Source: Luteithermobacter gelatinilyticus
GTDB lineage: Bacteria; Pseudomonadota; Alphaproteobacteria; Sphingomonadales; Emcibacteraceae
Direction of reading: 5' to 3'
NCBI RefSeq assembly: GCF_005849285.1
Contig: NZ_CP040517.1
Coordinates: forward strand, 192,501 to 256,500
Length of the DNA stretch: 64,000 nucleotides
The translations under genes were made by a program, and so were the position numbers. Below, in pieces: positions 1 through 64,000 of the stretch. The notes under the pieces are model-generated. The model made no database searches, was not told the origin of the DNA, and was given only the letters and a program-made list of their open reading frames with translations. Position 1 is the first letter of the stretch. Each line of letters begins with the position of its first letter.

Positions 1-1362
<1,362 letters not shown>

Positions 1363-1449
1363 CCATCACCGTCATGAACAGAGATGAGATTATCTGATCT
1401 CTACAGACGCTCACACACAAAACGGAACATAATCAGAGCATACACAAAC

Positions 1450-1597
1450 CCGATGTTTTTAATTGACCTGGTGATCGTAACGCCTGTGTCCCACCCGGCT
1501 CCATCCCGAACCCGGAAGTGAAACCAGGTTGTGCCGATGGTACTTCGTCTTAAGACGCGGAAGAGTAGGTCGTCGCCAGGTCTATTAAAAACATCGG
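1450..1597 (+). other. Inverted repeat enclosing 5S rRNA (processing stem)
   Basis: The 14 bases CCGATGTTTTTAAT at 1450-1463 are exactly complementary to ATTAAAAACATCGG at 1584-1597, and the two arms sit directly against the ends of the 5S rRNA. In the primary transcript this would extend the terminal 5S helix into a long double-stranded stem of the kind cut during rRNA maturation. The pairing is seen in the sequence; the processing role is inferred from other rRNA operons. Confidence 0.85.
1465..1582 (+). rRNA. 5S ribosomal RNA
   Basis: A 118-nt sequence with the 5S signature CCCATCCCGAACCCGGAAGTGAAAC-like loop near 1500-1525 and self-complementary ends (GACCTGG with CCAGGTC). It lies about 100 bp behind the 23S 3' end, as in ordinary bacterial rRNA operons. 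Ends are accurate to within one or two bases. Confidence 0.96.
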
Positions 1598-1637
1598 ACC
1601 CCAAGACAAACCCAGTCACAATGTCAAAAAACAAAAC

Positions 1638-1661
1638 AAGCGGCCCAAAGCCGCTTTTTTT
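1638..1661 (+). terminator. Rho-independent terminator after 5S rRNA
   Basis: AAGCGGC (1638-1644) pairs with GCCGCTT (1650-1656) over a CCAAA loop and is followed by a run of T. It stands between 5S and tRNA-fMet, so the tRNA may depend on read-through or on its own promoter. Confidence 0.85.
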
Positions 1662-1744
1662 GTCCCAACAACGCTCTCCCGCGCGCCAGGCTTGCGGGCA
1701 AGCGATAGGCCAGTTAGCTTAACCACGGGGGAAGCACCCCCCAG

Positions 1745-1957
1745 CCCTGGCTCCCCCAGGGCGAAAAGATAAAAAAGCTTCAGGTCCCCTGAAGCGGAAA
1801 ACAGAAAAAACCTCGGCTCCCCCGAGGCGGAAAATAAAGTGCCGGGCAACGTCCGGAACCATGCACTCAAGCAGCAAAGCGGTAGTGCGATTAAAGTGAC
1901 GCGGGGTGGAGCACGCCCCAGCTTCAGGTCCCCTGAAGCGGAAATATAAAGTGCCGG
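1745..1957 (+). repeat. Family of four small hairpins in the rRNA-tRNA spacer
   Basis: Four short hairpins have the same design, a 6-8 bp stem, a C-rich loop and a tail close to CGGAAA. They lie at 1745-1761 (CCCTGG/CCAGGG), 1777-1795 (GCTTCAGG/CCTGAAGC), 1811-1827 (CCTCGG/CCGAGG) and 1921-1939 (a second GCTTCAGG/CCTGAAGC). Loops are CTCCC or TCC. Stem sequences differ between copies while pairing is kept. Hairpins three and four are each followed by ATAAAGTGCCGGGC. At 1898-1913 there is also a 16-base copy of the 5' end of the tRNA gene (the same bases occur at 1986-2001). No gene is seen in 1662-1987. Function unknown. Confidence 0.75.
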
Positions 1958-1987
1958 GCTGCGCCCAGCGGCCCAACATATCCTTGA

Positions 1988-2065
<78 letters not shown>

Positions 2066-2127
2066 ACAAGTCAAAGGGTTGGCAGAGATTCTAATCCTTT
2101 ATTTTTGCCTTTGAGCGGCGGGGGGTG

Positions 2128-3051
2128 TCATTGCGCCGCTTTCCAGGCGGCAAGGATCTCCGCTCCCGTCGCCGGCCACAGATAATCTTTTTCCGATAAC
2201 ATCTGCAGCAGTTGATGCAGGATATGAATGCGAAACGGCTGGCCGATAATATAGGGAGTGAGTGAAAGGTGCAGCACGCGTCCGCCGCCCCTTTCCGCCT
2301 CCTGCGCCAGAAATTCACAGGCCTCCTTAATCTGTTCGAGATAAACCTGTTCCTGTTGTCCCAAGGTTGATAGCAGATGCCGGTCTTCCAGTTCATAGGT
2401 GTGCGGCATGGCAAACAGCGGCCCGCTGCGGGTGGTCATCTGATAGGGCAGATCGTCATTGACCCAGTCACAGACATAGTCAATGCTGTATTCCGGCAGC
2501 AGGTGCAAGGTGTTTTCACTTTCCGATCGGGCGGGCGACAGCCAGCCGGTCACCGCCTGGCCGCTTTTTTCCCGTAGCAGGTCGAGCGCGTCTTTGATGT
2601 ACCGCCGTTCGGTTTTTTCATCCAGCCCGCCGTAATGAAGGGCATTCATGTCCAGGCCATGACCAATGATTTCCCAATGCCGCGCTGTCATTTCCTCAAG
2701 CAACGGGGGATAGCGTTTGGCAAGGACGGCGCTCATGGGCACGGATACCGGAAACGGAAACTGATCCAATAGTTTCAGGAGGCGGTAAATGCCCACCCGG
2801 TTGCCGTAATCCCGGGCCGTGAAGGTCCGATAATCCGGAAATGGGGTGACCATGTGACCGGGGGCGCGAAACGGGCCGTCATTGGGGCTCAGTGGAAAAA
2901 ATTCCAGCGCTATGGTGATCCACAGAGCGACCTTTTTGCCGTCCGGCCAGTGCACGGGCCGGCGTTCATGGATGTAACTGACCGGATAAAGGTCATGATC
3001 CATACCATGGTGGCGGCGTGGATAAGTGAGATAAGAGGATGGCAAGCTCAT
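2128..3051 (-). CDS. Polysaccharide-deacetylase-fold protein, PuuE-like (copy 1)
   Basis: A 307-aa member of the NodB/polysaccharide deacetylase superfamily, closest in style to the PuuE-type allantoinase branch. It shows WPDGKKVALWITIALEFF near the N-terminus, ARDYGNRVGIYRLLKLLD around residues 80-96, a HWEIIGHGLDMNA stretch near 123-135 and GWLSPARSESENT near 167-179. The classical metal-binding TFDD motif of true deacetylases is not visible, as is known for PuuE proteins. It has no signal peptide and is probably cytoplasmic. It is the last gene of a three-gene minus-strand unit and overlaps the preceding paralogue by four bases (ATGA). A role in opening an amide or ureide ring is possible but is inference. 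Confidence 0.8.
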   Translation of the reverse strand: MSLPSSYLTYPRRHHGMDHDLYPVSYIHERRPVHWPDGKKVALWITIALEFFPLSPNDGPFRAPGHMVTPFPDYRTFTARDYGNRVGIYRLLKLLDQFPFPVSVPMSAVLAKRYPPLLEEMTARHWEIIGHGLDMNALHYGGLDEKTERRYIKDALDLLREKSGQAVTGWLSPARSESENTLHLLPEYSIDYVCDWVNDDLPYQMTTRSGPLFAMPHTYELEDRHLLSTLGQQEQVYLEQIKEACEFLAQEAERGGGRVLHLSLTPYIIGQPFRIHILHQLLQMLSEKDYLWPATGAEILAAWKAAQ

Positions 3052-4016
3052 GATGATCCCCTTCCGTGCTTACGGGCCCGGATATGGGCCAGGGCGTCAT
3101 CGTAATAATGTTCCAGATAATATTCGGCAATTTCCACCGCCGTGGTCACCCAGACATCGTCCCGGTGATCGGTGGCATACCGCAGGATTTCGCGGAAGGG
3201 GTCAATGCGATGCGCCCGGCCGATCAGATAGGCATGGATCGGGATGCACATGACCGTACCGCTTTGCTCCCCTTCGGCGAGAAGGGTATCAAACTGTCGT
3301 TTCAGTAAATCCGTATATTCCATCGGGCTCTGGCCATAGACGTTAAAGGCGTAATGGTCATTCACCTCCAGGGAATAGGGCATGGAAATCAGTTTCTTGC
3401 CGTTTCCGGTTTTCAGGGGTTGGGGCTGGTCGTCCTGAAACAGGTCACAGCTGTAATAAAAATCATATTCGCTTAAAAGCCGGATGGTGCGCTCCGTATG
3501 GGTCAGCGCCGGGGCCAGATAGCCGCGAATTCGTTGTCCCGTGGCCTGTTGAACGGTACGGATCGAATCTTCCAAGACCGCCCGTTCCTGGGCTTCATCC
3601 ATGCCATAGACATATCGGGTGTTGTAAATCCCGTGGGAAAAGAATTCCCAGTTCCGCACCCGGCAGGCATCAATGATTTCCGGATGATGCTGGCACATGG
3701 CCACCGATAGGGAAATGGAGCCGCGCACGCCATAGTCATCCATGGCTTCCATCAAACGCCAGTTGCCGACCCGATTGCCATGGTCGCGATAGGAATAGGG
3801 CATAATGTCCGGATAAGGCCGGGACCAGCTTTTGCGAAAAGGGTTTTCCGGCGGGTTCAGTTCGTAAAATTCGATATTGGGCGCAACCCAGAAGGCCAGC
3901 TTCCGTCCTCCCGGCCAGACGATTTTCGGCCGATCTTTGTAGGGCCAGTAGTCATAAAGGCCTGTATCCTCTTTTGTATTCGGTTTTGTCGTCTGTTTGG
4001 CGTGTTCCCGGGTCAT
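3048..4016 (-). CDS. Polysaccharide-deacetylase-fold protein, PuuE-like (copy 2)
   Basis: A 322-aa paralogue of the next gene downstream. Parallel motifs are WPGGRKLAFWVAPNIEFYE (about 34-52), YRDHGNRVGNWRLMEAMDD (about 76-94), the His-containing NWEFFSHGIYNTRYV and GYLAPALTHTERT. The tandem pair may form a hetero-oligomer or treat two related substrates. The start ATG overlaps the stop of the upstream isochorismatase (TAATG), so the three genes are very likely translated from one message. Deacetylase metal ligands are not evident, so hydrolysis of a C-N bond by a PuuE-like mechanism is the more likely chemistry (family knowledge plus inference). Confidence 0.8.
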   Translation of the reverse strand: MTREHAKQTTKPNTKEDTGLYDYWPYKDRPKIVWPGGRKLAFWVAPNIEFYELNPPENPFRKSWSRPYPDIMPYSYRDHGNRVGNWRLMEAMDDYGVRGSISLSVAMCQHHPEIIDACRVRNWEFFSHGIYNTRYVYGMDEAQERAVLEDSIRTVQQATGQRIRGYLAPALTHTERTIRLLSEYDFYYSCDLFQDDQPQPLKTGNGKKLISMPYSLEVNDHYAFNVYGQSPMEYTDLLKRQFDTLLAEGEQSGTVMCIPIHAYLIGRAHRIDPFREILRYATDHRDDVWVTTAVEIAEYYLEHYYDDALAHIRARKHGRGSS

Positions 4017-4723
4017 TATTCCCCCTCATAAGCTTCGAGCCAGTCAATCACGTCCTGCACGCCGACCACATCGGCATATTTCAGCAACAGATCTGTGAGG
4101 TTGGCAAAATGATAACTTTCATGTTTATCGGCCACACATTCGAGGGGCACGATTGTTCTGAAGCCGTGTGACAGGCTGTCCACCGCCGTGGCTCGCACAC
4201 ATCCCGAGGTGGAGCCGCCGGTGACGACAACCGTGTCCACCTTGTGCCAGCGCAAGAAGGAATTAAGCGGGGTTTCAAAAAACGCCGACGGCATGCGTTT
4301 GGTATAGACCGCGTCCACAGCCGGATGGATTTCCAGCCGGTCGTCAAATTCATGGCGTTTGGAACCGTATTTGATGTTCTGAAGGCTGTCCGGCGTGTCG
4401 GTGCGAGTGCCCCAGACGCCGGCATCGGCTGCATTTTTCATATAGGCCACATGGGTCCAGACCACGGGCAATCCCTTGCGTCGGGCCAGATTGGAAATAT
4501 GGTTGATATAATCCATCTGTTTGGGATCGGTGATGTAGGCGGTATTGGGAAACAGATCGGGGCGTGTATAGGCTTTTTGCGGGTCCACATTGACAATCGC
4601 CAGTCTGTCACCGAACCCGAAACGGGCGCGTGCCGGGGTGGCGCGGATTTCTTCGAATATCTCCCGGGCCGTAGCCTTTGATGCTTTCATGGTGGGGGCG
4701 AGGGGGGGAGTTTCTCTGGCCAT
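4016..4723 (-). CDS. Isochorismatase-family cysteine hydrolase (copy 1)
   Basis: The Asp-Lys-Cys triad of the isochorismatase/N-carbamoylsarcosine amidohydrolase fold is visible: Asp in LAIVNVDPQKAYT, Lys in YTKRMPSAFFET and Cys in GGSTSGCVRATAVDSL. Members hydrolyse amide, carbamoyl or vinyl-ether bonds in the cytoplasm. I chose the ATG at 4723 (235 aa) because AAGGGAC lies just upstream and homology begins soon after. The frame stays open to 4909, but that extension would run across the operator at 4895 and lacks family features. The gene heads the unit with the two PuuE-like genes, which fits a pathway that removes nitrogen from a ureide or amide. A second isochorismatase lies at 17060. 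Confidence 0.88.
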   Translation of the reverse strand: MARETPPLAPTMKASKATAREIFEEIRATPARARFGFGDRLAIVNVDPQKAYTRPDLFPNTAYITDPKQMDYINHISNLARRKGLPVVWTHVAYMKNAADAGVWGTRTDTPDSLQNIKYGSKRHEFDDRLEIHPAVDAVYTKRMPSAFFETPLNSFLRWHKVDTVVVTGGSTSGCVRATAVDSLSHGFRTIVPLECVADKHESYHFANLTDLLLKYADVVGVQDVIDWLEAYEGE

Positions 4724-4894
4724 ATCTGATGTCCCTTGCATAATGCTGAAACTTGTACTCTCGTCTGGTTGTAGTGCCCAAGCAAAGCCCCGCCAAGCTT
4801 CCCGACCGGGCGAAATATCCGGCGCATAAGGGGGCGGAATGACAACGGGGCCGGATGTCTTCCTAAAGTTTGCGCGATAATTTCCCAGAGCGGC

Positions 4895-4910
4895 AATGAC
4901 AAAAATCATT
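4895..4910. promoter_or_regulatory. Putative operator palindrome AATGACA..ATCATT
   Basis: AATGACAAAAATCATT at 4895-4910, in the 392-bp divergent region between the isochorismatase unit (minus) and the membrane-protein gene at 5116 (plus). It matches the palindromes at 10866, 12754, 31614 and 39813. Binding by a regulator is inferred from recurrence. Confidence 0.55.
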
Positions 4911-4950
4911 CTGGCGCCATCACTTCTGTGATATTTAAAAAAATATTATA

Positions 4951-4966
4951 AATATATCATTATATT
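4951..4966. promoter_or_regulatory. AT-rich repeated regulatory motif
   Basis: AATATATCATTATATT. Its reverse strand reads AATATAATGATATATT, and 15 of these bases recur at 20009-20023 in another divergent promoter of the island. It could be a promoter element, an operator, or both. Confidence 0.45.
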
Positions 4967-5115
4967 CTATCGGCGGAATGGAACTGGGTCAATGCGGATT
5001 CGTCGTGAATATATGCCGTCTGAATTTGGCCAGGCGCCTATGTATCTGGCGGGAGAGGGAAAGCCACTGAAACTGGCTGAAACAAGATATTCAAACAGGT
5101 ATTGAGGAGAGCATA

Positions 5116-5805
5116 ATGGAAATTTATATGCATGACGTGCTGCGCTGGATGCATGTCATTTTCGCGGCCTACTGGTTGGGCGGTGAATGGGGGGTGTTTA
5201 ATGCCTCGACCAATGTGGCGAATGCCAGTCTTACTCTGGAAGACAGGCTGCGCCATATGGAAACCGCCTACCGCATTGATATTCTGCCTCGTTCATCCAT
5301 CATCTGGTTATTGCCGGTCGGTTTTCATATGGCTGACAATCTCAGCTTGTCGCCGGTTACCGGAGTCTGGGTGCCTGTGGTCTGGGTGGCGACGGGGATC
5401 TGGTGGTGTCTGATTTTTGCGGCGTTTTGGCATCGTGGCACCAAACTGGGCATCAGGCTGACTGAACTTGATGACAAGGTACGATATGTGGTGATCCCCA
5501 TGCTTTGGCTTTTGGGCGGTTATACGCTTGTCACAGACAAGGTTCTGTTTGTCGGGGATACGGTGGACCAATATTGGTTTGCCACCAAATTGGTGCTATT
5601 CGGGTTTATCCTGATTATCGGACTGTCCCTGCGCTACACCATGAAAGACTGGGCCGTGGCGTTTCACAGACTGGAAGCGGAAGGGTCCAAACCCGAAATC
5701 GAACATATCTTCACGTCCACGCTGGCAAAGGCCCGCAAACATGCCTATATCTACTGGATTGGTATCGGGACCATGGCTTTTCTGGGGGTTACAAAACCGT
5801 TCTGA
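5116..5805 (+). CDS. HemJ/CopD-like integral membrane protein (copy 1)
   Basis: A 229-aa, very hydrophobic protein with about four or five membrane helices. The first helix carries RWMHVIFAAYWLGGEWGVF, the His plus small-residue pattern seen in HemJ/CopD/DUF2269-type inner-membrane proteins, and a second His lies in LPVGFHMADNLSL. These His residues could bind haem or a metal (inference). A good Shine-Dalgarno sequence, GAGGAGA, precedes the ATG. It has a clear paralogue at 36097-36765 that shares YWLGG, LPVGFHMA and the C-terminal FLGVT. Both copies neighbour hydrolases of the island, which suggests a pathway-linked membrane redox or electron-transfer role. No function can be assigned. Confidence 0.7.
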   Translation: MEIYMHDVLRWMHVIFAAYWLGGEWGVFNASTNVANASLTLEDRLRHMETAYRIDILPRSSIIWLLPVGFHMADNLSLSPVTGVWVPVVWVATGIWWCLIFAAFWHRGTKLGIRLTELDDKVRYVVIPMLWLLGGYTLVTDKVLFVGDTVDQYWFATKLVLFGFILIIGLSLRYTMKDWAVAFHRLEAEGSKPEIEHIFTSTLAKARKHAYIYWIGIGTMAFLGVTKPF

Positions 5806-5912
5806 AGTCCCGGGGCGACGCCCGTTCCAGAATGAATTGTGATAAGCGGGACTCGTCATAGCCAGAAGCGTCAGTGACGCGGTTATCAAGCATCAATTTG
5901 CAAAACACTCTA

Positions 5913-5939
5913 AAGGCAGGGCGGGCCGCCCTGCCTTTT
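5913..5939. terminator. Bidirectional terminator hairpin
   Basis: AAGGCAGGGCG (5913-5923) pairs perfectly with CGCCCTGCCTT (5927-5937) over a GGC loop. A and T residues flank it on both sides, and it lies between convergent genes, so it can serve both strands. Confidence 0.8.
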
Positions 5940-5979
5940 GATTTTTCATGCTGACGGGCATGCCTTTATTTCCCGATTG

Positions 5980-6930
5980 TCATGGGTGCCGCTGAAAAAC
6001 ATACCCGTCGGGATATCCTTTGGGCAATCCGGCTTCGGGGACAAACCCAAACAGGTCTTCATCAGGCAGGGCTTCGGCTAGGATGGTGCGCACCTTCAGC
6101 AGTTCTTCAAGATTGATGCCGGTCTTAAGCCCCATGGCATCCAGCATGAAAACCAGATCTTCTGTAACGATGTTGCCGCTGGCGCCGGGGGCGAACGGAC
6201 AGCCGCCCAGCCCGCCCAGCGAGGCATCGAATGTGGTGATGCCCTGATCCAGCGCCGCCAGGACATTGGCGAGGCCCAACCCTCGGGTGTTATGAAGATG
6301 CAGACCAGTCAGCCTGTCCTCCCCCACCTCTTTCTTGACCGCACGGACCAGACGGGCAATGTGGCCCGGGGTTGCATAGCCGGTGGTGTCGGACAGTCCC
6401 ACCTCGTCGCAGCCGGCCTCCATCAGGGCACTGGCCAGGGCAAGGATTTTGGCTTCGGGCACCGGGCCTTCTAGGGTGCAGCCAAAGGCGGTGGAAATGC
6501 CGCCTTCGAATCTGGGGCGGCGTTCCGGGGGCAGGGTCCGGATCAGAGCGACAATTTTTTTCACTTCGTCGATCATCTGGTTGTGGGTCCGGTTGACATT
6601 GGCCATGCTGTGGGTTTCACTGGCTGAGAGCGGGATGGTGACTTTGTGAACGCCGGCCTTGATGGCATTTTCCGCGCCCTTGAAATTGGGCACCAGGGCG
6701 GCCACCACAAGGCCATCAATAGTCCGCGCATGGGCCACGAGTTCCGCCGTGTCCGCCAGCTGCGGCAGGAGGCGTGGCGGCACAAAGGAACCCACCTCGA
6801 TTTCCGGGACGCCACAGGCCGCTTCTGCGCTGATCCAGGCTTTTTTCGCGTCTAGCGGCATGATGCTTTTGATGCTTTGCAGGCCGTCACGGGGACCGAC
6901 CTCGCTGATTTCAATGTCAATTCTATTCAT
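5980..6930 (-). CDS. Hydroxymethylglutaryl-CoA lyase family enzyme (copy 1)
   Basis: A 316-aa TIM-barrel lyase of the HMG-CoA lyase/DRE-TIM family. It shows EVGPRDGLQS near residues 10-19 (catalytic Arg-Asp), the metal ligands in GLHLHNTRG (about 204-212) and the signature GGLGGCPFAPGASGN with the catalytic Cys near the C-terminus. These enzymes cleave 3-hydroxy-3-methylacyl-CoAs to acetyl-CoA (or pyruvate for citramalyl-like substrates) and a ketone or acid. It is transcribed divergently from a class III CoA transferase at 7109, an activating partner. Paralogue at 20094. Its presence here rather than with leucine degradation genes suggests a pathway-specific substrate. Confidence 0.88.
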   Translation of the reverse strand: MNRIDIEISEVGPRDGLQSIKSIMPLDAKKAWISAEAACGVPEIEVGSFVPPRLLPQLADTAELVAHARTIDGLVVAALVPNFKGAENAIKAGVHKVTIPLSASETHSMANVNRTHNQMIDEVKKIVALIRTLPPERRPRFEGGISTAFGCTLEGPVPEAKILALASALMEAGCDEVGLSDTTGYATPGHIARLVRAVKKEVGEDRLTGLHLHNTRGLGLANVLAALDQGITTFDASLGGLGGCPFAPGASGNIVTEDLVFMLDAMGLKTGINLEELLKVRTILAEALPDEDLFGFVPEAGLPKGYPDGYVFQRHP

Positions 6931-7017
6931 AATATCAAAGCCTTATGTAATAGTTTCCGGATATGGTCATGATTTTAGTTGATCCTGGTCAGCATAAAGT
7001 ATATAAATAAATGTAAT

Positions 7018-7027
7018 AATGATATAA
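7018..7027. promoter_or_regulatory. AATGATATAA motif in divergent promoter region
   Basis: AATGATATAA inside an AT-rich stretch (about 6995-7045) between the divergent HMG-CoA-lyase-like and CoA-transferase genes. The same core stands before most other units of the island. Confidence 0.45.
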
Positions 7028-7108
7028 CAAAATACTTTTTATAATAAAACAGAAACTTTATGGTTGACAGGGCAGGTCGATCATAGGGAACCGAGTATTG
7101 GGAATTAT

Positions 7109-8308
7109 ATGGCTGATACAAACGATCTTCCTCTTGATGGTGTTAAGGTAATTGAATTCACACACATGGTGATGGGGCCGACAGTTGGGGTGATCCTGGC
7201 CGATTTGGGGGCAGAAGTGATCAAGGTGGAGCCCCCGAAGGGAGATAATACCCGACGCCTTGTCGGCTCCGGTTCGGGATATTTCCCCATGTACAACCGG
7301 AACAAAAAAAGCCTGTCTTTGGATTTGAAATCTCCGGAAGGTCTGGACATCGCGCATATACTGGTGCGGCAGGCGGATGTGGTTATTGAAAATTTTCGCC
7401 CCGGGACCATGGACAAGCTTGGTCTGGGATACGAGGTCTTGAGCCAGCTTAACGAGAGACTGATTTATTGTTCGGAAAAAGGTTTTCTTGCGGGGCCTTA
7501 TGAACATCGCACGGCCCTGGATGAAGTGGCGCAGATGATGGGCGGACTGGCTTATATGACGGGGCCCCCCGGACGGCCGCTGCGCGCCGGTTCCAGTGTG
7601 ATTGACGTGATGGGCGGCATGTTTGGTGTGATCGGTGTGCTTGCGGCGTTGAAACAGCGGGAAATTACCGGCAAGGGGCAATATGTACAAAGCGCGCTGT
7701 TTGAGAGCACGGTGTTTCTGGTGGGCCAGCATATGGCGCAATATGCGGTTACCGGACAGCCGGCAAATCCCATGCCGGTGCGTATCTCCGCCTGGGCGAT
7801 TTATGAAATATTCGAAACCGCCGATGATGAGCAGGTATTTGTCGGCGTAGTGTCTGACACCCAATGGGGGAAATTCTGTGAGGCATTCGGCTTGGAAGAA
7901 TGGCGGGACGATCCGGCTTATGCCACCAATGCGGAACGGGTCAGGCGCCGGGATGATCTGATCCCGCAGGTGAAGGATTTGTTCCGGCAATACAGCAAAA
8001 AGGATCTGATGGATAAACTGGAGCATATGGGATTGCCGTTTGCGCCCATATCCCGGCCGGAGGAAATGTTCGATGATCCCCATCTGACGCAGTCGGGGGG
8101 GCTGGTTGAGCTGACGATCCCGGATGGCGAAAAAACCCGTCTGCCGGCGTTGCCCCTGGAGATGAACGGTCGAAAATTCGGGGTGCGTCATGACCTACCG
8201 CAGATTGGGGAGCAGAGTTATGATGTTCTTAAGGCGGCGGGTCTAGACGAAGAGCGGATCAGGGATCTGGCCGATCGGGGCGTGGTGAAACTTGCCGGGA
8301 AGACCTGA
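7109..8308 (+). CDS. Class III CoA transferase (CaiB/BaiF family), copy 1
   Basis: A cytoplasmic enzyme of 399 aa that would move CoA from a donor thioester to a carboxylic acid. Family features are LPLDGVKVIEFTHMVMGP at the N-terminus, LGAEVIKVEPPKGD, YNRNKKSLSLDLKSPEG, VIENFRPGTMDKLGLGYE, and RTALDEVAQMMGGL, where the Asp fits the catalytic Asp of this family. The ATG at 7109 is preferred to an upstream alternative start at 7064 because GGGAA precedes it and homology begins at once. It is divergent to an HMG-CoA-lyase-like gene: activation followed by C-C cleavage is the simplest reading. Two further copies lie at 14524 and 18759. Confidence 0.9.
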   Translation: MADTNDLPLDGVKVIEFTHMVMGPTVGVILADLGAEVIKVEPPKGDNTRRLVGSGSGYFPMYNRNKKSLSLDLKSPEGLDIAHILVRQADVVIENFRPGTMDKLGLGYEVLSQLNERLIYCSEKGFLAGPYEHRTALDEVAQMMGGLAYMTGPPGRPLRAGSSVIDVMGGMFGVIGVLAALKQREITGKGQYVQSALFESTVFLVGQHMAQYAVTGQPANPMPVRISAWAIYEIFETADDEQVFVGVVSDTQWGKFCEAFGLEEWRDDPAYATNAERVRRRDDLIPQVKDLFRQYSKKDLMDKLEHMGLPFAPISRPEEMFDDPHLTQSGGLVELTIPDGEKTRLPALPLEMNGRKFGVRHDLPQIGEQSYDVLKAAGLDEERIRDLADRGVVKLAGKT

Positions 8309-8401
8309 TCCTCGTCTATCGCAACTTGCTGTTGTCTGGTGTCGCGCCTTCCTTTGTCATTGCCGCCTGTACAGGAGCGACGAGAGAGGAGCGGAAGGAC
8401 A

Positions 8402-8438
8402 CGTCATGGCGAGGCGCGGCAGTGGCGAAGCAATCCAT
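8402..8438. repeat. Degenerate GTCATNGCGAGG-type intergenic repeat
   Basis: GTCATGGCGAGGCGCGGCAG continued by TGGCGAAGCAATCCATGG resembles a repeat widespread in intergenic DNA of alphaproteobacteria (GTCATTGCGAGG...AAGCAATCC). It sits between convergent genes and is a likely mini-repeat relic. No gene is seen in 8309-8466. Confidence 0.45.
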
Positions 8439-8466
8439 GGCGCCGTCAGTGGTTTTCTTGTTTCTA

Positions 8467-9900
8467 TTATGTGTCGAGAATTTCCCAGGCGGCCCGTTCA
8501 GCGGATTCAAATGCGCCTTCCATCCCGGCTGAAAAAGTGGCGGTGTGTTCGCCGGCAAAGTGAATATTGTGGTGTGGTTTATCGAACGTTGCACTGAATT
8601 TGCGGATCTGTCCGGCTTTCCAATAAGCCCAGGCGCCGCGGGCATGAGGCTGGGCGGTCCAGGAGTGGATTTTATGCACGGTCAGCTTCCCCTGGGTGGC
8701 GGGTCTGAGACGGGCGAGTTCCTCAAGGATGGTTTTTTCCTGTTCCGCTCTGGCCAGGCGGTCAAAGGTCAAAGCCTGTGCGCCATTGATCAATCCCCAG
8801 AAAATATCCACCTGTCCGGAAGGCGAGGGCAGCGGGAAAATGCGTTCCAGAATGCTCGTGGTCCACATGCCGGGCGGCAGGCCGTCCTGTTCCCAAAAGG
8901 GCGTTTCGGCGGTAAAAAAGAAAGAGGTGACCGGAAGATAGGGGATATGGGTGATGGCCTGGTGTTGCAGGGCAGGAACAGGGGGATCAAATGAGATATA
9001 CCGCACCACGGAGAAGGGTGCCGTGCAGATGATGTGATTGGCGGAATACTGGCTGCCATCGCTGCATTTCACCCATAGTCTGGCCCCCTCACGGTTCACA
9101 TGGATGACTTTTTTGTGATGTCTGATTTCACATTTCAGGCTTCTGGCCATGACTTCCGGCAACCGGCTTGATCCACCTTTGATTTTTTGGCTGGTGCCGT
9201 TGTTTTTTTCAAACATCATGACCCTGTTCTTGCGCAATTCGCCCAATGCGGAGACATCATTGATATTGATCCCCTGAAGGCCCACGGCAGCCATTTTCCG
9301 TATGGCGGCGCTATCCCCCATTTTATCCAGATACCGGCTTACGGGCACATCATATTGAAAAGCGTCAGCCTCTTTCCAGCTGTCAAGCTCAGCCAGCGGG
9401 TTGGGCCGGGGCAGGGCGGCATTCAGTAGCGCGAAAGGCGGAATCTTTTTTAGTTTTTCCGGCAGGGGGTTGTGACTCCAGTCTGGCCAGCCCTGTAAGG
9501 TGGTGGAGTGTCCCTCATAACTGATCATCAGGCCCGGCGGGGACGGCGGAAAGTCTTCCAGGTCGATGCCAAGCTCCACGGCGGTGGATCTCAATCTTGC
9601 ATACATGGGGCCCACTTGCAAACCGCCGGCTTCCGGTCGGCCGGGAACGTCTTTCAGGGTCAGCAGTCTGCCGCCGGTGCGGGCGCTGGCTTCGAGGATA
9701 AGAAGCTTTGCCCCCTCGCGTTCAAGAATTCGTGCGGCATGGAGTCCTGATATTCCGGCGCCGATGATAAGGACATCATAATGTGATGCCGCTGCGGTAT
9801 GAGTATGAGCCAGGCCGGGGCTCAAGGACGCGGCGCCGGCAACAGCCCCCAGACCGGCAAGAACACGACGCCGCGTCGGAGTCTGGACAGATTTTTTCAT
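8467..9900 (-). CDS. Tat-exported flavin amine oxidase
   Basis: A 477-aa FAD-dependent oxidase of the monoamine oxidase type. It starts with a twin-arginine-like signal (TPTRRRVLAGLGAVAGAA, three Arg before a hydrophobic stretch), so the folded flavoprotein is probably exported to the periplasm. The dinucleotide-binding motif VLIIGAGISGLHAARILE lies near residues 43-60, followed by EASARTGGRLLTL, and the C-terminal FAD segment HFAGEHTATFSAGMEGAFES is present. Such enzymes oxidise amines to imines with release of ammonia and peroxide. GGAAGG precedes the ATG. It would initiate attack on an amine side chain or substrate in the periplasm (inference). Confidence 0.88.
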   Translation of the reverse strand: MKKSVQTPTRRRVLAGLGAVAGAASLSPGLAHTHTAAASHYDVLIIGAGISGLHAARILEREGAKLLILEASARTGGRLLTLKDVPGRPEAGGLQVGPMYARLRSTAVELGIDLEDFPPSPPGLMISYEGHSTTLQGWPDWSHNPLPEKLKKIPPFALLNAALPRPNPLAELDSWKEADAFQYDVPVSRYLDKMGDSAAIRKMAAVGLQGININDVSALGELRKNRVMMFEKNNGTSQKIKGGSSRLPEVMARSLKCEIRHHKKVIHVNREGARLWVKCSDGSQYSANHIICTAPFSVVRYISFDPPVPALQHQAITHIPYLPVTSFFFTAETPFWEQDGLPPGMWTTSILERIFPLPSPSGQVDIFWGLINGAQALTFDRLARAEQEKTILEELARLRPATQGKLTVHKIHSWTAQPHARGAWAYWKAGQIRKFSATFDKPHHNIHFAGEHTATFSAGMEGAFESAERAAWEILDT

Positions 9901-9931
9901 GAACCTTCCCCACAGAGACTAGATACAACAT

Positions 9932-9950
9932 AATGATATAATATTATATT
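9932..9950. promoter_or_regulatory. AT-rich palindromic motif upstream of amine oxidase
   Basis: AATGATATAATATTATATT, 32 bp ahead of the amine oxidase start. The same bases through TATAT are found on the reverse strand at 32985-33002, before the DUF1838 gene. A shared operator or strong UP-like promoter element is likely. Confidence 0.55.
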
Positions 9951-9991
9951 ATATAATGCGGGGACGGTTCTGTCCAATGATTATTTTCGGT

Positions 9992-10789
9992 TTATTCTTG
10001 TTGGGCTGACCAGAAGTTTGACGTTTCGCCGACAACCCGGGATAGTTCGAGATTGAGCTGATACAAGTCCGGCCGGTAATAAATGGTGATATATTCTACC
10101 GGGCGGTCATATTCATCATAGACGATCCGGGCCACTTTGAGCAGGGGGGAGCCAATGGTCACATTGAGCGCCGGCCCGGTGGTGTCGTCCGCCAGGGTTG
10201 CTGTGATCGTTTGTTTGGCCCGGGAAATGACGATGCCGGCCCGTTCTATCAGCGCCAGGATTGGTTTGTTTTCCAGTTCCTCATAGGAGAAAGACCGTCC
10301 AATATCTTCCGGTACATAAGTGATGACATACGAAAAGGGGGTTTCGTCCTTGTGTCGCGTACGGATCGCTTTTTGAACGATTGAGGACGGCGGGAGTTGC
10401 AGGGCGTCCGTGGCATGGGGCGGCGCCTTGACATAATCAAATTCCAGGATGTTGACGCTGGTTTCCAGCGCGATGTTTAACAAATCGCCCATCAACCCGT
10501 CCATTGTGCCCGACGAGGACGACACGGGGTTGGAAAAAGTGACCGTGGTGCCGCGGCCCCGCTGACGGGAGACCAGCCCCTCCGCGGCCAGTTCATCCAT
10601 GGCGCGCTTGACGGTGATGCGTGAAACACCGAACATTTTTTCCAGTTCATTTTCGGTTGGCAGCAGTGACCCGTTGGGATAGACCCCGGAAAAGATCTTT
10701 TCCCGCATCAGCACATAGATCTGATGATACAGGGGGGTTGGAAGGCTGTCATTAAGGGCATTTTTCGGTTTTATGATTTTGTCTGTCAT
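9992..10789 (-). CDS. GntR-family regulator, HutC/UTRA type
   Basis: A 265-aa transcription regulator. An N-terminal winged helix-turn-helix (about 15-80: PLYHQIYVLMREKIFSGVYP, LPTENELEKMFGVSRITVKR, AMDELAAEGLVSRQRGRGT) is followed by a UTRA ligand-binding domain, in which VQKAIRTRHKDETPFSYVIT and the tail PVEYITIYYRPDLYQLNLEL are typical. UTRA regulators sense small metabolites. The ATG at 10789 is used because the upstream extension to 10873 has no family features and would run into the palindrome at 10866. That palindrome lies about 75 bp ahead of the gene, so autoregulation is likely. It is the best local candidate for binding the repeated AATGAYA...TRTCATT sites (inference). Confidence 0.9.
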   Translation of the reverse strand: MTDKIIKPKNALNDSLPTPLYHQIYVLMREKIFSGVYPNGSLLPTENELEKMFGVSRITVKRAMDELAAEGLVSRQRGRGTTVTFSNPVSSSSGTMDGLMGDLLNIALETSVNILEFDYVKAPPHATDALQLPPSSIVQKAIRTRHKDETPFSYVITYVPEDIGRSFSYEELENKPILALIERAGIVISRAKQTITATLADDTTGPALNVTIGSPLLKVARIVYDEYDRPVEYITIYYRPDLYQLNLELSRVVGETSNFWSAQQE

Positions 10790-10865
10790 ATGTTGTTCCG
10801 TGTTTTGTCGCGTTACACCTTGCGCCGCCATCCTGAGGGCCGGATCCTGTATTCTGGCGGGCATC

Positions 10866-10909
10866 AATGACAAAAGTCATTGTTGATTACATATATTGAT
10901 ATATCATTT
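10866..10909. promoter_or_regulatory. Two palindromic operators between gntR and the DUF1330 unit
   Basis: AATGACAAAAGTCATT (10866-10881) is an almost perfect palindrome. TGATATATCA (10897-10906) is a perfect one and extends to the AATGATATA core on the minus strand. Both lie between the GntR gene and the divergent aldehyde dehydrogenase unit, so one regulator could control both directions. Confidence 0.6.
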
Positions 10910-11007
10910 AAGTCTTAAAAGACAAGAAGATTAGGGTCAGGACCCATTAATTATGTTCATTCTGTGGTCTTTGGTCGCAGGGCCCATCAAACAGGAAAGG
11001 ATCGCAT

Positions 11008-11307
11008 ATGCCGGCATATATGATCATTGTTGCGGAGCTGGAGGACCCGGACGGATTCCGGGAGTATGCCCAGGCCGCCGGCAATCTGATCGGGAAATTC
11101 GGCGGTGAATATATTGTGCGCGGGGCCCGGCGCAGCGTCTGCTTGGAAGGGGACTGGCCGGATGAACAGAAGATTGTGATCTCAAAATGGCCTTCTCTGG
11201 AGGCCGCGCAGGCTTTCTGGAATTCCAGGGAATATGGCGAGATCAGGAAACTGCGTGAAGGGCGGGCCCGGGTCAGGGTGCGCCTGGTCGAGGGGGCAGG
11301 GTCATGA
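11008..11307 (+). CDS. DUF1330 small protein
   Basis: A 99-aa protein matching the DUF1330 dimeric alpha/beta-barrel pattern: PAYMIIVAELEDPDGFREYA at the start, GGEYIVRGARRSV in the middle and IVISKWPSLEAAQAFWNSRE after it. Members are small cytoplasmic proteins without an established general role, often found beside catabolic enzymes. GGAAAGGA precedes the ATG, and the stop overlaps the aldehyde dehydrogenase start by four bases (ATGA), so the two are cotranslated. Confidence 0.85.
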   Translation: MPAYMIIVAELEDPDGFREYAQAAGNLIGKFGGEYIVRGARRSVCLEGDWPDEQKIVISKWPSLEAAQAFWNSREYGEIRKLREGRARVRVRLVEGAGS

Positions 11308-12740
11308 CCAAAAGGATCCCGGTTCGCAACCCGCGCAATGGCCGTTATGATTATGAAATAACCGTCACCACATCAGCGGAAATTTCCGCCCTGGTGGAGA
11401 TAATGCGCCAGGCGCAGAAGGCTTGGCAGGTCAAGGGGCTTGCCTACCGGATCAGGGTTTTGGAAAAACTAAAGGCCGCCATTGCCCATCACCGTCGGGC
11501 CCTGATTGACGCGTTGGTGATCGATACGGGCCGGCTGTTTATTTCCGTGGCCGAAGTGGACGGTCTTGCCGGTGCCATTGACCGCTGGATTGGTATCGCC
11601 TCATCTGAAACGCCCCCGCAAACACATCAATCAACGGCCCTGCCGTTTATTGAATATCGGGTCGAGAGACAGCCCTATGCGGCTGTGGGCGTGATCAGCC
11701 CGTGGAATTTTCCGCTGACCCTTTCCCTGATTGATGCGCTGCCGGCGGTATTGGCAGGATGTAGTGTGATCATCAAGCCCAGCGAGGTGACCCCGCGTTT
11801 TGCCCAACCACTCAGGCAGGTGATCGCGGATGTGGAGGAATTGCGGGATCTTGTTCAAATTGTCGATGGGGACGGCAGTACCGGCGCGGCCTTGATCAAG
11901 CATGTGGATGTTGTCTGTTTCACAGGCAGCGTGGCCACCGGGCGGAAGGTGGCGGAAGCCGCAGCACGGAATTTTATTCCGGTTTTTCTGGAACTGGGAG
12001 GCAAAGATCCAGCAGTGGTGCTGGAAGATGCCGATGTGGACCGAGCGGTGAGCGCTTTGTTGCGGGCGTCGATTGTCAACACCGGGCACGCTTGTCAATC
12101 CATAGAACGTATTTATGTGGCCCGTTCCCTGTATGATGAGTTTCTGGCGAAACTGGTGGACCAGGCGCGCGCCGTTGACCTGAACTACCCGGATATTCAT
12201 GAGGGGCATATCGGGCCGATCATTTTTGAACAGCAGGCCCGGATTATTCAGCGCCATCTAGAGGATGCGGTGGCGCGGGGCGCGATCATTCATTGTGGCG
12301 GAAAAATTGAGACCCTTGGCGGCGGGCTGTGGTGTCGGCCTACGGTGGTGAGCGATCTTCACCAGGATATGGCGCTGATGCAAGAGGAAACCTTTGGTCC
12401 GGTGCTGCCGGTCCTGGCGTTTGATAGTGAAGATCAGGCCGTTGAAATAGCCAATGACACGGCATACGGGCTGAGTGCGGCGGTGTTCTCAAGATCCCTT
12501 GAGCGGGCCCATGGAGTGGCGGCCCGCCTTGACGCCGGTGGCATCAGTATCAATGACGCCAGTCTGACCGGTTTGATGCATGAAGCCGAAAAACAATCCT
12601 TCAAACTGTCCGGGATGGGCGAATCCCGCATGGGGCCCGCCGGGTATAAACGGTTTTTCAGGAAAAAGGCGATCATGACCAATGTGGGGGACGTTTTTGA
12701 CGTGGAGGCGTTCCATGAAAGCCGGGCAAATTATCCATGA
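11304..12740 (+). CDS. NAD(P)-dependent aldehyde dehydrogenase
   Basis: A 478-aa enzyme of the aldehyde dehydrogenase superfamily that oxidises an aldehyde to the acid. Visible motifs are GVISPWNFPLTLSL (about 132-145), PSEVTPRFA, FTGSVATGRKVAE (cofactor binding), the general-base Glu in FLELGGKDPAVVLED (about 227-241), the catalytic Cys in VNTGHACQSIERIYVA (about 259-274) and EETFGPVLPVLAF. The C-terminal tail keeps the SGMGESRMGPAGYKRFFRKK pattern. It is translationally coupled to DUF1330 and could process an aldehyde made by the amine oxidase encoded across the divergent promoter (inference). Confidence 0.92.
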   Translation: MTKRIPVRNPRNGRYDYEITVTTSAEISALVEIMRQAQKAWQVKGLAYRIRVLEKLKAAIAHHRRALIDALVIDTGRLFISVAEVDGLAGAIDRWIGIASSETPPQTHQSTALPFIEYRVERQPYAAVGVISPWNFPLTLSLIDALPAVLAGCSVIIKPSEVTPRFAQPLRQVIADVEELRDLVQIVDGDGSTGAALIKHVDVVCFTGSVATGRKVAEAAARNFIPVFLELGGKDPAVVLEDADVDRAVSALLRASIVNTGHACQSIERIYVARSLYDEFLAKLVDQARAVDLNYPDIHEGHIGPIIFEQQARIIQRHLEDAVARGAIIHCGGKIETLGGGLWCRPTVVSDLHQDMALMQEETFGPVLPVLAFDSEDQAVEIANDTAYGLSAAVFSRSLERAHGVAARLDAGGISINDASLTGLMHEAEKQSFKLSGMGESRMGPAGYKRFFRKKAIMTNVGDVFDVEAFHESRANYP

Positions 12741-12753
12741 TTTGATCCGGCGG

Positions 12754-12765
12754 TGACAAATGTCA
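12754..12765. promoter_or_regulatory. Operator palindrome TGACAAATGTCA
   Basis: TGACAAATGTCA, palindromic except for its two central bases, in the 104-bp gap between the aldehyde dehydrogenase and the metal-transporter unit. It suggests that the 12845-17698 operon has its own regulated promoter. Confidence 0.55.
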
Positions 12766-12844
12766 TGGCCTTATCCCCGGCGGCAAGGGAAGATCAAACC
12801 ATAATCCATGTTCACAGACCATATCTTGGGAGGTTGAGTGCAGA

Positions 12845-13600
12845 ATGGGAAATGAAATGCTGTTGTTATTGTCGGGCGCTGCATCAATCGCCTTTGTTCA
12901 CACATTGCTGGGTCCCGACCATTATCTGCCTTTTGTGGCGGTCGGGAAGGCCCGGGGGTGGAGCGTGCCCAAAACCGGTCTGGTGACGCTGCTGTGTGGT
13001 CTGGGGCATTCCGTGGGGTCGATCGTCCTGGGTTTGATTGGGGTGTTCGCCGGGCGGGCGCTTGCGGACCTGGTTGAAATCGAGGCGTTTCGGGGAGATC
13101 TGGCGGCCTGGAGTCTGCTGGCCTTCGGGCTGGTCTATTTTGCCTGGGGCATGAAGAAAACAGTACGCGGGAAAAAACATACCCACTGGCATACCCATGC
13201 AGACGGCACCCGTCACCGGCACGAACATGATCACTGGACCCAGCATATGCATGTCCATTCCTCTGGTGAAGGGGCAGCGTTGCAAGAGACAAAGGGACTC
13301 AGGGCATTGAGGATGCGCATTTTTGCCCCCTGGGCCCTGTTTATCGTTTTTGTGCTCGGCCCGTGCGAACCGCTGATTCCGTTGATGATGGTGCCGGCGG
13401 CCCAGGGAAATATTGCCGGCGTCATGCTGACGGTTGCCGTATTCACTGCCGTGACGGTTCTGACCATGCTGGTGGTGGTTCTGTTATCTTCATGGGGCTT
13501 GCGGTCGGTTTCCTTTGGGGGAGTAGAAAAATATAGCCATGTTATCGCCGGCGGTACCATCAGCCTGTGCGCGTTTGGCATGTTGGCCTTTGGCCTTTGA
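12845..13600 (+). CDS. NicO/UreH-like metal transporter with His-rich loop
   Basis: A 251-aa inner-membrane protein with about six helices. The first helix carries FVHTLLGPDHYLPFVAVG, the His...Asp-His signature of NicO/UreH-type nickel/cobalt transporters, and the next has LLCGLGHSVGSIVLG. A cytoplasmic or periplasmic loop around residues 112-140 is crowded with His (KKHTHWHTHADGTRHRHEHD), a metal-binding stretch. LGPCEPLIPLMMVPA marks a later helix. It is the first gene of the operon with the amidohydrolase, CoA transferase and His-tailed cupin, so it probably supplies Ni, Co or another transition metal to one of these enzymes (inference). Confidence 0.8.
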   Translation: MGNEMLLLLSGAASIAFVHTLLGPDHYLPFVAVGKARGWSVPKTGLVTLLCGLGHSVGSIVLGLIGVFAGRALADLVEIEAFRGDLAAWSLLAFGLVYFAWGMKKTVRGKKHTHWHTHADGTRHRHEHDHWTQHMHVHSSGEGAALQETKGLRALRMRIFAPWALFIVFVLGPCEPLIPLMMVPAAQGNIAGVMLTVAVFTAVTVLTMLVVVLLSSWGLRSVSFGGVEKYSHVIAGGTISLCAFGMLAFGL

Positions 13601-13615
13601 ACGAAGGAACAGCGG

Positions 13616-14521
13616 ATGACCCAGGATCGGAATACAAGGAATTTTCTGGCAATTGATGCCGTGGTCAATATCTGGACCCGCGAGGCGCTTCAACACCGCC
13701 CGGACTGGACCGATGAATTTTTTATCGGTAAGGTCAAGGGCGAACACGGTTCCGCGGGCACCTCGCTGGAAGAAATGATCGACCAGATGGACGAGGCGGG
13801 CATTGAATATGCTTTTCTGGTGGCGGCAAAGACCGGCCGTCCGGGCCTTCCGGGCTGTTATCATATGCCGCCGGAAGTGGTGGCGGAAGCCGTGGCCAAA
13901 TATCCCAAACGGTTTTTCGGGCTGGTGGGTATTGACCCCTATCAGGGGATGGATGGGGTACGTGCCCTGGAAGATGACGTCAAAAACAAGGGCTTTATCG
14001 GGGCGCATCTTTATCCGCACTGGTTTGAGCTCGCACCCAACCACGCCAAATATTACCCCTTTTACGCCAAATGCATCGACCTGGATATTCCGATCCAGAT
14101 GCAGGTTGGCCAGTCCCTGATATATGCCAAGAACAACCGTTGTCGTTCGGTCGGCCGGCCGATCTATCTGGATGATATTGCCTGTGATTTGCCGGAACTG
14201 AAACTGATCGGTTCGCATGTGGGGATCCCCTGGCATGAGGAAATGATCGCCATGGCCTGGAAGCACGAGAATGTCTATATCTGCACCGATGCCCACAGCC
14301 CGAAATACTGGCCCGAATCCGTCTGGAAATACATGAATTCCTATGGCCAGGATAAAGTCATCTTCGGCACGGATTTTCCAGTGTTGCGGTTTGGCCAGAC
14401 GATAGAGGAAATCCGGGCTTACGGTCTGAAACCTGAGGTCGAGCGAAAGTTTCTGCGCAACAATGTCATCAAATTGTATCGCCTGGAACAGCGCGGCGTG
14501 CAGCCGGCGGTGGAGGTATGA
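13616..14521 (+). CDS. Amidohydrolase_2-fold protein lacking the N-terminal HxH
   Basis: A 301-aa TIM-barrel protein of the ACMSD/dihydroxybenzoate decarboxylase-like amidohydrolase group. Seen: GAHLYPHWFELAP (middle), LIGSHVGIPWHEEM (His on a later strand) and VIFGTDFPVLRFG (Asp on the last strand), plus the C-terminal FLRNNVIKLYRL. The usual HxH metal pair on strand 1 is absent: the place reads AIDAVVNIWT. The enzyme may therefore bind no metal, or bind it differently. AAGGAA precedes the ATG. The stop overlaps the region of the next start, and the gene sits in a metabolic operon with a CoA transferase and a cupin. Decarboxylation or hydrolysis is possible. Confidence 0.82.
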   Translation: MTQDRNTRNFLAIDAVVNIWTREALQHRPDWTDEFFIGKVKGEHGSAGTSLEEMIDQMDEAGIEYAFLVAAKTGRPGLPGCYHMPPEVVAEAVAKYPKRFFGLVGIDPYQGMDGVRALEDDVKNKGFIGAHLYPHWFELAPNHAKYYPFYAKCIDLDIPIQMQVGQSLIYAKNNRCRSVGRPIYLDDIACDLPELKLIGSHVGIPWHEEMIAMAWKHENVYICTDAHSPKYWPESVWKYMNSYGQDKVIFGTDFPVLRFGQTIEEIRAYGLKPEVERKFLRNNVIKLYRLEQRGVQPAVEV

Positions 14522-14523
14522 TA

Positions 14524-15729
14524 ATGAGCGGCCCTCTTGAAGGTGTGAAAATTCTTGAATTCACCAGTGTTGTCCTGGGACCGTGGGCCTGTCAGATGCT
14601 GGGGGATCTGGGCGCGGATGTGATCAAGGTGGAACCGCCTGCTGGAGATACCAACCGCCATCTTGGGCCCCGTAATGTTCATGAGGATATGAGCGCCCTG
14701 TTTCTGACCTGCAATCGCAACAAGCGCAGCATCGTTCTGGACCTGAAACATCCGAAAGGTCGAAAGGCGGCCCTGAAACTGGCGGAACAGGCCGATGTGC
14801 TGGTGCATAATTTTAGGCCGCAAGCCATGAGGCGGCTGGGCCTTGATTACGAGACCCTCAGGGCCGTTAATCCGAAAATCATCTATTGCGCCACCTATGG
14901 CTACAGCAAAAAAGGCCCTTACGGAGACAAGGGGGCACTGGATGACAGCATTCAGGCGGGCTCTGGCGTGGCCATGCTGATGAGTATGGTGGAAGGGGAG
15001 CCGCGTTATCTGCCGACTATTGTGGCAGACAAAACCACAGGCATGGCGGTGGTCAATGCGGTGATTGCGGCGCTGTTCTATAGGGAACGCCAGGGCAAGG
15101 GACAGGAAATCGAGGTGCCCATGTATGAAACTATGGTTTCCTATGTGATGGTGGAGCATCTTTGGGGGCTGACTTTCGATCCGCCGATCGGCAAAGCGGG
15201 CTATGTCCGGTTGATGAGCCAGCACCGGCGTCCTTACAAAACCAAAGATGGTTATATTGCGGTGCTGCCTTATTGGGACAACCACTGGAAAACCTTCTGT
15301 GAGGTGGTGGGGCGGCCGGACATGATCACCGACCCGCGTTTTAATAACATGAAAAGCCGGCTGGCCAATATTGATGCAAGTTATGCGGAAACCGCCAAGG
15401 CGTTGACCCGGAAAACTACCGCCGAATGGCTGGCGCTTCTGAAACCCACCAATGTGCCGCATATGATCGTCAATACGCTGGACGGACTGATCGACGATCC
15501 GCACCTCAAGGAAACCGGATTCTGGAAAATGGTGGATCACCCCACCGAGGGGCGGCTGCGTATGGCGTCACCCCCCTATAGTTTTTCGGAAAGCGCTGCG
15601 GAAATCAGGACGCTGCCGCCGCGGTTGGGGCAGCAAAGCAAAGAGATTCTGAAAGAAGCCGGTTACGGAGAGGATGAAATCAGGGAAATGTTTGACCAGG
15701 GCATTTCCAAGGGCCCTGAGAACGGGTGA
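14524..15729 (+). CDS. Class III CoA transferase (CaiB/BaiF family), copy 2
   Basis: A 401-aa CoA transferase. Features: GPLEGVKILEFTSVVLGPWA, LGADVIKVEPPAGDTNRHLG, CNRNKRSIVLDLKHPKGR, VLVHNFRPQAMRRLGLDYE and GDKGALDDSIQAGSGVAM with the candidate catalytic Asp. I place the start at the second of two close ATGs, because GGAGG (14512-14516) is seven bases from it and only one base from the first. It lies in the amidohydrolase-cupin-isochorismatase operon and presumably activates the acid produced there. It differs clearly from the copies at 7109 and 18759, so the three probably have different substrates. Confidence 0.9.
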   Translation: MSGPLEGVKILEFTSVVLGPWACQMLGDLGADVIKVEPPAGDTNRHLGPRNVHEDMSALFLTCNRNKRSIVLDLKHPKGRKAALKLAEQADVLVHNFRPQAMRRLGLDYETLRAVNPKIIYCATYGYSKKGPYGDKGALDDSIQAGSGVAMLMSMVEGEPRYLPTIVADKTTGMAVVNAVIAALFYRERQGKGQEIEVPMYETMVSYVMVEHLWGLTFDPPIGKAGYVRLMSQHRRPYKTKDGYIAVLPYWDNHWKTFCEVVGRPDMITDPRFNNMKSRLANIDASYAETAKALTRKTTAEWLALLKPTNVPHMIVNTLDGLIDDPHLKETGFWKMVDHPTEGRLRMASPPYSFSESAAEIRTLPPRLGQQSKEILKEAGYGEDEIREMFDQGISKGPENG

Positions 15730-15779
15730 GAACGGGAGCGAGGAACTTGCATGATCAGGATGAAAGAAGGAGATGGACC

Positions 15780-16049
15780 ATGAAACGTGTGCAGGATGAA
15801 AAACCCGAACGTTCGGCAGAGGTGAAAGCCTGGCTGAATAAGGAAATCGCCGCCCAGAAGGCGCGTTATGACGCAATCGTCAAGGAAATGGAAGACCTTC
15901 AGGAAGAACGCAACGGCTGGATCGCCGAATTTCTGAAAATTATTCAGACCAGGGGGTTTAATATGAATGGGGATATGCGCCGTCAGATTCCTGATGAAGA
16001 ACTGCCTAAACGCCCTGATCGGCCGGATGCTGACAAGGTGGTCTGGTAA
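15780..16049 (+). CDS. Small coiled-coil protein, function unknown
   Basis: An 89-aa, highly charged protein. Residues 12-45 (SAEVKAWLNKEIAAQKARYD and following) look like a single amphipathic helix or short coiled coil. AAGGAGA (15766-15772) supports the ATG at 15780. An upstream frame to 15726 overlaps the CoA transferase stop but has no ribosome-binding site. I do not recognise a family. Its place between the CoA transferase and the cupin suggests a small subunit or stabilising partner. Confidence 0.7.
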   Translation: MKRVQDEKPERSAEVKAWLNKEIAAQKARYDAIVKEMEDLQEERNGWIAEFLKIIQTRGFNMNGDMRRQIPDEELPKRPDRPDADKVVW

Positions 16050-16079
16050 TCACGATAATCACAGCAGAAAGGATAAGTC

Positions 16080-17039
16080 ATGGCACGTCCGCACATTGAA
16101 CCTTTTGTCGAATTGAACGAATCCTATAAAAAATTCACCTTGCCGGGTTTTTCGCCCGCAGGCAGCCATTACAAGGTCCTGTCCCTGGATACGGATGTAG
16201 GCGCCTGCACCCTGAAGATGCGTTTTGATGGTGGATACAAACGGAAACCCGGGATGAGTTATTCCGATATGGAACTCTTCATTCTCAATGGCGCCATGAA
16301 AATTGGCGACCAGATTTGCCGGGAAGGCCATTATCTTTTTGTGCCAGCCGGTTATGCGTTGGGGGCCATAGACGTGCCGCAGGGGTGTGAGGCTCTGGTC
16401 ATGTATAATGACGGCGAACCCAGTTTCCTGGAATCCGATGTTCATCATCCGTTGTGTCTGAAGGAAGGTTTTGTTTCCGTGAACGGTTATGAGGATGCGC
16501 CCTGGGCCCCAGGCAATCTGGTGCAGCCTTCGGTCGCGTCCGGCTGCCTGATCAAGGTGCTGCATTATGATGTGCTGACCGAAGCCATTTCTTTCCTGTA
16601 TTGCATGACGCCCGAATTTATGCAGGATAATATCTCCTACCATGACTGTGCGGAAGAAAGTTATCATATCTGGGGCACGTCCTGGATGTTGCAGTTCGGT
16701 GACCTGCCGACCGGGGGATATTTCTGGCGGCCGCCCTATATCAACCACGGCTCCTTCCGTTGCAAGCTGGGCACCATCGCCTTTGGCCGTACGGATTCCA
16801 AACTGCACAACTATTTTCATTTTAATCCGTGGTCTAACCCGGATGAAAACAAATTAAGGGCGGCGGCGCATCTGTATCGCCAACGGCCGCAGTTATATCA
16901 ATGGGTGGCGTCCGATGGGCATAATCACCCGCACGGCCCGGCGGACTTTGAACACCCCCATTATCAGAGTGATCCGCAGGTGAAGCATATTCACGGTCAT
17001 CATGATCATCCGCATCACCATCATCACGATCACGACTGA
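16080..17039 (+). CDS. Cupin protein with His-rich C-terminal tail
   Basis: A 319-aa cytoplasmic protein with two cupin-like halves. One runs around residues 55-110 (MSYSDMELFILNGAMKIGDQ then GHYLFVPAGYALG); the other lies around 185-235 (HDCAEESYHIWGTSWMLQFG then GGYFWRPPYINHGSF). The metal-binding His set is only partly conserved in the first half. The last 40 residues hold about sixteen His (for example HIHGHHDHPHHHHHDHD), an uncommon tail that could store or receive metal. With the His-rich transporter at the head of the same operon this suggests a metal-demanding step, perhaps a dioxygenase or isomerase. The substrate is unknown. Confidence 0.75.
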   Translation: MARPHIEPFVELNESYKKFTLPGFSPAGSHYKVLSLDTDVGACTLKMRFDGGYKRKPGMSYSDMELFILNGAMKIGDQICREGHYLFVPAGYALGAIDVPQGCEALVMYNDGEPSFLESDVHHPLCLKEGFVSVNGYEDAPWAPGNLVQPSVASGCLIKVLHYDVLTEAISFLYCMTPEFMQDNISYHDCAEESYHIWGTSWMLQFGDLPTGGYFWRPPYINHGSFRCKLGTIAFGRTDSKLHNYFHFNPWSNPDENKLRAAAHLYRQRPQLYQWVASDGHNHPHGPADFEHPHYQSDPQVKHIHGHHDHPHHHHHDHD

Positions 17040-17059
17040 GGAATAAAACAGGATATGCC

Positions 17060-17698
17060 ATGACGGATCAGAAAGACCTGCAAAAGGATTATGCGGCGGC
17101 CCAGTTCGGCGGACAGCTGTTGCCCGGCCGGTGGCCGGCGCTCATTCTGGTTGATTTTGTCATGGCGTATTTTGATCCCAAATCGCCGCTTTATGCCGGT
17201 GTGGAAAGTGCACTTGAAAGTGCAAAACGTCTTCTTGAAGCCGCGCGCAAGGCTGGGATACCTATCCTCTTTACCAATGTGAACTACAGCCCTGGCGGAA
17301 AGGACGGCGGTGTTTTTTACCGCAAGGTCGGTGCGCTGAAATGTTTCGAGCGGGGCAATCCGCTGGGCGCATTCCCGCCGAACCTGCACCCGGGGGAGGG
17401 GGAACTGGTGATTTCCAAACACTATGCCAGCGCCTTTTTTGGCACATCTCTTTCCTCTACGCTTACGGCTCTCGCGGTGGATACGCTGATTATCACGGGG
17501 CTGTCCACGTCGGGCTGCGTGCGGGCCACGGCCGTGGATGCGTGTCAGCACGGCTTTGTGCCATTAGTGGTGCGCGAGGCGGTGGGCGACCGTGATAGCC
17601 GGCCTCATGAAGCCAGTCTGTTTGATTTGCAGGCCAAATATGCCGAAGTGGTCTCGGAAGCCTTTGTCATGTCCTATCTGGCCCGTGACGTTTCATGA
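17060..17698 (+). CDS. Isochorismatase-family cysteine hydrolase (copy 2)
   Basis: A 212-aa cysteine hydrolase closest in pattern to N-carbamoylsarcosine amidase-type members. The triad is complete: Asp in LILVDFVMAYFD, Lys in VISKHYASAFFGT and Cys in GLSTSGCVRATAVDACQHGF. Probably a cytoplasmic amide or carbamoyl hydrolase. It is the last gene of the 12845-17698 operon, directly before a terminator. The copy at 4016 shares STSGCVRATAVD but differs elsewhere, so the two likely treat successive or related substrates. Confidence 0.9.
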   Translation: MTDQKDLQKDYAAAQFGGQLLPGRWPALILVDFVMAYFDPKSPLYAGVESALESAKRLLEAARKAGIPILFTNVNYSPGGKDGGVFYRKVGALKCFERGNPLGAFPPNLHPGEGELVISKHYASAFFGTSLSSTLTALAVDTLIITGLSTSGCVRATAVDACQHGFVPLVVREAVGDRDSRPHEASLFDLQAKYAEVVSEAFVMSYLARDVS

Positions 17699-17700
17699 CG

Positions 17701-17724
17701 GCCCGCCGCAGCGGGCTATTTTTT
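17701..17724 (+). terminator. Rho-independent terminator
   Basis: GCCCGC (17701-17706) pairs with GCGGGC (17711-17716) over CGCA and is followed by TATTTTTT. It ends the operon that starts at 12845. Confidence 0.85.
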
Positions 17725-17791
17725 CCTTTGTATTATAAGCGCCTTGTGCAAAATAAAGGGAGTAACAGATTGGATGCTCAAGGAGGCGCGC

Positions 17792-18493
17792 GTGGGTACG
17801 GTCTGCCAAAACTGCTTGGCCCGAAACAGCCCGTTGTGTTCTGCTCTTGCTGGAGACAGGATTGAGGAGCTTTTTGCCATTGGCCACCGGGTCAGCGTCG
17901 AGGAAGGCGGCTATCTGTTGCATGAAGAAGACCCCTCCACTTATGTTTATAATATCTCGTCCGGGGTTTCCACACTGGAACGGCTGGCCAGTGACGGGCG
18001 TCGCCAGATAATGGCCTTTGTCTATCCGGGTGATTTTGTCGGCATTACTTCGGGGGCATTCTATAGTGTTAGCGGCCGCGCCCTGACGCCGCTGACGGCA
18101 TGCCGGTGGCATGTACGCGATCTTGAAGGTCTGTACAAAAAATATCCCGCGCTGGAACAGCGGATTCATGAAATCGCCTCTAGGGTGCTGGCAGCGACCA
18201 TGGATCAGCTGTTTGTCTTGGGGCGCAAGAATGCGGTGGAAAAAATCGCCTATTTCTTATTGTTTATTGACATGAAGCAGGAAAAGTTTGACGGCCATAC
18301 CGACAGTTTTGCGCTGCCCATGTCGCGGGTGGATATTGCCGATTATCTGGGGATTACAGTGGAAACTGTTAGCCGGACTATTTCGACCCTGAAAAGGCTA
18401 GGGCTTATCGAAGTGTCGCAGTCCTGGATGGTGAACCTAAAAGATAAGGAACGTCTGCGGGACATTGCCGAGCATTACGGACCGGTTCGTTAG
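17792..18493 (+). CDS. FNR-type Crp/Fnr regulator with four cysteines
   Basis: A 233-aa Crp/Fnr-family regulator. N-terminal CQNCLARNSPLC gives three Cys, and a fourth lies in LTPLTACRWHV, the arrangement of oxygen-sensing FNR proteins with a [4Fe-4S] cluster. A cyclic-nucleotide-binding-type beta roll (about 30-130) and a dimer helix follow. The C-terminal helix-turn-helix has GITVETVSRTISTLKRLG, whose E..SR is the FNR/FixK recognition pattern for TTGAT-N4-ATCAA sites. AAGGAGG at 17780-17786 lies five bases before the GTG at 17792, so I prefer this start to the ATG at 17774. It may tie the island, or cell respiration in general, to oxygen. Confidence 0.88.
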   Translation: MGTVCQNCLARNSPLCSALAGDRIEELFAIGHRVSVEEGGYLLHEEDPSTYVYNISSGVSTLERLASDGRRQIMAFVYPGDFVGITSGAFYSVSGRALTPLTACRWHVRDLEGLYKKYPALEQRIHEIASRVLAATMDQLFVLGRKNAVEKIAYFLLFIDMKQEKFDGHTDSFALPMSRVDIADYLGITVETVSRTISTLKRLGLIEVSQSWMVNLKDKERLRDIAEHYGPVR

Positions 18494-18758
18494 CGCGAAT
18501 TGATGACTGCGTCATCTATCCCATTTTAGGTTTTAATTCCGGATAGCCTGCGTCATCAACACAGTTTTATATTTTGTTTTTGGTTGTCGCTGTCTCTGAT
18601 TTTGACATTGAGGATGACAATGAGTTTTCGGGCTATGGCGATGATGACGACGAAGGGAGACATGTCATTACAATTCACTCTAATGTGGGGCCACCGCCGG
18701 GGGATCTCAAGAGACCGGGACCGCCTGCAGCGCTTCCCGGCCTGAAGTTTGAGTGTGG

Positions 18759-19976
18759 TTATATAATGTGGCGTTCTGCGAGTGCCTTGATGTCCTTTTC
18801 CGACAGGTTCAGCAGGTTCCGGTAAATGTCATCATTATGCTGTCCCAGCGCCGGTCCGGCCCACCGGACCTGGCCTGGTGTTCTGGAAAATTTCGGAAAC
18901 ACGTTCTGCATTTTGAGATTTTTGAACTGGGGGTGCGCCACCTTGATGATGGCTTCCCGGGCCTTGAAATGGGGATCTTCTAGCATGTCCGGCGCACGAT
19001 AGATTTTCCCTTGGGGGATGTTGTATTCGTCCAACCGTGCCATCAGTTCCTCAGCAGTGAGGGTGGCGGTCCATGCGGCCACAAGCTCATCCAGTTCGGC
19101 CTGGTTTTCCCCACGGGCGGAATGGGTGCTGTAGCGGGCGTCCTCTGCCAGCTCCGGCCTGTTCATGGCAGCGGCTAGGCGCTTGAAGACCGTATCCTGA
19201 TTGGCGGCAATGAGAATCATATGGCCGTCGCTGGTGGGATAGACATTCGACGGCGCCACATTTGGGAGAATCGCGCCGGAGCGTTCTCGGATATATCCGG
19301 CTTCCACATATTCGCTCACCAGGGATTCCATCATGGCAAGCACTGCTTCGTAGATGGCCGAGTCGATGACCTGGCCTTCGCCAGTCTGATGACGATGATG
19401 TAGCGCCGCCAGCGCCCCGAGGCAGGCAAATGTAGCCGCCAGTTCGTCGCCGATGGAAATACCCATGCGGCTGGGTGGGCTGGACGGATCGCCCACGACA
19501 TACCGCAACCCCCCCATGGCTTCACCAATGGCGCCGTAACCGGGGCGTGAGGAATAGGGGCCGTTCTGGCCGAACCCGGAAACCCTGACCATGATCAGGC
19601 CGGGGTTGACTTTTTTCAGGTCCTCATAGCCCAGTCCCCATTTTTCCATGGTTCCAGGGCGGAAATTTTCAATCAGAATATCTGATTTGGCCACAAGGTC
19701 GCGAACGATCTGCTGACCTTCTTCGGTTCTCAGATTAAGCGTGATGGATTTTTTGTTGCGCGCAATGACCGGCCACCATAATGACAGGCCATGAGGTTTT
19801 TCCCGGCCCCATTCCCGCATAGGATCCCCGGTTCCGGGTTGCTCTACCTTGATCACTTCTGCGCCGAAATCGCCCATGATCTGACCGCAAAAGGGACCCG
19901 CCAGAAGCTGCCCCATCTCAATGACACGAATGCCTTTCAGGGGGCCTGTGGGATAATTTTCGTTGTTTTCACTCAT
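18759..19976 (-). CDS. Class III CoA transferase (CaiB/BaiF family), copy 3
   Basis: A 405-aa CoA transferase with GPLKGIRVIEMGQLLAGPFC, FGAEVIKVEQPGTGDPMREW, RNKKSITLNLRTEEGQ and ILIENFRPGTMEKWGLGYED. At the place where the family has its catalytic Asp the sequence reads PGYGAIGEAMGGLRYV, with Gly instead. Many uncharacterised members share this form, and an adjacent Glu might serve. It is divergent to the HMG-CoA-lyase-like gene at 20094, the mirror image of the 6930/7109 pair. The region 18494-18758 between this gene and the convergent FNR-like gene holds no convincing gene. Confidence 0.88.
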   Translation of the reverse strand: MSENNENYPTGPLKGIRVIEMGQLLAGPFCGQIMGDFGAEVIKVEQPGTGDPMREWGREKPHGLSLWWPVIARNKKSITLNLRTEEGQQIVRDLVAKSDILIENFRPGTMEKWGLGYEDLKKVNPGLIMVRVSGFGQNGPYSSRPGYGAIGEAMGGLRYVVGDPSSPPSRMGISIGDELAATFACLGALAALHHRHQTGEGQVIDSAIYEAVLAMMESLVSEYVEAGYIRERSGAILPNVAPSNVYPTSDGHMILIAANQDTVFKRLAAAMNRPELAEDARYSTHSARGENQAELDELVAAWTATLTAEELMARLDEYNIPQGKIYRAPDMLEDPHFKAREAIIKVAHPQFKNLKMQNVFPKFSRTPGQVRWAGPALGQHNDDIYRNLLNLSEKDIKALAERHII

Positions 19977-20004
19977 GCTCAGTCAATCCATTTTGCAAAG
20001 TAAT

Positions 20005-20023
20005 AATGATATAATGATATATT
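20005..20023. promoter_or_regulatory. Tandem AATGATAT motif in divergent promoter
   Basis: Two adjacent copies of AATGATAT (20005-20012, 20013-20020) followed by ATT, between divergent CoA-transferase and HMG-CoA-lyase-like genes. Fifteen bases are identical to the reverse strand of 4951-4966. Confidence 0.5.
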
Positions 20024-20093
20024 ATCTTGCTATTATAGTCCATCTTTGTATAAAATAAATCCGCTATTTCTGAAATTATGCAGGCAGGGCGGT

Positions 20094-21002
20094 ATGAAAC
20101 GCAAAATTAATATTCTGGAGGTGTCCCCACGGGATGGCCTGCAAAGTGAAAAGACGATTGTCTCGACCGAAAATAAGCTGGCGCTGATCAAGCGCGCCAT
20201 TGCAGCGGGGCTAAAACGCATTGAAGTGACCAGTTTCGTCAATCCGAAACGTGTGCCACAAATGGCCGATGCGGAGGAGCTGGTCAGGGCCCTGCCGCGC
20301 AGGGATGATGTCAGCTATGCGGGGTTGGTGCTGAATTATCGGGGATTTGAGAGGGCGCGGGCGTTGAACATTGACGAGGTGGGCTGCGTAGTGGTGGCGT
20401 CCGAAACTTTCAATCGGCGCAATCAGGGGGCGGAAATCCGTCAGACCCTGAAGGACTGGAAACGTCTTGCCGAAGATGCCCACGCCGCAGGGATCAAACC
20501 CCAGATGACCATCGCCGCCTCCTTTGGCTGCCCCTATGAGGGCGAGGTTCCGGTGCAGCAAGTCATTAATATTGCCAAAGAGATAGCAGAAAGCCGACCC
20601 GCGGAAATTGCGCTTGCCGATACTATCGGCGTTGCGGGGCCAAGTCAGGTTACCGACCTGGTCGCAGCCCTGAAAGCGGAACTTCCGGATATTCCCTTGC
20701 GGTGCCATTTCCATAACAGCCGCAACACCGGCATTGCCAATGCTTATGCAGCGGTGATGGCGGGGGTTGAAACGCTGGATGCCAGCATCGGGGGCATTGG
20801 CGGCTGTCCCTTTGCGCCCAATGCGACGGGCAATATCGCCACCGATGATCTGCTGTATATGTTGAACCGCATGGGTGTCGAAGCCGGGGTGGATCTGGAG
20901 AAAATCATTGAAACGTCGTTATGGCTGGAAACAGTGTTGGACAAACCCGTGCCCTCGCAGGTGGCCAAGTCGGGCATTTTTCCGCCTGTGGCGCAACCAT
21001 AA
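20094..21002 (+). CDS. Hydroxymethylglutaryl-CoA lyase family enzyme (copy 2)
   Basis: A 302-aa lyase with EVSPRDGLQSEKT at the start, SFGCPYEGEVP, the metal-site motif RCHFHNSRNTG and the C-terminal GGIGGCPFAPNATGNIATDD with the catalytic Cys. It cleaves a 3-hydroxy(-3-methyl)acyl-CoA type bond. The ATG at 20094 is preferred over the upstream TTG at 20046, since homology starts right after it. First gene of a long plus-strand operon (20094-29014) with HyuAB, a TRAP transporter and an MDR oxidoreductase. The paralogue at 5980 differs in many positions, so a second substrate or stereoisomer is plausible. Confidence 0.88.
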   Translation: MKRKINILEVSPRDGLQSEKTIVSTENKLALIKRAIAAGLKRIEVTSFVNPKRVPQMADAEELVRALPRRDDVSYAGLVLNYRGFERARALNIDEVGCVVVASETFNRRNQGAEIRQTLKDWKRLAEDAHAAGIKPQMTIAASFGCPYEGEVPVQQVINIAKEIAESRPAEIALADTIGVAGPSQVTDLVAALKAELPDIPLRCHFHNSRNTGIANAYAAVMAGVETLDASIGGIGGCPFAPNATGNIATDDLLYMLNRMGVEAGVDLEKIIETSLWLETVLDKPVPSQVAKSGIFPPVAQP

Positions 21003-21036
21003 TCATGAATGACTGGATGGAATTGAGGAACAGAAT

Positions 21037-23088
21037 ATGGACTATCGTTTAGGTGTGGATGTCGGGGGGACCTTTACCGACCTATTATTGATAGAAGATG
21101 ACACCGGCCGCACATATCGCAGCAAAGTACCCTCAACGCCCGACGATCCGTCTCAAGCGGTCTTGAGGGGGACGAAGAAAATTTGCGATATGGCAGGAAT
21201 TGCGCCCAGCGACCTGTCGCTTTTCATGCATGGGACAACCGTGGCGACCAACGCCATACTGGAAGGCAAGTTTGCCCGGGTGGGCCTGATTGTTACGGAC
21301 GGGTATCGTCAGATTCTCCAGGTGGCCCGTTCTTTGGTGCCGGGCGGTCTTGCCGCCTGGATTGTCTGGCCCAAACCCGAGCCGCTGGCGCCACTGGAAT
21401 CCACTATCGAGGTCAAGGAACGTTTGGATGCGCAGGGAAATATTGTCGAATCCCTGGACGAGGCGGGACTGCGAGAGAAAATCCGGGTTCTTAAAGAAGA
21501 AAATGTCGAGGCCGTGACCGTCTGCCTGATCAATTCTTTTGCAAACAATATTCATGAAAAACGGGTGGAAGAAATCGTCAAGCAGGAAATGCCGGGCATT
21601 CCGGTGTCCATTTCTTCGGACATCCTGCCGGAAAAACAGGAATATGAGCGGGCGCTTACTACCGTTGCCAATTCAGCGGTGCGCCCGACCGTGGCCCGGT
21701 ATGTCCAGAACCTGCGTAAGGAGTTGCGCGGTCAGAATATGAACGGACAGATTAATCTTCTGCGTTCCGATGGCGGCCTGATGTCGTCTGAAAAAGCCGA
21801 AGAGCTTCCGGTATCTCTGTTGATGAGTGGTCCCGCCGGCGGGGTTGCCGGGGCGGTATGGGTCGCAAAACATGCCGGTTTTGAGAATATTCTGACTTTG
21901 GACATGGGAGGAACCTCCACCGATGTATCCCTGATTGAGAATGGAGTGCCGCGGCTCACCCGGGATACGGTGGTCGGGGATCTGACGGTGCGCACTTCCT
22001 CGTTGGACGTGAAAACGGTGGGCGCTGGCGGTGGTTCGATTGCCCATGTGCCGGAACTGACCCAGGCGTTGCGGGTCGGGCCGGAAAGTGCCGGTGCCGT
22101 GCCGGGACCCGCCTGTTACGGCCGGGGTGGAGACCTGCCGACGGTGACCGATGCCAATGTGGTTCTGGGATATTTACCGGATACCCTTTTGGGCGGCGAG
22201 ATGAAACTGGATGTGGAGGCATCCGTTAAGGCGGTGCAGAAGATTGCCGATGCGTTGGGGATTGGCCTGCGGGAAGCCGCGGCGGGCATTATCGACATTG
22301 TGAATGAGAATATGTTCGGGGCCATCCGTCTGGTGTCCGTGCAACAGGGATATGACAGTAGGGACTTTGCCCTGATGGCGTTTGGCGGCGGCGGGCCGCT
22401 TCAGGCCAACGCCATTGCCAAGCTGGCGCAGTCCTGGCCGGTGATTATTCCCAATGCGCCAGGGGTGTTGTGTGCCTATGGTGATGCGACAACGCGGATG
22501 CGTGCCGAAACGGCCCGCAGCTTTTCCAGCCGTCTGGATACGGCGGAGGGGGCGGAACTGGAAGAAAACCTGAACCAGATGGCCGCTGAAGTGGGGGCGG
22601 AACTGGCGGTGCAGGGCGTGCCGCGCGATGAACAGGAAGTACAGTTCGAGGCCGGCCTGCGGTACCAGGGACAGGGATTCGAAGTGGTGCTGCCCTTTGA
22701 ACGACAAGGATTCGCCGAACGCGGTCTGGATTTGCTGGCGGAAGCTTTTCACAAGGAGCATGAAAAACTGTTTACTTTCCGGCTCGACGCACCCATCGAG
22801 CTGGTCAATCTCAGGGTGACGGTGCTGGGCCGGGCAGCCAATGTCAAGGCCGGACTGATTGAGATCGGCGACGGTAACCCGGAAGCCGCCATTGTCCGGA
22901 CCACCCGGGTCTGGATGGATAATGAGGAAAAGGAGGCCATCATTTATGACCGCGGCAAATTAAAAGCCAAAGATAGGATCATGGGGCCCGCCATCATCAC
23001 CGAAATGGATTCAACCACATTGGTGCTGAGTGAGCATGTGGCGGATATTGATACCTACGGCAATATTCTCATCAATCCGGCCAGCTAA
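21037..23088 (+). CDS. Hydantoinase/oxoprolinase subunit A (HyuA-like)
   Basis: A 683-aa ATP-binding subunit of the HyuA/acetone carboxylase beta/5-oxoprolinase superfamily, with the ASKHA phosphate-binding motifs DVGGTFTDLLLIED (about 6-19), FMHGTTVATNAILEG (about 63-77) and LDMGGTSTDVSLIENG (about 288-303). Members use ATP to open a lactam or hydantoin ring or to activate a ketone for carboxylation. GAGGAA precedes the ATG. It is followed after ten bases by HyuB, so the two form one complex. In this island the substrate could be a cyclic amide (inference). Confidence 0.92.
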   Translation: MDYRLGVDVGGTFTDLLLIEDDTGRTYRSKVPSTPDDPSQAVLRGTKKICDMAGIAPSDLSLFMHGTTVATNAILEGKFARVGLIVTDGYRQILQVARSLVPGGLAAWIVWPKPEPLAPLESTIEVKERLDAQGNIVESLDEAGLREKIRVLKEENVEAVTVCLINSFANNIHEKRVEEIVKQEMPGIPVSISSDILPEKQEYERALTTVANSAVRPTVARYVQNLRKELRGQNMNGQINLLRSDGGLMSSEKAEELPVSLLMSGPAGGVAGAVWVAKHAGFENILTLDMGGTSTDVSLIENGVPRLTRDTVVGDLTVRTSSLDVKTVGAGGGSIAHVPELTQALRVGPESAGAVPGPACYGRGGDLPTVTDANVVLGYLPDTLLGGEMKLDVEASVKAVQKIADALGIGLREAAAGIIDIVNENMFGAIRLVSVQQGYDSRDFALMAFGGGGPLQANAIAKLAQSWPVIIPNAPGVLCAYGDATTRMRAETARSFSSRLDTAEGAELEENLNQMAAEVGAELAVQGVPRDEQEVQFEAGLRYQGQGFEVVLPFERQGFAERGLDLLAEAFHKEHEKLFTFRLDAPIELVNLRVTVLGRAANVKAGLIEIGDGNPEAAIVRTTRVWMDNEEKEAIIYDRGKLKAKDRIMGPAIITEMDSTTLVLSEHVADIDTYGNILINPAS

Positions 23089-23098
23089 GGAGGTTACA

Positions 23099-24967
23099 AT
23101 GGTTGCAAAAATTATTGAAGAAAACACAACCCCTTTCAAGACGGTGGAGGTTGACCCGATTACGCTGGATCTCATTGAGAATGCACTGAAAAACGCTCGC
23201 CATGAGATGGATGCAACATTATTCCGGACGGCCATGTCGCCGGGCATTCGCGAACAGGGTGATGCCTTTCCACTGATTGCCGATCATCACGGCCTGATGC
23301 TTGCCGGACAATTCGGCTCCTTTATTCAGGGGTTTCTGGATGGTTTTGATGGTGAAATTGAAGAAGGAGATGTGTTCTGGTTGTCGGATCCTTATTCCTG
23401 CGACGGAGCGATCAGCCACGCCAATGACTGGTTGGTTTTGATGCCGATCTATCGGGAGGGGAAACTGGTCGGGTGGGGGGCCATGTTCGGTCATATGACC
23501 GATGTGGGGGGCATGGTGCCGGGATCCCTGCCCACCAATGCCACCTCTATTTTTCAGGAGGGGGTCCGTGTGCCGCCTGTGAAACTGTACCGGAAAGGCG
23601 TGCGTCAGGACGATCTTCTCAAGGTGGTTCTGCATCAATGTCGGATGCCGGACTGGGCCGGAGCTGATCTGAATGCAATTGTGGCGGCCTGTCGCATGGC
23701 AGAACGGCGGGTTCTGGAAATGTGTGACCGTTTTGGAGTGGATACTTATGTATCGGCTACGGACAAGCTTCTGGCCCGCAATAAAAAGGCCATGGCGCAT
23801 CTGATTGAAACCTCTATTGGTGCGGAAAAAGTGTCCTTTGAGGATTACGTGTGTGACGACGGACGCGGTTACGGGCCGTATAAGATCAAATGCACCATGT
23901 GGCGGAAAGACGGCAAAGTCATTCTCGACTGGGAAGGCACTGATCCCCAATCTGAAAGTTCCATCAATTTCTATCTCAATGAAAACATGCTGAAAATGTT
24001 TTTCGGCATTTATATGATCATGGTGTTCGATCCGCAGATCCTATTCAATGATGGCTTTTACGATTTGGTAGAGGTCCGCATTCCCGAAGGTTCGCTGCTG
24101 AAGCCGAAATTCCCGGCGGCACTCAGCTGCCGGACTCATGCCCTGGGCCGGATTTTTGACGCCCTGGGGGCATTGCTGGGGCAGCGACAGCCGGAATTTC
24201 TCAATGCGGCCGGCTTCTCCTCCAGCCCGCATCTGATGTATTCCGGTTATGACAAGGACGGAGAATGGTTCCAGCTGTTCCAGATCGGTTTTGGGGGCAT
24301 TCCGGGTCGCCCCTTTGGCGATGGTCCGGACGGTCATTCCCTATGGCCGGGGTTTACCAATGTACCCAATGAATTTCTGGAAGCCTATTTCCCGCTGCGC
24401 ATTGAACGTTATGAAACCATTCCGGATTCGGGCGGTGCCGGTCTGCACCGGGGCGGCAATGGCATTTCCATCCATTACCGTTTTCTGGAAAAAGGCACGA
24501 TTGCCATTCATGACGACCGCTGGTTTACCTATCCCTGGGGCGTGAACGGGGGGGCGCCGGGCCTGCGGTCGACCAAAAAGCTGATCCGCGCCAACGGGGA
24601 GACGGAGATGTTGCCATCGAAATGCGACGGGGTCATTGTCAATCGGGATGATATTCTGATTTACAATACCTGGGGCGGGGGAGGCTGGGGCAACCCGTTG
24701 CAGCGGGACGCGGAGCTTGTGGCCCTGGAGGTGAAACGGGGGCTGGTGACTCGGGAGGGCGCCCAGGCTTATGGGGTTGTCTTGCGGGATGATTGGAGTG
24801 TGGACCAGGACGCGACGGCGGCGCTGCGCGCGCAAATGGCCCCGCAAATTGCCGCTATTCAGGTGTTCAACAGCGGTCCACCGCTGGAAGAGTTGCGGGC
24901 ACGATGTCTTGAGGAAACGGGGTTGGAACCCCCGATCCAGCCGGTTTGGGATGAACACCGGGCCTGA
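23099..24967 (+). CDS. Hydantoinase/oxoprolinase subunit B (HyuB-like)
   Basis: A 622-aa partner subunit of the HyuA-like protein. Typical patterns are DPITLDLIENALKNARHEMD (about 17-36), IREQGDAFPLIADHHG, DVFWLSDPYSCDGAISHAND, the HMTDVGGMVPGSLP stretch, and later RYETIPDSGGAGLHRGGNGI. I use the ATG at 23099 behind an excellent AAGGAGGT; the open frame to 23030 overlaps HyuA and is not needed. Together with HyuA it should hydrolyse, or ATP-dependently modify, a cyclic or carbonyl substrate in the cytoplasm. A 126-bp gap separates it from the TRAP genes. Confidence 0.92.
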   Translation: MVAKIIEENTTPFKTVEVDPITLDLIENALKNARHEMDATLFRTAMSPGIREQGDAFPLIADHHGLMLAGQFGSFIQGFLDGFDGEIEEGDVFWLSDPYSCDGAISHANDWLVLMPIYREGKLVGWGAMFGHMTDVGGMVPGSLPTNATSIFQEGVRVPPVKLYRKGVRQDDLLKVVLHQCRMPDWAGADLNAIVAACRMAERRVLEMCDRFGVDTYVSATDKLLARNKKAMAHLIETSIGAEKVSFEDYVCDDGRGYGPYKIKCTMWRKDGKVILDWEGTDPQSESSINFYLNENMLKMFFGIYMIMVFDPQILFNDGFYDLVEVRIPEGSLLKPKFPAALSCRTHALGRIFDALGALLGQRQPEFLNAAGFSSSPHLMYSGYDKDGEWFQLFQIGFGGIPGRPFGDGPDGHSLWPGFTNVPNEFLEAYFPLRIERYETIPDSGGAGLHRGGNGISIHYRFLEKGTIAIHDDRWFTYPWGVNGGAPGLRSTKKLIRANGETEMLPSKCDGVIVNRDDILIYNTWGGGGWGNPLQRDAELVALEVKRGLVTREGAQAYGVVLRDDWSVDQDATAALRAQMAPQIAAIQVFNSGPPLEELRARCLEETGLEPPIQPVWDEHRA

Positions 24968-25093
24968 AAATTAACAGAGTTTTGGAAAAAGGGGAGGCCT
25001 GATGATATCCGGTTTTTTTGTTCAAGAAAAAATTTGTAAAAAATAGATCATAGGAGCACCGGCAATGTTTAATCCGTGCTCTAGGGGCGGTTT

Positions 25094-26224
25094 ATGTGTG
25101 GCTTGACAATGAATAACTTGTTGAAATCCGTAGGGGGAATAGTCCGGTTTGCCGGTCGGAGGCAATTTTTGAGACTGATCTTTCCAGCCCTGATTGGAGG
25201 GGGGATTTTTTGCACCGCCAATGCGCAGGCAGGCCCGGAGCGCCGGCCAGAAGACGAATTGGTCAAACTGACCGTGGGGGCGTTTGCCGCGCCAGGCTCC
25301 CCGTGGGATGTGGACTGGCAGACCTTTCGGCGGAATCTGATGGTCCACGAAGGGATGGGACCCGAATTCAGGGTCAAGCTGTTGATCCGCGGCGAGGCTG
25401 GGGGAGAGCCGATCACCATGACCAATATCCGGCGCAACCGGATGCAGTTTGGCGGATTTACCATTGGCGGCGCATCCGCGGTGGTGCCGGAACTTTCCAT
25501 GCTGCTTTCCCCTTATGTTTTTGAGAATACCGACGAACTCGACTATGTGATGGATCATTACATGCTGGATGTTTTTCAGCCCTTGTTTGCCGAGAAGGGG
25601 TTGGTGCTGATCCGCTGGGTGGATGTGGGCTGGCTTAGCATGTATGGCAAGAAGCCGATCCGCCGGCCCCAGGATGCGAAAGGGTATCGCCTGCGCTCAC
25701 AGGCCTCGGAAGCCGCGCAGGTCATGATGGAATCCTTGAACGGCGATTTGCTCCAGATGGAATTTCAGGATGTGGTGCCGTCACTGCAAACCGGCCTGAT
25801 TGAGGGAGGAGAGACCAATGTGGTGCTCTACAGCGTGACCGGCCTTGCCAGTGAAGCCCCGCATCTGATGCTGACCCGCCATGCCTATGATACCGGTGTC
25901 ATCGTGGCGAATAAAAAGTGGTTCGATAGCCTGAGCCCTCGCGCACAGGAAAGATTGCGCCGGGCTTTCCCAACGTCAGAGGAGGCCCGGGCGGGCGTGA
26001 GAAAAATGACGGCATCGCTGCTGGCGATGCTGAGAAAAAATCCTGATGTGACCGTGCATGACCTCACCGTGGAGGAACGGGCTGCCTGGATCGAGGCAAC
26101 CCGGGACAATCATAAACGCATCATTGCAGAAATCGGAGGGCAGGCGAAAAGGGTGTATGAGGCCATGATCGCCGGTCGGGATGCCTATCGCAACGCCCGA
26201 CGCAACGCGGGGGGCGGACAATGA
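25094..26224 (+). CDS. TRAP transporter substrate-binding protein (DctP family)
   Basis: A 376-aa periplasmic solute-binding protein. The N-terminus has a long signal sequence with hydrophobic core FLRLIFPALIGGGIF and a cleavage-like ANAQA site near residue 46. The mature part shows the DctP order, including KGYRLRSQASEAAQVMMESL (with the ligand-binding Arg of TRAP receptors), LQTGLIEGGETNVVLYSVTG and NKKWFDSLSPRAQERLRRAF. It would capture an organic acid for the membrane subunits encoded next. AGGGGCGG precedes the ATG, and the stop overlaps the DctQ start by four bases. Confidence 0.9.
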   Translation: MCGLTMNNLLKSVGGIVRFAGRRQFLRLIFPALIGGGIFCTANAQAGPERRPEDELVKLTVGAFAAPGSPWDVDWQTFRRNLMVHEGMGPEFRVKLLIRGEAGGEPITMTNIRRNRMQFGGFTIGGASAVVPELSMLLSPYVFENTDELDYVMDHYMLDVFQPLFAEKGLVLIRWVDVGWLSMYGKKPIRRPQDAKGYRLRSQASEAAQVMMESLNGDLLQMEFQDVVPSLQTGLIEGGETNVVLYSVTGLASEAPHLMLTRHAYDTGVIVANKKWFDSLSPRAQERLRRAFPTSEEARAGVRKMTASLLAMLRKNPDVTVHDLTVEERAAWIEATRDNHKRIIAEIGGQAKRVYEAMIAGRDAYRNARRNAGGGQ

Positions 26225-26742
26225 TGAGTGCAGCAGGGTTTTTGAACAGGATATACCAGTTTGAACGCCTCGTGGCGGTGTTGTCCTTCCTGGTGATGAC
26301 ATTAGTGATCATTGCCGATGTGATCAGCCGGAAGACGGTCGGGGTTGGCATTGCCGGCGCGCCGCGGGTGGCGGTCTATGCCATGATTGTCACCGCCTTT
26401 ATCAGTTTCGGTCTGGCGTCACACAAGGGGCGGCATCTGCGGCCGAAATTTGCCGACAGGGTTCTGCCCGGCTCCTGGAACACCTGGATCGTCCGGGTGC
26501 AGGAGGGGCTGATGGCGATCTTCTGCCTGGTGTTTGCCGTCGTCGCCGTGCAGGTGGTGTATGAGACTTATCTGTTGCAGGAAACCTCTCGCATGTTGCG
26601 TATTGTGATCTGGCCGATGCAGGCGGTGATTCCCCTGGCATTCGGTCTTGGGTTTATCCGCCATGGACTTTACGCCCTTGATCCTTCGATCCGGCCCCAG
26701 GAAAACAGGACCCCCCGCTTGCAGAAGGAAACCGGCAAATGA
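26221..26742 (+). CDS. TRAP transporter small permease (DctQ family)
   Basis: A 173-aa inner-membrane protein with four predicted helices (about 10-38, 48-70, 88-110 and 128-150). The second half has SFGLASHKGRHLRPKFADRV, the usual DctQ loop. It joins the large permease to form the sodium-driven importer. Overlaps both neighbours by four bases (ATGA on each side). Confidence 0.88.
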   Translation: MMSAAGFLNRIYQFERLVAVLSFLVMTLVIIADVISRKTVGVGIAGAPRVAVYAMIVTAFISFGLASHKGRHLRPKFADRVLPGSWNTWIVRVQEGLMAIFCLVFAVVAVQVVYETYLLQETSRMLRIVIWPMQAVIPLAFGLGFIRHGLYALDPSIRPQENRTPRLQKETGK

Positions 26743-27998
26743 TTATGGGCCTTTTTGTGTTGGCGATTGTTGCCGGTTTGCTGCTGCGCCAGCGGATCGT
26801 GGTTATTCTGGGTTTCGTATCGGCCTGGTGTTATCTGGTGTGGGGGGACGGCAAGCTCAATTATGTCATTCTGGATTTGTGGGCGGCGGCGGATCAAGAA
26901 GTGCTGCTGTCCATCCCGCTGTTTATATTGGCAGGCAATATCATGTCTACGGGAAGTATTGCCGAGCGGCTGATTACCATTATGCGGGTGGCTACGGCCC
27001 CTGTTCCCGGAGGGCTGGCCATTGCCACTATTCTGTCCTGCGCCTTTTTTGCCGCCATCTCCGGGTCGTCGACCGTGACCCTGATTGCCGTGGGGTCGAT
27101 CATGTATCCGGCGCTGACCAGGGCCGGCTATTCCCGATCGTTTGCCCTTGGCGCATTATGTGCGGCGGGCACTTTGGGCATTATTGTCCCGCCCAGCATT
27201 CCGCTGATCCTGTATGGGGTAATGACGGAAACATCCATTGCCGACCTGTTCAAGGCCGGCATTGGCCCGTCGATCCTGCTGACCCTGATGATGGCGGGAT
27301 ATGCCTTACTCAGGAACCGGGCCATTCACCGGAACAAAACGGATTTCTGTGAACTGGCCATGGCGCTGAAAAAAGGCGGTTTTGCGCTTTTTATGCCTTT
27401 TCTTATTCTGGGAGGCATATATGCGGGATTGTTTACGGCCACGGAATCGGCGGCGGTGGCGGTTTTTTATGCGGTTTTGGTGGAAATGCTGATCCACCGG
27501 GAAATGAAATGGGCACAGCTGGAAGGGGTTGTTGTTGAAACAGCCACCATGTTGGGGTCGTTAATGCCCATGCTGATGATGGCGTTGTCCATCAATACCT
27601 TCCTGACCTATGAACAGATCCCGCATACATTGGTGCAGATTATCGAAAATCTGGTCACGGATCAGACTTCTTTCCTACTGCTGACGCTGGTGGGGCTGAT
27701 CATTGTTGGCTGTTTTGTGGATATCGGGTCAGCCATCCTGATTCTGGCGCCTCTTCTGGCACCGCTGGCGGTGGCGCAGGGCGTGGACTTGATCCATTTC
27801 GGCATCATGATGATTGTCAATCTGGAGCTGGGCTATCTGACGCCGCCCTTGGGTCTGAACCTGATTGTTGCGATGGGAGCGTTTCGGGAGGATTTCTGGG
27901 TCATCGCCAAGGCGGTGTTGCCTTTTCTTCTGCTGATGTTTGTGGGGCTTCTGGTGGTGACCTTCTGGCCGGCATTGTCGCTGTTCTTGTTAAGATGA
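26739..27998 (+). CDS. TRAP transporter large permease (DctM family)
   Basis: A 419-aa protein with about twelve membrane helices. Recognisable parts are LLSIPLFILAGNIMSTGSIA, FAAISGSSTVTLIAVGSIMY, AAGTLGIIVPPSIPLILYG and the C-terminal LELGYLTPPLGLNLIVAMGA, all typical of DctM. It forms the transport path for the solute delivered by the DctP-like protein. The stop overlaps the MDR oxidoreductase start by four bases, which ties uptake to metabolism. Confidence 0.92.
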   Translation: MIMGLFVLAIVAGLLLRQRIVVILGFVSAWCYLVWGDGKLNYVILDLWAAADQEVLLSIPLFILAGNIMSTGSIAERLITIMRVATAPVPGGLAIATILSCAFFAAISGSSTVTLIAVGSIMYPALTRAGYSRSFALGALCAAGTLGIIVPPSIPLILYGVMTETSIADLFKAGIGPSILLTLMMAGYALLRNRAIHRNKTDFCELAMALKKGGFALFMPFLILGGIYAGLFTATESAAVAVFYAVLVEMLIHREMKWAQLEGVVVETATMLGSLMPMLMMALSINTFLTYEQIPHTLVQIIENLVTDQTSFLLLTLVGLIIVGCFVDIGSAILILAPLLAPLAVAQGVDLIHFGIMMIVNLELGYLTPPLGLNLIVAMGAFREDFWVIAKAVLPFLLLMFVGLLVVTFWPALSLFLLR

Positions 27999-29014
27999 AC
28001 CAAGGAAAAAACATGTCCGTGTTATGCAGCAGGCAGATTCGATTAAAAACCCGCCCTGCGGGGATCCCGGCGGCGGATCATTTTGAGCTGGTCGAATGTG
28101 ACATGCCGGCGCCCGGGATTGGTGAGATCCTGTGTAAGACTCTTTATCTGTCCCTTGACCCCTATATGCGGGGTCAGATCAGTGGCCGCCATATTTCGGG
28201 CACGATCGATCCGGGCGACTTGATGCGGGGAGAAACCGTGTCTGAAGTGGTGGTGTCCAATAGTCCCGATTTCGAGGCCGGGGAGCTTGTGTGCCATTAT
28301 GGCGGTTGGCAGACATATTCGCTCACCACTGCCGAGGGGGTGTCCAGAGTGGATGCGCGCCTCAGGCCGGCATCGCTGGCGCTCGGCATCATGGGCATGC
28401 CGGGGCTTACGGCCTATGCCGGGCTGTTTTACCTGGCGGAAGTGAAACCGCGTGATGTGGTTCTGGTGTCGGCAGCATCGGGGGCGGTAGGCTCCTTGGT
28501 GGGGCAGATGGCAAAAATTCAGGGTTGTCGCGTCATTGGCATTGCTGGATCTGAAGAAAAATGCGCCTGGCTGCGGCAGGTGGCGGGCTTTGACGGTTGC
28601 ATCAATTATAAAACGCAACCACTATCGGATGCCCTTCGGCAGGAATGTCCCGACGGTGTTGATGTTTATTTTGATAATGTCGGCGGCGCGATACTGGATG
28701 CTGCTATGGACCAGCTTGCCATCGGGGCGCGGGTGGTTCTCTGCGGGTTGATGGCGCAATATAATACCGATAACGTGTTACCGGGACCGACCCCGGCCAC
28801 CATCATCAGGTCCCGTGCGACAGTGCGCGGCCTGGTGGTGTATGACCATTTCGATAAACAACAGGAATTTCTAGACCGGGTACTCCCTTGGCTGGAGGCT
28901 GGTAAAATCAAATATCGGGAGGACGTATCGTGCGGGTTGGCACAGGCGCCGGCCGCCTTCGCCCGTCTGATGCAGGGCCGGAACTTCGGCAAAACCATCA
29001 TAAAGGTTGCCTGA
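27995..29014 (+). CDS. MDR-family NADP-dependent oxidoreductase (CurA/PTGR-like)
   Basis: A 339-aa zinc-independent medium-chain reductase. LYLSLDPYMRGQISG near residues 50-64 is the signature of the leukotriene/CurA-type 2-alkenal reductases. The cofactor site VLVSAASGAVGSLVGQMAKI is near 153-172, followed by VIGIAGSEEKCAWL, and DVYFDNVGGAILDAAMDQLA is also typical. It would reduce an activated C=C bond with NADPH. Last gene of the operon from 20094, just before a terminator. Confidence 0.9.
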   Translation: MNQGKNMSVLCSRQIRLKTRPAGIPAADHFELVECDMPAPGIGEILCKTLYLSLDPYMRGQISGRHISGTIDPGDLMRGETVSEVVVSNSPDFEAGELVCHYGGWQTYSLTTAEGVSRVDARLRPASLALGIMGMPGLTAYAGLFYLAEVKPRDVVLVSAASGAVGSLVGQMAKIQGCRVIGIAGSEEKCAWLRQVAGFDGCINYKTQPLSDALRQECPDGVDVYFDNVGGAILDAAMDQLAIGARVVLCGLMAQYNTDNVLPGPTPATIIRSRATVRGLVVYDHFDKQQEFLDRVLPWLEAGKIKYREDVSCGLAQAPAAFARLMQGRNFGKTIIKVA

Positions 29015-29040
29015 GGGATCTTTCAACTCCCGGGAAGAAC

Positions 29041-29069
29041 AGCATCGCATATCAGGCGGTGCTTTTTTT
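29041..29069 (+). terminator. Rho-independent terminator
   Basis: AGCATCGC (29041-29048) pairs with GCGGTGCT (29056-29063, one G:U pair) and is followed by six T. It ends the long operon 20094-29014. Confidence 0.8.
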
Positions 29070-29201
29070 ATATAGGTCCTTGTCACTATGGAGCTTCTTT
29101 TATAGAGGCCCCCTTTGTATGTGGATGCTTGGTATGCGGATGCTTCTGGACTGCACATGGTTTTCCGGTAGGGCTGTTTCGTCTTATAAATATTATTGAC
29201 A

Positions 29202-29225
29202 TAATAATATAACTTTATATTATTA
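29202..29225. promoter_or_regulatory. AT-rich inverted repeat upstream of TonB receptor
   Basis: TAATAATATA (29202-29211) and TATATTATTA (29216-29225) are perfectly complementary around ACTT. It lies about 65 bp ahead of the receptor gene. Related in composition, but not identical, to the AATGATATAAT sites elsewhere. It could be an operator or the promoter -10 region. Confidence 0.45.
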
Positions 29226-29288
29226 AGGGCATTATTTCATCAACAGACAAACTTAATCAATAACTGGATCAATAAGGGGAGTGAAAAG

Positions 29289-31505
29289 TTGAAACAAACC
29301 TCAGTCTTGCTGTCATCGGTTGCTCTGGGATTGCTTGTCACGTTCCCAAGTCTTATTCCGATACACGCTGCTACGGCAGAAGAAGAAAAAGAAGCCGCCA
29401 TTTTTGAAGAAATCGTGGTCACCGCCCGTAAACGTGAAGAAAGTCTGCAGGAAACGCCTCTGGCCATTACGGCCTTTACGTCGGAGGGGCTGGAAAAGGC
29501 GAATATCAAAAATCTTGTGGATATCGCGGACTTTACGCCGGGCTTCAGTTTTGCCTCGGCTTTCGGGCGGCAGGGAGATCGGCCGGTAATCCGGGGCATG
29601 TCCAGCATCCAAGGCGGGGCAAATGCCTCTGTCTTTGTGGACGGGGTGTTTGTTACGGGATCCAGCCAGTCGATCCTTTTGGATAACCTGGAACGGGTTG
29701 AGGTGATCAAGGGGCCGCAAAGCGCCCTGTATGGCCGGGCTACCTTTGGCGGGGCGGTAAACTACATTACCCGCCGCCCGACTGAAGAATTGGGCGGGCG
29801 GATCTCGGCGACGGCGGCGGAATATGACAATTTCGAATTTTCCGGTTTTCTGAGCGGCCCGTTCATGAAGGACAAAATATATTTTGACATAGGGGCAAAA
29901 TATTACACTTTCGGCGGGGATTACGAAAACAGTTTCCCCGGCCTGGAGGGGGAGAAAGTCGGGGCAGAGGAAACCTATACGGTTAACGGTACCCTGCTGT
30001 TTTATCCGGCAGCAGGGCTTGAAGTTATCGTCCGGGCCAATTATTCCGAAGATGATGACGGGCATTATGCCATCGCCCTTCAGGGGGCCGAGGCCAATAA
30101 CTGTTTTCTTGGGGTGGCGCGGGAATATTTCTGTGGTGATGTGCCAATCCCGGAGGGCGGCCCCCGCTTGGAAACAAATTTTTTTGAGGACACGTCCGGC
30201 ATTCGCCGGGAAACCTGGCGCACCAGCCTGACCCTGAATCTGGATATTGGGGGTCATCAATTGACCTCCATTACGGCATATGCCGACCGGAACGTTAGGA
30301 CGATACAGGACCAAACTTTCGGCGGGACGGATCGTCATCCCTTCGGATTCCGTTTCGGTTTCATCACGGATGAAAAAGACAGCCTGGAAGATGTCGCGCA
30401 AGAGCTGCGTTTGATCTCCCCAGCCGAAAATGCCTTTCGCTATATAGTCGGGGGCTATTATTACAAACAGACCACCGAGGAGGTTTCGAGAGGATCCGAC
30501 GGTCCGCCGGATGCCGATTTCGGTTTTGACGGGAAAACCGAAGTGCGCAACTATGCTCTGTTCGGGCAGGTGGAATATGATGTTAGCGAAAAGCTGACGG
30601 TCAGTGCCGAATTGCGCTATGCGGAAGATAAGCTGGAGGTGCTGACGGCTGACATAGAGACCTTCGAGGAAACCTATACCTCATGGACTCCGCGTTTTAC
30701 TCTTGATTATCAGGCCAGCGAGGATGTGCTGTTTTATGGGGTGGTTTCCCGAGGGAATAAACCAGGCGGTTTTAATACGAATTCGGGACTTGACCCTGAT
30801 CTGATCCCTATTGAGGAAGAAAATCTATGGAACTATGAAATTGGCATGAAGTCGGTCTGGATGGACAACCGTCTATTACTGAATTTGGCAGCCTATTACC
30901 TTGACTGGTCCGACCAGCAACTGACCCAGAATATCCTGATCAACAACAATCCGGATTCCATCACGGTTAATGTGGGTAAAACAGAAACCTATGGCTTTGA
31001 AGCCGAACTTAAATTCGCGCTTAGCCGGGAGTTGTCCGTGGAGGTGATTTATGCCTTTACCCATCCGGAAATCCAGAATTTTGATTTGTCCGGGGACCGT
31101 TTTAACGAAGCGGAACAATTGGGGTTTAAGAACGGCATTGTCAAGGGCACCTTTACGCCCCAGTCGCCGAAACACACCCTCACGCTCAGCGGTGAATATC
31201 GCACGGGACTGGGGAGCAGCGATCTCGAATTTTTTGCCCGGACGGATTATATTTATTCCTCCACCCGTTATGCCCAGGTCTTTAACCTGGCCGGGACGGG
31301 GGATCGTCATATTGTCAATCTGCGGACTGGTGTCGAAAATGACCGCTACCGTATTTCTCTGTGGGCGAAAAACCTGTTTGACAATGACACGCCCACATCC
31401 ATTCTGCGTTATGTTGACGTGCCGAGTTTCTTTCAAAAAAGAGCGTTTGCCGTCAGCCTGCCCCGAAAACAGCAGTTTGGTATTACGGGAAGCGTGAGAT
31501 TCTGA
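29289..31505 (+). CDS. TonB-dependent outer-membrane receptor 1
   Basis: A 738-aa outer-membrane protein. It has an N-terminal signal sequence, then the TonB box EEIVVTARKREESL near residue 40 and a plug domain (GDRPVIRGMSSIQGGANASV, then LDNLERVEVIKGPQSALYGR and GGAVNYITRRP). The 22-strand barrel follows and ends in the aromatic residue Phe (GITGSVRF). Such receptors use TonB energy to import siderophores, but also sugars, lignin-like aromatics and other large organic compounds. Given its place between catabolic operons, substrate uptake for the island is likely. Confidence 0.93.
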   Translation: MKQTSVLLSSVALGLLVTFPSLIPIHAATAEEEKEAAIFEEIVVTARKREESLQETPLAITAFTSEGLEKANIKNLVDIADFTPGFSFASAFGRQGDRPVIRGMSSIQGGANASVFVDGVFVTGSSQSILLDNLERVEVIKGPQSALYGRATFGGAVNYITRRPTEELGGRISATAAEYDNFEFSGFLSGPFMKDKIYFDIGAKYYTFGGDYENSFPGLEGEKVGAEETYTVNGTLLFYPAAGLEVIVRANYSEDDDGHYAIALQGAEANNCFLGVAREYFCGDVPIPEGGPRLETNFFEDTSGIRRETWRTSLTLNLDIGGHQLTSITAYADRNVRTIQDQTFGGTDRHPFGFRFGFITDEKDSLEDVAQELRLISPAENAFRYIVGGYYYKQTTEEVSRGSDGPPDADFGFDGKTEVRNYALFGQVEYDVSEKLTVSAELRYAEDKLEVLTADIETFEETYTSWTPRFTLDYQASEDVLFYGVVSRGNKPGGFNTNSGLDPDLIPIEEENLWNYEIGMKSVWMDNRLLLNLAAYYLDWSDQQLTQNILINNNPDSITVNVGKTETYGFEAELKFALSRELSVEVIYAFTHPEIQNFDLSGDRFNEAEQLGFKNGIVKGTFTPQSPKHTLTLSGEYRTGLGSSDLEFFARTDYIYSSTRYAQVFNLAGTGDRHIVNLRTGVENDRYRISLWAKNLFDNDTPTSILRYVDVPSFFQKRAFAVSLPRKQQFGITGSVRF

Positions 31506-31530
31506 GCCCGGGCAATGGGCCTTCCTGAGG

Positions 31531-31571
31531 GGGCCAGAATTTTTGGGCTAGAATTTTTGGGCTAGAATTTT
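31531..31571 (+). repeat. Three tandem 14-bp repeats
   Basis: GGGCCAGAATTTTT, GGGCTAGAATTTTT and GGGCTAGAATTTT stand head to tail immediately before the terminator at 31574. Probably slippage products. Confidence 0.7.
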
Positions 31572-31573
31572 GG

Positions 31574-31597
31574 GGCCGGGATGTTTCCCGGCCTTTT
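31574..31597 (+). terminator. Rho-independent terminator after TonB receptor 1
   Basis: GGCCGGG (31574-31580) and CCCGGCC (31587-31593) form a 7-bp stem with loop ATGTTT, followed by TTTTCTT. Confidence 0.85.
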
Positions 31598-31613
31598 CTT
31601 GTCTCTGCGGGGC

Positions 31614-31631
31614 AAATGACATTTGTCATTT
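31614..31631. promoter_or_regulatory. Operator palindrome AAATGACA-TT-TGTCATTT
   Basis: An 18-bp palindrome, perfect except for its central TT, about 105 bp ahead of the MFS gene. It is the best example of the TGACA..TGTCA operator family seen also at 4895, 10866, 12754 and 39813. Confidence 0.65.
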
Positions 31632-31736
31632 CCTGACACGAGCCAGTCTGGCTTACTCAGAGTGAAGCGTGATGAGATTGACGCAATTCACTCTGGATCA
31701 CTCTAGGGGTTCGGGCTTACAGGGGTTGAGAAAACA

Positions 31737-32960
31737 ATGGCGTTTGCAAAACCGGTCTGGGTTCCGGGGCAGGAAAAGAAAATCGGTTTTGTCTTGTTTC
31801 TGGCCACATTAAGTGGATTGTCACCTTTTGCAATGGCCATTGTGGTTCCGTCCCTTCCCGGGCTCGCTCATATTTTTCAGCTTGAATATGATTCCCTGCA
31901 ATATGCGGTCTCGGCGTATTTGTTGGGTATCGGGTTGTCCCAGCCGGTCCACGGTTTTTTATGTGACCGATACGGGCGTCGCCCCGTGCTGCTGTTCAGT
32001 CTACTGCTTTTTGTCCTGGCAAGTTTGGGGTGTGTGATTGTCGAGAACTGGTTCCTGCTTGTGACCATGCGTTTCATGCAGGCCATCGGTGTGGGCGTCG
32101 GCACCGTCACCAGCCGGGCAATAGTCACCGATGTGTCAAGCCGTCAGCATGCTGCCCAGACTCTGTCCTATATCGCCATGGCGATGGGGATCGGCCCGAT
32201 CATAGCACCGGTACTTGGCGGGTATCTGGATGTGACCTTTGGCTGGCAGAGTAGTTTTCTGTTTAGTGGGGTGGTGGGCGCTGTGGTGTTGCTGTTTGCC
32301 TGGGCCCGGCTGGCGGAAACCAGGCCGGACGCTGTCAGGGTAACTGGGGGATCGTTCGGGCAGGTATTACGGCAGTACCTGGGTCTGCTGCGGTCCCCGG
32401 TTTTCATGGGATATACACTGGTTTTCGGCTTTTGCCAGGGAACCTTTTTTGCGTTCCTGCCGGTGGCGCCGCAGGTATTCGAAACTAGGTTCCGGATCGG
32501 CGCAGAGCTTTTTGGGGTTTACTGGGGCATCTTGTCCTTTTCTTATATGCTCGGTGCTTTTTTCAGCGGCAGGCTGATGCGGACCTTTGATCTGGACGCC
32601 ACTCTTTTTGCGGGCTGTTCCGGTTTATTCGTGTCCACCCTCATTCTGTTTCTGGCTGCCCTGTATGGTTCTGTGACGTTCATGGTGCTCCTCTCCACGA
32701 TCACTGTGGGAATGTTTTTTTCAGGCATTGCCAGTCCTTTGGCGCTGACCGGTTCTGTTAGTCACAATCCGGAGATGGCCGGTGCCGCCTCGGGCCTGTC
32801 CAGTTCACTGGGCATGGGGGTGGGGGCGCTGTTTTCGATTTTGACAGGACATCTGTTTGACGGCACAGAGGGCCCTATGATCCGGTTGATGGGAATGGCG
32901 GTAACGGGCGTCATGATGGCGCTTTTTATGAGCCGGAACAGAGGGGCAAAGGCAGGATGA
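31737..32960 (+). CDS. MFS transporter, Bcr/CflA-like drug-efflux type
   Basis: A 407-aa, 12-helix major facilitator protein. The loop between helices 2 and 3 reads GFLCDRYGRRPVLLFSLLLF (MFS motif A variant), and helix 5 has MAMGIGPIIAPVLGGYLDVT, the antiporter motif C of drug/H+ antiporters (Bcr/CflA group). It could export a toxic intermediate or a by-product of the pathway. The start is the ATG at 31737; no strong ribosome-binding site is seen. Confidence 0.88.
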   Translation: MAFAKPVWVPGQEKKIGFVLFLATLSGLSPFAMAIVVPSLPGLAHIFQLEYDSLQYAVSAYLLGIGLSQPVHGFLCDRYGRRPVLLFSLLLFVLASLGCVIVENWFLLVTMRFMQAIGVGVGTVTSRAIVTDVSSRQHAAQTLSYIAMAMGIGPIIAPVLGGYLDVTFGWQSSFLFSGVVGAVVLLFAWARLAETRPDAVRVTGGSFGQVLRQYLGLLRSPVFMGYTLVFGFCQGTFFAFLPVAPQVFETRFRIGAELFGVYWGILSFSYMLGAFFSGRLMRTFDLDATLFAGCSGLFVSTLILFLAALYGSVTFMVLLSTITVGMFFSGIASPLALTGSVSHNPEMAGAASGLSSSLGMGVGALFSILTGHLFDGTEGPMIRLMGMAVTGVMMALFMSRNRGAKAG

Positions 32961-32983
32961 ACAAGATTCTGCTTTCCTTATAA

Positions 32984-33003
32984 GATATAATATTATATCA
33001 TTA
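32984..33003. promoter_or_regulatory. Perfect AT palindrome upstream of DUF1838 gene
   Basis: GATATAATATTATATC (32984-32999) is a perfect palindrome, extended by ATTA. On the reverse strand it gives TAATGATATAATATTATAT, identical to 9931-9949 before the amine oxidase. Confidence 0.55.
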
Positions 33004-33049
33004 ATGTTATTTTGAAAATAAAACGGTTTTGTGCCGTATAGGAGATAAA

Positions 33050-33964
33050 ATGAAGATGACGCAGAAGATTAGGGGAGTAGTCCGGGGGATGATCTTGGGC
33101 GTTTGCCTTACTGGCAGTGCGGTTGCCGCGGATAATGTTGACCTGACGACTCCTGAGGGGGCGATTGTGGCCAACCGCAAGATTCAGTGTTCCACCATTG
33201 ATAACAGACCTGTGTTTTATACGTGGCAGGGATCGGCTTTTTCCCGCAGACGCGGGGAGGCCGACCAGTTGTTGTTCAAAGTGTCTGGCATGAATGTGCG
33301 CCAGTGTGTGACGATCAGGGATGAAAAGCGTGGTGAGGGGTATCGTCTGGTGAGCCGGGAAATCATGATTTATCTTGATCCCAGAACCGGCAAGATTATG
33401 GACAGGTGGCGTAATCCCTTTCTGGGTCGGGATGTGGACGTGATGCATGTGGCTAATGATCCGGTCAATCAGCCGCCCAGTTTCCCCTACTCCGCATCCG
33501 CAAAGCCGGTGGCGCGCTGGTATGGTACGGAAATCACCGGGTCCTGGTTCATGAACCTGACTATTCCGCTTTTTTACCATAATGTATTGCAGGGGGAGTA
33601 TCAGAAATATGTTGGCGGGGCCTATCATGCCGCCGAGATGTTTAATTTCATGGGGGAAACCGCAAACCTGATTGATGGCCGCAAAGACACCGCCGCGGTA
33701 AAGGTGGGATGGGTCCGTGTGTCCGAATGGTTGCCCTGGATGGAAATGCAGGGTCGGGAGGGGCTGGTCTATGTCCATGCCGCAGGCAAGAAACTGAATG
33801 GGTATGAAGACCTGTCACCAGAACTCAAAGAGTATATCGAGACTCGGGCTCCGGCCTATAAGGTGCCGCCTCCCGGCGATGACACACGCCCCAACGCTAC
33901 AACCTGGACCGTGTTCAAGGAGCAGACCAGACCTGAAAAACTGCCCCGCGGCGGGTACCGGTAA
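33050..33964 (+). CDS. Exported DUF1838-family protein
   Basis: A 304-aa protein with a signal peptide (hydrophobic GMILGVCLTGSAVAA, cut near residue 24), hence probably periplasmic. The pattern VANRKIQCSTIDNRPVFYTW, DPRTGKIMDRWRNPFLGRDV and GWVRVSEWLPWMEMQGREGL is that of the DUF1838 family, which has no known activity and often accompanies CoA-dependent catabolic genes. GGAGA before the ATG at 33050 fixes the start; the earlier frame start at 33029 would destroy the signal peptide design. A small gap separates it from the LeuC-like gene. Confidence 0.8.
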   Translation: MKMTQKIRGVVRGMILGVCLTGSAVAADNVDLTTPEGAIVANRKIQCSTIDNRPVFYTWQGSAFSRRRGEADQLLFKVSGMNVRQCVTIRDEKRGEGYRLVSREIMIYLDPRTGKIMDRWRNPFLGRDVDVMHVANDPVNQPPSFPYSASAKPVARWYGTEITGSWFMNLTIPLFYHNVLQGEYQKYVGGAYHAAEMFNFMGETANLIDGRKDTAAVKVGWVRVSEWLPWMEMQGREGLVYVHAAGKKLNGYEDLSPELKEYIETRAPAYKVPPPGDDTRPNATTWTVFKEQTRPEKLPRGGYR

Positions 33965-34024
33965 TCCCCGGGGGCTTTGGAAGAGCTATGAAATGTGAAA
34001 AGCCTATGAAAGACGTGCAGGAAA

Positions 34025-35443
34025 ATGGCCGCGCAGACCTTGTTTGAAAAACTCTGGACTGCTCACACCGTCGCCGACCTCGGGGGCGGGGCTGCGCTGA
34101 TCTATATTGACCGCATTTTTCTGCATGAACGAACGGGCAGCATCGCTTTGATCAGTCTTGCCGAGGCGGGGCGGCGTGTTGCGACCCCGGGAAAGGTGTT
34201 CTGTACGATGGACCACATTGTCGATACGTTCCCAGGACGGGGGGACGAGACGCGCATGCCCGGCGGCCGGGATTTCATCCGGATGACCCGGAAAGCCGCA
34301 TGGGCGGCGGGAATCAAGTTGTTTGACATCGGAATGGAACAACAGGGTATCGTCCATGTCATCTCCCCGGAGCAGGGCATCGTACTGCCGGGACTGACAC
34401 TGGTTTGCCCGGACAGCCACACCTGCACCCAGGGAGCCTTCGGGGCTCTGGCATGGGGGATCGGCTCGACAGAGGCGGAACATGCGCTGGCGACCAATAC
34501 CCTGCGCCTGAAAAAACCAAAATCCATGCGTGTGAAGTTCGACGGAGACGTGCCCAGGGGCGTGACGGCCAAGGACATGATTTTGCATTTGATCGGGACA
34601 TATGGTGCCGGTGGCGGCAACGGTTATGTGGTGGAATTTACCGGTGCGGCCGTCCGCCAGCTTTCCATGGAAGGCCGGATGACCTTATGTAACATGGCAG
34701 TGGAATTTGGTGCCTTTACGGGGCTTATCGCTCCGGATGAGGTGACACTATCCTATCTTAAAGGGCGGCCTTATGCGCCGCAGGGAGAAAAATGGCCGCA
34801 GGCCGTGCGCGCCTGGCGGGAGCTGGTGACGGATGAGGAAGCCGTTTTCGACAGGGAAATCGTTGTCGAGGCATCCGCCATCCGCCCCACGGTGACCTGG
34901 GGCACCAGCCCGCAGCATTGCGTCGCCATCGACGACACCGTGCCGGATCCGAAAAGTTTTAAGGACAACGACACGCGCTTGGCCGCCGAAAAGGCCCAGA
35001 AATACATGGGGCTGGTGCCGGGGCAGAAAATGACCGATCTTGCCATTGATGGCGCGTTTATCGGCTCCTGCACCAACAGCCGCCTGTCAGATCTGAGACG
35101 GGCGGCGGAGGTGCTCAGGGGCCGGAAGGTGGCCGAAGGGGTGCGGGCCATCTGTGTGCCCGGTTCAACCCGGGTGAAGCAGGAAGCGGAACGAGAGGGG
35201 TTGGACAAAATTTTTCAGGACGCTGGTTTTGAATGGCGTGAATCCGGGTGTTCCATGTGTTTTTATGCGGGTGGCGAAAGTTTCGGGTTTCAGGAGAGGG
35301 TGGTAACCAGCACCAACCGGAACTTTGAAAGCCGGCAGGGACCGCAGACCCGATCGCATCTGGCCAGTCCGGAAACCGTGGCCGCTTCGGCGGTGGCCGG
35401 GCATCTCTGTGATGCGGCGTCCCTACGGAAAAAGGAGGCATAA
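34025..35443 (+). CDS. LeuC-like hydratase large subunit (copy 1, divergent)
   Basis: A 472-aa aconitase-superfamily protein. Cluster Cys residues are visible in [20 protein letters not shown] and FEWRESGCSMCFYAGGE. Other motifs are MDHIVDTFPGRGDE, LVCPDSHTCTQGAFGALAWG and [13 protein letters not shown]. The C-terminal region differs from true LeuC (TSTNRNFESRQGPQTRSHLA, where LeuC has EGRQG and GGRTHL), so it is likely specialised for another substrate such as a substituted maleate, citramalate or homologous acid. It would need a [4Fe-4S] cluster and the small subunit encoded next, with which it overlaps by one base (TAATG). Confidence 0.88.
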   Translation: MAAQTLFEKLWTAHTVADLGGGAALIYIDRIFLHERTGSIALISLAEAGRRVATPGKVFCTMDHIVDTFPGRGDETRMPGGRDFIRMTRKAAWAAGIKLFDIGMEQQGIVHVISPEQGIVLPGLTLVCPDSHTCTQGAFGALAWGIGSTEAEHALATNTLRLKKPKSMRVKFDGDVPRGVTAKDMILHLIGTYGAGGGNGYVVEFTGAAVRQLSMEGRMTLCNMAVEFGAFTGLIAPDEVTLSYLKGRPYAPQGEKWPQAVRAWRELVTDEEAVFDREIVVEASAIRPTVTWGTSPQHCVAIDDTVPDPKSFKDNDTRLAAEKAQKYMGLVPGQKMTDLAIDGAFIGSCTNSRLSDLRRAAEVLRGRKVAEGVRAICVPGSTRVKQEAEREGLDKIFQDAGFEWRESGCSMCFYAGGESFGFQERVVTSTNRNFESRQGPQTRSHLASPETVAASAVAGHLCDAASLRKKEA

Positions 35444-36150
35444 TGGAACCTGTTCGGGAGTTGCTGGCCGTGGCCGTGCCGCTGATCCGCATCAATGTGG
35501 ATACGGACGCCATCATTCCCTCGCGGGAAATGAAACGGGTTTCCAAAAAAGGGCTGAGCGCCGGGCTGTTTGCCGGCTGGCGTTACCGGGAGGTGAGCTG
35601 CCGGGAGCCCGATCCCGGCTTTATTCTTAATCACCCCGATTATGCTGAGGCCCGGATTCTGCTTTCCGGCGCAAATTTTGGTTGCGGATCGAGCCGGGAA
35701 CATGCTGTGTGGGCGTTGCATGAATATGGGTTTCGGGTGATTGTCGCGCCGTCCTTCGGAACAATATTTTATAAAAACTGCATCCGCAACGGCCTTCTGC
35801 CCATAGAGCTGGAGGAAAAGGCGATCCGGTATTTGGCGGAAACGGTGCGAAAGGATCCGAAAAGAAACAGGCTATGGGTGAGTCTGCCAGCGCAGAAGAT
35901 CGGTCTTCCGGGCGACAGGATGTTCGCCTTCTCTATCGCCCCGCAGGACAAGCTGATGCTTCTGGAAGGGCTGGATGCCATTGACCTGACCCTGAAACAA
36001 CAGGCCGACATAGAAAAGTTCCAAGCCAGGGATCGGCGCGCCCGGCCCTGGGCCTACCTGGGCCTATTTGTAAAACTTTTCGCGGGATGGAGCCCGTCAG
36101 AAGAACTGGGTGACCCCGAGAAAACCACAAATCAGGATAAACAACCATAG
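35443..36150 (+). CDS. LeuD-like hydratase small subunit (copy 1)
   Basis: A 235-aa swivelling-domain subunit. INVDTDAIIPSREMKRVSKK near the N-terminus and ILLSGANFGCGSSREHAVWA (about 67-86) are the LeuD landmarks, and NCIRNGLLPIEL follows. It is about 30 residues longer than the second copy, with a C-terminal extension after QQADIEKFQARDRRARPW. The last 54 bp overlap the 3' end of the convergent membrane-protein gene, so part of the tail is unconstrained or serves both genes. Confidence 0.88.
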   Translation: MEPVRELLAVAVPLIRINVDTDAIIPSREMKRVSKKGLSAGLFAGWRYREVSCREPDPGFILNHPDYAEARILLSGANFGCGSSREHAVWALHEYGFRVIVAPSFGTIFYKNCIRNGLLPIELEEKAIRYLAETVRKDPKRNRLWVSLPAQKIGLPGDRMFAFSIAPQDKLMLLEGLDAIDLTLKQQADIEKFQARDRRARPWAYLGLFVKLFAGWSPSEELGDPEKTTNQDKQP

Positions 36151-36765
36151 CAGGAGCGCCTGCTGAGAGGCTTTGCGGCGGGTCATGCGGATGATGTTTT
36201 CGGCTTCCCGTGACGGCCCGCCCTCCCGCAGCATCATGAATCCTCTGGCCCAGGCGCCGACCTGTATTCTCAGCAGCAGCCCCAGCAGAATAATGCCGCC
36301 AAAGAAAAGAAGCTTCACGGCAAGCCAAGGGGGCATGCCTTCTGATGCGCCCACCAGACCGTAAAGCCCGTAGCCTGTTATGAGAACTAGCATGACATAG
36401 CGGATAAGAAGGTCAATCCGGCGCAACTTCTCCCCAATGGGGTGGCCCTCCTGCAGATACACTGCCCAGGTCAGGGCCAGCCAGGCCAGCCCCACGGCCC
36501 AGATCAGGACAAGCGGTGTTGCGGACAGGTCCGCCATGTCCAGATTGGCGGCCATGTGAAAGCCCACGGGCAGCATCAGAATTAGTGCTGTGCGGGGCGC
36601 CATGTCCAGCTTCAGTGCCAGATGCAAAAAATCCAGTCTTTCTTTCAGGGGCAGGGCGGGATCGGAAACCCGGTTTGCTGCCAGATAAACGCCGAGATCC
36701 CCGCCCAGCCAATATCCCATCAGGATGATATGAATGAAGGTCAGAACGTTGTGGCTGTCGATCAT
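36097..36765 (-). CDS. HemJ/CopD-like integral membrane protein (copy 2)
   Basis: A 222-aa protein with about five membrane helices, paralogous to the one at 5116. Shared features are LTFIHIILMGYWLGGDLGVY at the N-terminus, ILMLPVGFHMAANLDMADL with a conserved His and the end CGFLGVTQFF. The two conserved His on helices could coordinate haem or copper. It is the last gene of a four-gene minus-strand unit behind the nitrilase-fold gene (17-bp gap). Function unknown; its association with hydrolases of this island repeats the situation at 5116. Confidence 0.7.
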   Translation of the reverse strand: MIDSHNVLTFIHIILMGYWLGGDLGVYLAANRVSDPALPLKERLDFLHLALKLDMAPRTALILMLPVGFHMAANLDMADLSATPLVLIWAVGLAWLALTWAVYLQEGHPIGEKLRRIDLLIRYVMLVLITGYGLYGLVGASEGMPPWLAVKLLFFGGIILLGLLLRIQVGAWARGFMMLREGGPSREAENIIRMTRRKASQQALLLWLFILICGFLGVTQFF

Positions 36766-36782
36766 CGGGCTTCGCCTTGTGT

Positions 36783-37844
36783 TCAGATCACGTTTTTTCT
36801 CGCCAGGCGGGCAATGCAGTCCGTCTGGGTTGTCATGAAATGGGTTCTGTCAGGAATTCTGTGATGGCCCTTGTCGTTCAACAGGGTGTTGGCTTTCTGG
36901 CTACCGAGGGTGGCGTAGCTTTCGGCGAAAAGCTCGAACCTCTGGCGGGCCAGAAAATTGCCCATGCCGGGCCGGCGGCGATAACGGCGCAGGGCGTTAA
37001 GATCAATGGCGCCATATGCTGTCATGGTCTCGCCCCAGCCGGATTCCGCCAGCGTCTGTCCCTGGTAGTCAATCAGGGCGGAGCGTCCGTCTGTTGCGGC
37101 GCAGGGCAATTCATGTCCCCGGATTGTGCCGGCATTGGCGGAAATCACATAGGCCATATTTTCCAGCGCCCGCGCCTTGCGGGCAATATTTTTCGGCGTA
37201 TTGGTCATGTTGCCCATCTCCCCGGTGGAATGGAGGAAAATTTCTGCACCGCGCATGGCGAGACAGCGGACGATTTCAGGATACAGGATTTCTTCGGAGG
37301 CGATGGCGGCCAGCGCGCCGATCTCGGTTCGGGCGACCGGGAAAACCCCTTCCAGGCCATAGAGGTCCAGATATTTATCCCAGACGTCATGTGGCGTTGG
37401 CGCAAACATGGAATTCAACCGCCGGTAACGCAGGATCACGTCCCCGGACGGGGCAATGATAAAACAGCTCTGGAAATAAAGGCCGGGAAAATGATCGTCC
37501 AGTTCATAGGCATTTCCGGCAAGATAGATTTTGTTATCCTGCGCGATCCGGCCCAGGGCCTCATATTCCGGGCCATCCGTGCGAATGCTTGCTTTTTGCG
37601 CCCATCCCTCAATGGTATCGCCCAAGGGGTAGGCGGTCAGGAAATATTCCGGCAGTACGAACAGTTTCGTATCCGGGCCGATAAAACGTTTGCTGGCCGG
37701 GATTTCCCGGGCCAGCCGATTGAGGGTGCGGGTTATGACCTCTGCTGCCTCCGCCTGGCTCTGACAGCCGTTCACGGCGTCTACGGCGGTTTGCAGCGCA
37801 ATGGCGTAATAGGTGGGACCCAGGAGTTTCTGATCTTCAGTCAT
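36783..37844 (-). CDS. Nitrilase-superfamily protein with altered catalytic residues
   Basis: A 353-aa carbon-nitrogen hydrolase-fold protein. The Glu of the usual Glu-Lys-Cys triad is kept in LFVLPEYFLTAYPLG, but the place of Lys reads ILRYRRLNSMF (Arg) and the place of Cys reads LAAIASEEILYPEIVR (Ser). I checked the last segment on the DNA. It is therefore either an enzyme using Ser, a binding protein or an inactive relative. RKARALENMAYVISANAG and GRSALIDYQGQTLAESGWGE support the fold. It lies in a unit with a methyltransferase, a VOC protein and a membrane protein. No signal peptide. Confidence 0.82.
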   Translation of the reverse strand: MTEDQKLLGPTYYAIALQTAVDAVNGCQSQAEAAEVITRTLNRLAREIPASKRFIGPDTKLFVLPEYFLTAYPLGDTIEGWAQKASIRTDGPEYEALGRIAQDNKIYLAGNAYELDDHFPGLYFQSCFIIAPSGDVILRYRRLNSMFAPTPHDVWDKYLDLYGLEGVFPVARTEIGALAAIASEEILYPEIVRCLAMRGAEIFLHSTGEMGNMTNTPKNIARKARALENMAYVISANAGTIRGHELPCAATDGRSALIDYQGQTLAESGWGETMTAYGAIDLNALRRYRRRPGMGNFLARQRFELFAESYATLGSQKANTLLNDKGHHRIPDRTHFMTTQTDCIARLARKNVI

Positions 37845-37864
37845 GCGACAAACCTTTGTCTAGT

Positions 37865-38773
37865 TCATGAGGGTGTTTCATGGGGCTGTAATTCGATATG
37901 GGCAAGATGGTCGAATTCTGTCGGCCACAGGAAGTCGGGGGTCGTGTGCAGATATTTTGCGGTATTTTCCCGGCCGTTGATGGAGTCCGTTAGTGTCCAG
38001 TTTGTCTCTTCAAGCAGTTCCTTGAGTGAGCTTTTCGAAAATCCCGTCAGCAGGGGTTCCCCATGTTTTTCGGTAAACTCAAAAAACACTTTAATACTCT
38101 TTTTTAAAACCGGATCGGTGACAAGGAAAGTGTCGTCAAACAGCCGTTCATCCATGTAATCAAAGGTCATATGGCTGCCCGGTGCCAGAATCCGGTCCAA
38201 CGCTTTCAGGGTCTCAAGGATATCAGATTTTCTCAGGTAATAGGTCATTCCCATCCAGGAAACATAGACGGGCCGGCTCAGCTCAATGGTTGACCCGGAT
38301 AACACGTCGGCAATGCTGTCCCGGGAAAAATCAATCGGGATGAAATGATGTTGATGAGGAGAGCGCAATTGCCGGGCCGCCAAGCGTTGCTGTTTGGTCG
38401 CCTGGGTGTTGGGATGGTCCAATTCATAAATGGCGAGGGTTTCCGGCAGTGCCGCGAATTTCAGTGCAAAGGCATCCAGTCCCGCCCCGAGAACGAGAAC
38501 CTGGCGGATGCCCTGACGATAGGCGTTGTGGAAGTATTCTTCGGCATAGCGGGCCCGGGACAGGATCGTCAGGGAAGCTCCAAGCCGTCTGAGGAAATAT
38601 TTTTCCATGATCAGCCGGCGCAAGAAGGGTGTTTTGACGATAAAGCGGAATAATGGGCTGGTCAGGTCAATTGCAAAGGGGTCTTCATGCAAAACCTTTT
38701 CCGGGCGATATTGATAGGTTGCCCGGATGGCGGCGGCAAAATCCGCGGTGTGGCTTGCCCTGTCCGCTTTCAT
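37865..38773 (-). CDS. LCMT/PPM1-type SAM-dependent methyltransferase
   Basis: A 302-aa class I methyltransferase of the leucine carboxyl methyltransferase-like family. The SAM-binding motif is RQVLVLGAGLDAFALKFAAL (about 90-109) with the acidic end of strand 2 in LAIYELDHPNTQATKQQRL, and YVSWMGMTYYLRKSD is a typical later motif. Bacterial members methylate carboxyl or hydroxyl groups of small molecules. The unit context suggests that it modifies a pathway compound or detoxifies it (inference). Six bases separate it from the VOC gene upstream. Confidence 0.86.
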   Translation of the reverse strand: MKADRASHTADFAAAIRATYQYRPEKVLHEDPFAIDLTSPLFRFIVKTPFLRRLIMEKYFLRRLGASLTILSRARYAEEYFHNAYRQGIRQVLVLGAGLDAFALKFAALPETLAIYELDHPNTQATKQQRLAARQLRSPHQHHFIPIDFSRDSIADVLSGSTIELSRPVYVSWMGMTYYLRKSDILETLKALDRILAPGSHMTFDYMDERLFDDTFLVTDPVLKKSIKVFFEFTEKHGEPLLTGFSKSSLKELLEETNWTLTDSINGRENTAKYLHTTPDFLWPTEFDHLAHIELQPHETPS

Positions 38774-38779
38774 GGGCGT

Positions 38780-39694
38780 TTACCGGGCTTCAATCAATTC
38801 GATCAGTTCCCCCGCTGCGCCGATGCAGCAGGCGGACCGGCGGCCCTCATAAGGGGGTGTGCCCAGTCTGAGGGGAGGGCTGATAAACGGGGCTTTCACC
38901 CTGTCCAGATCTTCCACAATATAGCTGGTCATGGCAATGCCGGGCGGCAGCAGGCCCTCCTTACCGGGGCGTATGGTGGTGCCCTCGGGATACTGGTCAA
39001 TTTCATTATTGACGATCCGGCCGACACAGGTCATGGACAGATAATGCGGGGTCTCCTCGGGAAGATTGAAGGCGTCGTTGATTACGCCGTATTTGACATG
39101 ATAGGTATTGCCCTGCGACCAGCCGAAATGATCCAGGTAGAAATCAACCGCCTTTTGCACATCTGGGGCGGCAAGGATCATAATAAAGATATGATCGACA
39201 AATGAACGGGCCATGGGCAGGTCATAATCCGGAAGATTGCCGCGTACCTGATTGAGGTAAAATACCTCATCTGCCAGTCCCACGGCCTGCATCGGATAAA
39301 TCTTGTCGCTGAAATCAAGATATGTCGGATCACCGATGATTTTAAACGGGGATTCCTTCAGCCTGTCATTCAGCGCCTCCACATCCGTGACGGTAATTTC
39401 AATGGCATTCCATCCAAAGGTTTTTAGATATTCATAGTCGGGGACAGGCTCGTTTTCCACCAGCCGGATATAGACTTTTGTCCCGCTTTCCGGGCCCATG
39501 ACGATCTGGCGTTTTCCTTCCATTTTCGAGGCGCCCCAGGCCCAGGCCTGTTCCGGGCTGACCGTTCCCTCATCGACCGTGATATATCCAAGATAATCCT
39601 GATAACTTCTGGCAGTGGCGTCGATGTGCGGGGCGCTCACCGTCGCGGCCTTGATCCGCCCCTCGCCATCTTCCCGGCAATCCTGTCTGATCAT
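38780..39694 (-). CDS. Two-domain VOC (glyoxalase/dioxygenase-like) protein
   Basis: A 304-aa protein with two vicinal-oxygen-chelate halves, the first about 15-130 (AATVSAPHIDATARSYQDYL ... GWNAIEITVTDVEALNDRL) and the second about 155-300 (RSFVDHIFIMILAAPDVQKA ... IAMTSYIVEDLDRVKA, GAAGELIELIEAR). His and Glu residues fit a metal site. The ATG at 39694 follows AAAGGATG and is preferred to the longer frame to 39820, which would include the operator. First gene of the unit that runs down to 36097. Confidence 0.82.
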   Translation of the reverse strand: MIRQDCREDGEGRIKAATVSAPHIDATARSYQDYLGYITVDEGTVSPEQAWAWGASKMEGKRQIVMGPESGTKVYIRLVENEPVPDYEYLKTFGWNAIEITVTDVEALNDRLKESPFKIIGDPTYLDFSDKIYPMQAVGLADEVFYLNQVRGNLPDYDLPMARSFVDHIFIMILAAPDVQKAVDFYLDHFGWSQGNTYHVKYGVINDAFNLPEETPHYLSMTCVGRIVNNEIDQYPEGTTIRPGKEGLLPPGIAMTSYIVEDLDRVKAPFISPPLRLGTPPYEGRRSACCIGAAGELIELIEAR

Positions 39695-40006
39695 GTTTAC
39701 ATCCTTTGGGTTTGCATCCCTTGGCGTGTCCGGGAACGGCCTGACGATGATGCCTTCCGGATTTTGTAACGCCGCTACAGATCCCATGATTTCGTCGTTT
39801 ATGAGCGGCGGCAATGACAAATATCATTTTGGCGGTATTAATCGTTGATATACTTCGACATGGTGATTTCGTACCGGCTTGTCCCCGAATAAGTCTGTCT
39901 CAGGCCCGCCTCAGGTTTGGATCAGGTCTGGTCCAGATGAGGTCCTGACTGGATGTGCCGGTTTTTGTCGTCAGTTGTATCGCCAGTTTTTTGGAAGGAT
40001 GTTTCT
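39695..40006. other. Divergent control region
   Basis: About 310 bp without a gene between the VOC unit (minus) and the flavin oxidase/LeuCD unit (plus). It holds the operator at 39813 and AT-rich stretches near 39836-39860. No RNA gene or repeat is seen. Confidence 0.6.
39813..39828. promoter_or_regulatory. Hybrid operator AATGACA..TATCATT
   Basis: AATGACAAATATCATT has one arm of the TGACA type and one of the TGATA type. It links the two motif classes of the island into one family AATGAYA...TRTCATT. Confidence 0.6.
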
Positions 40007-41629
40007 GTGGATCATGATTTTAGCATTTTAAGGGAAAAACTGACAAACATCCTCGGCGGGGACAACCTGATCACCGATGCCCGGGAGTGCGCTTATTATT
40101 CGCAGGATGTCTACAGTGAAGCGCCCTATGTGACCAAGGCGGTGTTGCGTCCGGCCAATATCGGGGAACTGTCGGCAGCGGTCAGGGCTGTTACGGCGGC
40201 GCGGTTTGCCCTTTTTCCCCGTGGCGGGGGCATGTCCTATACCAGCGGTTATCTGCCGTCTCGGGAGCGGGCGGTCACGCTGGACCTGACCCGGATGGAC
40301 CGGATCCTGGAAATTAATCTACAGGATATGTATATCACCGTGGAAGCCGGGTGTCGTTGGGTCGATATTTATCAGGCCTTGAAGGACAAAGGGGTGCGGC
40401 CGCCTTTCTGGGGCACGCTGTCGGGACTTTATGCCACAGTGGGCGGTGGGGTCAGTCAGAACAGTATCTTTTTCGGAACCGGTCTTTATGGGACGGCCGC
40501 GGATAGTGTGATCGGACTTCAGGTGGTCGGCGCGGACGGGGAAATCATTCGCACCGGCTCCGCTGCAGTTAAGGGGGGCACGGAATTCTTTCGCCATTAC
40601 GGTCCGGATCTGACGGGCATTTTTACCGGCGATACCGGGGCGCTCGGAATCAAAGCGATTCTGACTCTGAAGCTGATCGCCAACCCGCCGCACCGTTGTT
40701 TTGGGTCTTTCTGCTTCGATCGTTATGAAGACATGTTGCCGGTGATGAGCGAAATTTCCCGATGCGGCTTGGCCAGCGAATGTTTCGGATTTGACCCTTA
40801 TCTTCAGAAACAGCGGATGAAGAGGGAAAGCCTGAGCCGGGACCTCAAGAATTTGGGGGGGGTCATGCGGGCCAGCGGCGGCGTTATCGAGGCCTTTAAA
40901 AGGGGATCGAAATTGGCTATGGCCGGCCGCCGTTATATGAAAGATGTGAATTTTTCCTTCCATGTGACTACGGAAAATCGCCATAAAGCGGCGGCTGAGG
41001 GCGATCTTGAGTTGATCCGGAAGATTGTAACAGGGGCCGGGGGGCAGGAAATTGAGAACAGTATCCCCACCCTGATCAATGCCAATCCCTTCATGCCGGT
41101 GAACAACATGATCGGCCCCGAAGGCGAAAGATGGGTGCCGGTTCATGCCGTTGTCCCGCATTCCCGGGCTGTGACGTTGATGCGGGCCATGGAAGACCTG
41201 TTTTGCAACCATGCCGGCAAGATTGAACAATATGGCATCGGCATTGGCTATTTGCTGACCACCATAGGCCAGAGCGCGGTTTTGCTGGAACCGGTGTTTT
41301 TCTGGCCGGATGCGTTGAAGGAATTTCATCGCCGTCATGTGGAAAAACAGGTTCTCAAAACCATAAAAGAATTTCCGGAAAATCTAAAAATCCGGGAGTT
41401 CGTCCAACAGGTCCGCCAGCAGCTTACCCAGCTTTGTCTGGACCATGCGGCGGTGCATTTCCAGATTGGTAGAACCTATCTCTATAGCGAGGGGCTGGAT
41501 TTAGGCAGTCTGGATTTAGTGCGGTCCATCAAACGGCATATGGATCCCTATGGGCTGATTAATCCTGGAGCTTTGGGGTTGGCCGGGTCAAAGGGGCCGG
41601 CAGGGAATGGATCCACCCCAGGAGAATGA
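40007..41629 (+). CDS. FAD-linked oxidase (VAO/4-cresol dehydrogenase-like)
   Basis: A 540-aa flavoprotein with a PCMH-type FAD-binding N-terminal half: [60 protein letters not shown] and [20 protein letters not shown]. Its substrate half ends in [18 protein letters not shown]. This layout is that of vanillyl-alcohol oxidase, 4-cresol dehydrogenase and D-lactate dehydrogenase relatives, which oxidise alcohols or phenolic side chains. The GTG at 40007 is used because GGAAGGA lies eight bases ahead; the frame open to 39953 is not required. The stop is one base before the GTG of the second LeuC-like gene, so they are coupled. Confidence 0.88.
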
Positions 41630-41630
41630 C

Positions 41631-43058
41631 GTGACGCAACAGGCACCGCAAACCCTTTATGACAAGATCTGGGAAAGCCATCTGGTCCGCACGGGTGATG
41701 ACGGCAACTGTCTGATCTATATCGACCGTCATATCGTGCATGAGGTGACCAGCCCGCAGGCCTTTGAGGGCGTTAGGGAGGCGGGCCGGAAATTGCGGCG
41801 TCCGGAAACCATTTTGGCGGTGCCGGACCATAACGTGCCAACGTCCCCGGATCGAGTCATGCGGATCAGGGACCCGCAGTCCCGCCGACAACTGGATCTG
41901 CTGAAGAAAAATTGTGAAGCGTTCGGGGTCAACTATATTCCCATACAGGATATCCGCCAGGGCATTGTGCACCTTGTTGGCCCGGAACAGGGTTTCACCC
42001 TGCCGGGGACCACGGTGGTTTGCGGTGACAGCCATACTTCCACCCATGGGGCTTTCGGAGCGCTCGCATTCGGGATCGGCACCTCGGAAGTGGAACATGT
42101 CATGGCAACTCAAACCCTGGATTTGCGCCGGTCAAAGAATCTGAGAGTCACAGTGGAGGGGGAGCTGGGGATCGGGGTGACGCCAAAAGATGTTGCCCTG
42201 GCGATCATCGGAAAGCTGGGCACCGCCGGGGGCACCGGTCATGTTATCGAATATTGCGGCTCAACCATTCGCGCGTTCAGCATGGAAGGGCGTATGACGC
42301 TTTGCAATATGTCCATTGAAATGGGGGCCCGGGCCGGATTGGTGGCGCCGGATAAAAAAACTTTTGATTATCTCAGGGGACGTCCGTTGGCACCCAAGGG
42401 AGAGTTTTTTGATCAGGCGGTGGCCACATGGAAAACTCTGAAAAGTGATGCGGGGGCGCGCTATGACAAGGAAGTGTTTCTGAAAGCGGGAGACATCGAA
42501 CCGCAGGTTACCTGGGGGACCAGCCCGCAGGATGTTCTGCCGATTGGGGGAGGTGTGCCGGATCCGGCGCAGGAGAGAGATGCGTCCCGGCAGGAGACGA
42601 TTCGCCGGGCTCTCGATTATATGGGGCTAGAGCCGGGCATGTCGCTTCAGGATGTCCGGATTGACGTGGTGTTTATCGGCTCCTGCACCAACAGTCGCAT
42701 TGAAGACATTCGCGCGGCGGCACACATCGCCCGAGGACGCCGTGTGGCCTCAGGGGTGCGGGCTCTTGTGGTGCCGGGATCGGGACTGGTCAAAAAACAG
42801 GCCGAAGATGAAGGACTGGACAAAATTTTGCGGGATGCCGGCTTTGAATGGCGGGAACCCGGCTGTTCCATGTGTCTGGCCATGAATGAAGATCGGCTAT
42901 TGCCCGGGCAGAGATGTGCTTCCACCTCAAACCGTAATTTTGAGGGACGTCAGGGGCCCGGCGGCCGAACCCATCTGATGAGCCCGGCCATGGCCGCGGC
43001 TGCGGCCGTCACGGGGCATCTGACGGATGTGCGTCGGCTGATGAACGAGGACAGATAA
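41631..43058 (+). CDS. LeuC-like hydratase large subunit (copy 2, close to true LeuC)
   Basis: A 475-aa large subunit. It agrees with enterobacterial LeuC over long stretches: [60 protein letters not shown], the cluster motif [19 protein letters not shown] and [20 protein letters not shown]. The GTG at 41631 stands behind AGGAGA. Such enzymes isomerise 2-/3-isopropylmalate or hydrate citraconate-like acids. The gene is coupled to a flavin oxidase, not to leuB or leuA, so a catabolic role is likelier, but service as the cell's leucine enzyme cannot be excluded. Confidence 0.9.
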
Positions 43059-43059
43059 G

Positions 43060-43674
43060 ATGGATAAATTTGTTGCCCTAAAAGCCATCGCGGCGCCCTT
43101 GCCTCTTGAAAATGTGGACACGGATATGATTATTCCCCAGAAATTCCTGAAAACCATCGGGAAGTCGGGGCTGGGAGTGAATGCTTTTTACAACTTGCGC
43201 TATCACGGGAACGGCATGCCAAAAGAGGACTTTGTCCTGAATATACGCCCCTACCAGCAGGCGGAAATCCTGATTACCGGCGCCAATTTCGGGTGTGGGT
43301 CAAGCCGCGAGCATGCCCCCTGGGCCCTCAAGGATTTTGGCATTAAGGTGATTATCGCCTCCCACTTTGCCGATATTTTTTATGGTAATTGTTTTAAAAA
43401 CGGCCTCCTGCCCATTGTTTTGCCGGATGACATCGTTAAGCATTTGATGTATCAGGTTCAGGACAAGGCCGCTGCGGTCTTGTCTGTGAACCTGCAACAC
43501 CAGATTATCACTGACGTGGCCGGCCGTGATATCTCCTTCGATATTGATCCGTTTCGCAAACACTGCCTGCTCAATGGGCTGGATGAAATCGGCCTTACCT
43601 TGGAACAGGCACAGGATATTGAACAATTTGAAAAGATGCAGCGGACTCACCAGCCATGGCTATACCAGAACTGA
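43060..43674 (+). CDS. LeuD-like hydratase small subunit (copy 2)
   Basis: A 204-aa small subunit of normal LeuD length. Landmarks are ENVDTDMIIPQKFLKTIGKS, ILITGANFGCGSSREHAPWA and FADIFYGNCFKNGLLPIVLP, closely LeuD-like. It begins one base after the LeuC-like stop. Partner of the 41631 gene. The following 283 bp to the next gene contain no gene, only an AT-rich promoter zone with a regulatory motif. Confidence 0.92.
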   Translation: MDKFVALKAIAAPLPLENVDTDMIIPQKFLKTIGKSGLGVNAFYNLRYHGNGMPKEDFVLNIRPYQQAEILITGANFGCGSSREHAPWALKDFGIKVIIASHFADIFYGNCFKNGLLPIVLPDDIVKHLMYQVQDKAAAVLSVNLQHQIITDVAGRDISFDIDPFRKHCLLNGLDEIGLTLEQAQDIEQFEKMQRTHQPWLYQN

Positions 43675-43893
43675 CATAGACAAGTCAGGGCATTGTGCGA
43701 GGTTGTCACACTGGCAATCCGCTGGTCCTGAGGGAGCTGTGGAGTCTTTCCAGCCCGTCAAGGCTGGTGCCGGATATTCCGGGAAGGTTGCAATTTTCCA
43801 AGGGAAATCACCTTTTGTCACCCGCCTCCAAAGAGTGGGCCCTGAAAAAGAAAAAGCGGGATCTGATCAATACACTGGACAGTCAGATTATTA

Positions 43894-43915
43894 AATGATA
43901 TAAAGCTATGTCATT
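43894..43915. promoter_or_regulatory. Operator-like inverted repeat AATGATA-N8-TGTCATT
   Basis: AATGATA (43894-43900) and TGTCATT (43909-43915) are complementary at six of seven positions. They lie 43 bp ahead of TonB receptor 2 and mix the two arm types like the site at 39813. Confidence 0.5.
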
Positions 43916-43957
43916 ATATTAATAAAAAATGATTTATAACTTTACCGGGAGAGGATT

Positions 43958-46228
43958 ATGGCCAGAACCCCCTACAGAGCCCCTTACAAAACCCCCTACA
44001 GAATTCCCGTTTCAGGCCCTGCAGCTGTATGGGCTGTCATATTGGGTGCCATGACGTTGAACTCACCGGCCCAGGCGGCTGAGGAGGAAGCGCTGGTGCT
44101 TGAAGAAATTGTTGTCACGGCACAACGACGGGCGCAGGGACTTCAGGAGGTGCCGATTGCGGTGTCCGCCTTCAGCGAAACCGAAATGGAAGCGCGGCAA
44201 ATCACCGAAACGCTGGATATCATGGCCTATGTTCCCAATATGGTGGCGTCCAACAATACGGGGCTGGGCACCGCCAATACCTATTTTATGCGGGGGCTTG
44301 GCAACACGGAATCCATTGCCACCTTTGATCCGCCGATCGGAACCTATATCAACGATATTTATATTTCCCGTCAGAATGCCAATAACTTTTCCTTTTTTGA
44401 CGTGGAACGGGTGGAAGTTCTGCGCGGGCCGCAGGGGACCCTGTTTGGCCGTAATACCACCGGTGGGGCGGTCAACATTATCCTGAAAAGGCCCGGTGAG
44501 GAAATGGCGGGATTTGCCGAGGCCGGATATGGCCGGTTTGACCGGGTCAGCTTTCGGGGCGCAGTGGACCTGCCGGTTAGCGATAAGGTGTTGACCAAAT
44601 TTTCGGCCTATTATGTGGATGATGACGGTTTTGTCGATAATGTCACCACCGGTGAAACCCTGAATGATGAAACCTCCTGGGGGCTGTATGGGGCGGCCCG
44701 GATTCTGATCAGTGAAAATGCCACCTGGGATGCGTCCGTCAGTTACATGGATAGTAACAAGGCCAGCATCCTGAACTTTGTGGATCCGGACACCGGTGAT
44801 CGAGTGTCGCGGACGGGACTGTCCAGTGCGGGGACCGGCCTTGATCTGGTGCGCGGGCCGAAAAATGACCTGCCTTTGGGCAACCGCACGGACACGCTCA
44901 TCCTGACGTCCAGCCTGCAACTGGATTATGAGGGCGTCAATATCGAGTTCCTGACCGGTTATGTGGACCTGCATCAGGATTTTCTGTTGGATTTTCTTGA
45001 TGGTCCCGTCTCCTATGGCGGATTTACCATCGTCAATATCGGGGATCATGAGCAGTTCTCCCAGGAAATCAAACTGAACGGCACATTGGGTGGCGACAAA
45101 CTGGATTACGTTGTGGGGTTGTATTATCTGGATGAAAACAATGTGGTGGATTTTGCCGATATTTTTGATGTCGGGTTCCCGCTGGTGCTTGCAGATCGGA
45201 TTTTGTCAAATTCCACAGAGGCCTGGGCGGCTTACGGGCAGTTCGATTATCACCTGAGCGAACAACTGACGGCCACGGCTGGGGTTCGGTACACGGATGA
45301 GGACAAGACTATCGGTTATGTGGACAACCGCGGCGGCGGGCTGACAACGGAAGCCATGGTTGCGGCGGGAATTCCAGTGCGGCAGAATGCCAAGGTCTGG
45401 ACCCCGCGTTTTGTTCTAGATTACAGCTTTGATGAAGATATCAGCGTTTTCGTTTCGGCCACACGTGGCTTTAAATCCGGCGGGTGGAATGCCCGCGGTA
45501 CAACGGCCGTCGCCAACACGCCGTTTGACCCGGAAAAGATCTGGTCTTATGAGGCGGGTCTGCGTTCCGAACTTTTGGACAGAAGGCTGCGTCTGAATGT
45601 CACGGCATTTTATTCGGATATTTCCGAACTCCAGGTCGTGTCCGGCGTGGACGTCGGCGGGGGCAATATCCAGTTCCTGACGGATAACTTTGCCGATATG
45701 GACGTCAAGGGGGTCGAAGCGGAACTTTACTGGCTAGTGGCCGAAGGATTGTCCATCTATTCCACTGTGGGACTGATGGATGCAGAATATACCAATATTG
45801 ACCCCAGTGTACTGGCCCAGCAGGCGGCATGTCAGGCCGGAGATGTGGCCAGCTGTAACCGGGGTATCGTCAATCCACGCGGTGATATTTCAGAACCCAG
45901 CCGGACCCCGGATGTGACGCTGAATCTGGGGTTTACCTATGAGGTGCCGGTCAACGCTCTGAAGGGCCGAATCATCAGCACCGCCAATATGCGGTATATG
46001 TCAGAACATTTTGTGAATACCTCCAACCCGGATGTCGGGTTGGTGGACAACCGGCTGCTTTTTAATGGTGGAATCAGCTATGTGACGGATGATGACCGAT
46101 GGACCGTTTCCGCGGAATGTCGGAACTGTTTCGGCGAGGAATATGTGCATACCGTATTGATCGTTCCTTACCTCAATGATCCGGCGACCTGGTCTCTGCG
46201 TGTCAAATATAAATTCGGGGATGATTGA
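43958..46228 (+). CDS. TonB-dependent outer-membrane receptor 2
   Basis: A 756-aa receptor. The signal region starts with a small proline-rich repeat (YRAPYKTPYRIP) and ends at NSPAQAAEE. The TonB box LEEIVVTAQRRAQGLQ, the plug with RVEVLRGPQGTLFGRNTTGG and AVNIILKRPGEEM, and a barrel follow. A cysteine pair lies in CQAGDVASCN and another in AECRNCFG. The C-terminus YKFGDD is not the usual aromatic end, though KYKF is close. GGGAGAGG precedes the ATG. Likely imports a pathway substrate or precursor. Confidence 0.92.
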   Translation: MARTPYRAPYKTPYRIPVSGPAAVWAVILGAMTLNSPAQAAEEEALVLEEIVVTAQRRAQGLQEVPIAVSAFSETEMEARQITETLDIMAYVPNMVASNNTGLGTANTYFMRGLGNTESIATFDPPIGTYINDIYISRQNANNFSFFDVERVEVLRGPQGTLFGRNTTGGAVNIILKRPGEEMAGFAEAGYGRFDRVSFRGAVDLPVSDKVLTKFSAYYVDDDGFVDNVTTGETLNDETSWGLYGAARILISENATWDASVSYMDSNKASILNFVDPDTGDRVSRTGLSSAGTGLDLVRGPKNDLPLGNRTDTLILTSSLQLDYEGVNIEFLTGYVDLHQDFLLDFLDGPVSYGGFTIVNIGDHEQFSQEIKLNGTLGGDKLDYVVGLYYLDENNVVDFADIFDVGFPLVLADRILSNSTEAWAAYGQFDYHLSEQLTATAGVRYTDEDKTIGYVDNRGGGLTTEAMVAAGIPVRQNAKVWTPRFVLDYSFDEDISVFVSATRGFKSGGWNARGTTAVANTPFDPEKIWSYEAGLRSELLDRRLRLNVTAFYSDISELQVVSGVDVGGGNIQFLTDNFADMDVKGVEAELYWLVAEGLSIYSTVGLMDAEYTNIDPSVLAQQAACQAGDVASCNRGIVNPRGDISEPSRTPDVTLNLGFTYEVPVNALKGRIISTANMRYMSEHFVNTSNPDVGLVDNRLLFNGGISYVTDDDRWTVSAECRNCFGEEYVHTVLIVPYLNDPATWSLRVKYKFGDD

Positions 46229-46249
46229 GACGAGGCTTTCGCAGGATCC

Positions 46250-46278
46250 GGGGGCGGCGCCACGTCGCCCCCTTTTTT
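46250..46278 (+). terminator. Rho-independent terminator after TonB receptor 2
   Basis: GGGGGCG (46250-46256) and CGCCCCC (46266-46272) form the stem and are followed by six T. Confidence 0.85.
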
Positions 46279-46313
46279 GTAACAAGCGGATGATCTGATA
46301 AGGGGCGATGTCA

Positions 46314-47963
46314 ATGATTTCAGAAATGACCCGGCATTATGTGAGTGTGAACGGCCTTCGCATTCATTATCGGAAAGCCGGGCGGGGGCGACCGGTTATC
46401 TTGTTCCACCAATCGCCCCGCTCCTCAGCCGAATATGAGGACCTGATTCAGGAATGGTCGCGAGAGTTTCTTCTCATCGCCCCGGATACACCCGGTTGTG
46501 GATATTCCGATCCGCTGCCGCTGGAAGATCCCGATATGATGGATTTTGCCAAGGTTATGGCGGATTTCGTCAGGGCGTTGGACCTGGGCAAGGTCGGGCT
46601 CTATGGTTTTCATACGGGCGCTTCGCTGGCCTGCTGTGTTGCCGGCCTTCTACCGGAGCGGATTGCCATGGCGGTGGCGCATGGGCTGGCCAAATTCCGG
46701 CCCGATGAGAGAGCGGATCTTCTGGCACGTTATCTGCCCCCGTTCAGGCCGCAATGGGACGGCGGACATCTGGCCTGGCTCTGGGCGCGTTTCCGGGAAC
46801 AGGCGACCTTTTTTCCGTGGTACAGGCGAGAGAATGAAACCCGGCTACGCATGTCTATGTATGATGCGGACAAGATGGCGGCACAGGTGAATGATTTCCT
46901 TTTGTCCGGCGATGAATATCGCAAGGCTTATGCCGCCGCTTTTTCCTTTAATCCCGATGCGGTTCTGGGCGATATGAAAGCGCCGATAAAAATCCTGGGC
47001 GCACCGCCGGACCCGTTGTTCATTCATTTGGACCGGCTTGAGGGATATTCCGACTGCTGTGAACTTATCGCCTATGAAAGCCCGCAACAAGCCAGGGAGG
47101 GGACCTTTGAGCTTTTGAAACAAGCCGAGTATGGCGACCCGACACCAAAGACGGCCTTGGCAGAGGGGCCGGAAAGTTCTGGAAAGGGGTTTGTTTATAG
47201 CGGGGGGGTGCGGCTGCATTACCGCAAATCGGGCGAGGACAGGCGGCAGCCGCCTGTGGTTCTGCTGCATGATCTGACGGAGAATACCGCCGCCCGGGAG
47301 GAGATAGTCAACGCGCTTGGCAAAACAAGAACGGTGATCGCCCTTGACCTGCCGGGGCATGGTGGTTCGGCCCCATTACCCACAGATGATCGCCGGCCTG
47401 TGGAAACCTGTGCGGATCTGTTGTTGGGCGCAATCTCTTCCCTAACGGGGGAAGCTGTGGAACTGTTGACCTATGGGATCTCGGCCATGATCGGGCACAG
47501 GATGCGCTGTTGCTCCGAACGCATCCTGAAACATACGGCTCTGGGTTTCCTGGTGCCCGCTGCTGACATGCTGGAGGACTTCGGGAAAAGTTTTCTGCCG
47601 GATCTGTCCCGCAATCCGTGGGGCGGACATCTTATGTCTGCCTGGTATTGCGTAAGAAACCGGCATCTGTTCTGGCCCTGGTATCAACAGCAAGCGGAAA
47701 ATATTATTCCGATCACCTCGGATTTCCAGGCATCAAAATTACATAACTTTTTTGTGGCGTTGTGGCAGGTCGAGGAAAAGACGGCTCAATGTCTGTTTGA
47801 GGACATTCTGAATCGGCTCAGGACGGACGGAGTGCCGGCCTTTGAAGGGGAGAACATGGCCTGGCTTCCGGGTTGGGCAAAAGACAGCAAGCTTGTACAC
47901 CTGCCCGACGGACAAGTGAAATTCTATGGGGCGGGGTCGGAGCCTCTGATCCCTGAAGCGTAG
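46314..47963 (+). CDS. Fused double alpha/beta-hydrolase
   Basis: A 549-aa protein with two alpha/beta-hydrolase domains in one chain. The first (about 5-260) has VILFHQSPRSSAEYEDLI (oxyanion region) and PDTPGCGYSDPL, but the nucleophile elbow reads LYGFHTGAS, with His where Ser is expected. The second (about 295-545) has VVLLHDLTENTAAREEI, ALDLPGHGGSAPL and the elbow LTYGISAMIG, with a Ser but without the final Gly. Hydrolysis may thus use only the second domain, or a changed mechanism. I prefer the second ATG (46314), eight bases after AAGGGG, to the ATG at 46308. Substrate unknown; esters or C-C bonds are possible. Confidence 0.75.
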   Translation: MISEMTRHYVSVNGLRIHYRKAGRGRPVILFHQSPRSSAEYEDLIQEWSREFLLIAPDTPGCGYSDPLPLEDPDMMDFAKVMADFVRALDLGKVGLYGFHTGASLACCVAGLLPERIAMAVAHGLAKFRPDERADLLARYLPPFRPQWDGGHLAWLWARFREQATFFPWYRRENETRLRMSMYDADKMAAQVNDFLLSGDEYRKAYAAAFSFNPDAVLGDMKAPIKILGAPPDPLFIHLDRLEGYSDCCELIAYESPQQAREGTFELLKQAEYGDPTPKTALAEGPESSGKGFVYSGGVRLHYRKSGEDRRQPPVVLLHDLTENTAAREEIVNALGKTRTVIALDLPGHGGSAPLPTDDRRPVETCADLLLGAISSLTGEAVELLTYGISAMIGHRMRCCSERILKHTALGFLVPAADMLEDFGKSFLPDLSRNPWGGHLMSAWYCVRNRHLFWPWYQQQAENIIPITSDFQASKLHNFFVALWQVEEKTAQCLFEDILNRLRTDGVPAFEGENMAWLPGWAKDSKLVHLPDGQVKFYGAGSEPLIPEA

Positions 47964-47981
47964 AGTTGTCTTCGGAAAGAT

Positions 47982-48002
47982 GGGGCAAGCTGGGCTTGCC
48001 CC
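47982..48002. terminator. Hairpin without T-run downstream of the hydrolase
   Basis: GGGGCAAGC (47982-47990) and GCTTGCCCC (47994-48002) are perfectly complementary with a TGG loop. No T tract follows, so it may only stabilise the 3' end of the message. Confidence 0.4.
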
Positions 48003-48133
48003 GCGGCGCCGTTTACGGTAATGGAAATGAGGATAAGGGGAGAAGAAAGCCTAGGTTCAATCGACATTCATACTTCACAAGATGTGTTTTATGTGATTCA
48101 TAGGGTTTCACCTTTAATGTTGGAGCCCTTTTG

Positions 48134-48505
48134 ATGTCGAAGCGCTATGAACTGACGACCACACAATGGAACCGGATCGCGCCGCTCTTGCCCGGCAAGG
48201 CGGGTGATCCCGGCCGTACCGCGGTCGATAACCGGCAATTTGTCAACGGGGTGCTGTGGGTGCTGCGCTCGGGGGCCCACTGGCACGATCTGCCGCCCCG
48301 CTACGGCAAGTGGAAAACTGTCCACAAGCGCTTCACGCGCTGGGCGAAGCGCGGGGTCTGGGACCGGATTTTCAATGACCTGGTGGAGGATCCCGACAAT
48401 GATTATGTGATGCTGGATGCCACACTGGTCCGCGCCCATCAGCAGGCAGCGACCGGAAAAGGGGGGACCAAAATCAGGCTCTGGGGCGTTCCCGAGGAGG
48501 ACTGA
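48134..48505 (+). CDS. IS5/IS427 transposase, first reading frame
   Basis: A 123-aa N-terminal part of the transposase: the DUF4096-like region (LTTTQWNRIAPLLPGKAGDP, FVNGVLWVLRSGAHWHDLPP, YGKWKTVHKRFTRWAKRGVW), then the first catalytic Asp in VMLDATLVRAH. Full-length protein requires a -1 frameshift. A slippery stretch of four A and six G (GGAAAAGGGGGGACC, about 48456-48470) lies near the end. Read in the -1 frame after it, the DNA gives QALGRSRGGLTTK, the normal continuation in this family. Confidence 0.88.
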   Translation: MSKRYELTTTQWNRIAPLLPGKAGDPGRTAVDNRQFVNGVLWVLRSGAHWHDLPPRYGKWKTVHKRFTRWAKRGVWDRIFNDLVEDPDNDYVMLDATLVRAHQQAATGKGGTKIRLWGVPEED

Positions 48506-48519
48506 CCACCAAAGTTCAT

Positions 48520-48888
48520 ATGGCGAGCGATGCCCTTGGGCGCCCCCTCCGGTTCATCCTGACACCGGGACAGCGGGGCGACATCACACAGGCTCCCGCC
48601 TTGCTTGACGGGTTGAGCGCCAGCCATGTACTGGCCGATAAAGCCTATGACAGCAATGCCCTGCGCCAGATCATCAGGGATATGGGGGCAGAGGCGGTGA
48701 TCCCGTCAAACCGGACCAGAAAAATCGAGATCCCCTACGATAAAACCATCTATAAGGCGCGAAACGCCATCGAGCGAGCCTTCAACAAACTCAAACATTT
48801 CCGCCGCTTCGCAACCCGATATGATCGAAAAGCCTGCAACTTCCTCGCCTTCACCCTCCTCGCCGCATCAATCATATGGATGCGATGA
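48520..48888 (+). CDS. IS5/IS427 transposase, second reading frame
   Basis: A 122-aa C-terminal catalytic part in the -1 frame. It carries the second Asp in HVLADKAYDSNALR and the Glu in NAIERAFNKLKHFRRFATRY, completing the DDE triad. The ATG at 48520 lies inside the domain; the part is presumably made only as a fusion by frameshifting at 48456-48470. The stop is inside the right terminal repeat. The element looks intact and may be active. Confidence 0.88.
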   Translation: MASDALGRPLRFILTPGQRGDITQAPALLDGLSASHVLADKAYDSNALRQIIRDMGAEAVIPSNRTRKIEIPYDKTIYKARNAIERAFNKLKHFRRFATRYDRKACNFLAFTLLAASIIWMR

Positions 48889-48901
48889 ATGTCGATTCGG
48901 C

Positions 48902-49068
48902 CTAGTGTGGTGAATTTGAAGTTCCTGTTATTGATTATGTTATATGACTTAGGAACTTCAAATTCAGAAACCACACTAGAGTCAAATAATTAACTAGTCT
49001 TCTTGTTGACTCTGAAATTCGAATAGCCTGCTACAAATATGATACGAATTTCAGAGTCAGAAGACTAG
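48902..49068. repeat. 167-bp double-hairpin element, left copy
   Basis: Two long imperfect hairpins, each bounded by CTAG. Hairpin A: CTAGTGTGGT-GAATTTGAAGTTCC pairs with GGAACTTCAAATTC-AGAA-ACCACACTAG. Hairpin B: CTAGTCTTC-TTGT-TGACTCTGAAATTCG pairs with CGAATTTCAGAGTCAGAAGACTAG. About 14 bp separate them. Each hairpin has one 4-base insertion in one arm. No coding capacity. The last bases supply the stop codon of the cupin gene on the minus strand. A nearly identical copy is at 50901. Confidence 0.9.
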
Positions 49069-49562
49069 TCGTCCTGTTCGTGGAACGTGTTGACGATCTG
49101 GATATGATCGGCGGCATTATTGGCTTTGGCCATCTCATACATCAGACGGGCGTCCACCACCACGGCGATGGAGCCGTCTTCATTATACCCCACAAGCGGA
49201 CCATGGGCGATGGCAAACATGGTGGTGCCATCCGGAGAATCCGGCTGGTGGATCGAGCCACTGGCTTCCAGAACGTAACTGCCCACACCGCCGCGGTCAT
49301 CGTCCCCATAGCCGAACTCCCCTTCGGTTACATAGGCTTCGATGCCGCCGATATGATGATGTACCGGCGCTTCGATCCCGGGGTCCACTTTGAGCATGAT
49401 GGTAAACCCGCCGGTCATTTCGTTGATGTTCAGCAGCTTGAAATAGGTCCCTTCCATAACCCAGTTGGTCCAGGGCAGTTTGTGAGTGTCCAAAAAAGCC
49501 TTGCGGTGCGGGATTAACGGTTTGATGGCGTTTTTATGGGATAATTGGGTTTGTTCTGACAT
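49065..49562 (-). CDS. Cupin-domain protein
   Basis: A 165-aa single-cupin protein. The core runs over GGFTIMLKVDPGIEAPVHHH with IGGIEAYVTEGEFGYGDDD and then SGSIHQPDSPDG, giving three or four metal-binding His and a Glu. Similar small cupins act as dioxygenases, isomerases or sensors. GGAAGGAGA before the ATG at 49562 fixes the start. The stop codon TAG is formed by the end of the adjacent 167-bp repeat, so the original C-terminus may have been replaced. Its only close neighbour on the strand is the LuxR-type regulator upstream. Confidence 0.8.
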   Translation of the reverse strand: MSEQTQLSHKNAIKPLIPHRKAFLDTHKLPWTNWVMEGTYFKLLNINEMTGGFTIMLKVDPGIEAPVHHHIGGIEAYVTEGEFGYGDDDRGGVGSYVLEASGSIHQPDSPDGTTMFAIAHGPLVGYNEDGSIAVVVDARLMYEMAKANNAADHIQIVNTFHEQDD

Positions 49563-49574
49563 GAAGTCTCCTTC

Positions 49575-49622
49575 CGTAAATTTGGCCGTAAATTTGGCCG
49601 TAAATTTGGCCTTAGATTTGGC
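49575..49622. repeat. Four tandem 12-bp repeats upstream of the cupin gene
   Basis: CGTAAATTTGGC three times without change (49575-49610) and once as CTTAGATTTGGC, between the cupin start and the LuxR-type gene. A 12-bp period is near one helical turn and may affect promoter geometry. Confidence 0.8.
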
Positions 49623-49718
49623 CGTCGTGACCGGCCATAAGGTGATCATCGGAGGAAACTATAAAAGGACACTGGCCGGTCTCCTATGACGGAAACCACT
49701 CATTTTCCGGAAACAGGG

Positions 49719-50867
49719 TCATGCCGAAGGGGAGAGATGGAAAGCAAGACTGGTCCGGTTTCTGACACCCACTTTCTGGTATATGGACCGCAGATGGTTT
49801 TCCACCGTACGCACACTGATGCACAGGGTTTCGGAAATTGCCGTATTGGTGGCGCCCATGACCACCAGTGACGCAATATCCGTTTCCCGTTTCGACAGGC
49901 CGAAACGATCAATCGCACTGGCGGCAACGGCCGCAGGGGCCTTTTTGCAGGTTCTCAGCAGCAAACGCCGAGCGCCCGGATTGGTGGGTGGTCTGAGGGT
50001 TTCGACTTCTATTGTGATGTCGCCAATCTCCAAATGCGTTTTGGCCCGCCTGTTGGGGATAAGGGCTTCTTTTTCCTGATGCCGTCTCAGCATATCCCTC
50101 AGCGGTTCGCCGGGGATGATCCTGCCTTTCTGTGTTTCCTGAACACCGATCGCTGGTTTCAGATGGTTGTGTTCCAGATGAGTCCGGCCGGCGGGATTGG
50201 CAAAGATCACCTCATCATTCTCGTTCAGTATGACAAGGCCCTGTTCTGTTGGTTCTGTGCCGATGGCGGAAACAATCATGGTCTGATCGTCCAGGCGTTC
50301 CTTGAGATGCAGATTGTGAAAGGCCATGTACAGGCTGGGGCCCAGAAGGCTGATCTTCCGCGCGTCTGTTTCGGTGAACGGGCGGTGGCAATAACGATGC
50401 AGGCCGATAATGTATATCATGGAACTGTCAAGCGGCGTGGGAATGCCCAGCGCCAGCACCTGGTGAATGGAATTGGGGCGCAGAAATTCATTGTAATACT
50501 GCCCCCGCGAAAATTGTGACGGGTCGATGATATGGTCCAGCGTAAAGGTAAAACACTTGCTGCCATTCAGCCGGTTGCGCAGCCGGGTGGTGTTAAAGGC
50601 ATGCGGCAGCACCGGGTCATCCGATTGAAAATTCCGGGCATAGCTGTGCAGGCAGGTTGGCTGAATGTTGCGGCTGATAAAATTGCCGGCCCGAATATGG
50701 TGGCCATCGTCTTTTTGTACAATACCGAAGATGGAGGTTTCCGCGCGCACCAGATCCGCAAGAGGCCCCAGAATATTGTGTTTGATATCACCATAGGTTG
50801 ACGTGTCGGCGATCCGGTTGCTGGTCACGTGGAATTCGTCCAGCGAAAGCGTGTCAGAAAAAGCCAT
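49719..50867 (-). CDS. LuxR-family transcription regulator with PAS-like sensor
   Basis: A 382-aa regulator. The C-terminal LuxR/FixJ helix-turn-helix is clear: GLSKRETDIASLVVMGATNT, AISETLCISVRTVENHLRSI and YQKVGVRNR. The preceding region GLVILNENDEVIFANPAGRT is PAS-like, and the first 200 residues may form a GAF-like sensor (HYCHRPFTETDARKISLLGP resembles the end of such domains). AGGAGTT precedes the ATG. It points toward the cupin gene, which it may control. Both genes lie between the two copies of the 167-bp element. Confidence 0.85.
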   Translation of the reverse strand: MAFSDTLSLDEFHVTSNRIADTSTYGDIKHNILGPLADLVRAETSIFGIVQKDDGHHIRAGNFISRNIQPTCLHSYARNFQSDDPVLPHAFNTTRLRNRLNGSKCFTFTLDHIIDPSQFSRGQYYNEFLRPNSIHQVLALGIPTPLDSSMIYIIGLHRYCHRPFTETDARKISLLGPSLYMAFHNLHLKERLDDQTMIVSAIGTEPTEQGLVILNENDEVIFANPAGRTHLEHNHLKPAIGVQETQKGRIIPGEPLRDMLRRHQEKEALIPNRRAKTHLEIGDITIEVETLRPPTNPGARRLLLRTCKKAPAAVAASAIDRFGLSKRETDIASLVVMGATNTAISETLCISVRTVENHLRSIYQKVGVRNRTSLAFHLSPSA

Positions 50868-50900
50868 ATGTTGAACTCCTAGCCTGAAGTACAGCCCGCC

Positions 50901-51067
50901 CTAGTGTGGTGAATTTGAAGTTCCTGTTATTGATTATGTCATACGACTTAGGAACTTCAAATTCAGAAACCACACTAGAGTCAAATAATTAACTAGTCTT
51001 CTTGTTGACTCTGAAATTCGAATAGCCTGCTACAAATATGATACGAATTTCAGAGTCAGAAGACTAG
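50901..51067. repeat. 167-bp double-hairpin element, right copy
   Basis: Same length, order and orientation as the copy at 48902. The only differences I see are GTCATACGAC here against GTTATATGAC there, in the loop of hairpin A. Begins and ends with CTAG. It lies between the divergent LuxR-type gene and TonB receptor 3. Confidence 0.9.
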
Positions 51068-51304
51068 GGTCTGATTTTTGTTATCCGAGCCCGGCTGTCC
51101 GGTCTCCCTATATTTTGCGGCTCATGATAGCGGATTTCAGCAACAGAGAAAATGAGTGTTTTCCGCTATTGGCGCTGGGCCGCCGTTCCCTCATGATGGC
51201 GGCCGGTTTTAAAAAGACCGGCATATTGGGGGGAGGCAAAAACAAAAGGGTCCGGGGTGCCGCTGCCTGATCGGGGCGGCCATCGGGAAAACAGGGAGCT
51301 TACC

Positions 51305-53545
51305 ATGAACAGACAGCATAAAATATATTCCGCAGTGGCCTTGGGGGCGTTGATGGGGGGTGGTATCGGGATTGGCGGCCTCGCTTTACCAGCTCAGGCA
51401 AATGAGGCGGAAGACGGGGCGGGAACGACACTGCTTTTGGAGGAAATTACCGTTACCGCCCAAAAACGTTCACAGAATTTACAGGATGTGGGTATTGCCG
51501 TCAGCGCCTTTTCCGGGGATCAGCTCAAATCACTGGGCATGGTGGATACGGCCGATATCGCTGCGCATACGCCGGGTCTGCTGTTCACCCAGCCCGGCGG
51601 GTCCCAGCTGATTGGCCTGCCGGCCATTCGCGGCGTCTCCCAGAATGATTTTGCCCCACATCAGGAAACCCCCAATGCGCTTTATGTGGATGAGGCCTAT
51701 GTCAGCTTTGTGGCCGGAAATTCACAATATATGTTCGACGTGGAACGGGTCGAGGTTCTGAAAGGCCCGCAGGGCACCCTGTTTGGCCGCAACGCCACCG
51801 GGGGTCTCATTCATGTCATTTCCCGCAAACCCGGTGAGGAGCTTGAAGGATATGCGGATCTGACGGTCGGATCCTTTGACCAGATCCGGTTGGAAAGCGC
51901 CATTGGCGGGGCCTTGTCGGAAACAACGGCTTTTCGCGCCGCCGGCTTCTACAACACCCATGATGGTTATGTGAAAAACAGCATTGGCCGGGACAATTAC
52001 GAAGACGACACCATCGCCGGAAGGCTGCAATTACAAGTCCAGCCCAGTGAAGATCTGGAAATCCTGCTGATCGGATCCGGCAACAAAACCGACGACATTG
52101 TTGTGGGCGGCGGCCAGTTTACCGGCGCCGGAAAGGATGACGACGGGCTGGGCATCACCATTTCGGGGCAACCAAGCCTGTTCGGCTATCTGGATACTGA
52201 CGGCGATAATCATAAAGGCGCGTATGATATTGATGGCCGGATGAACAAGGAAAGCTATACGCTGACCGGCAAGCTCACCTATGATTTCGGCCTTTATACC
52301 CTGACGGCGATTTCCAGCTATACGGATTTTGAGTTTGACTATTTTGAAGATAATGACCTGACCCCGGACCCGATTTCCATGTTCAGCATGGACCAGAAAT
52401 CGGAACAGTTTTCCCAGGAGCTGCGGATCAACGGCGCGCATGAGAAACTGAAATGGGTGGCGGGGGCCTATTATCTGAGCATCGAAAGTGACAATACCAG
52501 TTCCTTTGATCTTCTAGCCTTTGGGGCGGATCAAAACAATGTCTTCGCGCTGTCCACCACGTCTTGGGCGCTGTTTGGGCAGGTGGAATATGATCTGAGC
52601 TCTGAACTGACGGTTATCGGTGGTTTCCGCTGGTCCGAAGAAGACAAGGATTATACCTTCAGTTCGGCCTGTGTTGACAATGTCCCGACATTGGTTCCTG
52701 TGGGCTGCGCTGGCGCCTTTCCGGCACTTGCGGGCACCATCAACGATATCGGCACATTTAACGGGAAAATCGACAAGGGCGATTGGTCCGGCAAGGCGGA
52801 AATCGACTGGCGCCCCCATGAAGACCTTCTGGTGTATGCCAGCGTCACCCGTGGCACCAAGGCCGGCGGCTTTAATGCGCCGCTGGACGGCCTGTTGACC
52901 GCCGAGCAGATGGCCTTCGACAGTGAAATTCTCACCTCCTATGAGATGGGGATCAAATCCACCTTCTGGGATGGTCGGGCCCGGTTTAATGCCGCCGCCT
53001 TTTATTATGATTATGGCAACTATCAGTCCTTCGACATGCGCGGGTTCACCCAGGTGATCGCCAACAGCGATGCGGAAATTTATGGCCTGGATGCGGAGGT
53101 GGTCGTACAACCTGGATATGGTCTTTCCCTGATGGCCGGACTCAGCCTGCTGGACGCCACCGTAAAGGATACGCCGCTGCCCTCCGGACGCCTTACCGAC
53201 ACCGAACCGCCCCAGGCGCCAAGCTTTTCGGCCAACGGGCTGATTGCCAAGGACTGGGACATGACAACGGGCCTCATCCGTGCCCAGTTTGATTTTAGCT
53301 ATGTAGGCGACTATCAGGTCGGGGTCGCCAATGCGGAAGTGACCGCCATTGACAGCTATTTTCTGGGCAATGCCCGGATCAGTTATGTGGACGGGGAGGA
53401 TCGGTTTGAAATCGCCCTGTTCGCCAAGAATGTTTTCAACAATGACATCCGGGTCTATGCCTATGACATTTCCAATCTGGGATTTGGGGAAAATGTCTAT
53501 CTGCCGCCCCGGTGGTTTGGCGGCCAGTTTATTGTCCGCTTCTGA
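51305..53545 (+). CDS. TonB-dependent outer-membrane receptor 3
   Basis: A 746-aa receptor. Signal peptide (ALGALMGGGIGIGGLALPAQA), TonB box LLLEEITVTAQKRSQNLQDV, plug with ERVEVLKGPQGTLFGRNATG, and a barrel ending in WFGGQFIVRF with terminal Phe. The ATG at 51305 opens the signal peptide; the longer frame to 51257 is unlikely. It starts a plus-strand group with two short-chain dehydrogenases and a VOC protein, so it probably feeds these enzymes. Confidence 0.93.
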   Translation: MNRQHKIYSAVALGALMGGGIGIGGLALPAQANEAEDGAGTTLLLEEITVTAQKRSQNLQDVGIAVSAFSGDQLKSLGMVDTADIAAHTPGLLFTQPGGSQLIGLPAIRGVSQNDFAPHQETPNALYVDEAYVSFVAGNSQYMFDVERVEVLKGPQGTLFGRNATGGLIHVISRKPGEELEGYADLTVGSFDQIRLESAIGGALSETTAFRAAGFYNTHDGYVKNSIGRDNYEDDTIAGRLQLQVQPSEDLEILLIGSGNKTDDIVVGGGQFTGAGKDDDGLGITISGQPSLFGYLDTDGDNHKGAYDIDGRMNKESYTLTGKLTYDFGLYTLTAISSYTDFEFDYFEDNDLTPDPISMFSMDQKSEQFSQELRINGAHEKLKWVAGAYYLSIESDNTSSFDLLAFGADQNNVFALSTTSWALFGQVEYDLSSELTVIGGFRWSEEDKDYTFSSACVDNVPTLVPVGCAGAFPALAGTINDIGTFNGKIDKGDWSGKAEIDWRPHEDLLVYASVTRGTKAGGFNAPLDGLLTAEQMAFDSEILTSYEMGIKSTFWDGRARFNAAAFYYDYGNYQSFDMRGFTQVIANSDAEIYGLDAEVVVQPGYGLSLMAGLSLLDATVKDTPLPSGRLTDTEPPQAPSFSANGLIAKDWDMTTGLIRAQFDFSYVGDYQVGVANAEVTAIDSYFLGNARISYVDGEDRFEIALFAKNVFNNDIRVYAYDISNLGFGENVYLPPRWFGGQFIVRF

Positions 53546-53570
53546 TCTGTTGTTACGGGAGAGTTTGCAG

Positions 53571-54356
53571 ATGCAAAGATTTAACAGAAAGCGGGCGCTG
53601 GTGACCGGCGGCGCTTCCGGTATCGGGCGCGAAACAGCACGCCAGCTTGCGGCCGAAGGCTGCCGGGTGGTCATTGCCGACGTGAATGAAACCGGCGCCC
53701 GCGCTGTGGCCGAAGAAGTGGGGCCGAGTTGTTCGGCCATTGTCCTGGATGTGAGTCGCGAGGAGGCCTGGCAGGCGGCAATGGATCATGTGCGTGAACG
53801 TCTGGGAGGGCTGGATATCCTTGTGAACTGCGCCGGTATCGGGGTTGCAGACCCCTTTGAGGACATGGCGTTGGACAGCTGGAACGCCATGTTGGCGGTC
53901 AACCTGACCGGGGTGGTGTTGGGCTGTCAGCACGCCATCCGAATCATGAAGGACAACATAACGCCGGCGGCCATTGTGAATATTTCCTCGGTGGGCGGTC
54001 TTGTGGGCGGTGAGGATATCGCCGGATATTGCGCCACCAAAGGCGGGGTAACGCTGCTGACCCGCTCGCTGGCTCTGTATTGTGCTGGCAAGGACTACCC
54101 GATCCGCTGCAACAGCGTGCACCCCACTTATGTGGATACGGAAATGCTGGATCCGGTGGCCGCCGCTTTCCCGTCACGGGAGGAAATGATCGCCCTCATG
54201 GCCGCGCAGGTTCCCCTGGGACGGGTGGCCACGCCGGCTGATGTGGCTGCCGCCATTTTGTTTCTGGCGTCTGAAGAGGCGGCCATGGTCAACGGCCATC
54301 AGATGTTGGTGGACGGGGGACAACTTGCAGGTCTTCCCGCCCAACACACAGTTTAA
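53571..54356 (+). CDS. Short-chain dehydrogenase/reductase 1
   Basis: A 261-aa Rossmann-fold oxidoreductase. ALVTGGASGIGRETARQLA is the TGxxxGxG cofactor motif, DILVNCAGIG the NxAG motif, and the active site comprises VNISSVGG and YCATKGG (Ser, Tyr and Lys). The acidic residue in VVIADVNETG favours NAD. The end AAMVNGHQMLVDGGQ is typical. The ATG at 53571 is used; the upstream open frame lies inside the TonB receptor. It oxidises or reduces a hydroxyl/keto group. Confidence 0.92.
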   Translation: MQRFNRKRALVTGGASGIGRETARQLAAEGCRVVIADVNETGARAVAEEVGPSCSAIVLDVSREEAWQAAMDHVRERLGGLDILVNCAGIGVADPFEDMALDSWNAMLAVNLTGVVLGCQHAIRIMKDNITPAAIVNISSVGGLVGGEDIAGYCATKGGVTLLTRSLALYCAGKDYPIRCNSVHPTYVDTEMLDPVAAAFPSREEMIALMAAQVPLGRVATPADVAAAILFLASEEAAMVNGHQMLVDGGQLAGLPAQHTV

Positions 54357-54373
54357 TCAGGAAAGAGCATATC

Positions 54374-55168
54374 ATGGAGCAGGTAACAGGACGGGTGGCC
54401 GGGAAGGTTGCCCTGGTCACGGGGGGAGCGTCGGGTCTGGGTTATGCAATTGTCCGCCGGCTGATTGAGGAAGGCGCCACAACCATCATGACCGATATTC
54501 AGGAAGGGATGGGACAAAAGGCCGCCAGTGGGCTCGGGGCAGGATTCGTGCCCCAGGATGTGTCCGATGAGCAACAATGGCGGGATATTTTGAAGGCGGT
54601 TTTTGATCAGTATGGCCGTCTGGATATTCTGGTGAATAATGCCGGGATCAGCGGTCCCTTGACTCATTCCGATCCAGAAACCACCCGTCTTGAAGACTGG
54701 CGCAAAATTCAGGAAGTGAACGCCCAGGGGGTTTTTCTGGGGTGCAAACATGCGCTTGGGTATATGCGCCGGTCCGGGGGCGGCTCGATCATTAATCTGT
54801 CTTCCATTGCGGCGCTAGTGGCGACCCCGTTTATCACGGCTTATGGGGCGAGCAAGGCGGCAGTGCGGCAATTGACCATGTCGGTGGCCATGCATGGCGC
54901 GACCACCGGGGCCCGAGTGCGTTGCAACAGCGTGCATCCCGGGCAGATCCGCACGCCCATGCTGGAAAACCTGTTTGAGGAAAGCGGGAAACTGATGGGC
55001 GTGGCGGCCGAAGAGGTGGAACAACAGTTTTTAAGCCGCATCCCACTGGGGGAATTCGGGGAGCCGGAGGACATTGCCCATATGGTGCTGTTTCTGGCGT
55101 CCGACGAGTCAAAACATATCACCGGCGGGCAGTTTGTCGTTGATGGCGGCATGCAGCTCAACGGATAA
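54374..55168 (+). CDS. Short-chain dehydrogenase/reductase 2
   Basis: A 264-aa enzyme of the same superfamily as its neighbour: ALVTGGASGLGYAIVRRLIE, DILVNNAGISG, the catalytic Ser in IINLSSIAAL and YGASKAAVRQL (Tyr, Lys), and ITGGQFVVDGGMQLNG at the end. TIMTDIQEG again suggests NAD. It starts 17 bp after SDR 1, behind GGAAAG. The classical VRCNSVHPGQIRTPM segment is present. Successive oxidations of a polycyclic or terpenoid-like substrate would fit the pair, but this is inference. Confidence 0.92.
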   Translation: MEQVTGRVAGKVALVTGGASGLGYAIVRRLIEEGATTIMTDIQEGMGQKAASGLGAGFVPQDVSDEQQWRDILKAVFDQYGRLDILVNNAGISGPLTHSDPETTRLEDWRKIQEVNAQGVFLGCKHALGYMRRSGGGSIINLSSIAALVATPFITAYGASKAAVRQLTMSVAMHGATTGARVRCNSVHPGQIRTPMLENLFEESGKLMGVAAEEVEQQFLSRIPLGEFGEPEDIAHMVLFLASDESKHITGGQFVVDGGMQLNG

Positions 55169-55197
55169 ATTTCAACTCATAAGACAGGGAGAAGGCA

Positions 55198-55674
55198 ATG
55201 CGACAGCCGTTGGGGTCCATGATGCAACTGGGATATATTGTTGAAAACCTGGAAGACAGCATGGATCACTGGTCCCGGTATCTGAACACCGGCCCCTTTA
55301 CGGTGTTTGAGGACTTTCAGGTCAATGATCCCCTGTATCGGGGGCGACCGATGCAGGAAGAAAAGTTCCGTGTGGCCATGGCCTATACGGGCAACATGCT
55401 GATCGAACTGATCCAGCAGGTGGGTGCAGCCCCTTCGGTCTATCAGGAAGTGATCCGGCAACGGGGATACGGGTTCCATCACTGGGCCTATATCACCAAA
55501 AATTTTGACGACGAGGTGCGGAAATACCGGGATCGGGGCCTGGAGGTTTGTTTTTTCGGTTCGGTGCCGGTGGGTGCCCGTTTTGCCTACATCGACGCCA
55601 CCGCCGAGGTGGGCAGCATGATCGAGATCATCGAACACGCTGTCTCAGTGGAAGCCTTTTTTAACAGTTTGTAG
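55198..55674 (+). CDS. VOC-family protein, glyoxalase-like
   Basis: A 158-aa single VOC domain: SMMQLGYIVENLEDSMDHWS at the start, MLIELIQQVG, GYGFHHWAYITKNFDDEVRK in the middle and GSMIEIIEHAVSVEAFFNSL at the end, with His and Glu positions suited to metal binding. Members isomerise, epimerise or cleave C-C/C-O bonds. GGGAGAAGG precedes the ATG. Last gene of the receptor-SDR group. Confidence 0.82.
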   Translation: MRQPLGSMMQLGYIVENLEDSMDHWSRYLNTGPFTVFEDFQVNDPLYRGRPMQEEKFRVAMAYTGNMLIELIQQVGAAPSVYQEVIRQRGYGFHHWAYITKNFDDEVRKYRDRGLEVCFFGSVPVGARFAYIDATAEVGSMIEIIEHAVSVEAFFNSL

Positions 55675-55682
55675 CGAATTGG

Positions 55683-55714
55683 CCGTCCCCACCCGGCCAG
55701 GCCGGGAAGGACGG
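55683..55714. terminator. Hairpin between convergent genes
   Basis: CCGTCC (55683-55688) with GGACGG (55709-55714) and inner CCCGG with CCGGG form a hairpin between convergent genes. T residues follow on the plus strand only after some bases, so it is a weak candidate. Confidence 0.5.
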
Positions 55715-55719
55715 AAAGG

Positions 55720-57510
55720 TTATATTTTCTTCAGCCGGTAGGCGAGTTGGGGCCGGGTAATGCCCAGGCTGCGGGCGGCGGCGGACAGATTGCCATCGGC
55801 TTTATCAACGGCGGCCTGTAGGATCTGCCGTTCCAGAACCTCGAGCGAGACATTCTGCTCAACGATATGATCTGCAATTTCCCGATAATTCTGGCCGGAC
55901 ATGCCGTATGCGCCCAGGCAGTCTTCCGCGGTTGCATTCAGGCTGCCGTCCCGGTTGAGACCAAGCATAGAAATGGAAAAATCCTCGCCACAGGTAAACA
56001 GATGGTTGAGGTCAATGGCTCCGTCATCGGGGGCCAGGATCACCCCGCGCTCCACTAGATTTTCCAGTTCCCGGATATTGCCGGGCCAATCATAATTGAG
56101 AAAACCGTCAATGGCGCGTGAGGTAAACCCCTTGATGCTTTTGCCGTATTTTTTGCTGTATTTCTGCAAGAAATGGTTCATGAGCAGGGGGATGTCCGCC
56201 TTGCGGTCCCTAAGCGGCGGAATATGAATAGGAAACACGTTCAGGCGGAAATACAGATCTTCGCGGAATCGCCCGGCTTTCACTTCACTTTTGAGATCCA
56301 CATTGGTGGCGGCGATAACCCGAATATCAACATGGGTGGTTTTTTTGCTGCCGACCCGCTCGACCTGGTGTTCCTGCAACACTCGCAGTAGCTTCCCTTG
56401 GGCGGACAGCGACAGGGTGCCAATTTCATCCAGGAAAATGGTGCCGGTATCGGCGCGTTCAAAACGGCCCGGCCGGGATTCGATGGCACCTGTAAAGGCG
56501 CCTTTTTCTACGCCGAACAGCTCCGCCTCCAGAAGGTTTTCCGGAATGGCGGCGCAGTTGACGGCCACATATGGTTCCTTGGCCCTTTTGCTGATTTTCT
56601 GGAGGGTGCTGGCGAACATTTCCTTGCCCACCCCGCTTTCGCCGAGAAACAGCACCGTGGCGTCGGTTTCCGCCACTTTGCTTAACATATGGCAGGCCAC
56701 GTTAAAGGCGGCGGACGCCCCCACCATGTCGGTGGACATAGCCCCCGACAGGGGGCTGCTTATCGGGACTTCTTCCGGCGCCATCACCCGATGGGACGGA
56801 TTCTGGGCGGTGCGGATCGTTTGGGCGTTGGCAAAAGCCTGGGGCTGCATAAAGGCCAGATCCTCGTCAATATCATTCCATTCGGAAACGGGTTTGCCGA
56901 TGATCCGGCAATGGCTGTGTCCCATGCCGCGACACTCGACCTCCTTGTAAAAAATGGGGCGCCCCATGAAGACGGACGTATAGCCACTGGCATAACCGAT
57001 CTGCATCCAGCAAACCGGATCCGCCCCGATACCGTAACTTTCGATATGGGCTTCGTCCTCGATGCTGTCATGCCAGAGAAATTCGCCGTAATAATGGCCT
57101 TTTTCCGTATCAGCCTCAAGGCGCACGGGTTCGACATTGACGATGCCTTCCAGGGAATGCAGCTGCGGCCCGACGGCAAAAACGTCAAAAAAGTCTTCTC
57201 CGCCCCGCAGCTTGGCGGCCAGTTCCGCATCCTTGGCCCCGGATACATACCCCATGCGTGTCAGCAGCGCCCGCGCCTTGTCCACGCCCAAGGATTCGAT
57301 CATCTCATTCCTAAGCGCACCAAGGGATGTAGCATGCAGCATCATCATACGCATGTCATCAAGCCAGATACGGCCTTCTTTGGGGGAAAATTTGAGGCGG
57401 GCTGACAGATCCTTGAAATCCGGCAGTTCGGGAATAAGTTCTATTTTGTCACTTAAATCTTCCAGCTGTCCCAAGGCGGTTTTGCCGGCATATTTCAGTG
57501 TCGTCGTCAT
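55720..57510 (-). CDS. XylR/DmpR-type sigma-54-dependent activator
   Basis: A 596-aa regulator. An N-terminal XylR_N/V4R effector domain (about 25-210; [58 protein letters not shown]) is followed by an AAA+ domain. That domain has Walker [14 protein letters not shown], the sigma-54 contact motif [12 protein letters not shown], Walker [12 protein letters not shown] and the arginine-finger region. A Fis-type helix-turn-helix at the end carries [21 protein letters not shown]4R regulators bind aromatic or other hydrophobic effectors directly. GGAGG precedes the ATG. It is divergent to the YCF48/RND/DUF1302 group, which has a sigma-54 promoter. Confidence 0.94.
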
Positions 57511-57637
57511 ACAAGGGCCTCCCTATTTATTATGTGCCCAGGATGATGGGGATCATGATCCGTATCATCCGATCGAGTATAACCGATCCTGTTATTTATA
57601 TCCTAAATATTCACCAGCTTCATCTGATGATTTCGTC

Positions 57638-57674
57638 AAATGATCAGGCGAAAAACCGCTTTTTTTGATCATTT
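57638..57674. promoter_or_regulatory. Candidate upstream activator site (AAATGATCA / TGATCATTT)
   Basis: AAATGATCA (57638-57646) and TGATCATTT (57666-57674) are perfect inverted copies around a 19-bp spacer, about 155-190 bp ahead of the sigma-54 promoter. This is a normal distance for binding sites of XylR/DmpR-type activators. Assignment to the 55720 regulator is inferred. Confidence 0.6.
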
Positions 57675-57826
57675 CAGAAAGTCGAAAAAACCGGAAATAT
57701 TTGTTGGGATGACCTGATGACGGGGGGTCTGGCACATGAATTGTCCGGGCAACGCCTTGAAAGTTAACAAATAATTAATCATGGCGGGACAATCGAAGCT
57801 TTCAACCTGGCGAGGAGTCAGACCTT

Positions 57827-57842
57827 TTGGCACAGCCTTTGC
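57827..57842 (+). promoter_or_regulatory. Sigma-54 promoter (-24/-12)
   Basis: TTGGCACAGCCTTTGC has GG and GC exactly ten bases apart and fits the consensus TGGCAC-N5-TTGC. Transcription would begin near 57854, giving a leader of about 65 bases before the GTG at 57920. Confidence 0.85.
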
Positions 57843-57919
57843 AATTTACGTCAGGGCGCGCCGGTCTGACTAACAAAAATAATCGCCGGTAGCAGCAAAA
57901 AATATAGGGAGATCACAGA

Positions 57920-58894
57920 GTGTTTAGGCGCTTTAATGTGAAGACTCGGGGTTGGCCCGGGATCTGTTTATGTCTGTCTTTATTATTTCTCGGGGCCTGT
58001 GAAGCCAAACTGGATCTGTCCGGGGTGGAAGCCGAAAAGCAACGGACGACAACCCGCTATGACCAGTTTCTGGCGGCTGCCGCCAATGAGCGGGTTTCTG
58101 TCGTTGTCGGGATGCGGGGTGTCGTGTTGACGTCCTCTGATGCCGGGTATAGCTGGCAGCGACATATAATTTCCAGCACAACTGCCGTTCGCCATCCAGC
58201 CCTGATTGATGTGGAAGTCTGTCCGGACCGGACCTTTATCGCGCTGGACGCGGACCGGAAAATATGGTCTTCCGATGCTACGGGGGCGACATGGACGCCG
58301 GTAACGATTGAGACGACCGAGGAAGTCGTTGACCTTGCCTGTGATCCGGCGGGGAATTACTGGGTCGTGGGCAGTTTTTCTCTGATCCTCAAAAGCGCTG
58401 ATCGTGGCGCCACATGGCAGGATCTGTCCATCGGCGAGGATGCCATGTTTTCCCGCATTCAGTTTCTCTCCTCTCAGGATGCGGTGATTACCGGTGAGTT
58501 CGGGGTGGTGTATGTGACGACGGACAGTGGGCAGTCGTGGGTCTCACGCGGGCCGGTACCCGGCGAATTCTATTCGGCAGCCAGTCATTTCAGGACCCCT
58601 GAGGAAGGCTGGGTCGGCGGCTTGCAGGGAGTAGTGTTTCATACTTCTGATGGCGGGCGGAACTGGTCCCGCCAGGCAACTGATACACTCTCTCCCCTCT
58701 ATAACTTCCTGGAAGTTCAACAAAGTCTTTATGCGCTCGGCGATCAGGGAACCATCCTGAAATATGCGGATGGGCACTGGCAAAAAATGAATGCACCGGG
58801 GCTGGGATTCGGCTATCTGCGCGCGGGTCTGCCGGTGGGACCGGAACAGTTTGTCGTAGCGGGAGGCAATGGCCTGATCCGGCGTGTTCCATAA
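57920..58894 (+). CDS. YCF48-like beta-propeller lipoprotein
   Basis: A 324-aa protein with a lipoprotein signal: hydrophobic CLCLSLLFLGACEAKL with the lipobox LGAC, so it is anchored to a membrane by its Cys. The mature part has repeated blades containing SSDAGYSWQRH, SADRGATWQDLS, TTDSGQSWVSRG and TSDGGRNWSRQA, the BNR/YCF48 photosystem-assembly-like repeat. The start is a GTG behind AGGGAGA (57906-57912). It heads a group with an RND transporter, DUF1302 and DUF1329 that is conserved in many proteobacteria, and is probably an accessory of an envelope transport system for hydrophobic molecules (inference). Confidence 0.88.
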   Translation: MFRRFNVKTRGWPGICLCLSLLFLGACEAKLDLSGVEAEKQRTTTRYDQFLAAAANERVSVVVGMRGVVLTSSDAGYSWQRHIISSTTAVRHPALIDVEVCPDRTFIALDADRKIWSSDATGATWTPVTIETTEEVVDLACDPAGNYWVVGSFSLILKSADRGATWQDLSIGEDAMFSRIQFLSSQDAVITGEFGVVYVTTDSGQSWVSRGPVPGEFYSAASHFRTPEEGWVGGLQGVVFHTSDGGRNWSRQATDTLSPLYNFLEVQQSLYALGDQGTILKYADGHWQKMNAPGLGFGYLRAGLPVGPEQFVVAGGNGLIRRVP

Positions 58895-58998
58895 CGGGAT
58901 GGCCATAGAGAAACGGCCCCGTAAGCCCGGGCCACGCCACGATCCGGCCAGAACGGGTGCCCCCTCAAAATTCTCAAGACCACAGATAGGGATGTCAT

Positions 58999-61392
58999 AT
59001 GTCTAGGTTTACCCATTTCCTGAAAGATATCGACGATCATATTTTTGCGTATCCCAAGCTGATTCTTGGGCTGCTGCTGGCGATCACGGTCTTTTTTGCG
59101 GTCCAGATTCCGGCCGTGAAAATGTATTCCGATTTCGCCGACCTGCTGCCCCAGGAACATCCCTATATTCAGCTGCATAATGATATCCGCGACAATTTCG
59201 GCGGGGCCAATGTGGTGGTGGTCGGCATCGAGGTGGAAGAGGGGACTATCTTTACCAATGAAACGCTGGCCCTAATCCATCGCCTGACCCAGGCGGTGGA
59301 TAATCTGCCGGGCATTAACCACAACCTGGTTTCAAGTCTGACCCACCGGACCACGCGCAAGGTCTGGCTGTCGGAAGAAGGCTCGGTGCTTTCGGAACCT
59401 TATTATGATCCGACCAAAAAGCCGGTTCTGAACGCAGTGGAACTGGAAGAGCTTAAAACGGCGGTATTGGCCAATCCGCGGGTTTACGGCCTGATGGTCT
59501 CCCCGGATCTGAAATCCGCCCTGATCAAGGGCCAGTTGAATGAAGGGGCCCTGGATTATGAGAAAACCTTTGAACAAATTCAGCAGTTTCGTGACCGTGA
59601 ACAGATGGACGGGGTGAAAATTCATGTCACCGGCCAGCCGGTGCTGGTGGGGTGGGTTTATACTTATATTCCGCAGATTGTTCAGATCTTCCTGTTTACC
59701 ATTCTGTTCATGTTTGTGTTGCTGGTGGTGTATTTCCGGCGCCTGTACGGGGTGTTGATCCCGATGATCGGGATTGCCATTTCCTCCATCTGGGGCATCG
59801 GGATCCTGTCCTTGCTGGGGTATAATCTGGATCCGCTGACCCTGGTGATTCCGTTTCTGATTTCGGCCCGCGCCATGTCGCACGGCATTCAGCTGGTGGA
59901 GAGGTATTACGGGGAGCTGGCGCTGGAAGGCAACAGCCGGACCGCTGCCCGCAAGACCTTCGACAGTCTGTTTCGTCCGGGATCCCTGGGCGTGGTGTCC
60001 GATGCGGTGGGGTTGCTGCTGATTTCCCTGGGTTCTATCCCCATCAATACCAAATTGTCCTATTATGCGTCCCTGTGGGCCATATGCGTCATTCTCAATG
60101 TGTTGTTGATGGTGCCCTTGCTGCTGTCAGTACTGCCGCAGCCGCGCAACATCAACATCAAACACGGTTGGATCCAGAAGCTTCTGTCCAGGATCGGTTT
60201 TGTGGTGTCTGCGCGCGCCGGGGCCGTCGGTATTCTGGGAGTGGCGGTGTTGTGTTTCCTGATCGGCGGGTATGGCAGTTCATTTGTCCAGATCGGCGAA
60301 TCCGAGCCGGGCAGTCCGCTGCTTTATCCCGATCATGACTACAACTTGTCCTCCAAGGCGATCAATACAAGTTTCCCAGGGTCCGAGGAACTCTATATTG
60401 TTGCCAGAACCCAGGAAAAGGGCGGCCTGAAAAATCCTGATGTGATAAGGGCCCTTGAGGATTTTCAGGCCCATATGCTGAATGATCCGGAACTGGGCGG
60501 GGCCAAGGGACTGCCGGATCTGGTCAAGCAGATGAATCGCCTGCTGCACAACAATGATCCCCGGTACAGCCAGGTGCCCCATGAGGATTATTATGTGGGC
60601 GGGTTGATGTTCGCCTATATGGCCTCAAGCCCGATCCCCGGCGCCCTCAAGGAATTTGTCAATCCCGAAGAAACGGACGCCAATATGGTCTTTTTCTACA
60701 AGGACCACCAAGGGGGTACGATCCGGCGCGCCATTCATATGGTGAAGGACTGGATCGCGGAAAAAGGCGATGCGGTGGAAGGGTTAAGCTTCCATCTTGC
60801 CGGGGGCATCATCGGCGTGACGGCGGCCATTAATGAAGCGGTTTTTGAGACCAACCGGATCGTCATCCCGCTTGTGCTGGGACTGATTTTCCTGTTCGTC
60901 ACCTTCTTTTACGGCTCGCTTCATGCCGGCTGGCTCATGTTCCTGGCGATGTCTTTCGCCACCATTTTAAGCTACGGCTATATGGGGGCCATGAAGATTG
61001 GCATCAATGTGAACACGGTCCCGATCATTGCGGTCGGGATCGGGGTTGGCATCGACTATTCCATTTACATTATGGATCGTATCCGTGAGGAAATGCTGCG
61101 CTGCCGGTCCCTTCAGGAAGCGGTCATCCGGGCCATCAGCACCACGGGACTTGCGGTCTGCGTGACGGCTGGGGCGCTGATCCTGGGGGTGGTCATGTGG
61201 GTGTTCCTGTCGGATCTGCGCTTCCAGTCGGATGCGGCGTTGTTGCTGGTGATGATGCTGATCTTCAATATGGTGGCGGCCCTGTTTGTGGTGCCCAGCT
61301 GGATCACTCTCTTCAAACCCAAATTTATCACCGACATTGAATTGGTGGACGGCGTGATTGCCGAACGGGCCGCTGTGGAGACGGCGGAATAG
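58999..61392 (+). CDS. RND/MMPL-family transporter
   Basis: A 797-aa inner-membrane protein with about twelve helices and two large periplasmic loops. Halves are duplicated: helix 1 (LILGLLLAITVFFAVQIPAV) then a loop to about residue 230, helices 2-6 (for example VFLLTILFMFVLLVVYFRRL-like stretch near 232-252), then the second loop and the last six helices. IAVGIGVGIDYSIYIMDRIR near 680 is the conserved RND/MMPL helix motif with Asp. Such proteins move lipids, hopanoids or hydrophobic compounds. With DUF1302 and DUF1329 it probably forms a cross-envelope route. Confidence 0.92.
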   Translation: MSRFTHFLKDIDDHIFAYPKLILGLLLAITVFFAVQIPAVKMYSDFADLLPQEHPYIQLHNDIRDNFGGANVVVVGIEVEEGTIFTNETLALIHRLTQAVDNLPGINHNLVSSLTHRTTRKVWLSEEGSVLSEPYYDPTKKPVLNAVELEELKTAVLANPRVYGLMVSPDLKSALIKGQLNEGALDYEKTFEQIQQFRDREQMDGVKIHVTGQPVLVGWVYTYIPQIVQIFLFTILFMFVLLVVYFRRLYGVLIPMIGIAISSIWGIGILSLLGYNLDPLTLVIPFLISARAMSHGIQLVERYYGELALEGNSRTAARKTFDSLFRPGSLGVVSDAVGLLLISLGSIPINTKLSYYASLWAICVILNVLLMVPLLLSVLPQPRNINIKHGWIQKLLSRIGFVVSARAGAVGILGVAVLCFLIGGYGSSFVQIGESEPGSPLLYPDHDYNLSSKAINTSFPGSEELYIVARTQEKGGLKNPDVIRALEDFQAHMLNDPELGGAKGLPDLVKQMNRLLHNNDPRYSQVPHEDYYVGGLMFAYMASSPIPGALKEFVNPEETDANMVFFYKDHQGGTIRRAIHMVKDWIAEKGDAVEGLSFHLAGGIIGVTAAINEAVFETNRIVIPLVLGLIFLFVTFFYGSLHAGWLMFLAMSFATILSYGYMGAMKIGINVNTVPIIAVGIGVGIDYSIYIMDRIREEMLRCRSLQEAVIRAISTTGLAVCVTAGALILGVVMWVFLSDLRFQSDAALLLVMMLIFNMVAALFVVPSWITLFKPKFITDIELVDGVIAERAAVETAE

Positions 61393-61467
61393 AAAACTGA
61401 ACAGAAGGGGGAGCTGTATCAGGATGAATTGTCTGTTGATCTTTTTTTGCAAAGTGGGAGGACCTGA

Positions 61468-63435
61468 ATGAATACAACATATCGAAAATGGCAAAAGTGG
61501 GGGGGTGTGGCGCTGGCGTCAACCTTGTCCCTGATTGGCGCCACCGGGGCCGGGGCGTATACGTCTGCGGATGGCACCTTCGAACTCTATGGTTTTGTGG
61601 AAAACGCCACTTTTCTGCGCAAGGACCGGGGATTATCAAAGTTCCGCAATACCGTGCAGTTGGAAATGAGCAAACAGTTCAATACCGGGGACTTCTTTTC
61701 CAGCCTGTCGCTCAATGCCACGCTTCGGGCCTCCTATGACGGGGTTTATGATCTTAATAGCGATGAGTTCGGCAGTGATGCCGGCGGTCCCATCATGCTG
61801 GAAAGCACCTTCAGCGGCGGCCCGTCCGCCGTACCCCATGGCGGGGGCATCGTTTCTACGGGGCTGGCGTTTTTCGGGTTTGATACGGCGGCCAATCCCA
61901 ATGACGGGTTGATGGTTCTGGGCAGCGACACCCATGAAACGGCCGGCGGTGTTGCCTTCGGGGTGCCGGTGCGGCCCTGTGATGTGGACAATCGCGGCTG
62001 CCTCGCCGGATATATGGATGCGTCCCTGGATGAATTGCGGTTTCCCGAATTCAACGACCGTCTGGATTTTCTGCGGGAATTTTATCTGGACGGCAACATT
62101 CCCTTCGATAATGGCAATGAGCTGAACATCCGGCTGGGCCGCCAGCAGGTGGTCTGGGGACGGACCGATCTGTTCCGGGTGCTGGATGTAATCAACCCGG
62201 TGGATTATTCCCGTCACAATATTTATGACGAACTGGAAGACATTCGTATCCCCCAGTGGATGCTGGCGATGGAATATCGCATGGGAGCCACAGGTGGGTT
62301 TGAAGACCTGAATCTGAGCCTGGTCTGGAATTTTGATAAATTCCGGCCCAGTAATCTGGGACAGGCCGGCACGCCGTATCAGATCCTGGGTGCGGGAAGT
62401 TTCTTCCGCGGCATGAAAAACTGCTGGGACAACGGCTGTACCGTGGCCAATTTCGCTGGCCTGCCTGTGCCGGATACCACGGGGCTTGCGGCCACCGACT
62501 TTCCGGCCGGTTCCATCGGCATCCGTCAGGTCAATCTGCCGGAATGGGAACTGGATAACACCCAGCTCGGCGTCAAGGTGGAAGGGGTACTGAGCGGGGT
62601 CGGTTTCTCGCTGAATTATCTGACTTATCTGAGCCAGCTGCCGTCCCTGCATGGGGGGGCGGTGGGCCCCGAAGCGTTCAATGCCTTTACCGGGGAAGTC
62701 CGGCAATGGCCCTATCTGATCGCGTTCGATATTGAATTTCCACGCATTCACCTGTTTGGCGGATCGCTGGATCTGTATATGGACAGCATCAAATCGGTCT
62801 TCCGGATTGAAGCAGCCTATACCACCGGTGAAGAATTTGCCAACACCCTGCGGCCCGAGCTGTTTTCCGAATCCGATGTGCTGCGGTACGTCATCGGCTG
62901 GGACCGGGACACCTTCATCCCATTCCTGAACGAGGACAAGGCCTTCCTGCTGTCAGCGCAGATTTTCGGTCAGCATATTCTGGATCATGAACTGGAAGAG
63001 ACGGCGGGGTCTCTGGCCGGTGTGCCGGGATTTGGCAAGGCAGGGATTCCGGACTGGAAAGACAACTGGATTGCCACCTTCCTGATCAAGGGCTGGTGGA
63101 ACCAGAACCGGCTCAGCCCACAGATCATCGCCGCGTATGACTTCCGGGCTCAGACCGCCGTGCTGGCGCCCTCTGTGGACTGGCTGATCGACGACAACTG
63201 GCGTCTGATTGTCGGGGCAAATTTCAAATTCGGGGCCGGTGCCAAGTCCTTTGATGATTGCCGTAGCTGTAACCCCTGGCCGCCTTTTACGGCAAGCCCG
63301 CTTCATGCGGACCCGACCCAACCGGGATCTGTGGGGCTTTCCGGGTTCGAACCTCTGGGCCGGTTCCGCGCCGGTCCCATCGGCATGGCCGAAGCAGAGG
63401 ACGAGATTCAGATCACGTTGCGGTATCGCTTCTGA
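61468..63435 (+). CDS. DUF1302-family outer-membrane protein
   Basis: A 655-aa exported protein with a signal peptide (VALASTLSLIGATGAGAYT). It has features of a beta-barrel: alternating aromatic strands such as FELYGFVENATFLRKDRG, NELNIRLGRQQVVWGRTDLF, FRIEAAYTTGEEFANTLRPE, and the C-terminal strand ITLRYRF ending in Phe. DUF1302 is nearly always next to DUF1329. Two Cys pairs (CDVDNRGC, CWDNGC) suggest oxidised loops. GGGAGG precedes the ATG. Likely an outer-membrane channel for hydrophobic compounds (inference). Confidence 0.92.
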   Translation: MNTTYRKWQKWGGVALASTLSLIGATGAGAYTSADGTFELYGFVENATFLRKDRGLSKFRNTVQLEMSKQFNTGDFFSSLSLNATLRASYDGVYDLNSDEFGSDAGGPIMLESTFSGGPSAVPHGGGIVSTGLAFFGFDTAANPNDGLMVLGSDTHETAGGVAFGVPVRPCDVDNRGCLAGYMDASLDELRFPEFNDRLDFLREFYLDGNIPFDNGNELNIRLGRQQVVWGRTDLFRVLDVINPVDYSRHNIYDELEDIRIPQWMLAMEYRMGATGGFEDLNLSLVWNFDKFRPSNLGQAGTPYQILGAGSFFRGMKNCWDNGCTVANFAGLPVPDTTGLAATDFPAGSIGIRQVNLPEWELDNTQLGVKVEGVLSGVGFSLNYLTYLSQLPSLHGGAVGPEAFNAFTGEVRQWPYLIAFDIEFPRIHLFGGSLDLYMDSIKSVFRIEAAYTTGEEFANTLRPELFSESDVLRYVIGWDRDTFIPFLNEDKAFLLSAQIFGQHILDHELEETAGSLAGVPGFGKAGIPDWKDNWIATFLIKGWWNQNRLSPQIIAAYDFRAQTAVLAPSVDWLIDDNWRLIVGANFKFGAGAKSFDDCRSCNPWPPFTASPLHADPTQPGSVGLSGFEPLGRFRAGPIGMAEAEDEIQITLRYRF

Positions 63436-63482
63436 CCGGCATTTCCCGGACATGACAATTGATTAGGTGAAAGGATGACAAC

Positions 63483-64000
63483 ATGAAACGAAAAGTCATG
63501 AAAAGAACAGCACTAACGGCCGTTGCGGCATTAAGCCTCGGACTGGGGGCCGTGAACGCTCCGGCGGCGGATATGAAGGATGTGGAAAACAGTTTCTATC
63601 CCTATAAAAACGGGGTGCCCACCTATGAGGGGCTTGAAGCCGGCATGACCATCACCCAGGCCAATGTGGAACAGTTCAAGGAAGTCCTTGATGAAGGCAT
63701 GTATGAATTCATCAAGCGCGGCTGGACCGAAATGAAGGTGGGGGAAACCTTCGCCCTGACATTGAACCAGGGGTATATTGACGCCACCGTTGCGGGTCTG
63801 AACAAGGTCAGCCTGGGCGACAGTCCCGGGCAGATCAACGGCTATGTGGCGGGCCGGCCCTTTCCCGAGGAGCCGGAGCTCAACGACCCGCGCGCGGGGG
63901 AGAAACTGGCCTGGAATTATAAATATGGCTATAACTGGGGCGACAATGCTGCAATTTATCCCTTTTACTGGAAATTTCGCGATCTCAAATCCGGGAAGAT
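63483..64000 (+). CDS. DUF1329-family protein, N-terminal part
   Basis: The frame from the ATG at 63483 runs open to the window end (172 residues). It has a signal peptide (LTAVAALSLGLGAVNAPAA). The mature start KDVENSFYPYKNGVPTYEGL, then MTITQANVEQFKEVLDEGMY, agrees with the DUF1329 family, whose members are periplasmic or outer-membrane associated LolA/LolB-like proteins of about 450 aa. Spacing of 47 bp to DUF1302 and AAAGGA before the ATG support cotranscription. The rest of the gene is outside the window. Confidence 0.88.
   Translation, partial: MKRKVMKRTALTAVAALSLGLGAVNAPAADMKDVENSFYPYKNGVPTYEGLEAGMTITQANVEQFKEVLDEGMYEFIKRGWTEMKVGETFALTLNQGYIDATVAGLNKVSLGDSPGQINGYVAGRPFPEEPELNDPRAGEKLAWNYKYGYNWGDNAAIYPFYWKFRDLKSGK

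Follow-up and report, generated by a model that had tools for sequence, protein, structure and literature searches.

The locus lies in the window, that is, the whole stretch of 64,000 nucleotides of Luteithermobacter gelatinilyticus DNA that was analysed. It consists of a cupin gene and a LuxR-type regulator gene, both on the minus strand, enclosed by two copies of a double-hairpin element in direct orientation (Table 1). The two copies differ at 2 of 167 positions. An earlier note, made from the sequence alone, had described two near-identical direct copies around exactly these two genes, each copy made of two unlike CTAG-bounded hairpins, both of them with a single 4-base arm insertion. Our analysis bears out this description, coordinates included, and places both insertions in the inner arm. 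The left CTAG of copy 1 is the insertion point of an IS5-family insertion sequence (IS), which duplicated TA there and re-formed this CTAG. On the other side, element and gene touch: the TAG stop codon of the cupin gene falls within the right CTAG of copy 1.

Table 1. Features of the double-hairpin locus (window positions) and examples of a second MITE family (contig positions)
Feature	Position	Strand	Basis
Copy 1 (c1), double-hairpin element, CTAG to CTAG	48902..49068	+	sequence, genome search
Hairpin 1 of copy 1, 78 nt	48902..48979	+	fold and class-wide covariation
Linker of copy 1, AGTCAAATAATTAA, A+T-rich, 14 nt	48980..48993	+	
Hairpin 2 of copy 1, 75 nt	48994..49068	+	fold
Copy 2 (c2), between LuxR-type gene and TonB-receptor gene	50901..51067	+	
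Cupin gene (Cupin_7, E=2e-25)	49065..49649	-	domain match
LuxR-type regulator gene (GerE, E=4e-14)	49719..50867	-	domain match
IS5-family IS (DUF4096 + DDE, IS427-like), IR GGTTCAATCGACATTCAT / GGCCGAATCGACATTCAT	48054..48902	+	
272-bp MITE examples on the contig of this genome	1636780-1637050; 941406-941679; about 25 further near-full copies		

In hairpin 1 of copy 1, the outer arm reads CTAGTGTGGT-GAATTTGAAGTTCCT and the inner arm carries a 4-nt one-sided insertion before ACCACACTAG. In hairpin 2, the inner arm is CTAGTCTTCT-TGTT-GACTCTGAAATTCG and the outer arm has no insertion. Each hairpin thus has one such insertion, always in the inner (linker-side) arm, and CTAG at both ends, which amounts to four CTAG per copy. 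In the window as a whole CTAG is about seven-fold depleted, with 36 occurrences against ~243 expected from base composition. The DNA fold of the element (-43.4 kcal/mol versus -12.4 for shuffles; z = -10.9, 0/200) is far beyond chance.

Copies across the genome

A whole-genome search (3.15 Mb, one contig) found 13 full copies at 87-100% identity, and partial ones besides. Only one difference separates c3, ~0.94 Mb distant, from either of copies 1 and 2. Since they are at least as near to c3 as to each other, a local duplication does not account for the pair, and the local gene conversion suggested in the earlier note is not needed to explain their identity. The 13 full dispersed copies also refute the possibility, allowed for in that note, that the unit occurs only here through simple local duplication. 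Its idea of a recent arrival is right for the spread within the genome, where pairwise comparison puts 12 copies within 1-11 differences of one another, but not for the element type, which is old and class-wide. Other close pairs of copies lie 5-8 kb apart around other DNA (577858/585961 and 1179448/1184633). In c10 and c11, the 4-nt insertion of hairpin 1 is found in its two arms alike. Two partial copies are interrupted where hairpin 1 meets the linker, in one case by an IS427-like IS and in the other by a MITE from a second family, 272 bp long and CTAG-ended. Of six IS427-like insertions that we examined in this genome, four lie at repeat CTAGs (three in this element, one in the 272-bp MITE). 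That the elements supply otherwise rare CTAG sites may be why IS5-family insertions collect in them.

The second MITE family is CTAG-ended, ~272 bp long, bounded by the inverted repeat CTAGAGTGAATTGTGAATAGGTTG and present in at least 27 near-full copies in this genome. Its insertion point is in many cases a CTAG within the double-hairpin element, and it adjoins hairpin 2 in several copies. There are also solo hairpins of 40 bp that are composed of its two ends.

Distribution and conserved structure

BLAST recovered relatives with ~70% identity and the same architecture from Roseibium/Labrenzia plasmids and other alphaproteobacteria. A covariance model built from ten sequences and applied at E <= 1e-6 found the ~165-bp double-hairpin architecture in 21 of the 385 genomes of the class that were searched. 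Scanning GTDB genomes with a 23-base pattern gave matches on at least 115 contigs, among them Brucella, Mesorhizobium, Roseibium and Sphingobium; all 80 records listed were alphaproteobacterial or unclassified Proteobacteria, and the double hairpin was present at most of the loci. No description of the element was found in Rfam or the open literature, either by sequence or by terms.

Copies are most conspicuous in B. daejeonensis, which has dozens of them, some in tandem arrays with a period of 163 in which neighbours share one CTAG per junction. At L268-L271 of this species, two or three double-hairpin units are arranged head to tail. A CTAGTGGATT/CTAGTGGTCT subfamily coexists there with the CTAGTGTGGT subfamily. 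Four other loci (L141, L172, L174 and L185) hold short hairpins made up of just the outer arms of hairpins 1 and 2. Both ends of the element are retained in them, and they appear to derive from it by internal deletion. One contig from IMG/VR, classed as viral (L199), has a copy with flanks resembling those of c13 in L. gelatinilyticus, and may represent host DNA or a prophage region.

The architecture varies little across the family. Length ranges from 163 to 170 bp and hairpins from 73 to 81 nt, the linker is mostly 13-14 nt (consensus AATCATAAANTTG), and nearly all members have an inner bulge of 3-4 nt. By eye, the outer arms CTAGTGTGGT..GAAGTTC and CTAGTCTTCT..GAAATTC can be recognised as related, in the manner of terminal inverted repeats. 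The covariance model picks up an element on its reverse strand as well, and two of the 80 aligned matches are such readings of elements already counted. In this alignment, 39 of 49 stem pairs show compensatory double changes, and 98.5% of cells pair, compared to 88.6% in shuffles (0/500 shuffles). The right-hand CTAG is almost invariant, its last base being G in 77/78. In the copies labelled G161, the outer bases have diverged yet still pair. Such pairing could be kept either by a need for the hairpin form or by quasi-palindrome correction. The two-arm insertions of c10 and c11 suggest that correction does happen; the fact that the bulge stays one-sided throughout the class despite it points to some need for the hairpin form.

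Insertion sites

The earlier note had asked whether empty sites exist and whether CTAG is duplicated. We joined the flanks of Brucella copies, searched 35 Brucella genomes with them and found empty sites in Brucella relatives. At the first locus, the empty site contains a single tetramer, CTAG, TTAG or TTAA; at the second it is TTAG, at the third CTAA (in eleven genomes) and at the fourth CTGG. Filled sites have CTAG-163 bp-CTAG in place of the one tetramer. At the first three loci, the empty-site tetramers, read by eye from aligned flanks, are native stop codons. One YTAR-like tetramer when empty and two CTAG when filled agree with duplication of the site, and are consistent with a target-site duplication at the element of 2 or 4 bp. 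At two further loci (the second L130 copy and L093), the empty site instead holds CGCG or another tetramer, which may reflect target relaxation or later change. For the Roseibium plasmids, no empty site was found, all nine close records being filled.

Related Brucella species differ in which copies they have. At one locus (L263), one species displays a precise loss of hairpin 2 with one CTAG-like tetramer left, and in another Brucella species the same insertion point is occupied by a different, 107-bp double hairpin. The element is dispersed, and its insertion into a YTAR-like tetranucleotide, in many cases a stop codon, leaves one CTAG on each side. By ORF heuristics, none of the elements examined is inside a gene. 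All kinds of genes adjoin the copies, and no neighbour recurs across genomes.

Comparison with known repeats

The 107-bp repeat is a close counterpart. It is CTAG-bounded, with 101 bp between two TA, and comprises a first hairpin whose inner arm has a one-sided insertion, an A+T-rich linker and a second hairpin without a bulge; Y-TA and TA-R flank most copies. Two Brucella genomes have about 40 matches each, and three non-Brucella genomes searched have none. It shares with our element the two hairpins, the one-sided inner insertion, the A+T-rich linker, YTAR flanks with TA and, in different Brucella species, the same insertion point. However, the two differ in sequence and length, the second hairpin of the 107-bp repeat lacks the bulge, its flanking Y and R are variable, and the 167-bp element is class-wide. 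Halling and Bricker reportedly described two repeats of Brucella, Bru-RS1 and Bru-RS2, in 1994. In later papers, these appear as repeated palindromic elements of 103 and 105/106 bp (PMC3163539, PMC10800456), and Bru-RS1 as a target of IS711 (PMC3163539). Our element, at 167 bp, is too long for either (about 103-106 bp), whereas its 107-bp relative fits and, judging by length, plan and Brucella host, is probably Bru-RS1. A further parallel is that the 167-bp element, like Bru-RS1 for IS711, is a target of IS427-like IS.

Other repeat families are more remote. REP/BIME elements with RAYT (IS200/IS605-type Y1) are likewise intergenic and non-coding, with inverted hairpin pairs, asymmetric bulges and tandem arrays, but our element has much longer stems, CTAG on both sides and no consistent RAYT. 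Correia elements of Neisseria target TA and start with TAGTGGATT, which resembles the start of one Brucella subfamily of the element, although they belong to another class of bacteria and have a different interior. RIME elements of Rhizobium have two palindromes; the covariance model gave 0 matches in S. meliloti pSymB, which we presume to contain RIMEs, and identity with them was rejected on this basis. What the element has in common with RIMEs (cited in PMC2573895) is that both are intergenic palindromic repeats of alphaproteobacteria.

Nature of the element and its proposed movement

This is a non-autonomous element of the MITE type that moves or once moved, a variant of palindromic MITE-like repeats such as Bru-RS. 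It has the features of MITEs in being short, non-coding, dispersed and multi-copy, in its terminal inverted repeats and in the target-site duplication seen from the empty sites. The earlier note had proposed a non-autonomous mobile element, and the 13 full dispersed copies, the copies in many alphaproteobacteria and the empty sites all support this proposal. Unusual for a MITE is the fixed body, in which an outer-short/inner-long hairpin is followed by the 13-14 nt linker and a mirrored inner-long/outer-short hairpin.

As to its movement, we consider it reasonably probable that the element is a non-autonomous MITE inserted at YTAR-like sites, with an IS5-family transposase in trans as the candidate mobiliser. 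Such a transposase would act on the two outer ends (TA|G...C|TA), and the central TA of the target would be duplicated on insertion. The best candidate would be a TA-targeting DDE enzyme of the IS427/IS711 group, since both the target rule and the terminal bases match. IS711 inserts at YTAR with TA duplication (PMC3163539), and the IS427-like copies of this genome with both ends located show TA duplication and G...C terminal bases; YTAR target and G...C ends are thus shared by the element with the IS5 family and its derived MITEs. Unlike such MITEs, the element has a body that does not resemble a shortened IS, and no IS with its inverted repeats was found. DUF4096 genes are enriched in carriers (12/21 versus 99/364, p=0.006, the genomes not being phylogenetically independent), but are absent from 9 of the 21 carriers, and six of the 21 lack DUF4096, Y1 and DDE_3 altogether. 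In such carriers the mobiliser would have to be another enzyme, or one since lost. Neither the 118 pattern matches nor this genome yielded an autonomous element with the same ends. MITEs are often orphaned, without an autonomous partner. Further points weigh against the IS5-type reading. Given the almost invariant right CTAG and the YTAR-variant empty sites, plain 2-bp TA duplication would need later correction, and a DDE transposase would have no need of a perfectly structured two-hairpin body. The CGCG or other tetramers of the two less clear empty sites also count against it. An IS630/DDE_3 partner was rejected (absent from 9/21 carriers), as was a RAYT partner, which is not consistent (Y1_Tnp absent from 12/20).

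The complementarity of the stems would mean either that the hairpin form matters for movement or that quasi-palindrome correction copies one arm onto the other. If correction is the whole explanation, the covariation would be a mutational trace on a dead, ancient repeat that spread in the past and whose mobiliser was lost in most lineages. We regard this as unlikely, though deserving of attention: it would account for the two-arm insertions of c10 and c11, the diverged but paired outer bases of G161 and the six carriers without any of the three transposase families, but unchecked correction should erase the asymmetry of the inner-arm insertion, which persists in nearly all copies, and the near identity of the copies found here and in B. 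daejeonensis implies that they spread not long ago.

Movement as folded single-stranded DNA by a hairpin-recognising Y1/RAYT or other enzyme, with the inner-arm bulges and CTAG as recognition and cleavage marks, seems doubtful to us. Two inverted hairpins, a linker and an asymmetric bulge do resemble the BIME plan (PMC3733652), and the strong stem covariation, the tandem arrays with a common boundary tetramer and the precise loss of one hairpin at L263 fit as well. However, the majority of carriers tested lack Y1_Tnp genes, the hairpins are 75-78 nt long compared to 20-40 bp for REP, CTAG flanks both sides instead of a one-sided GTAG tag, and no gene recurs beside the element. A bolder version, which we hold to be about equally doubtful, is that of a class-wide superfamily including Bru-RS, inserted at YTAR by some enzyme that reads the folded pair of hairpins, with their asymmetric inner bulges and fixed linker, in a transposition mode outside the known RAYT and DDE MITE systems.

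Less plausible still is a structured RNA or bidirectional terminator selected at gene ends, with spread only secondary. The 98.5% pairing with compensatory changes could be read this way, as could the fact that roughly one in three of the gene 3' ends next to an element coincide with its CTAG (20/62, an approximate count from ORF heuristics in which an ORF shortened by the insertion also seems to end at the element). Nevertheless, no Rfam family matches the element at or above gathering score (sub-threshold matches only), it has no T-tract terminators, divergent regions are not avoided (30 tandem, 16 convergent and 14 divergent gene arrangements by the same heuristics), and related species differ in the copies they have. 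Finally, the composite transposon or mobile cassette of cupin and LuxR-type genes entertained in the earlier note is highly improbable: although two direct copies flank exactly two genes, copies in other genomes have no recurring neighbour, some distant copies are as close to c1 and c2 as these are to each other, and other pairs enclose other DNA. Both genes are best seen as bystanders, and the position of the element around them looks like chance.

Through this element, scattered palindromic repeats of alphaproteobacteria, very probably including the IS711 hot-spot repeats of Brucella, become tied to one architecture. Class-wide spread, a rigid fold and a missing mobiliser are the notable traits of the element, and the defined target together with measurable empty sites makes the question of the mobiliser testable.

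Two minor observations concern the neighbours of copy 1. The transposase of the adjacent IS5-family IS (48131-48888) is split in two frames around AAAAGGGGGG, an arrangement that suggests programmed frameshifting. In the upstream or N-terminal region of the cupin gene, a 12-bp sequence, CCGTAAATTTGG, is repeated in tandem (49574-49621) and translates as TAKF repeats if the upstream cupin start is used.
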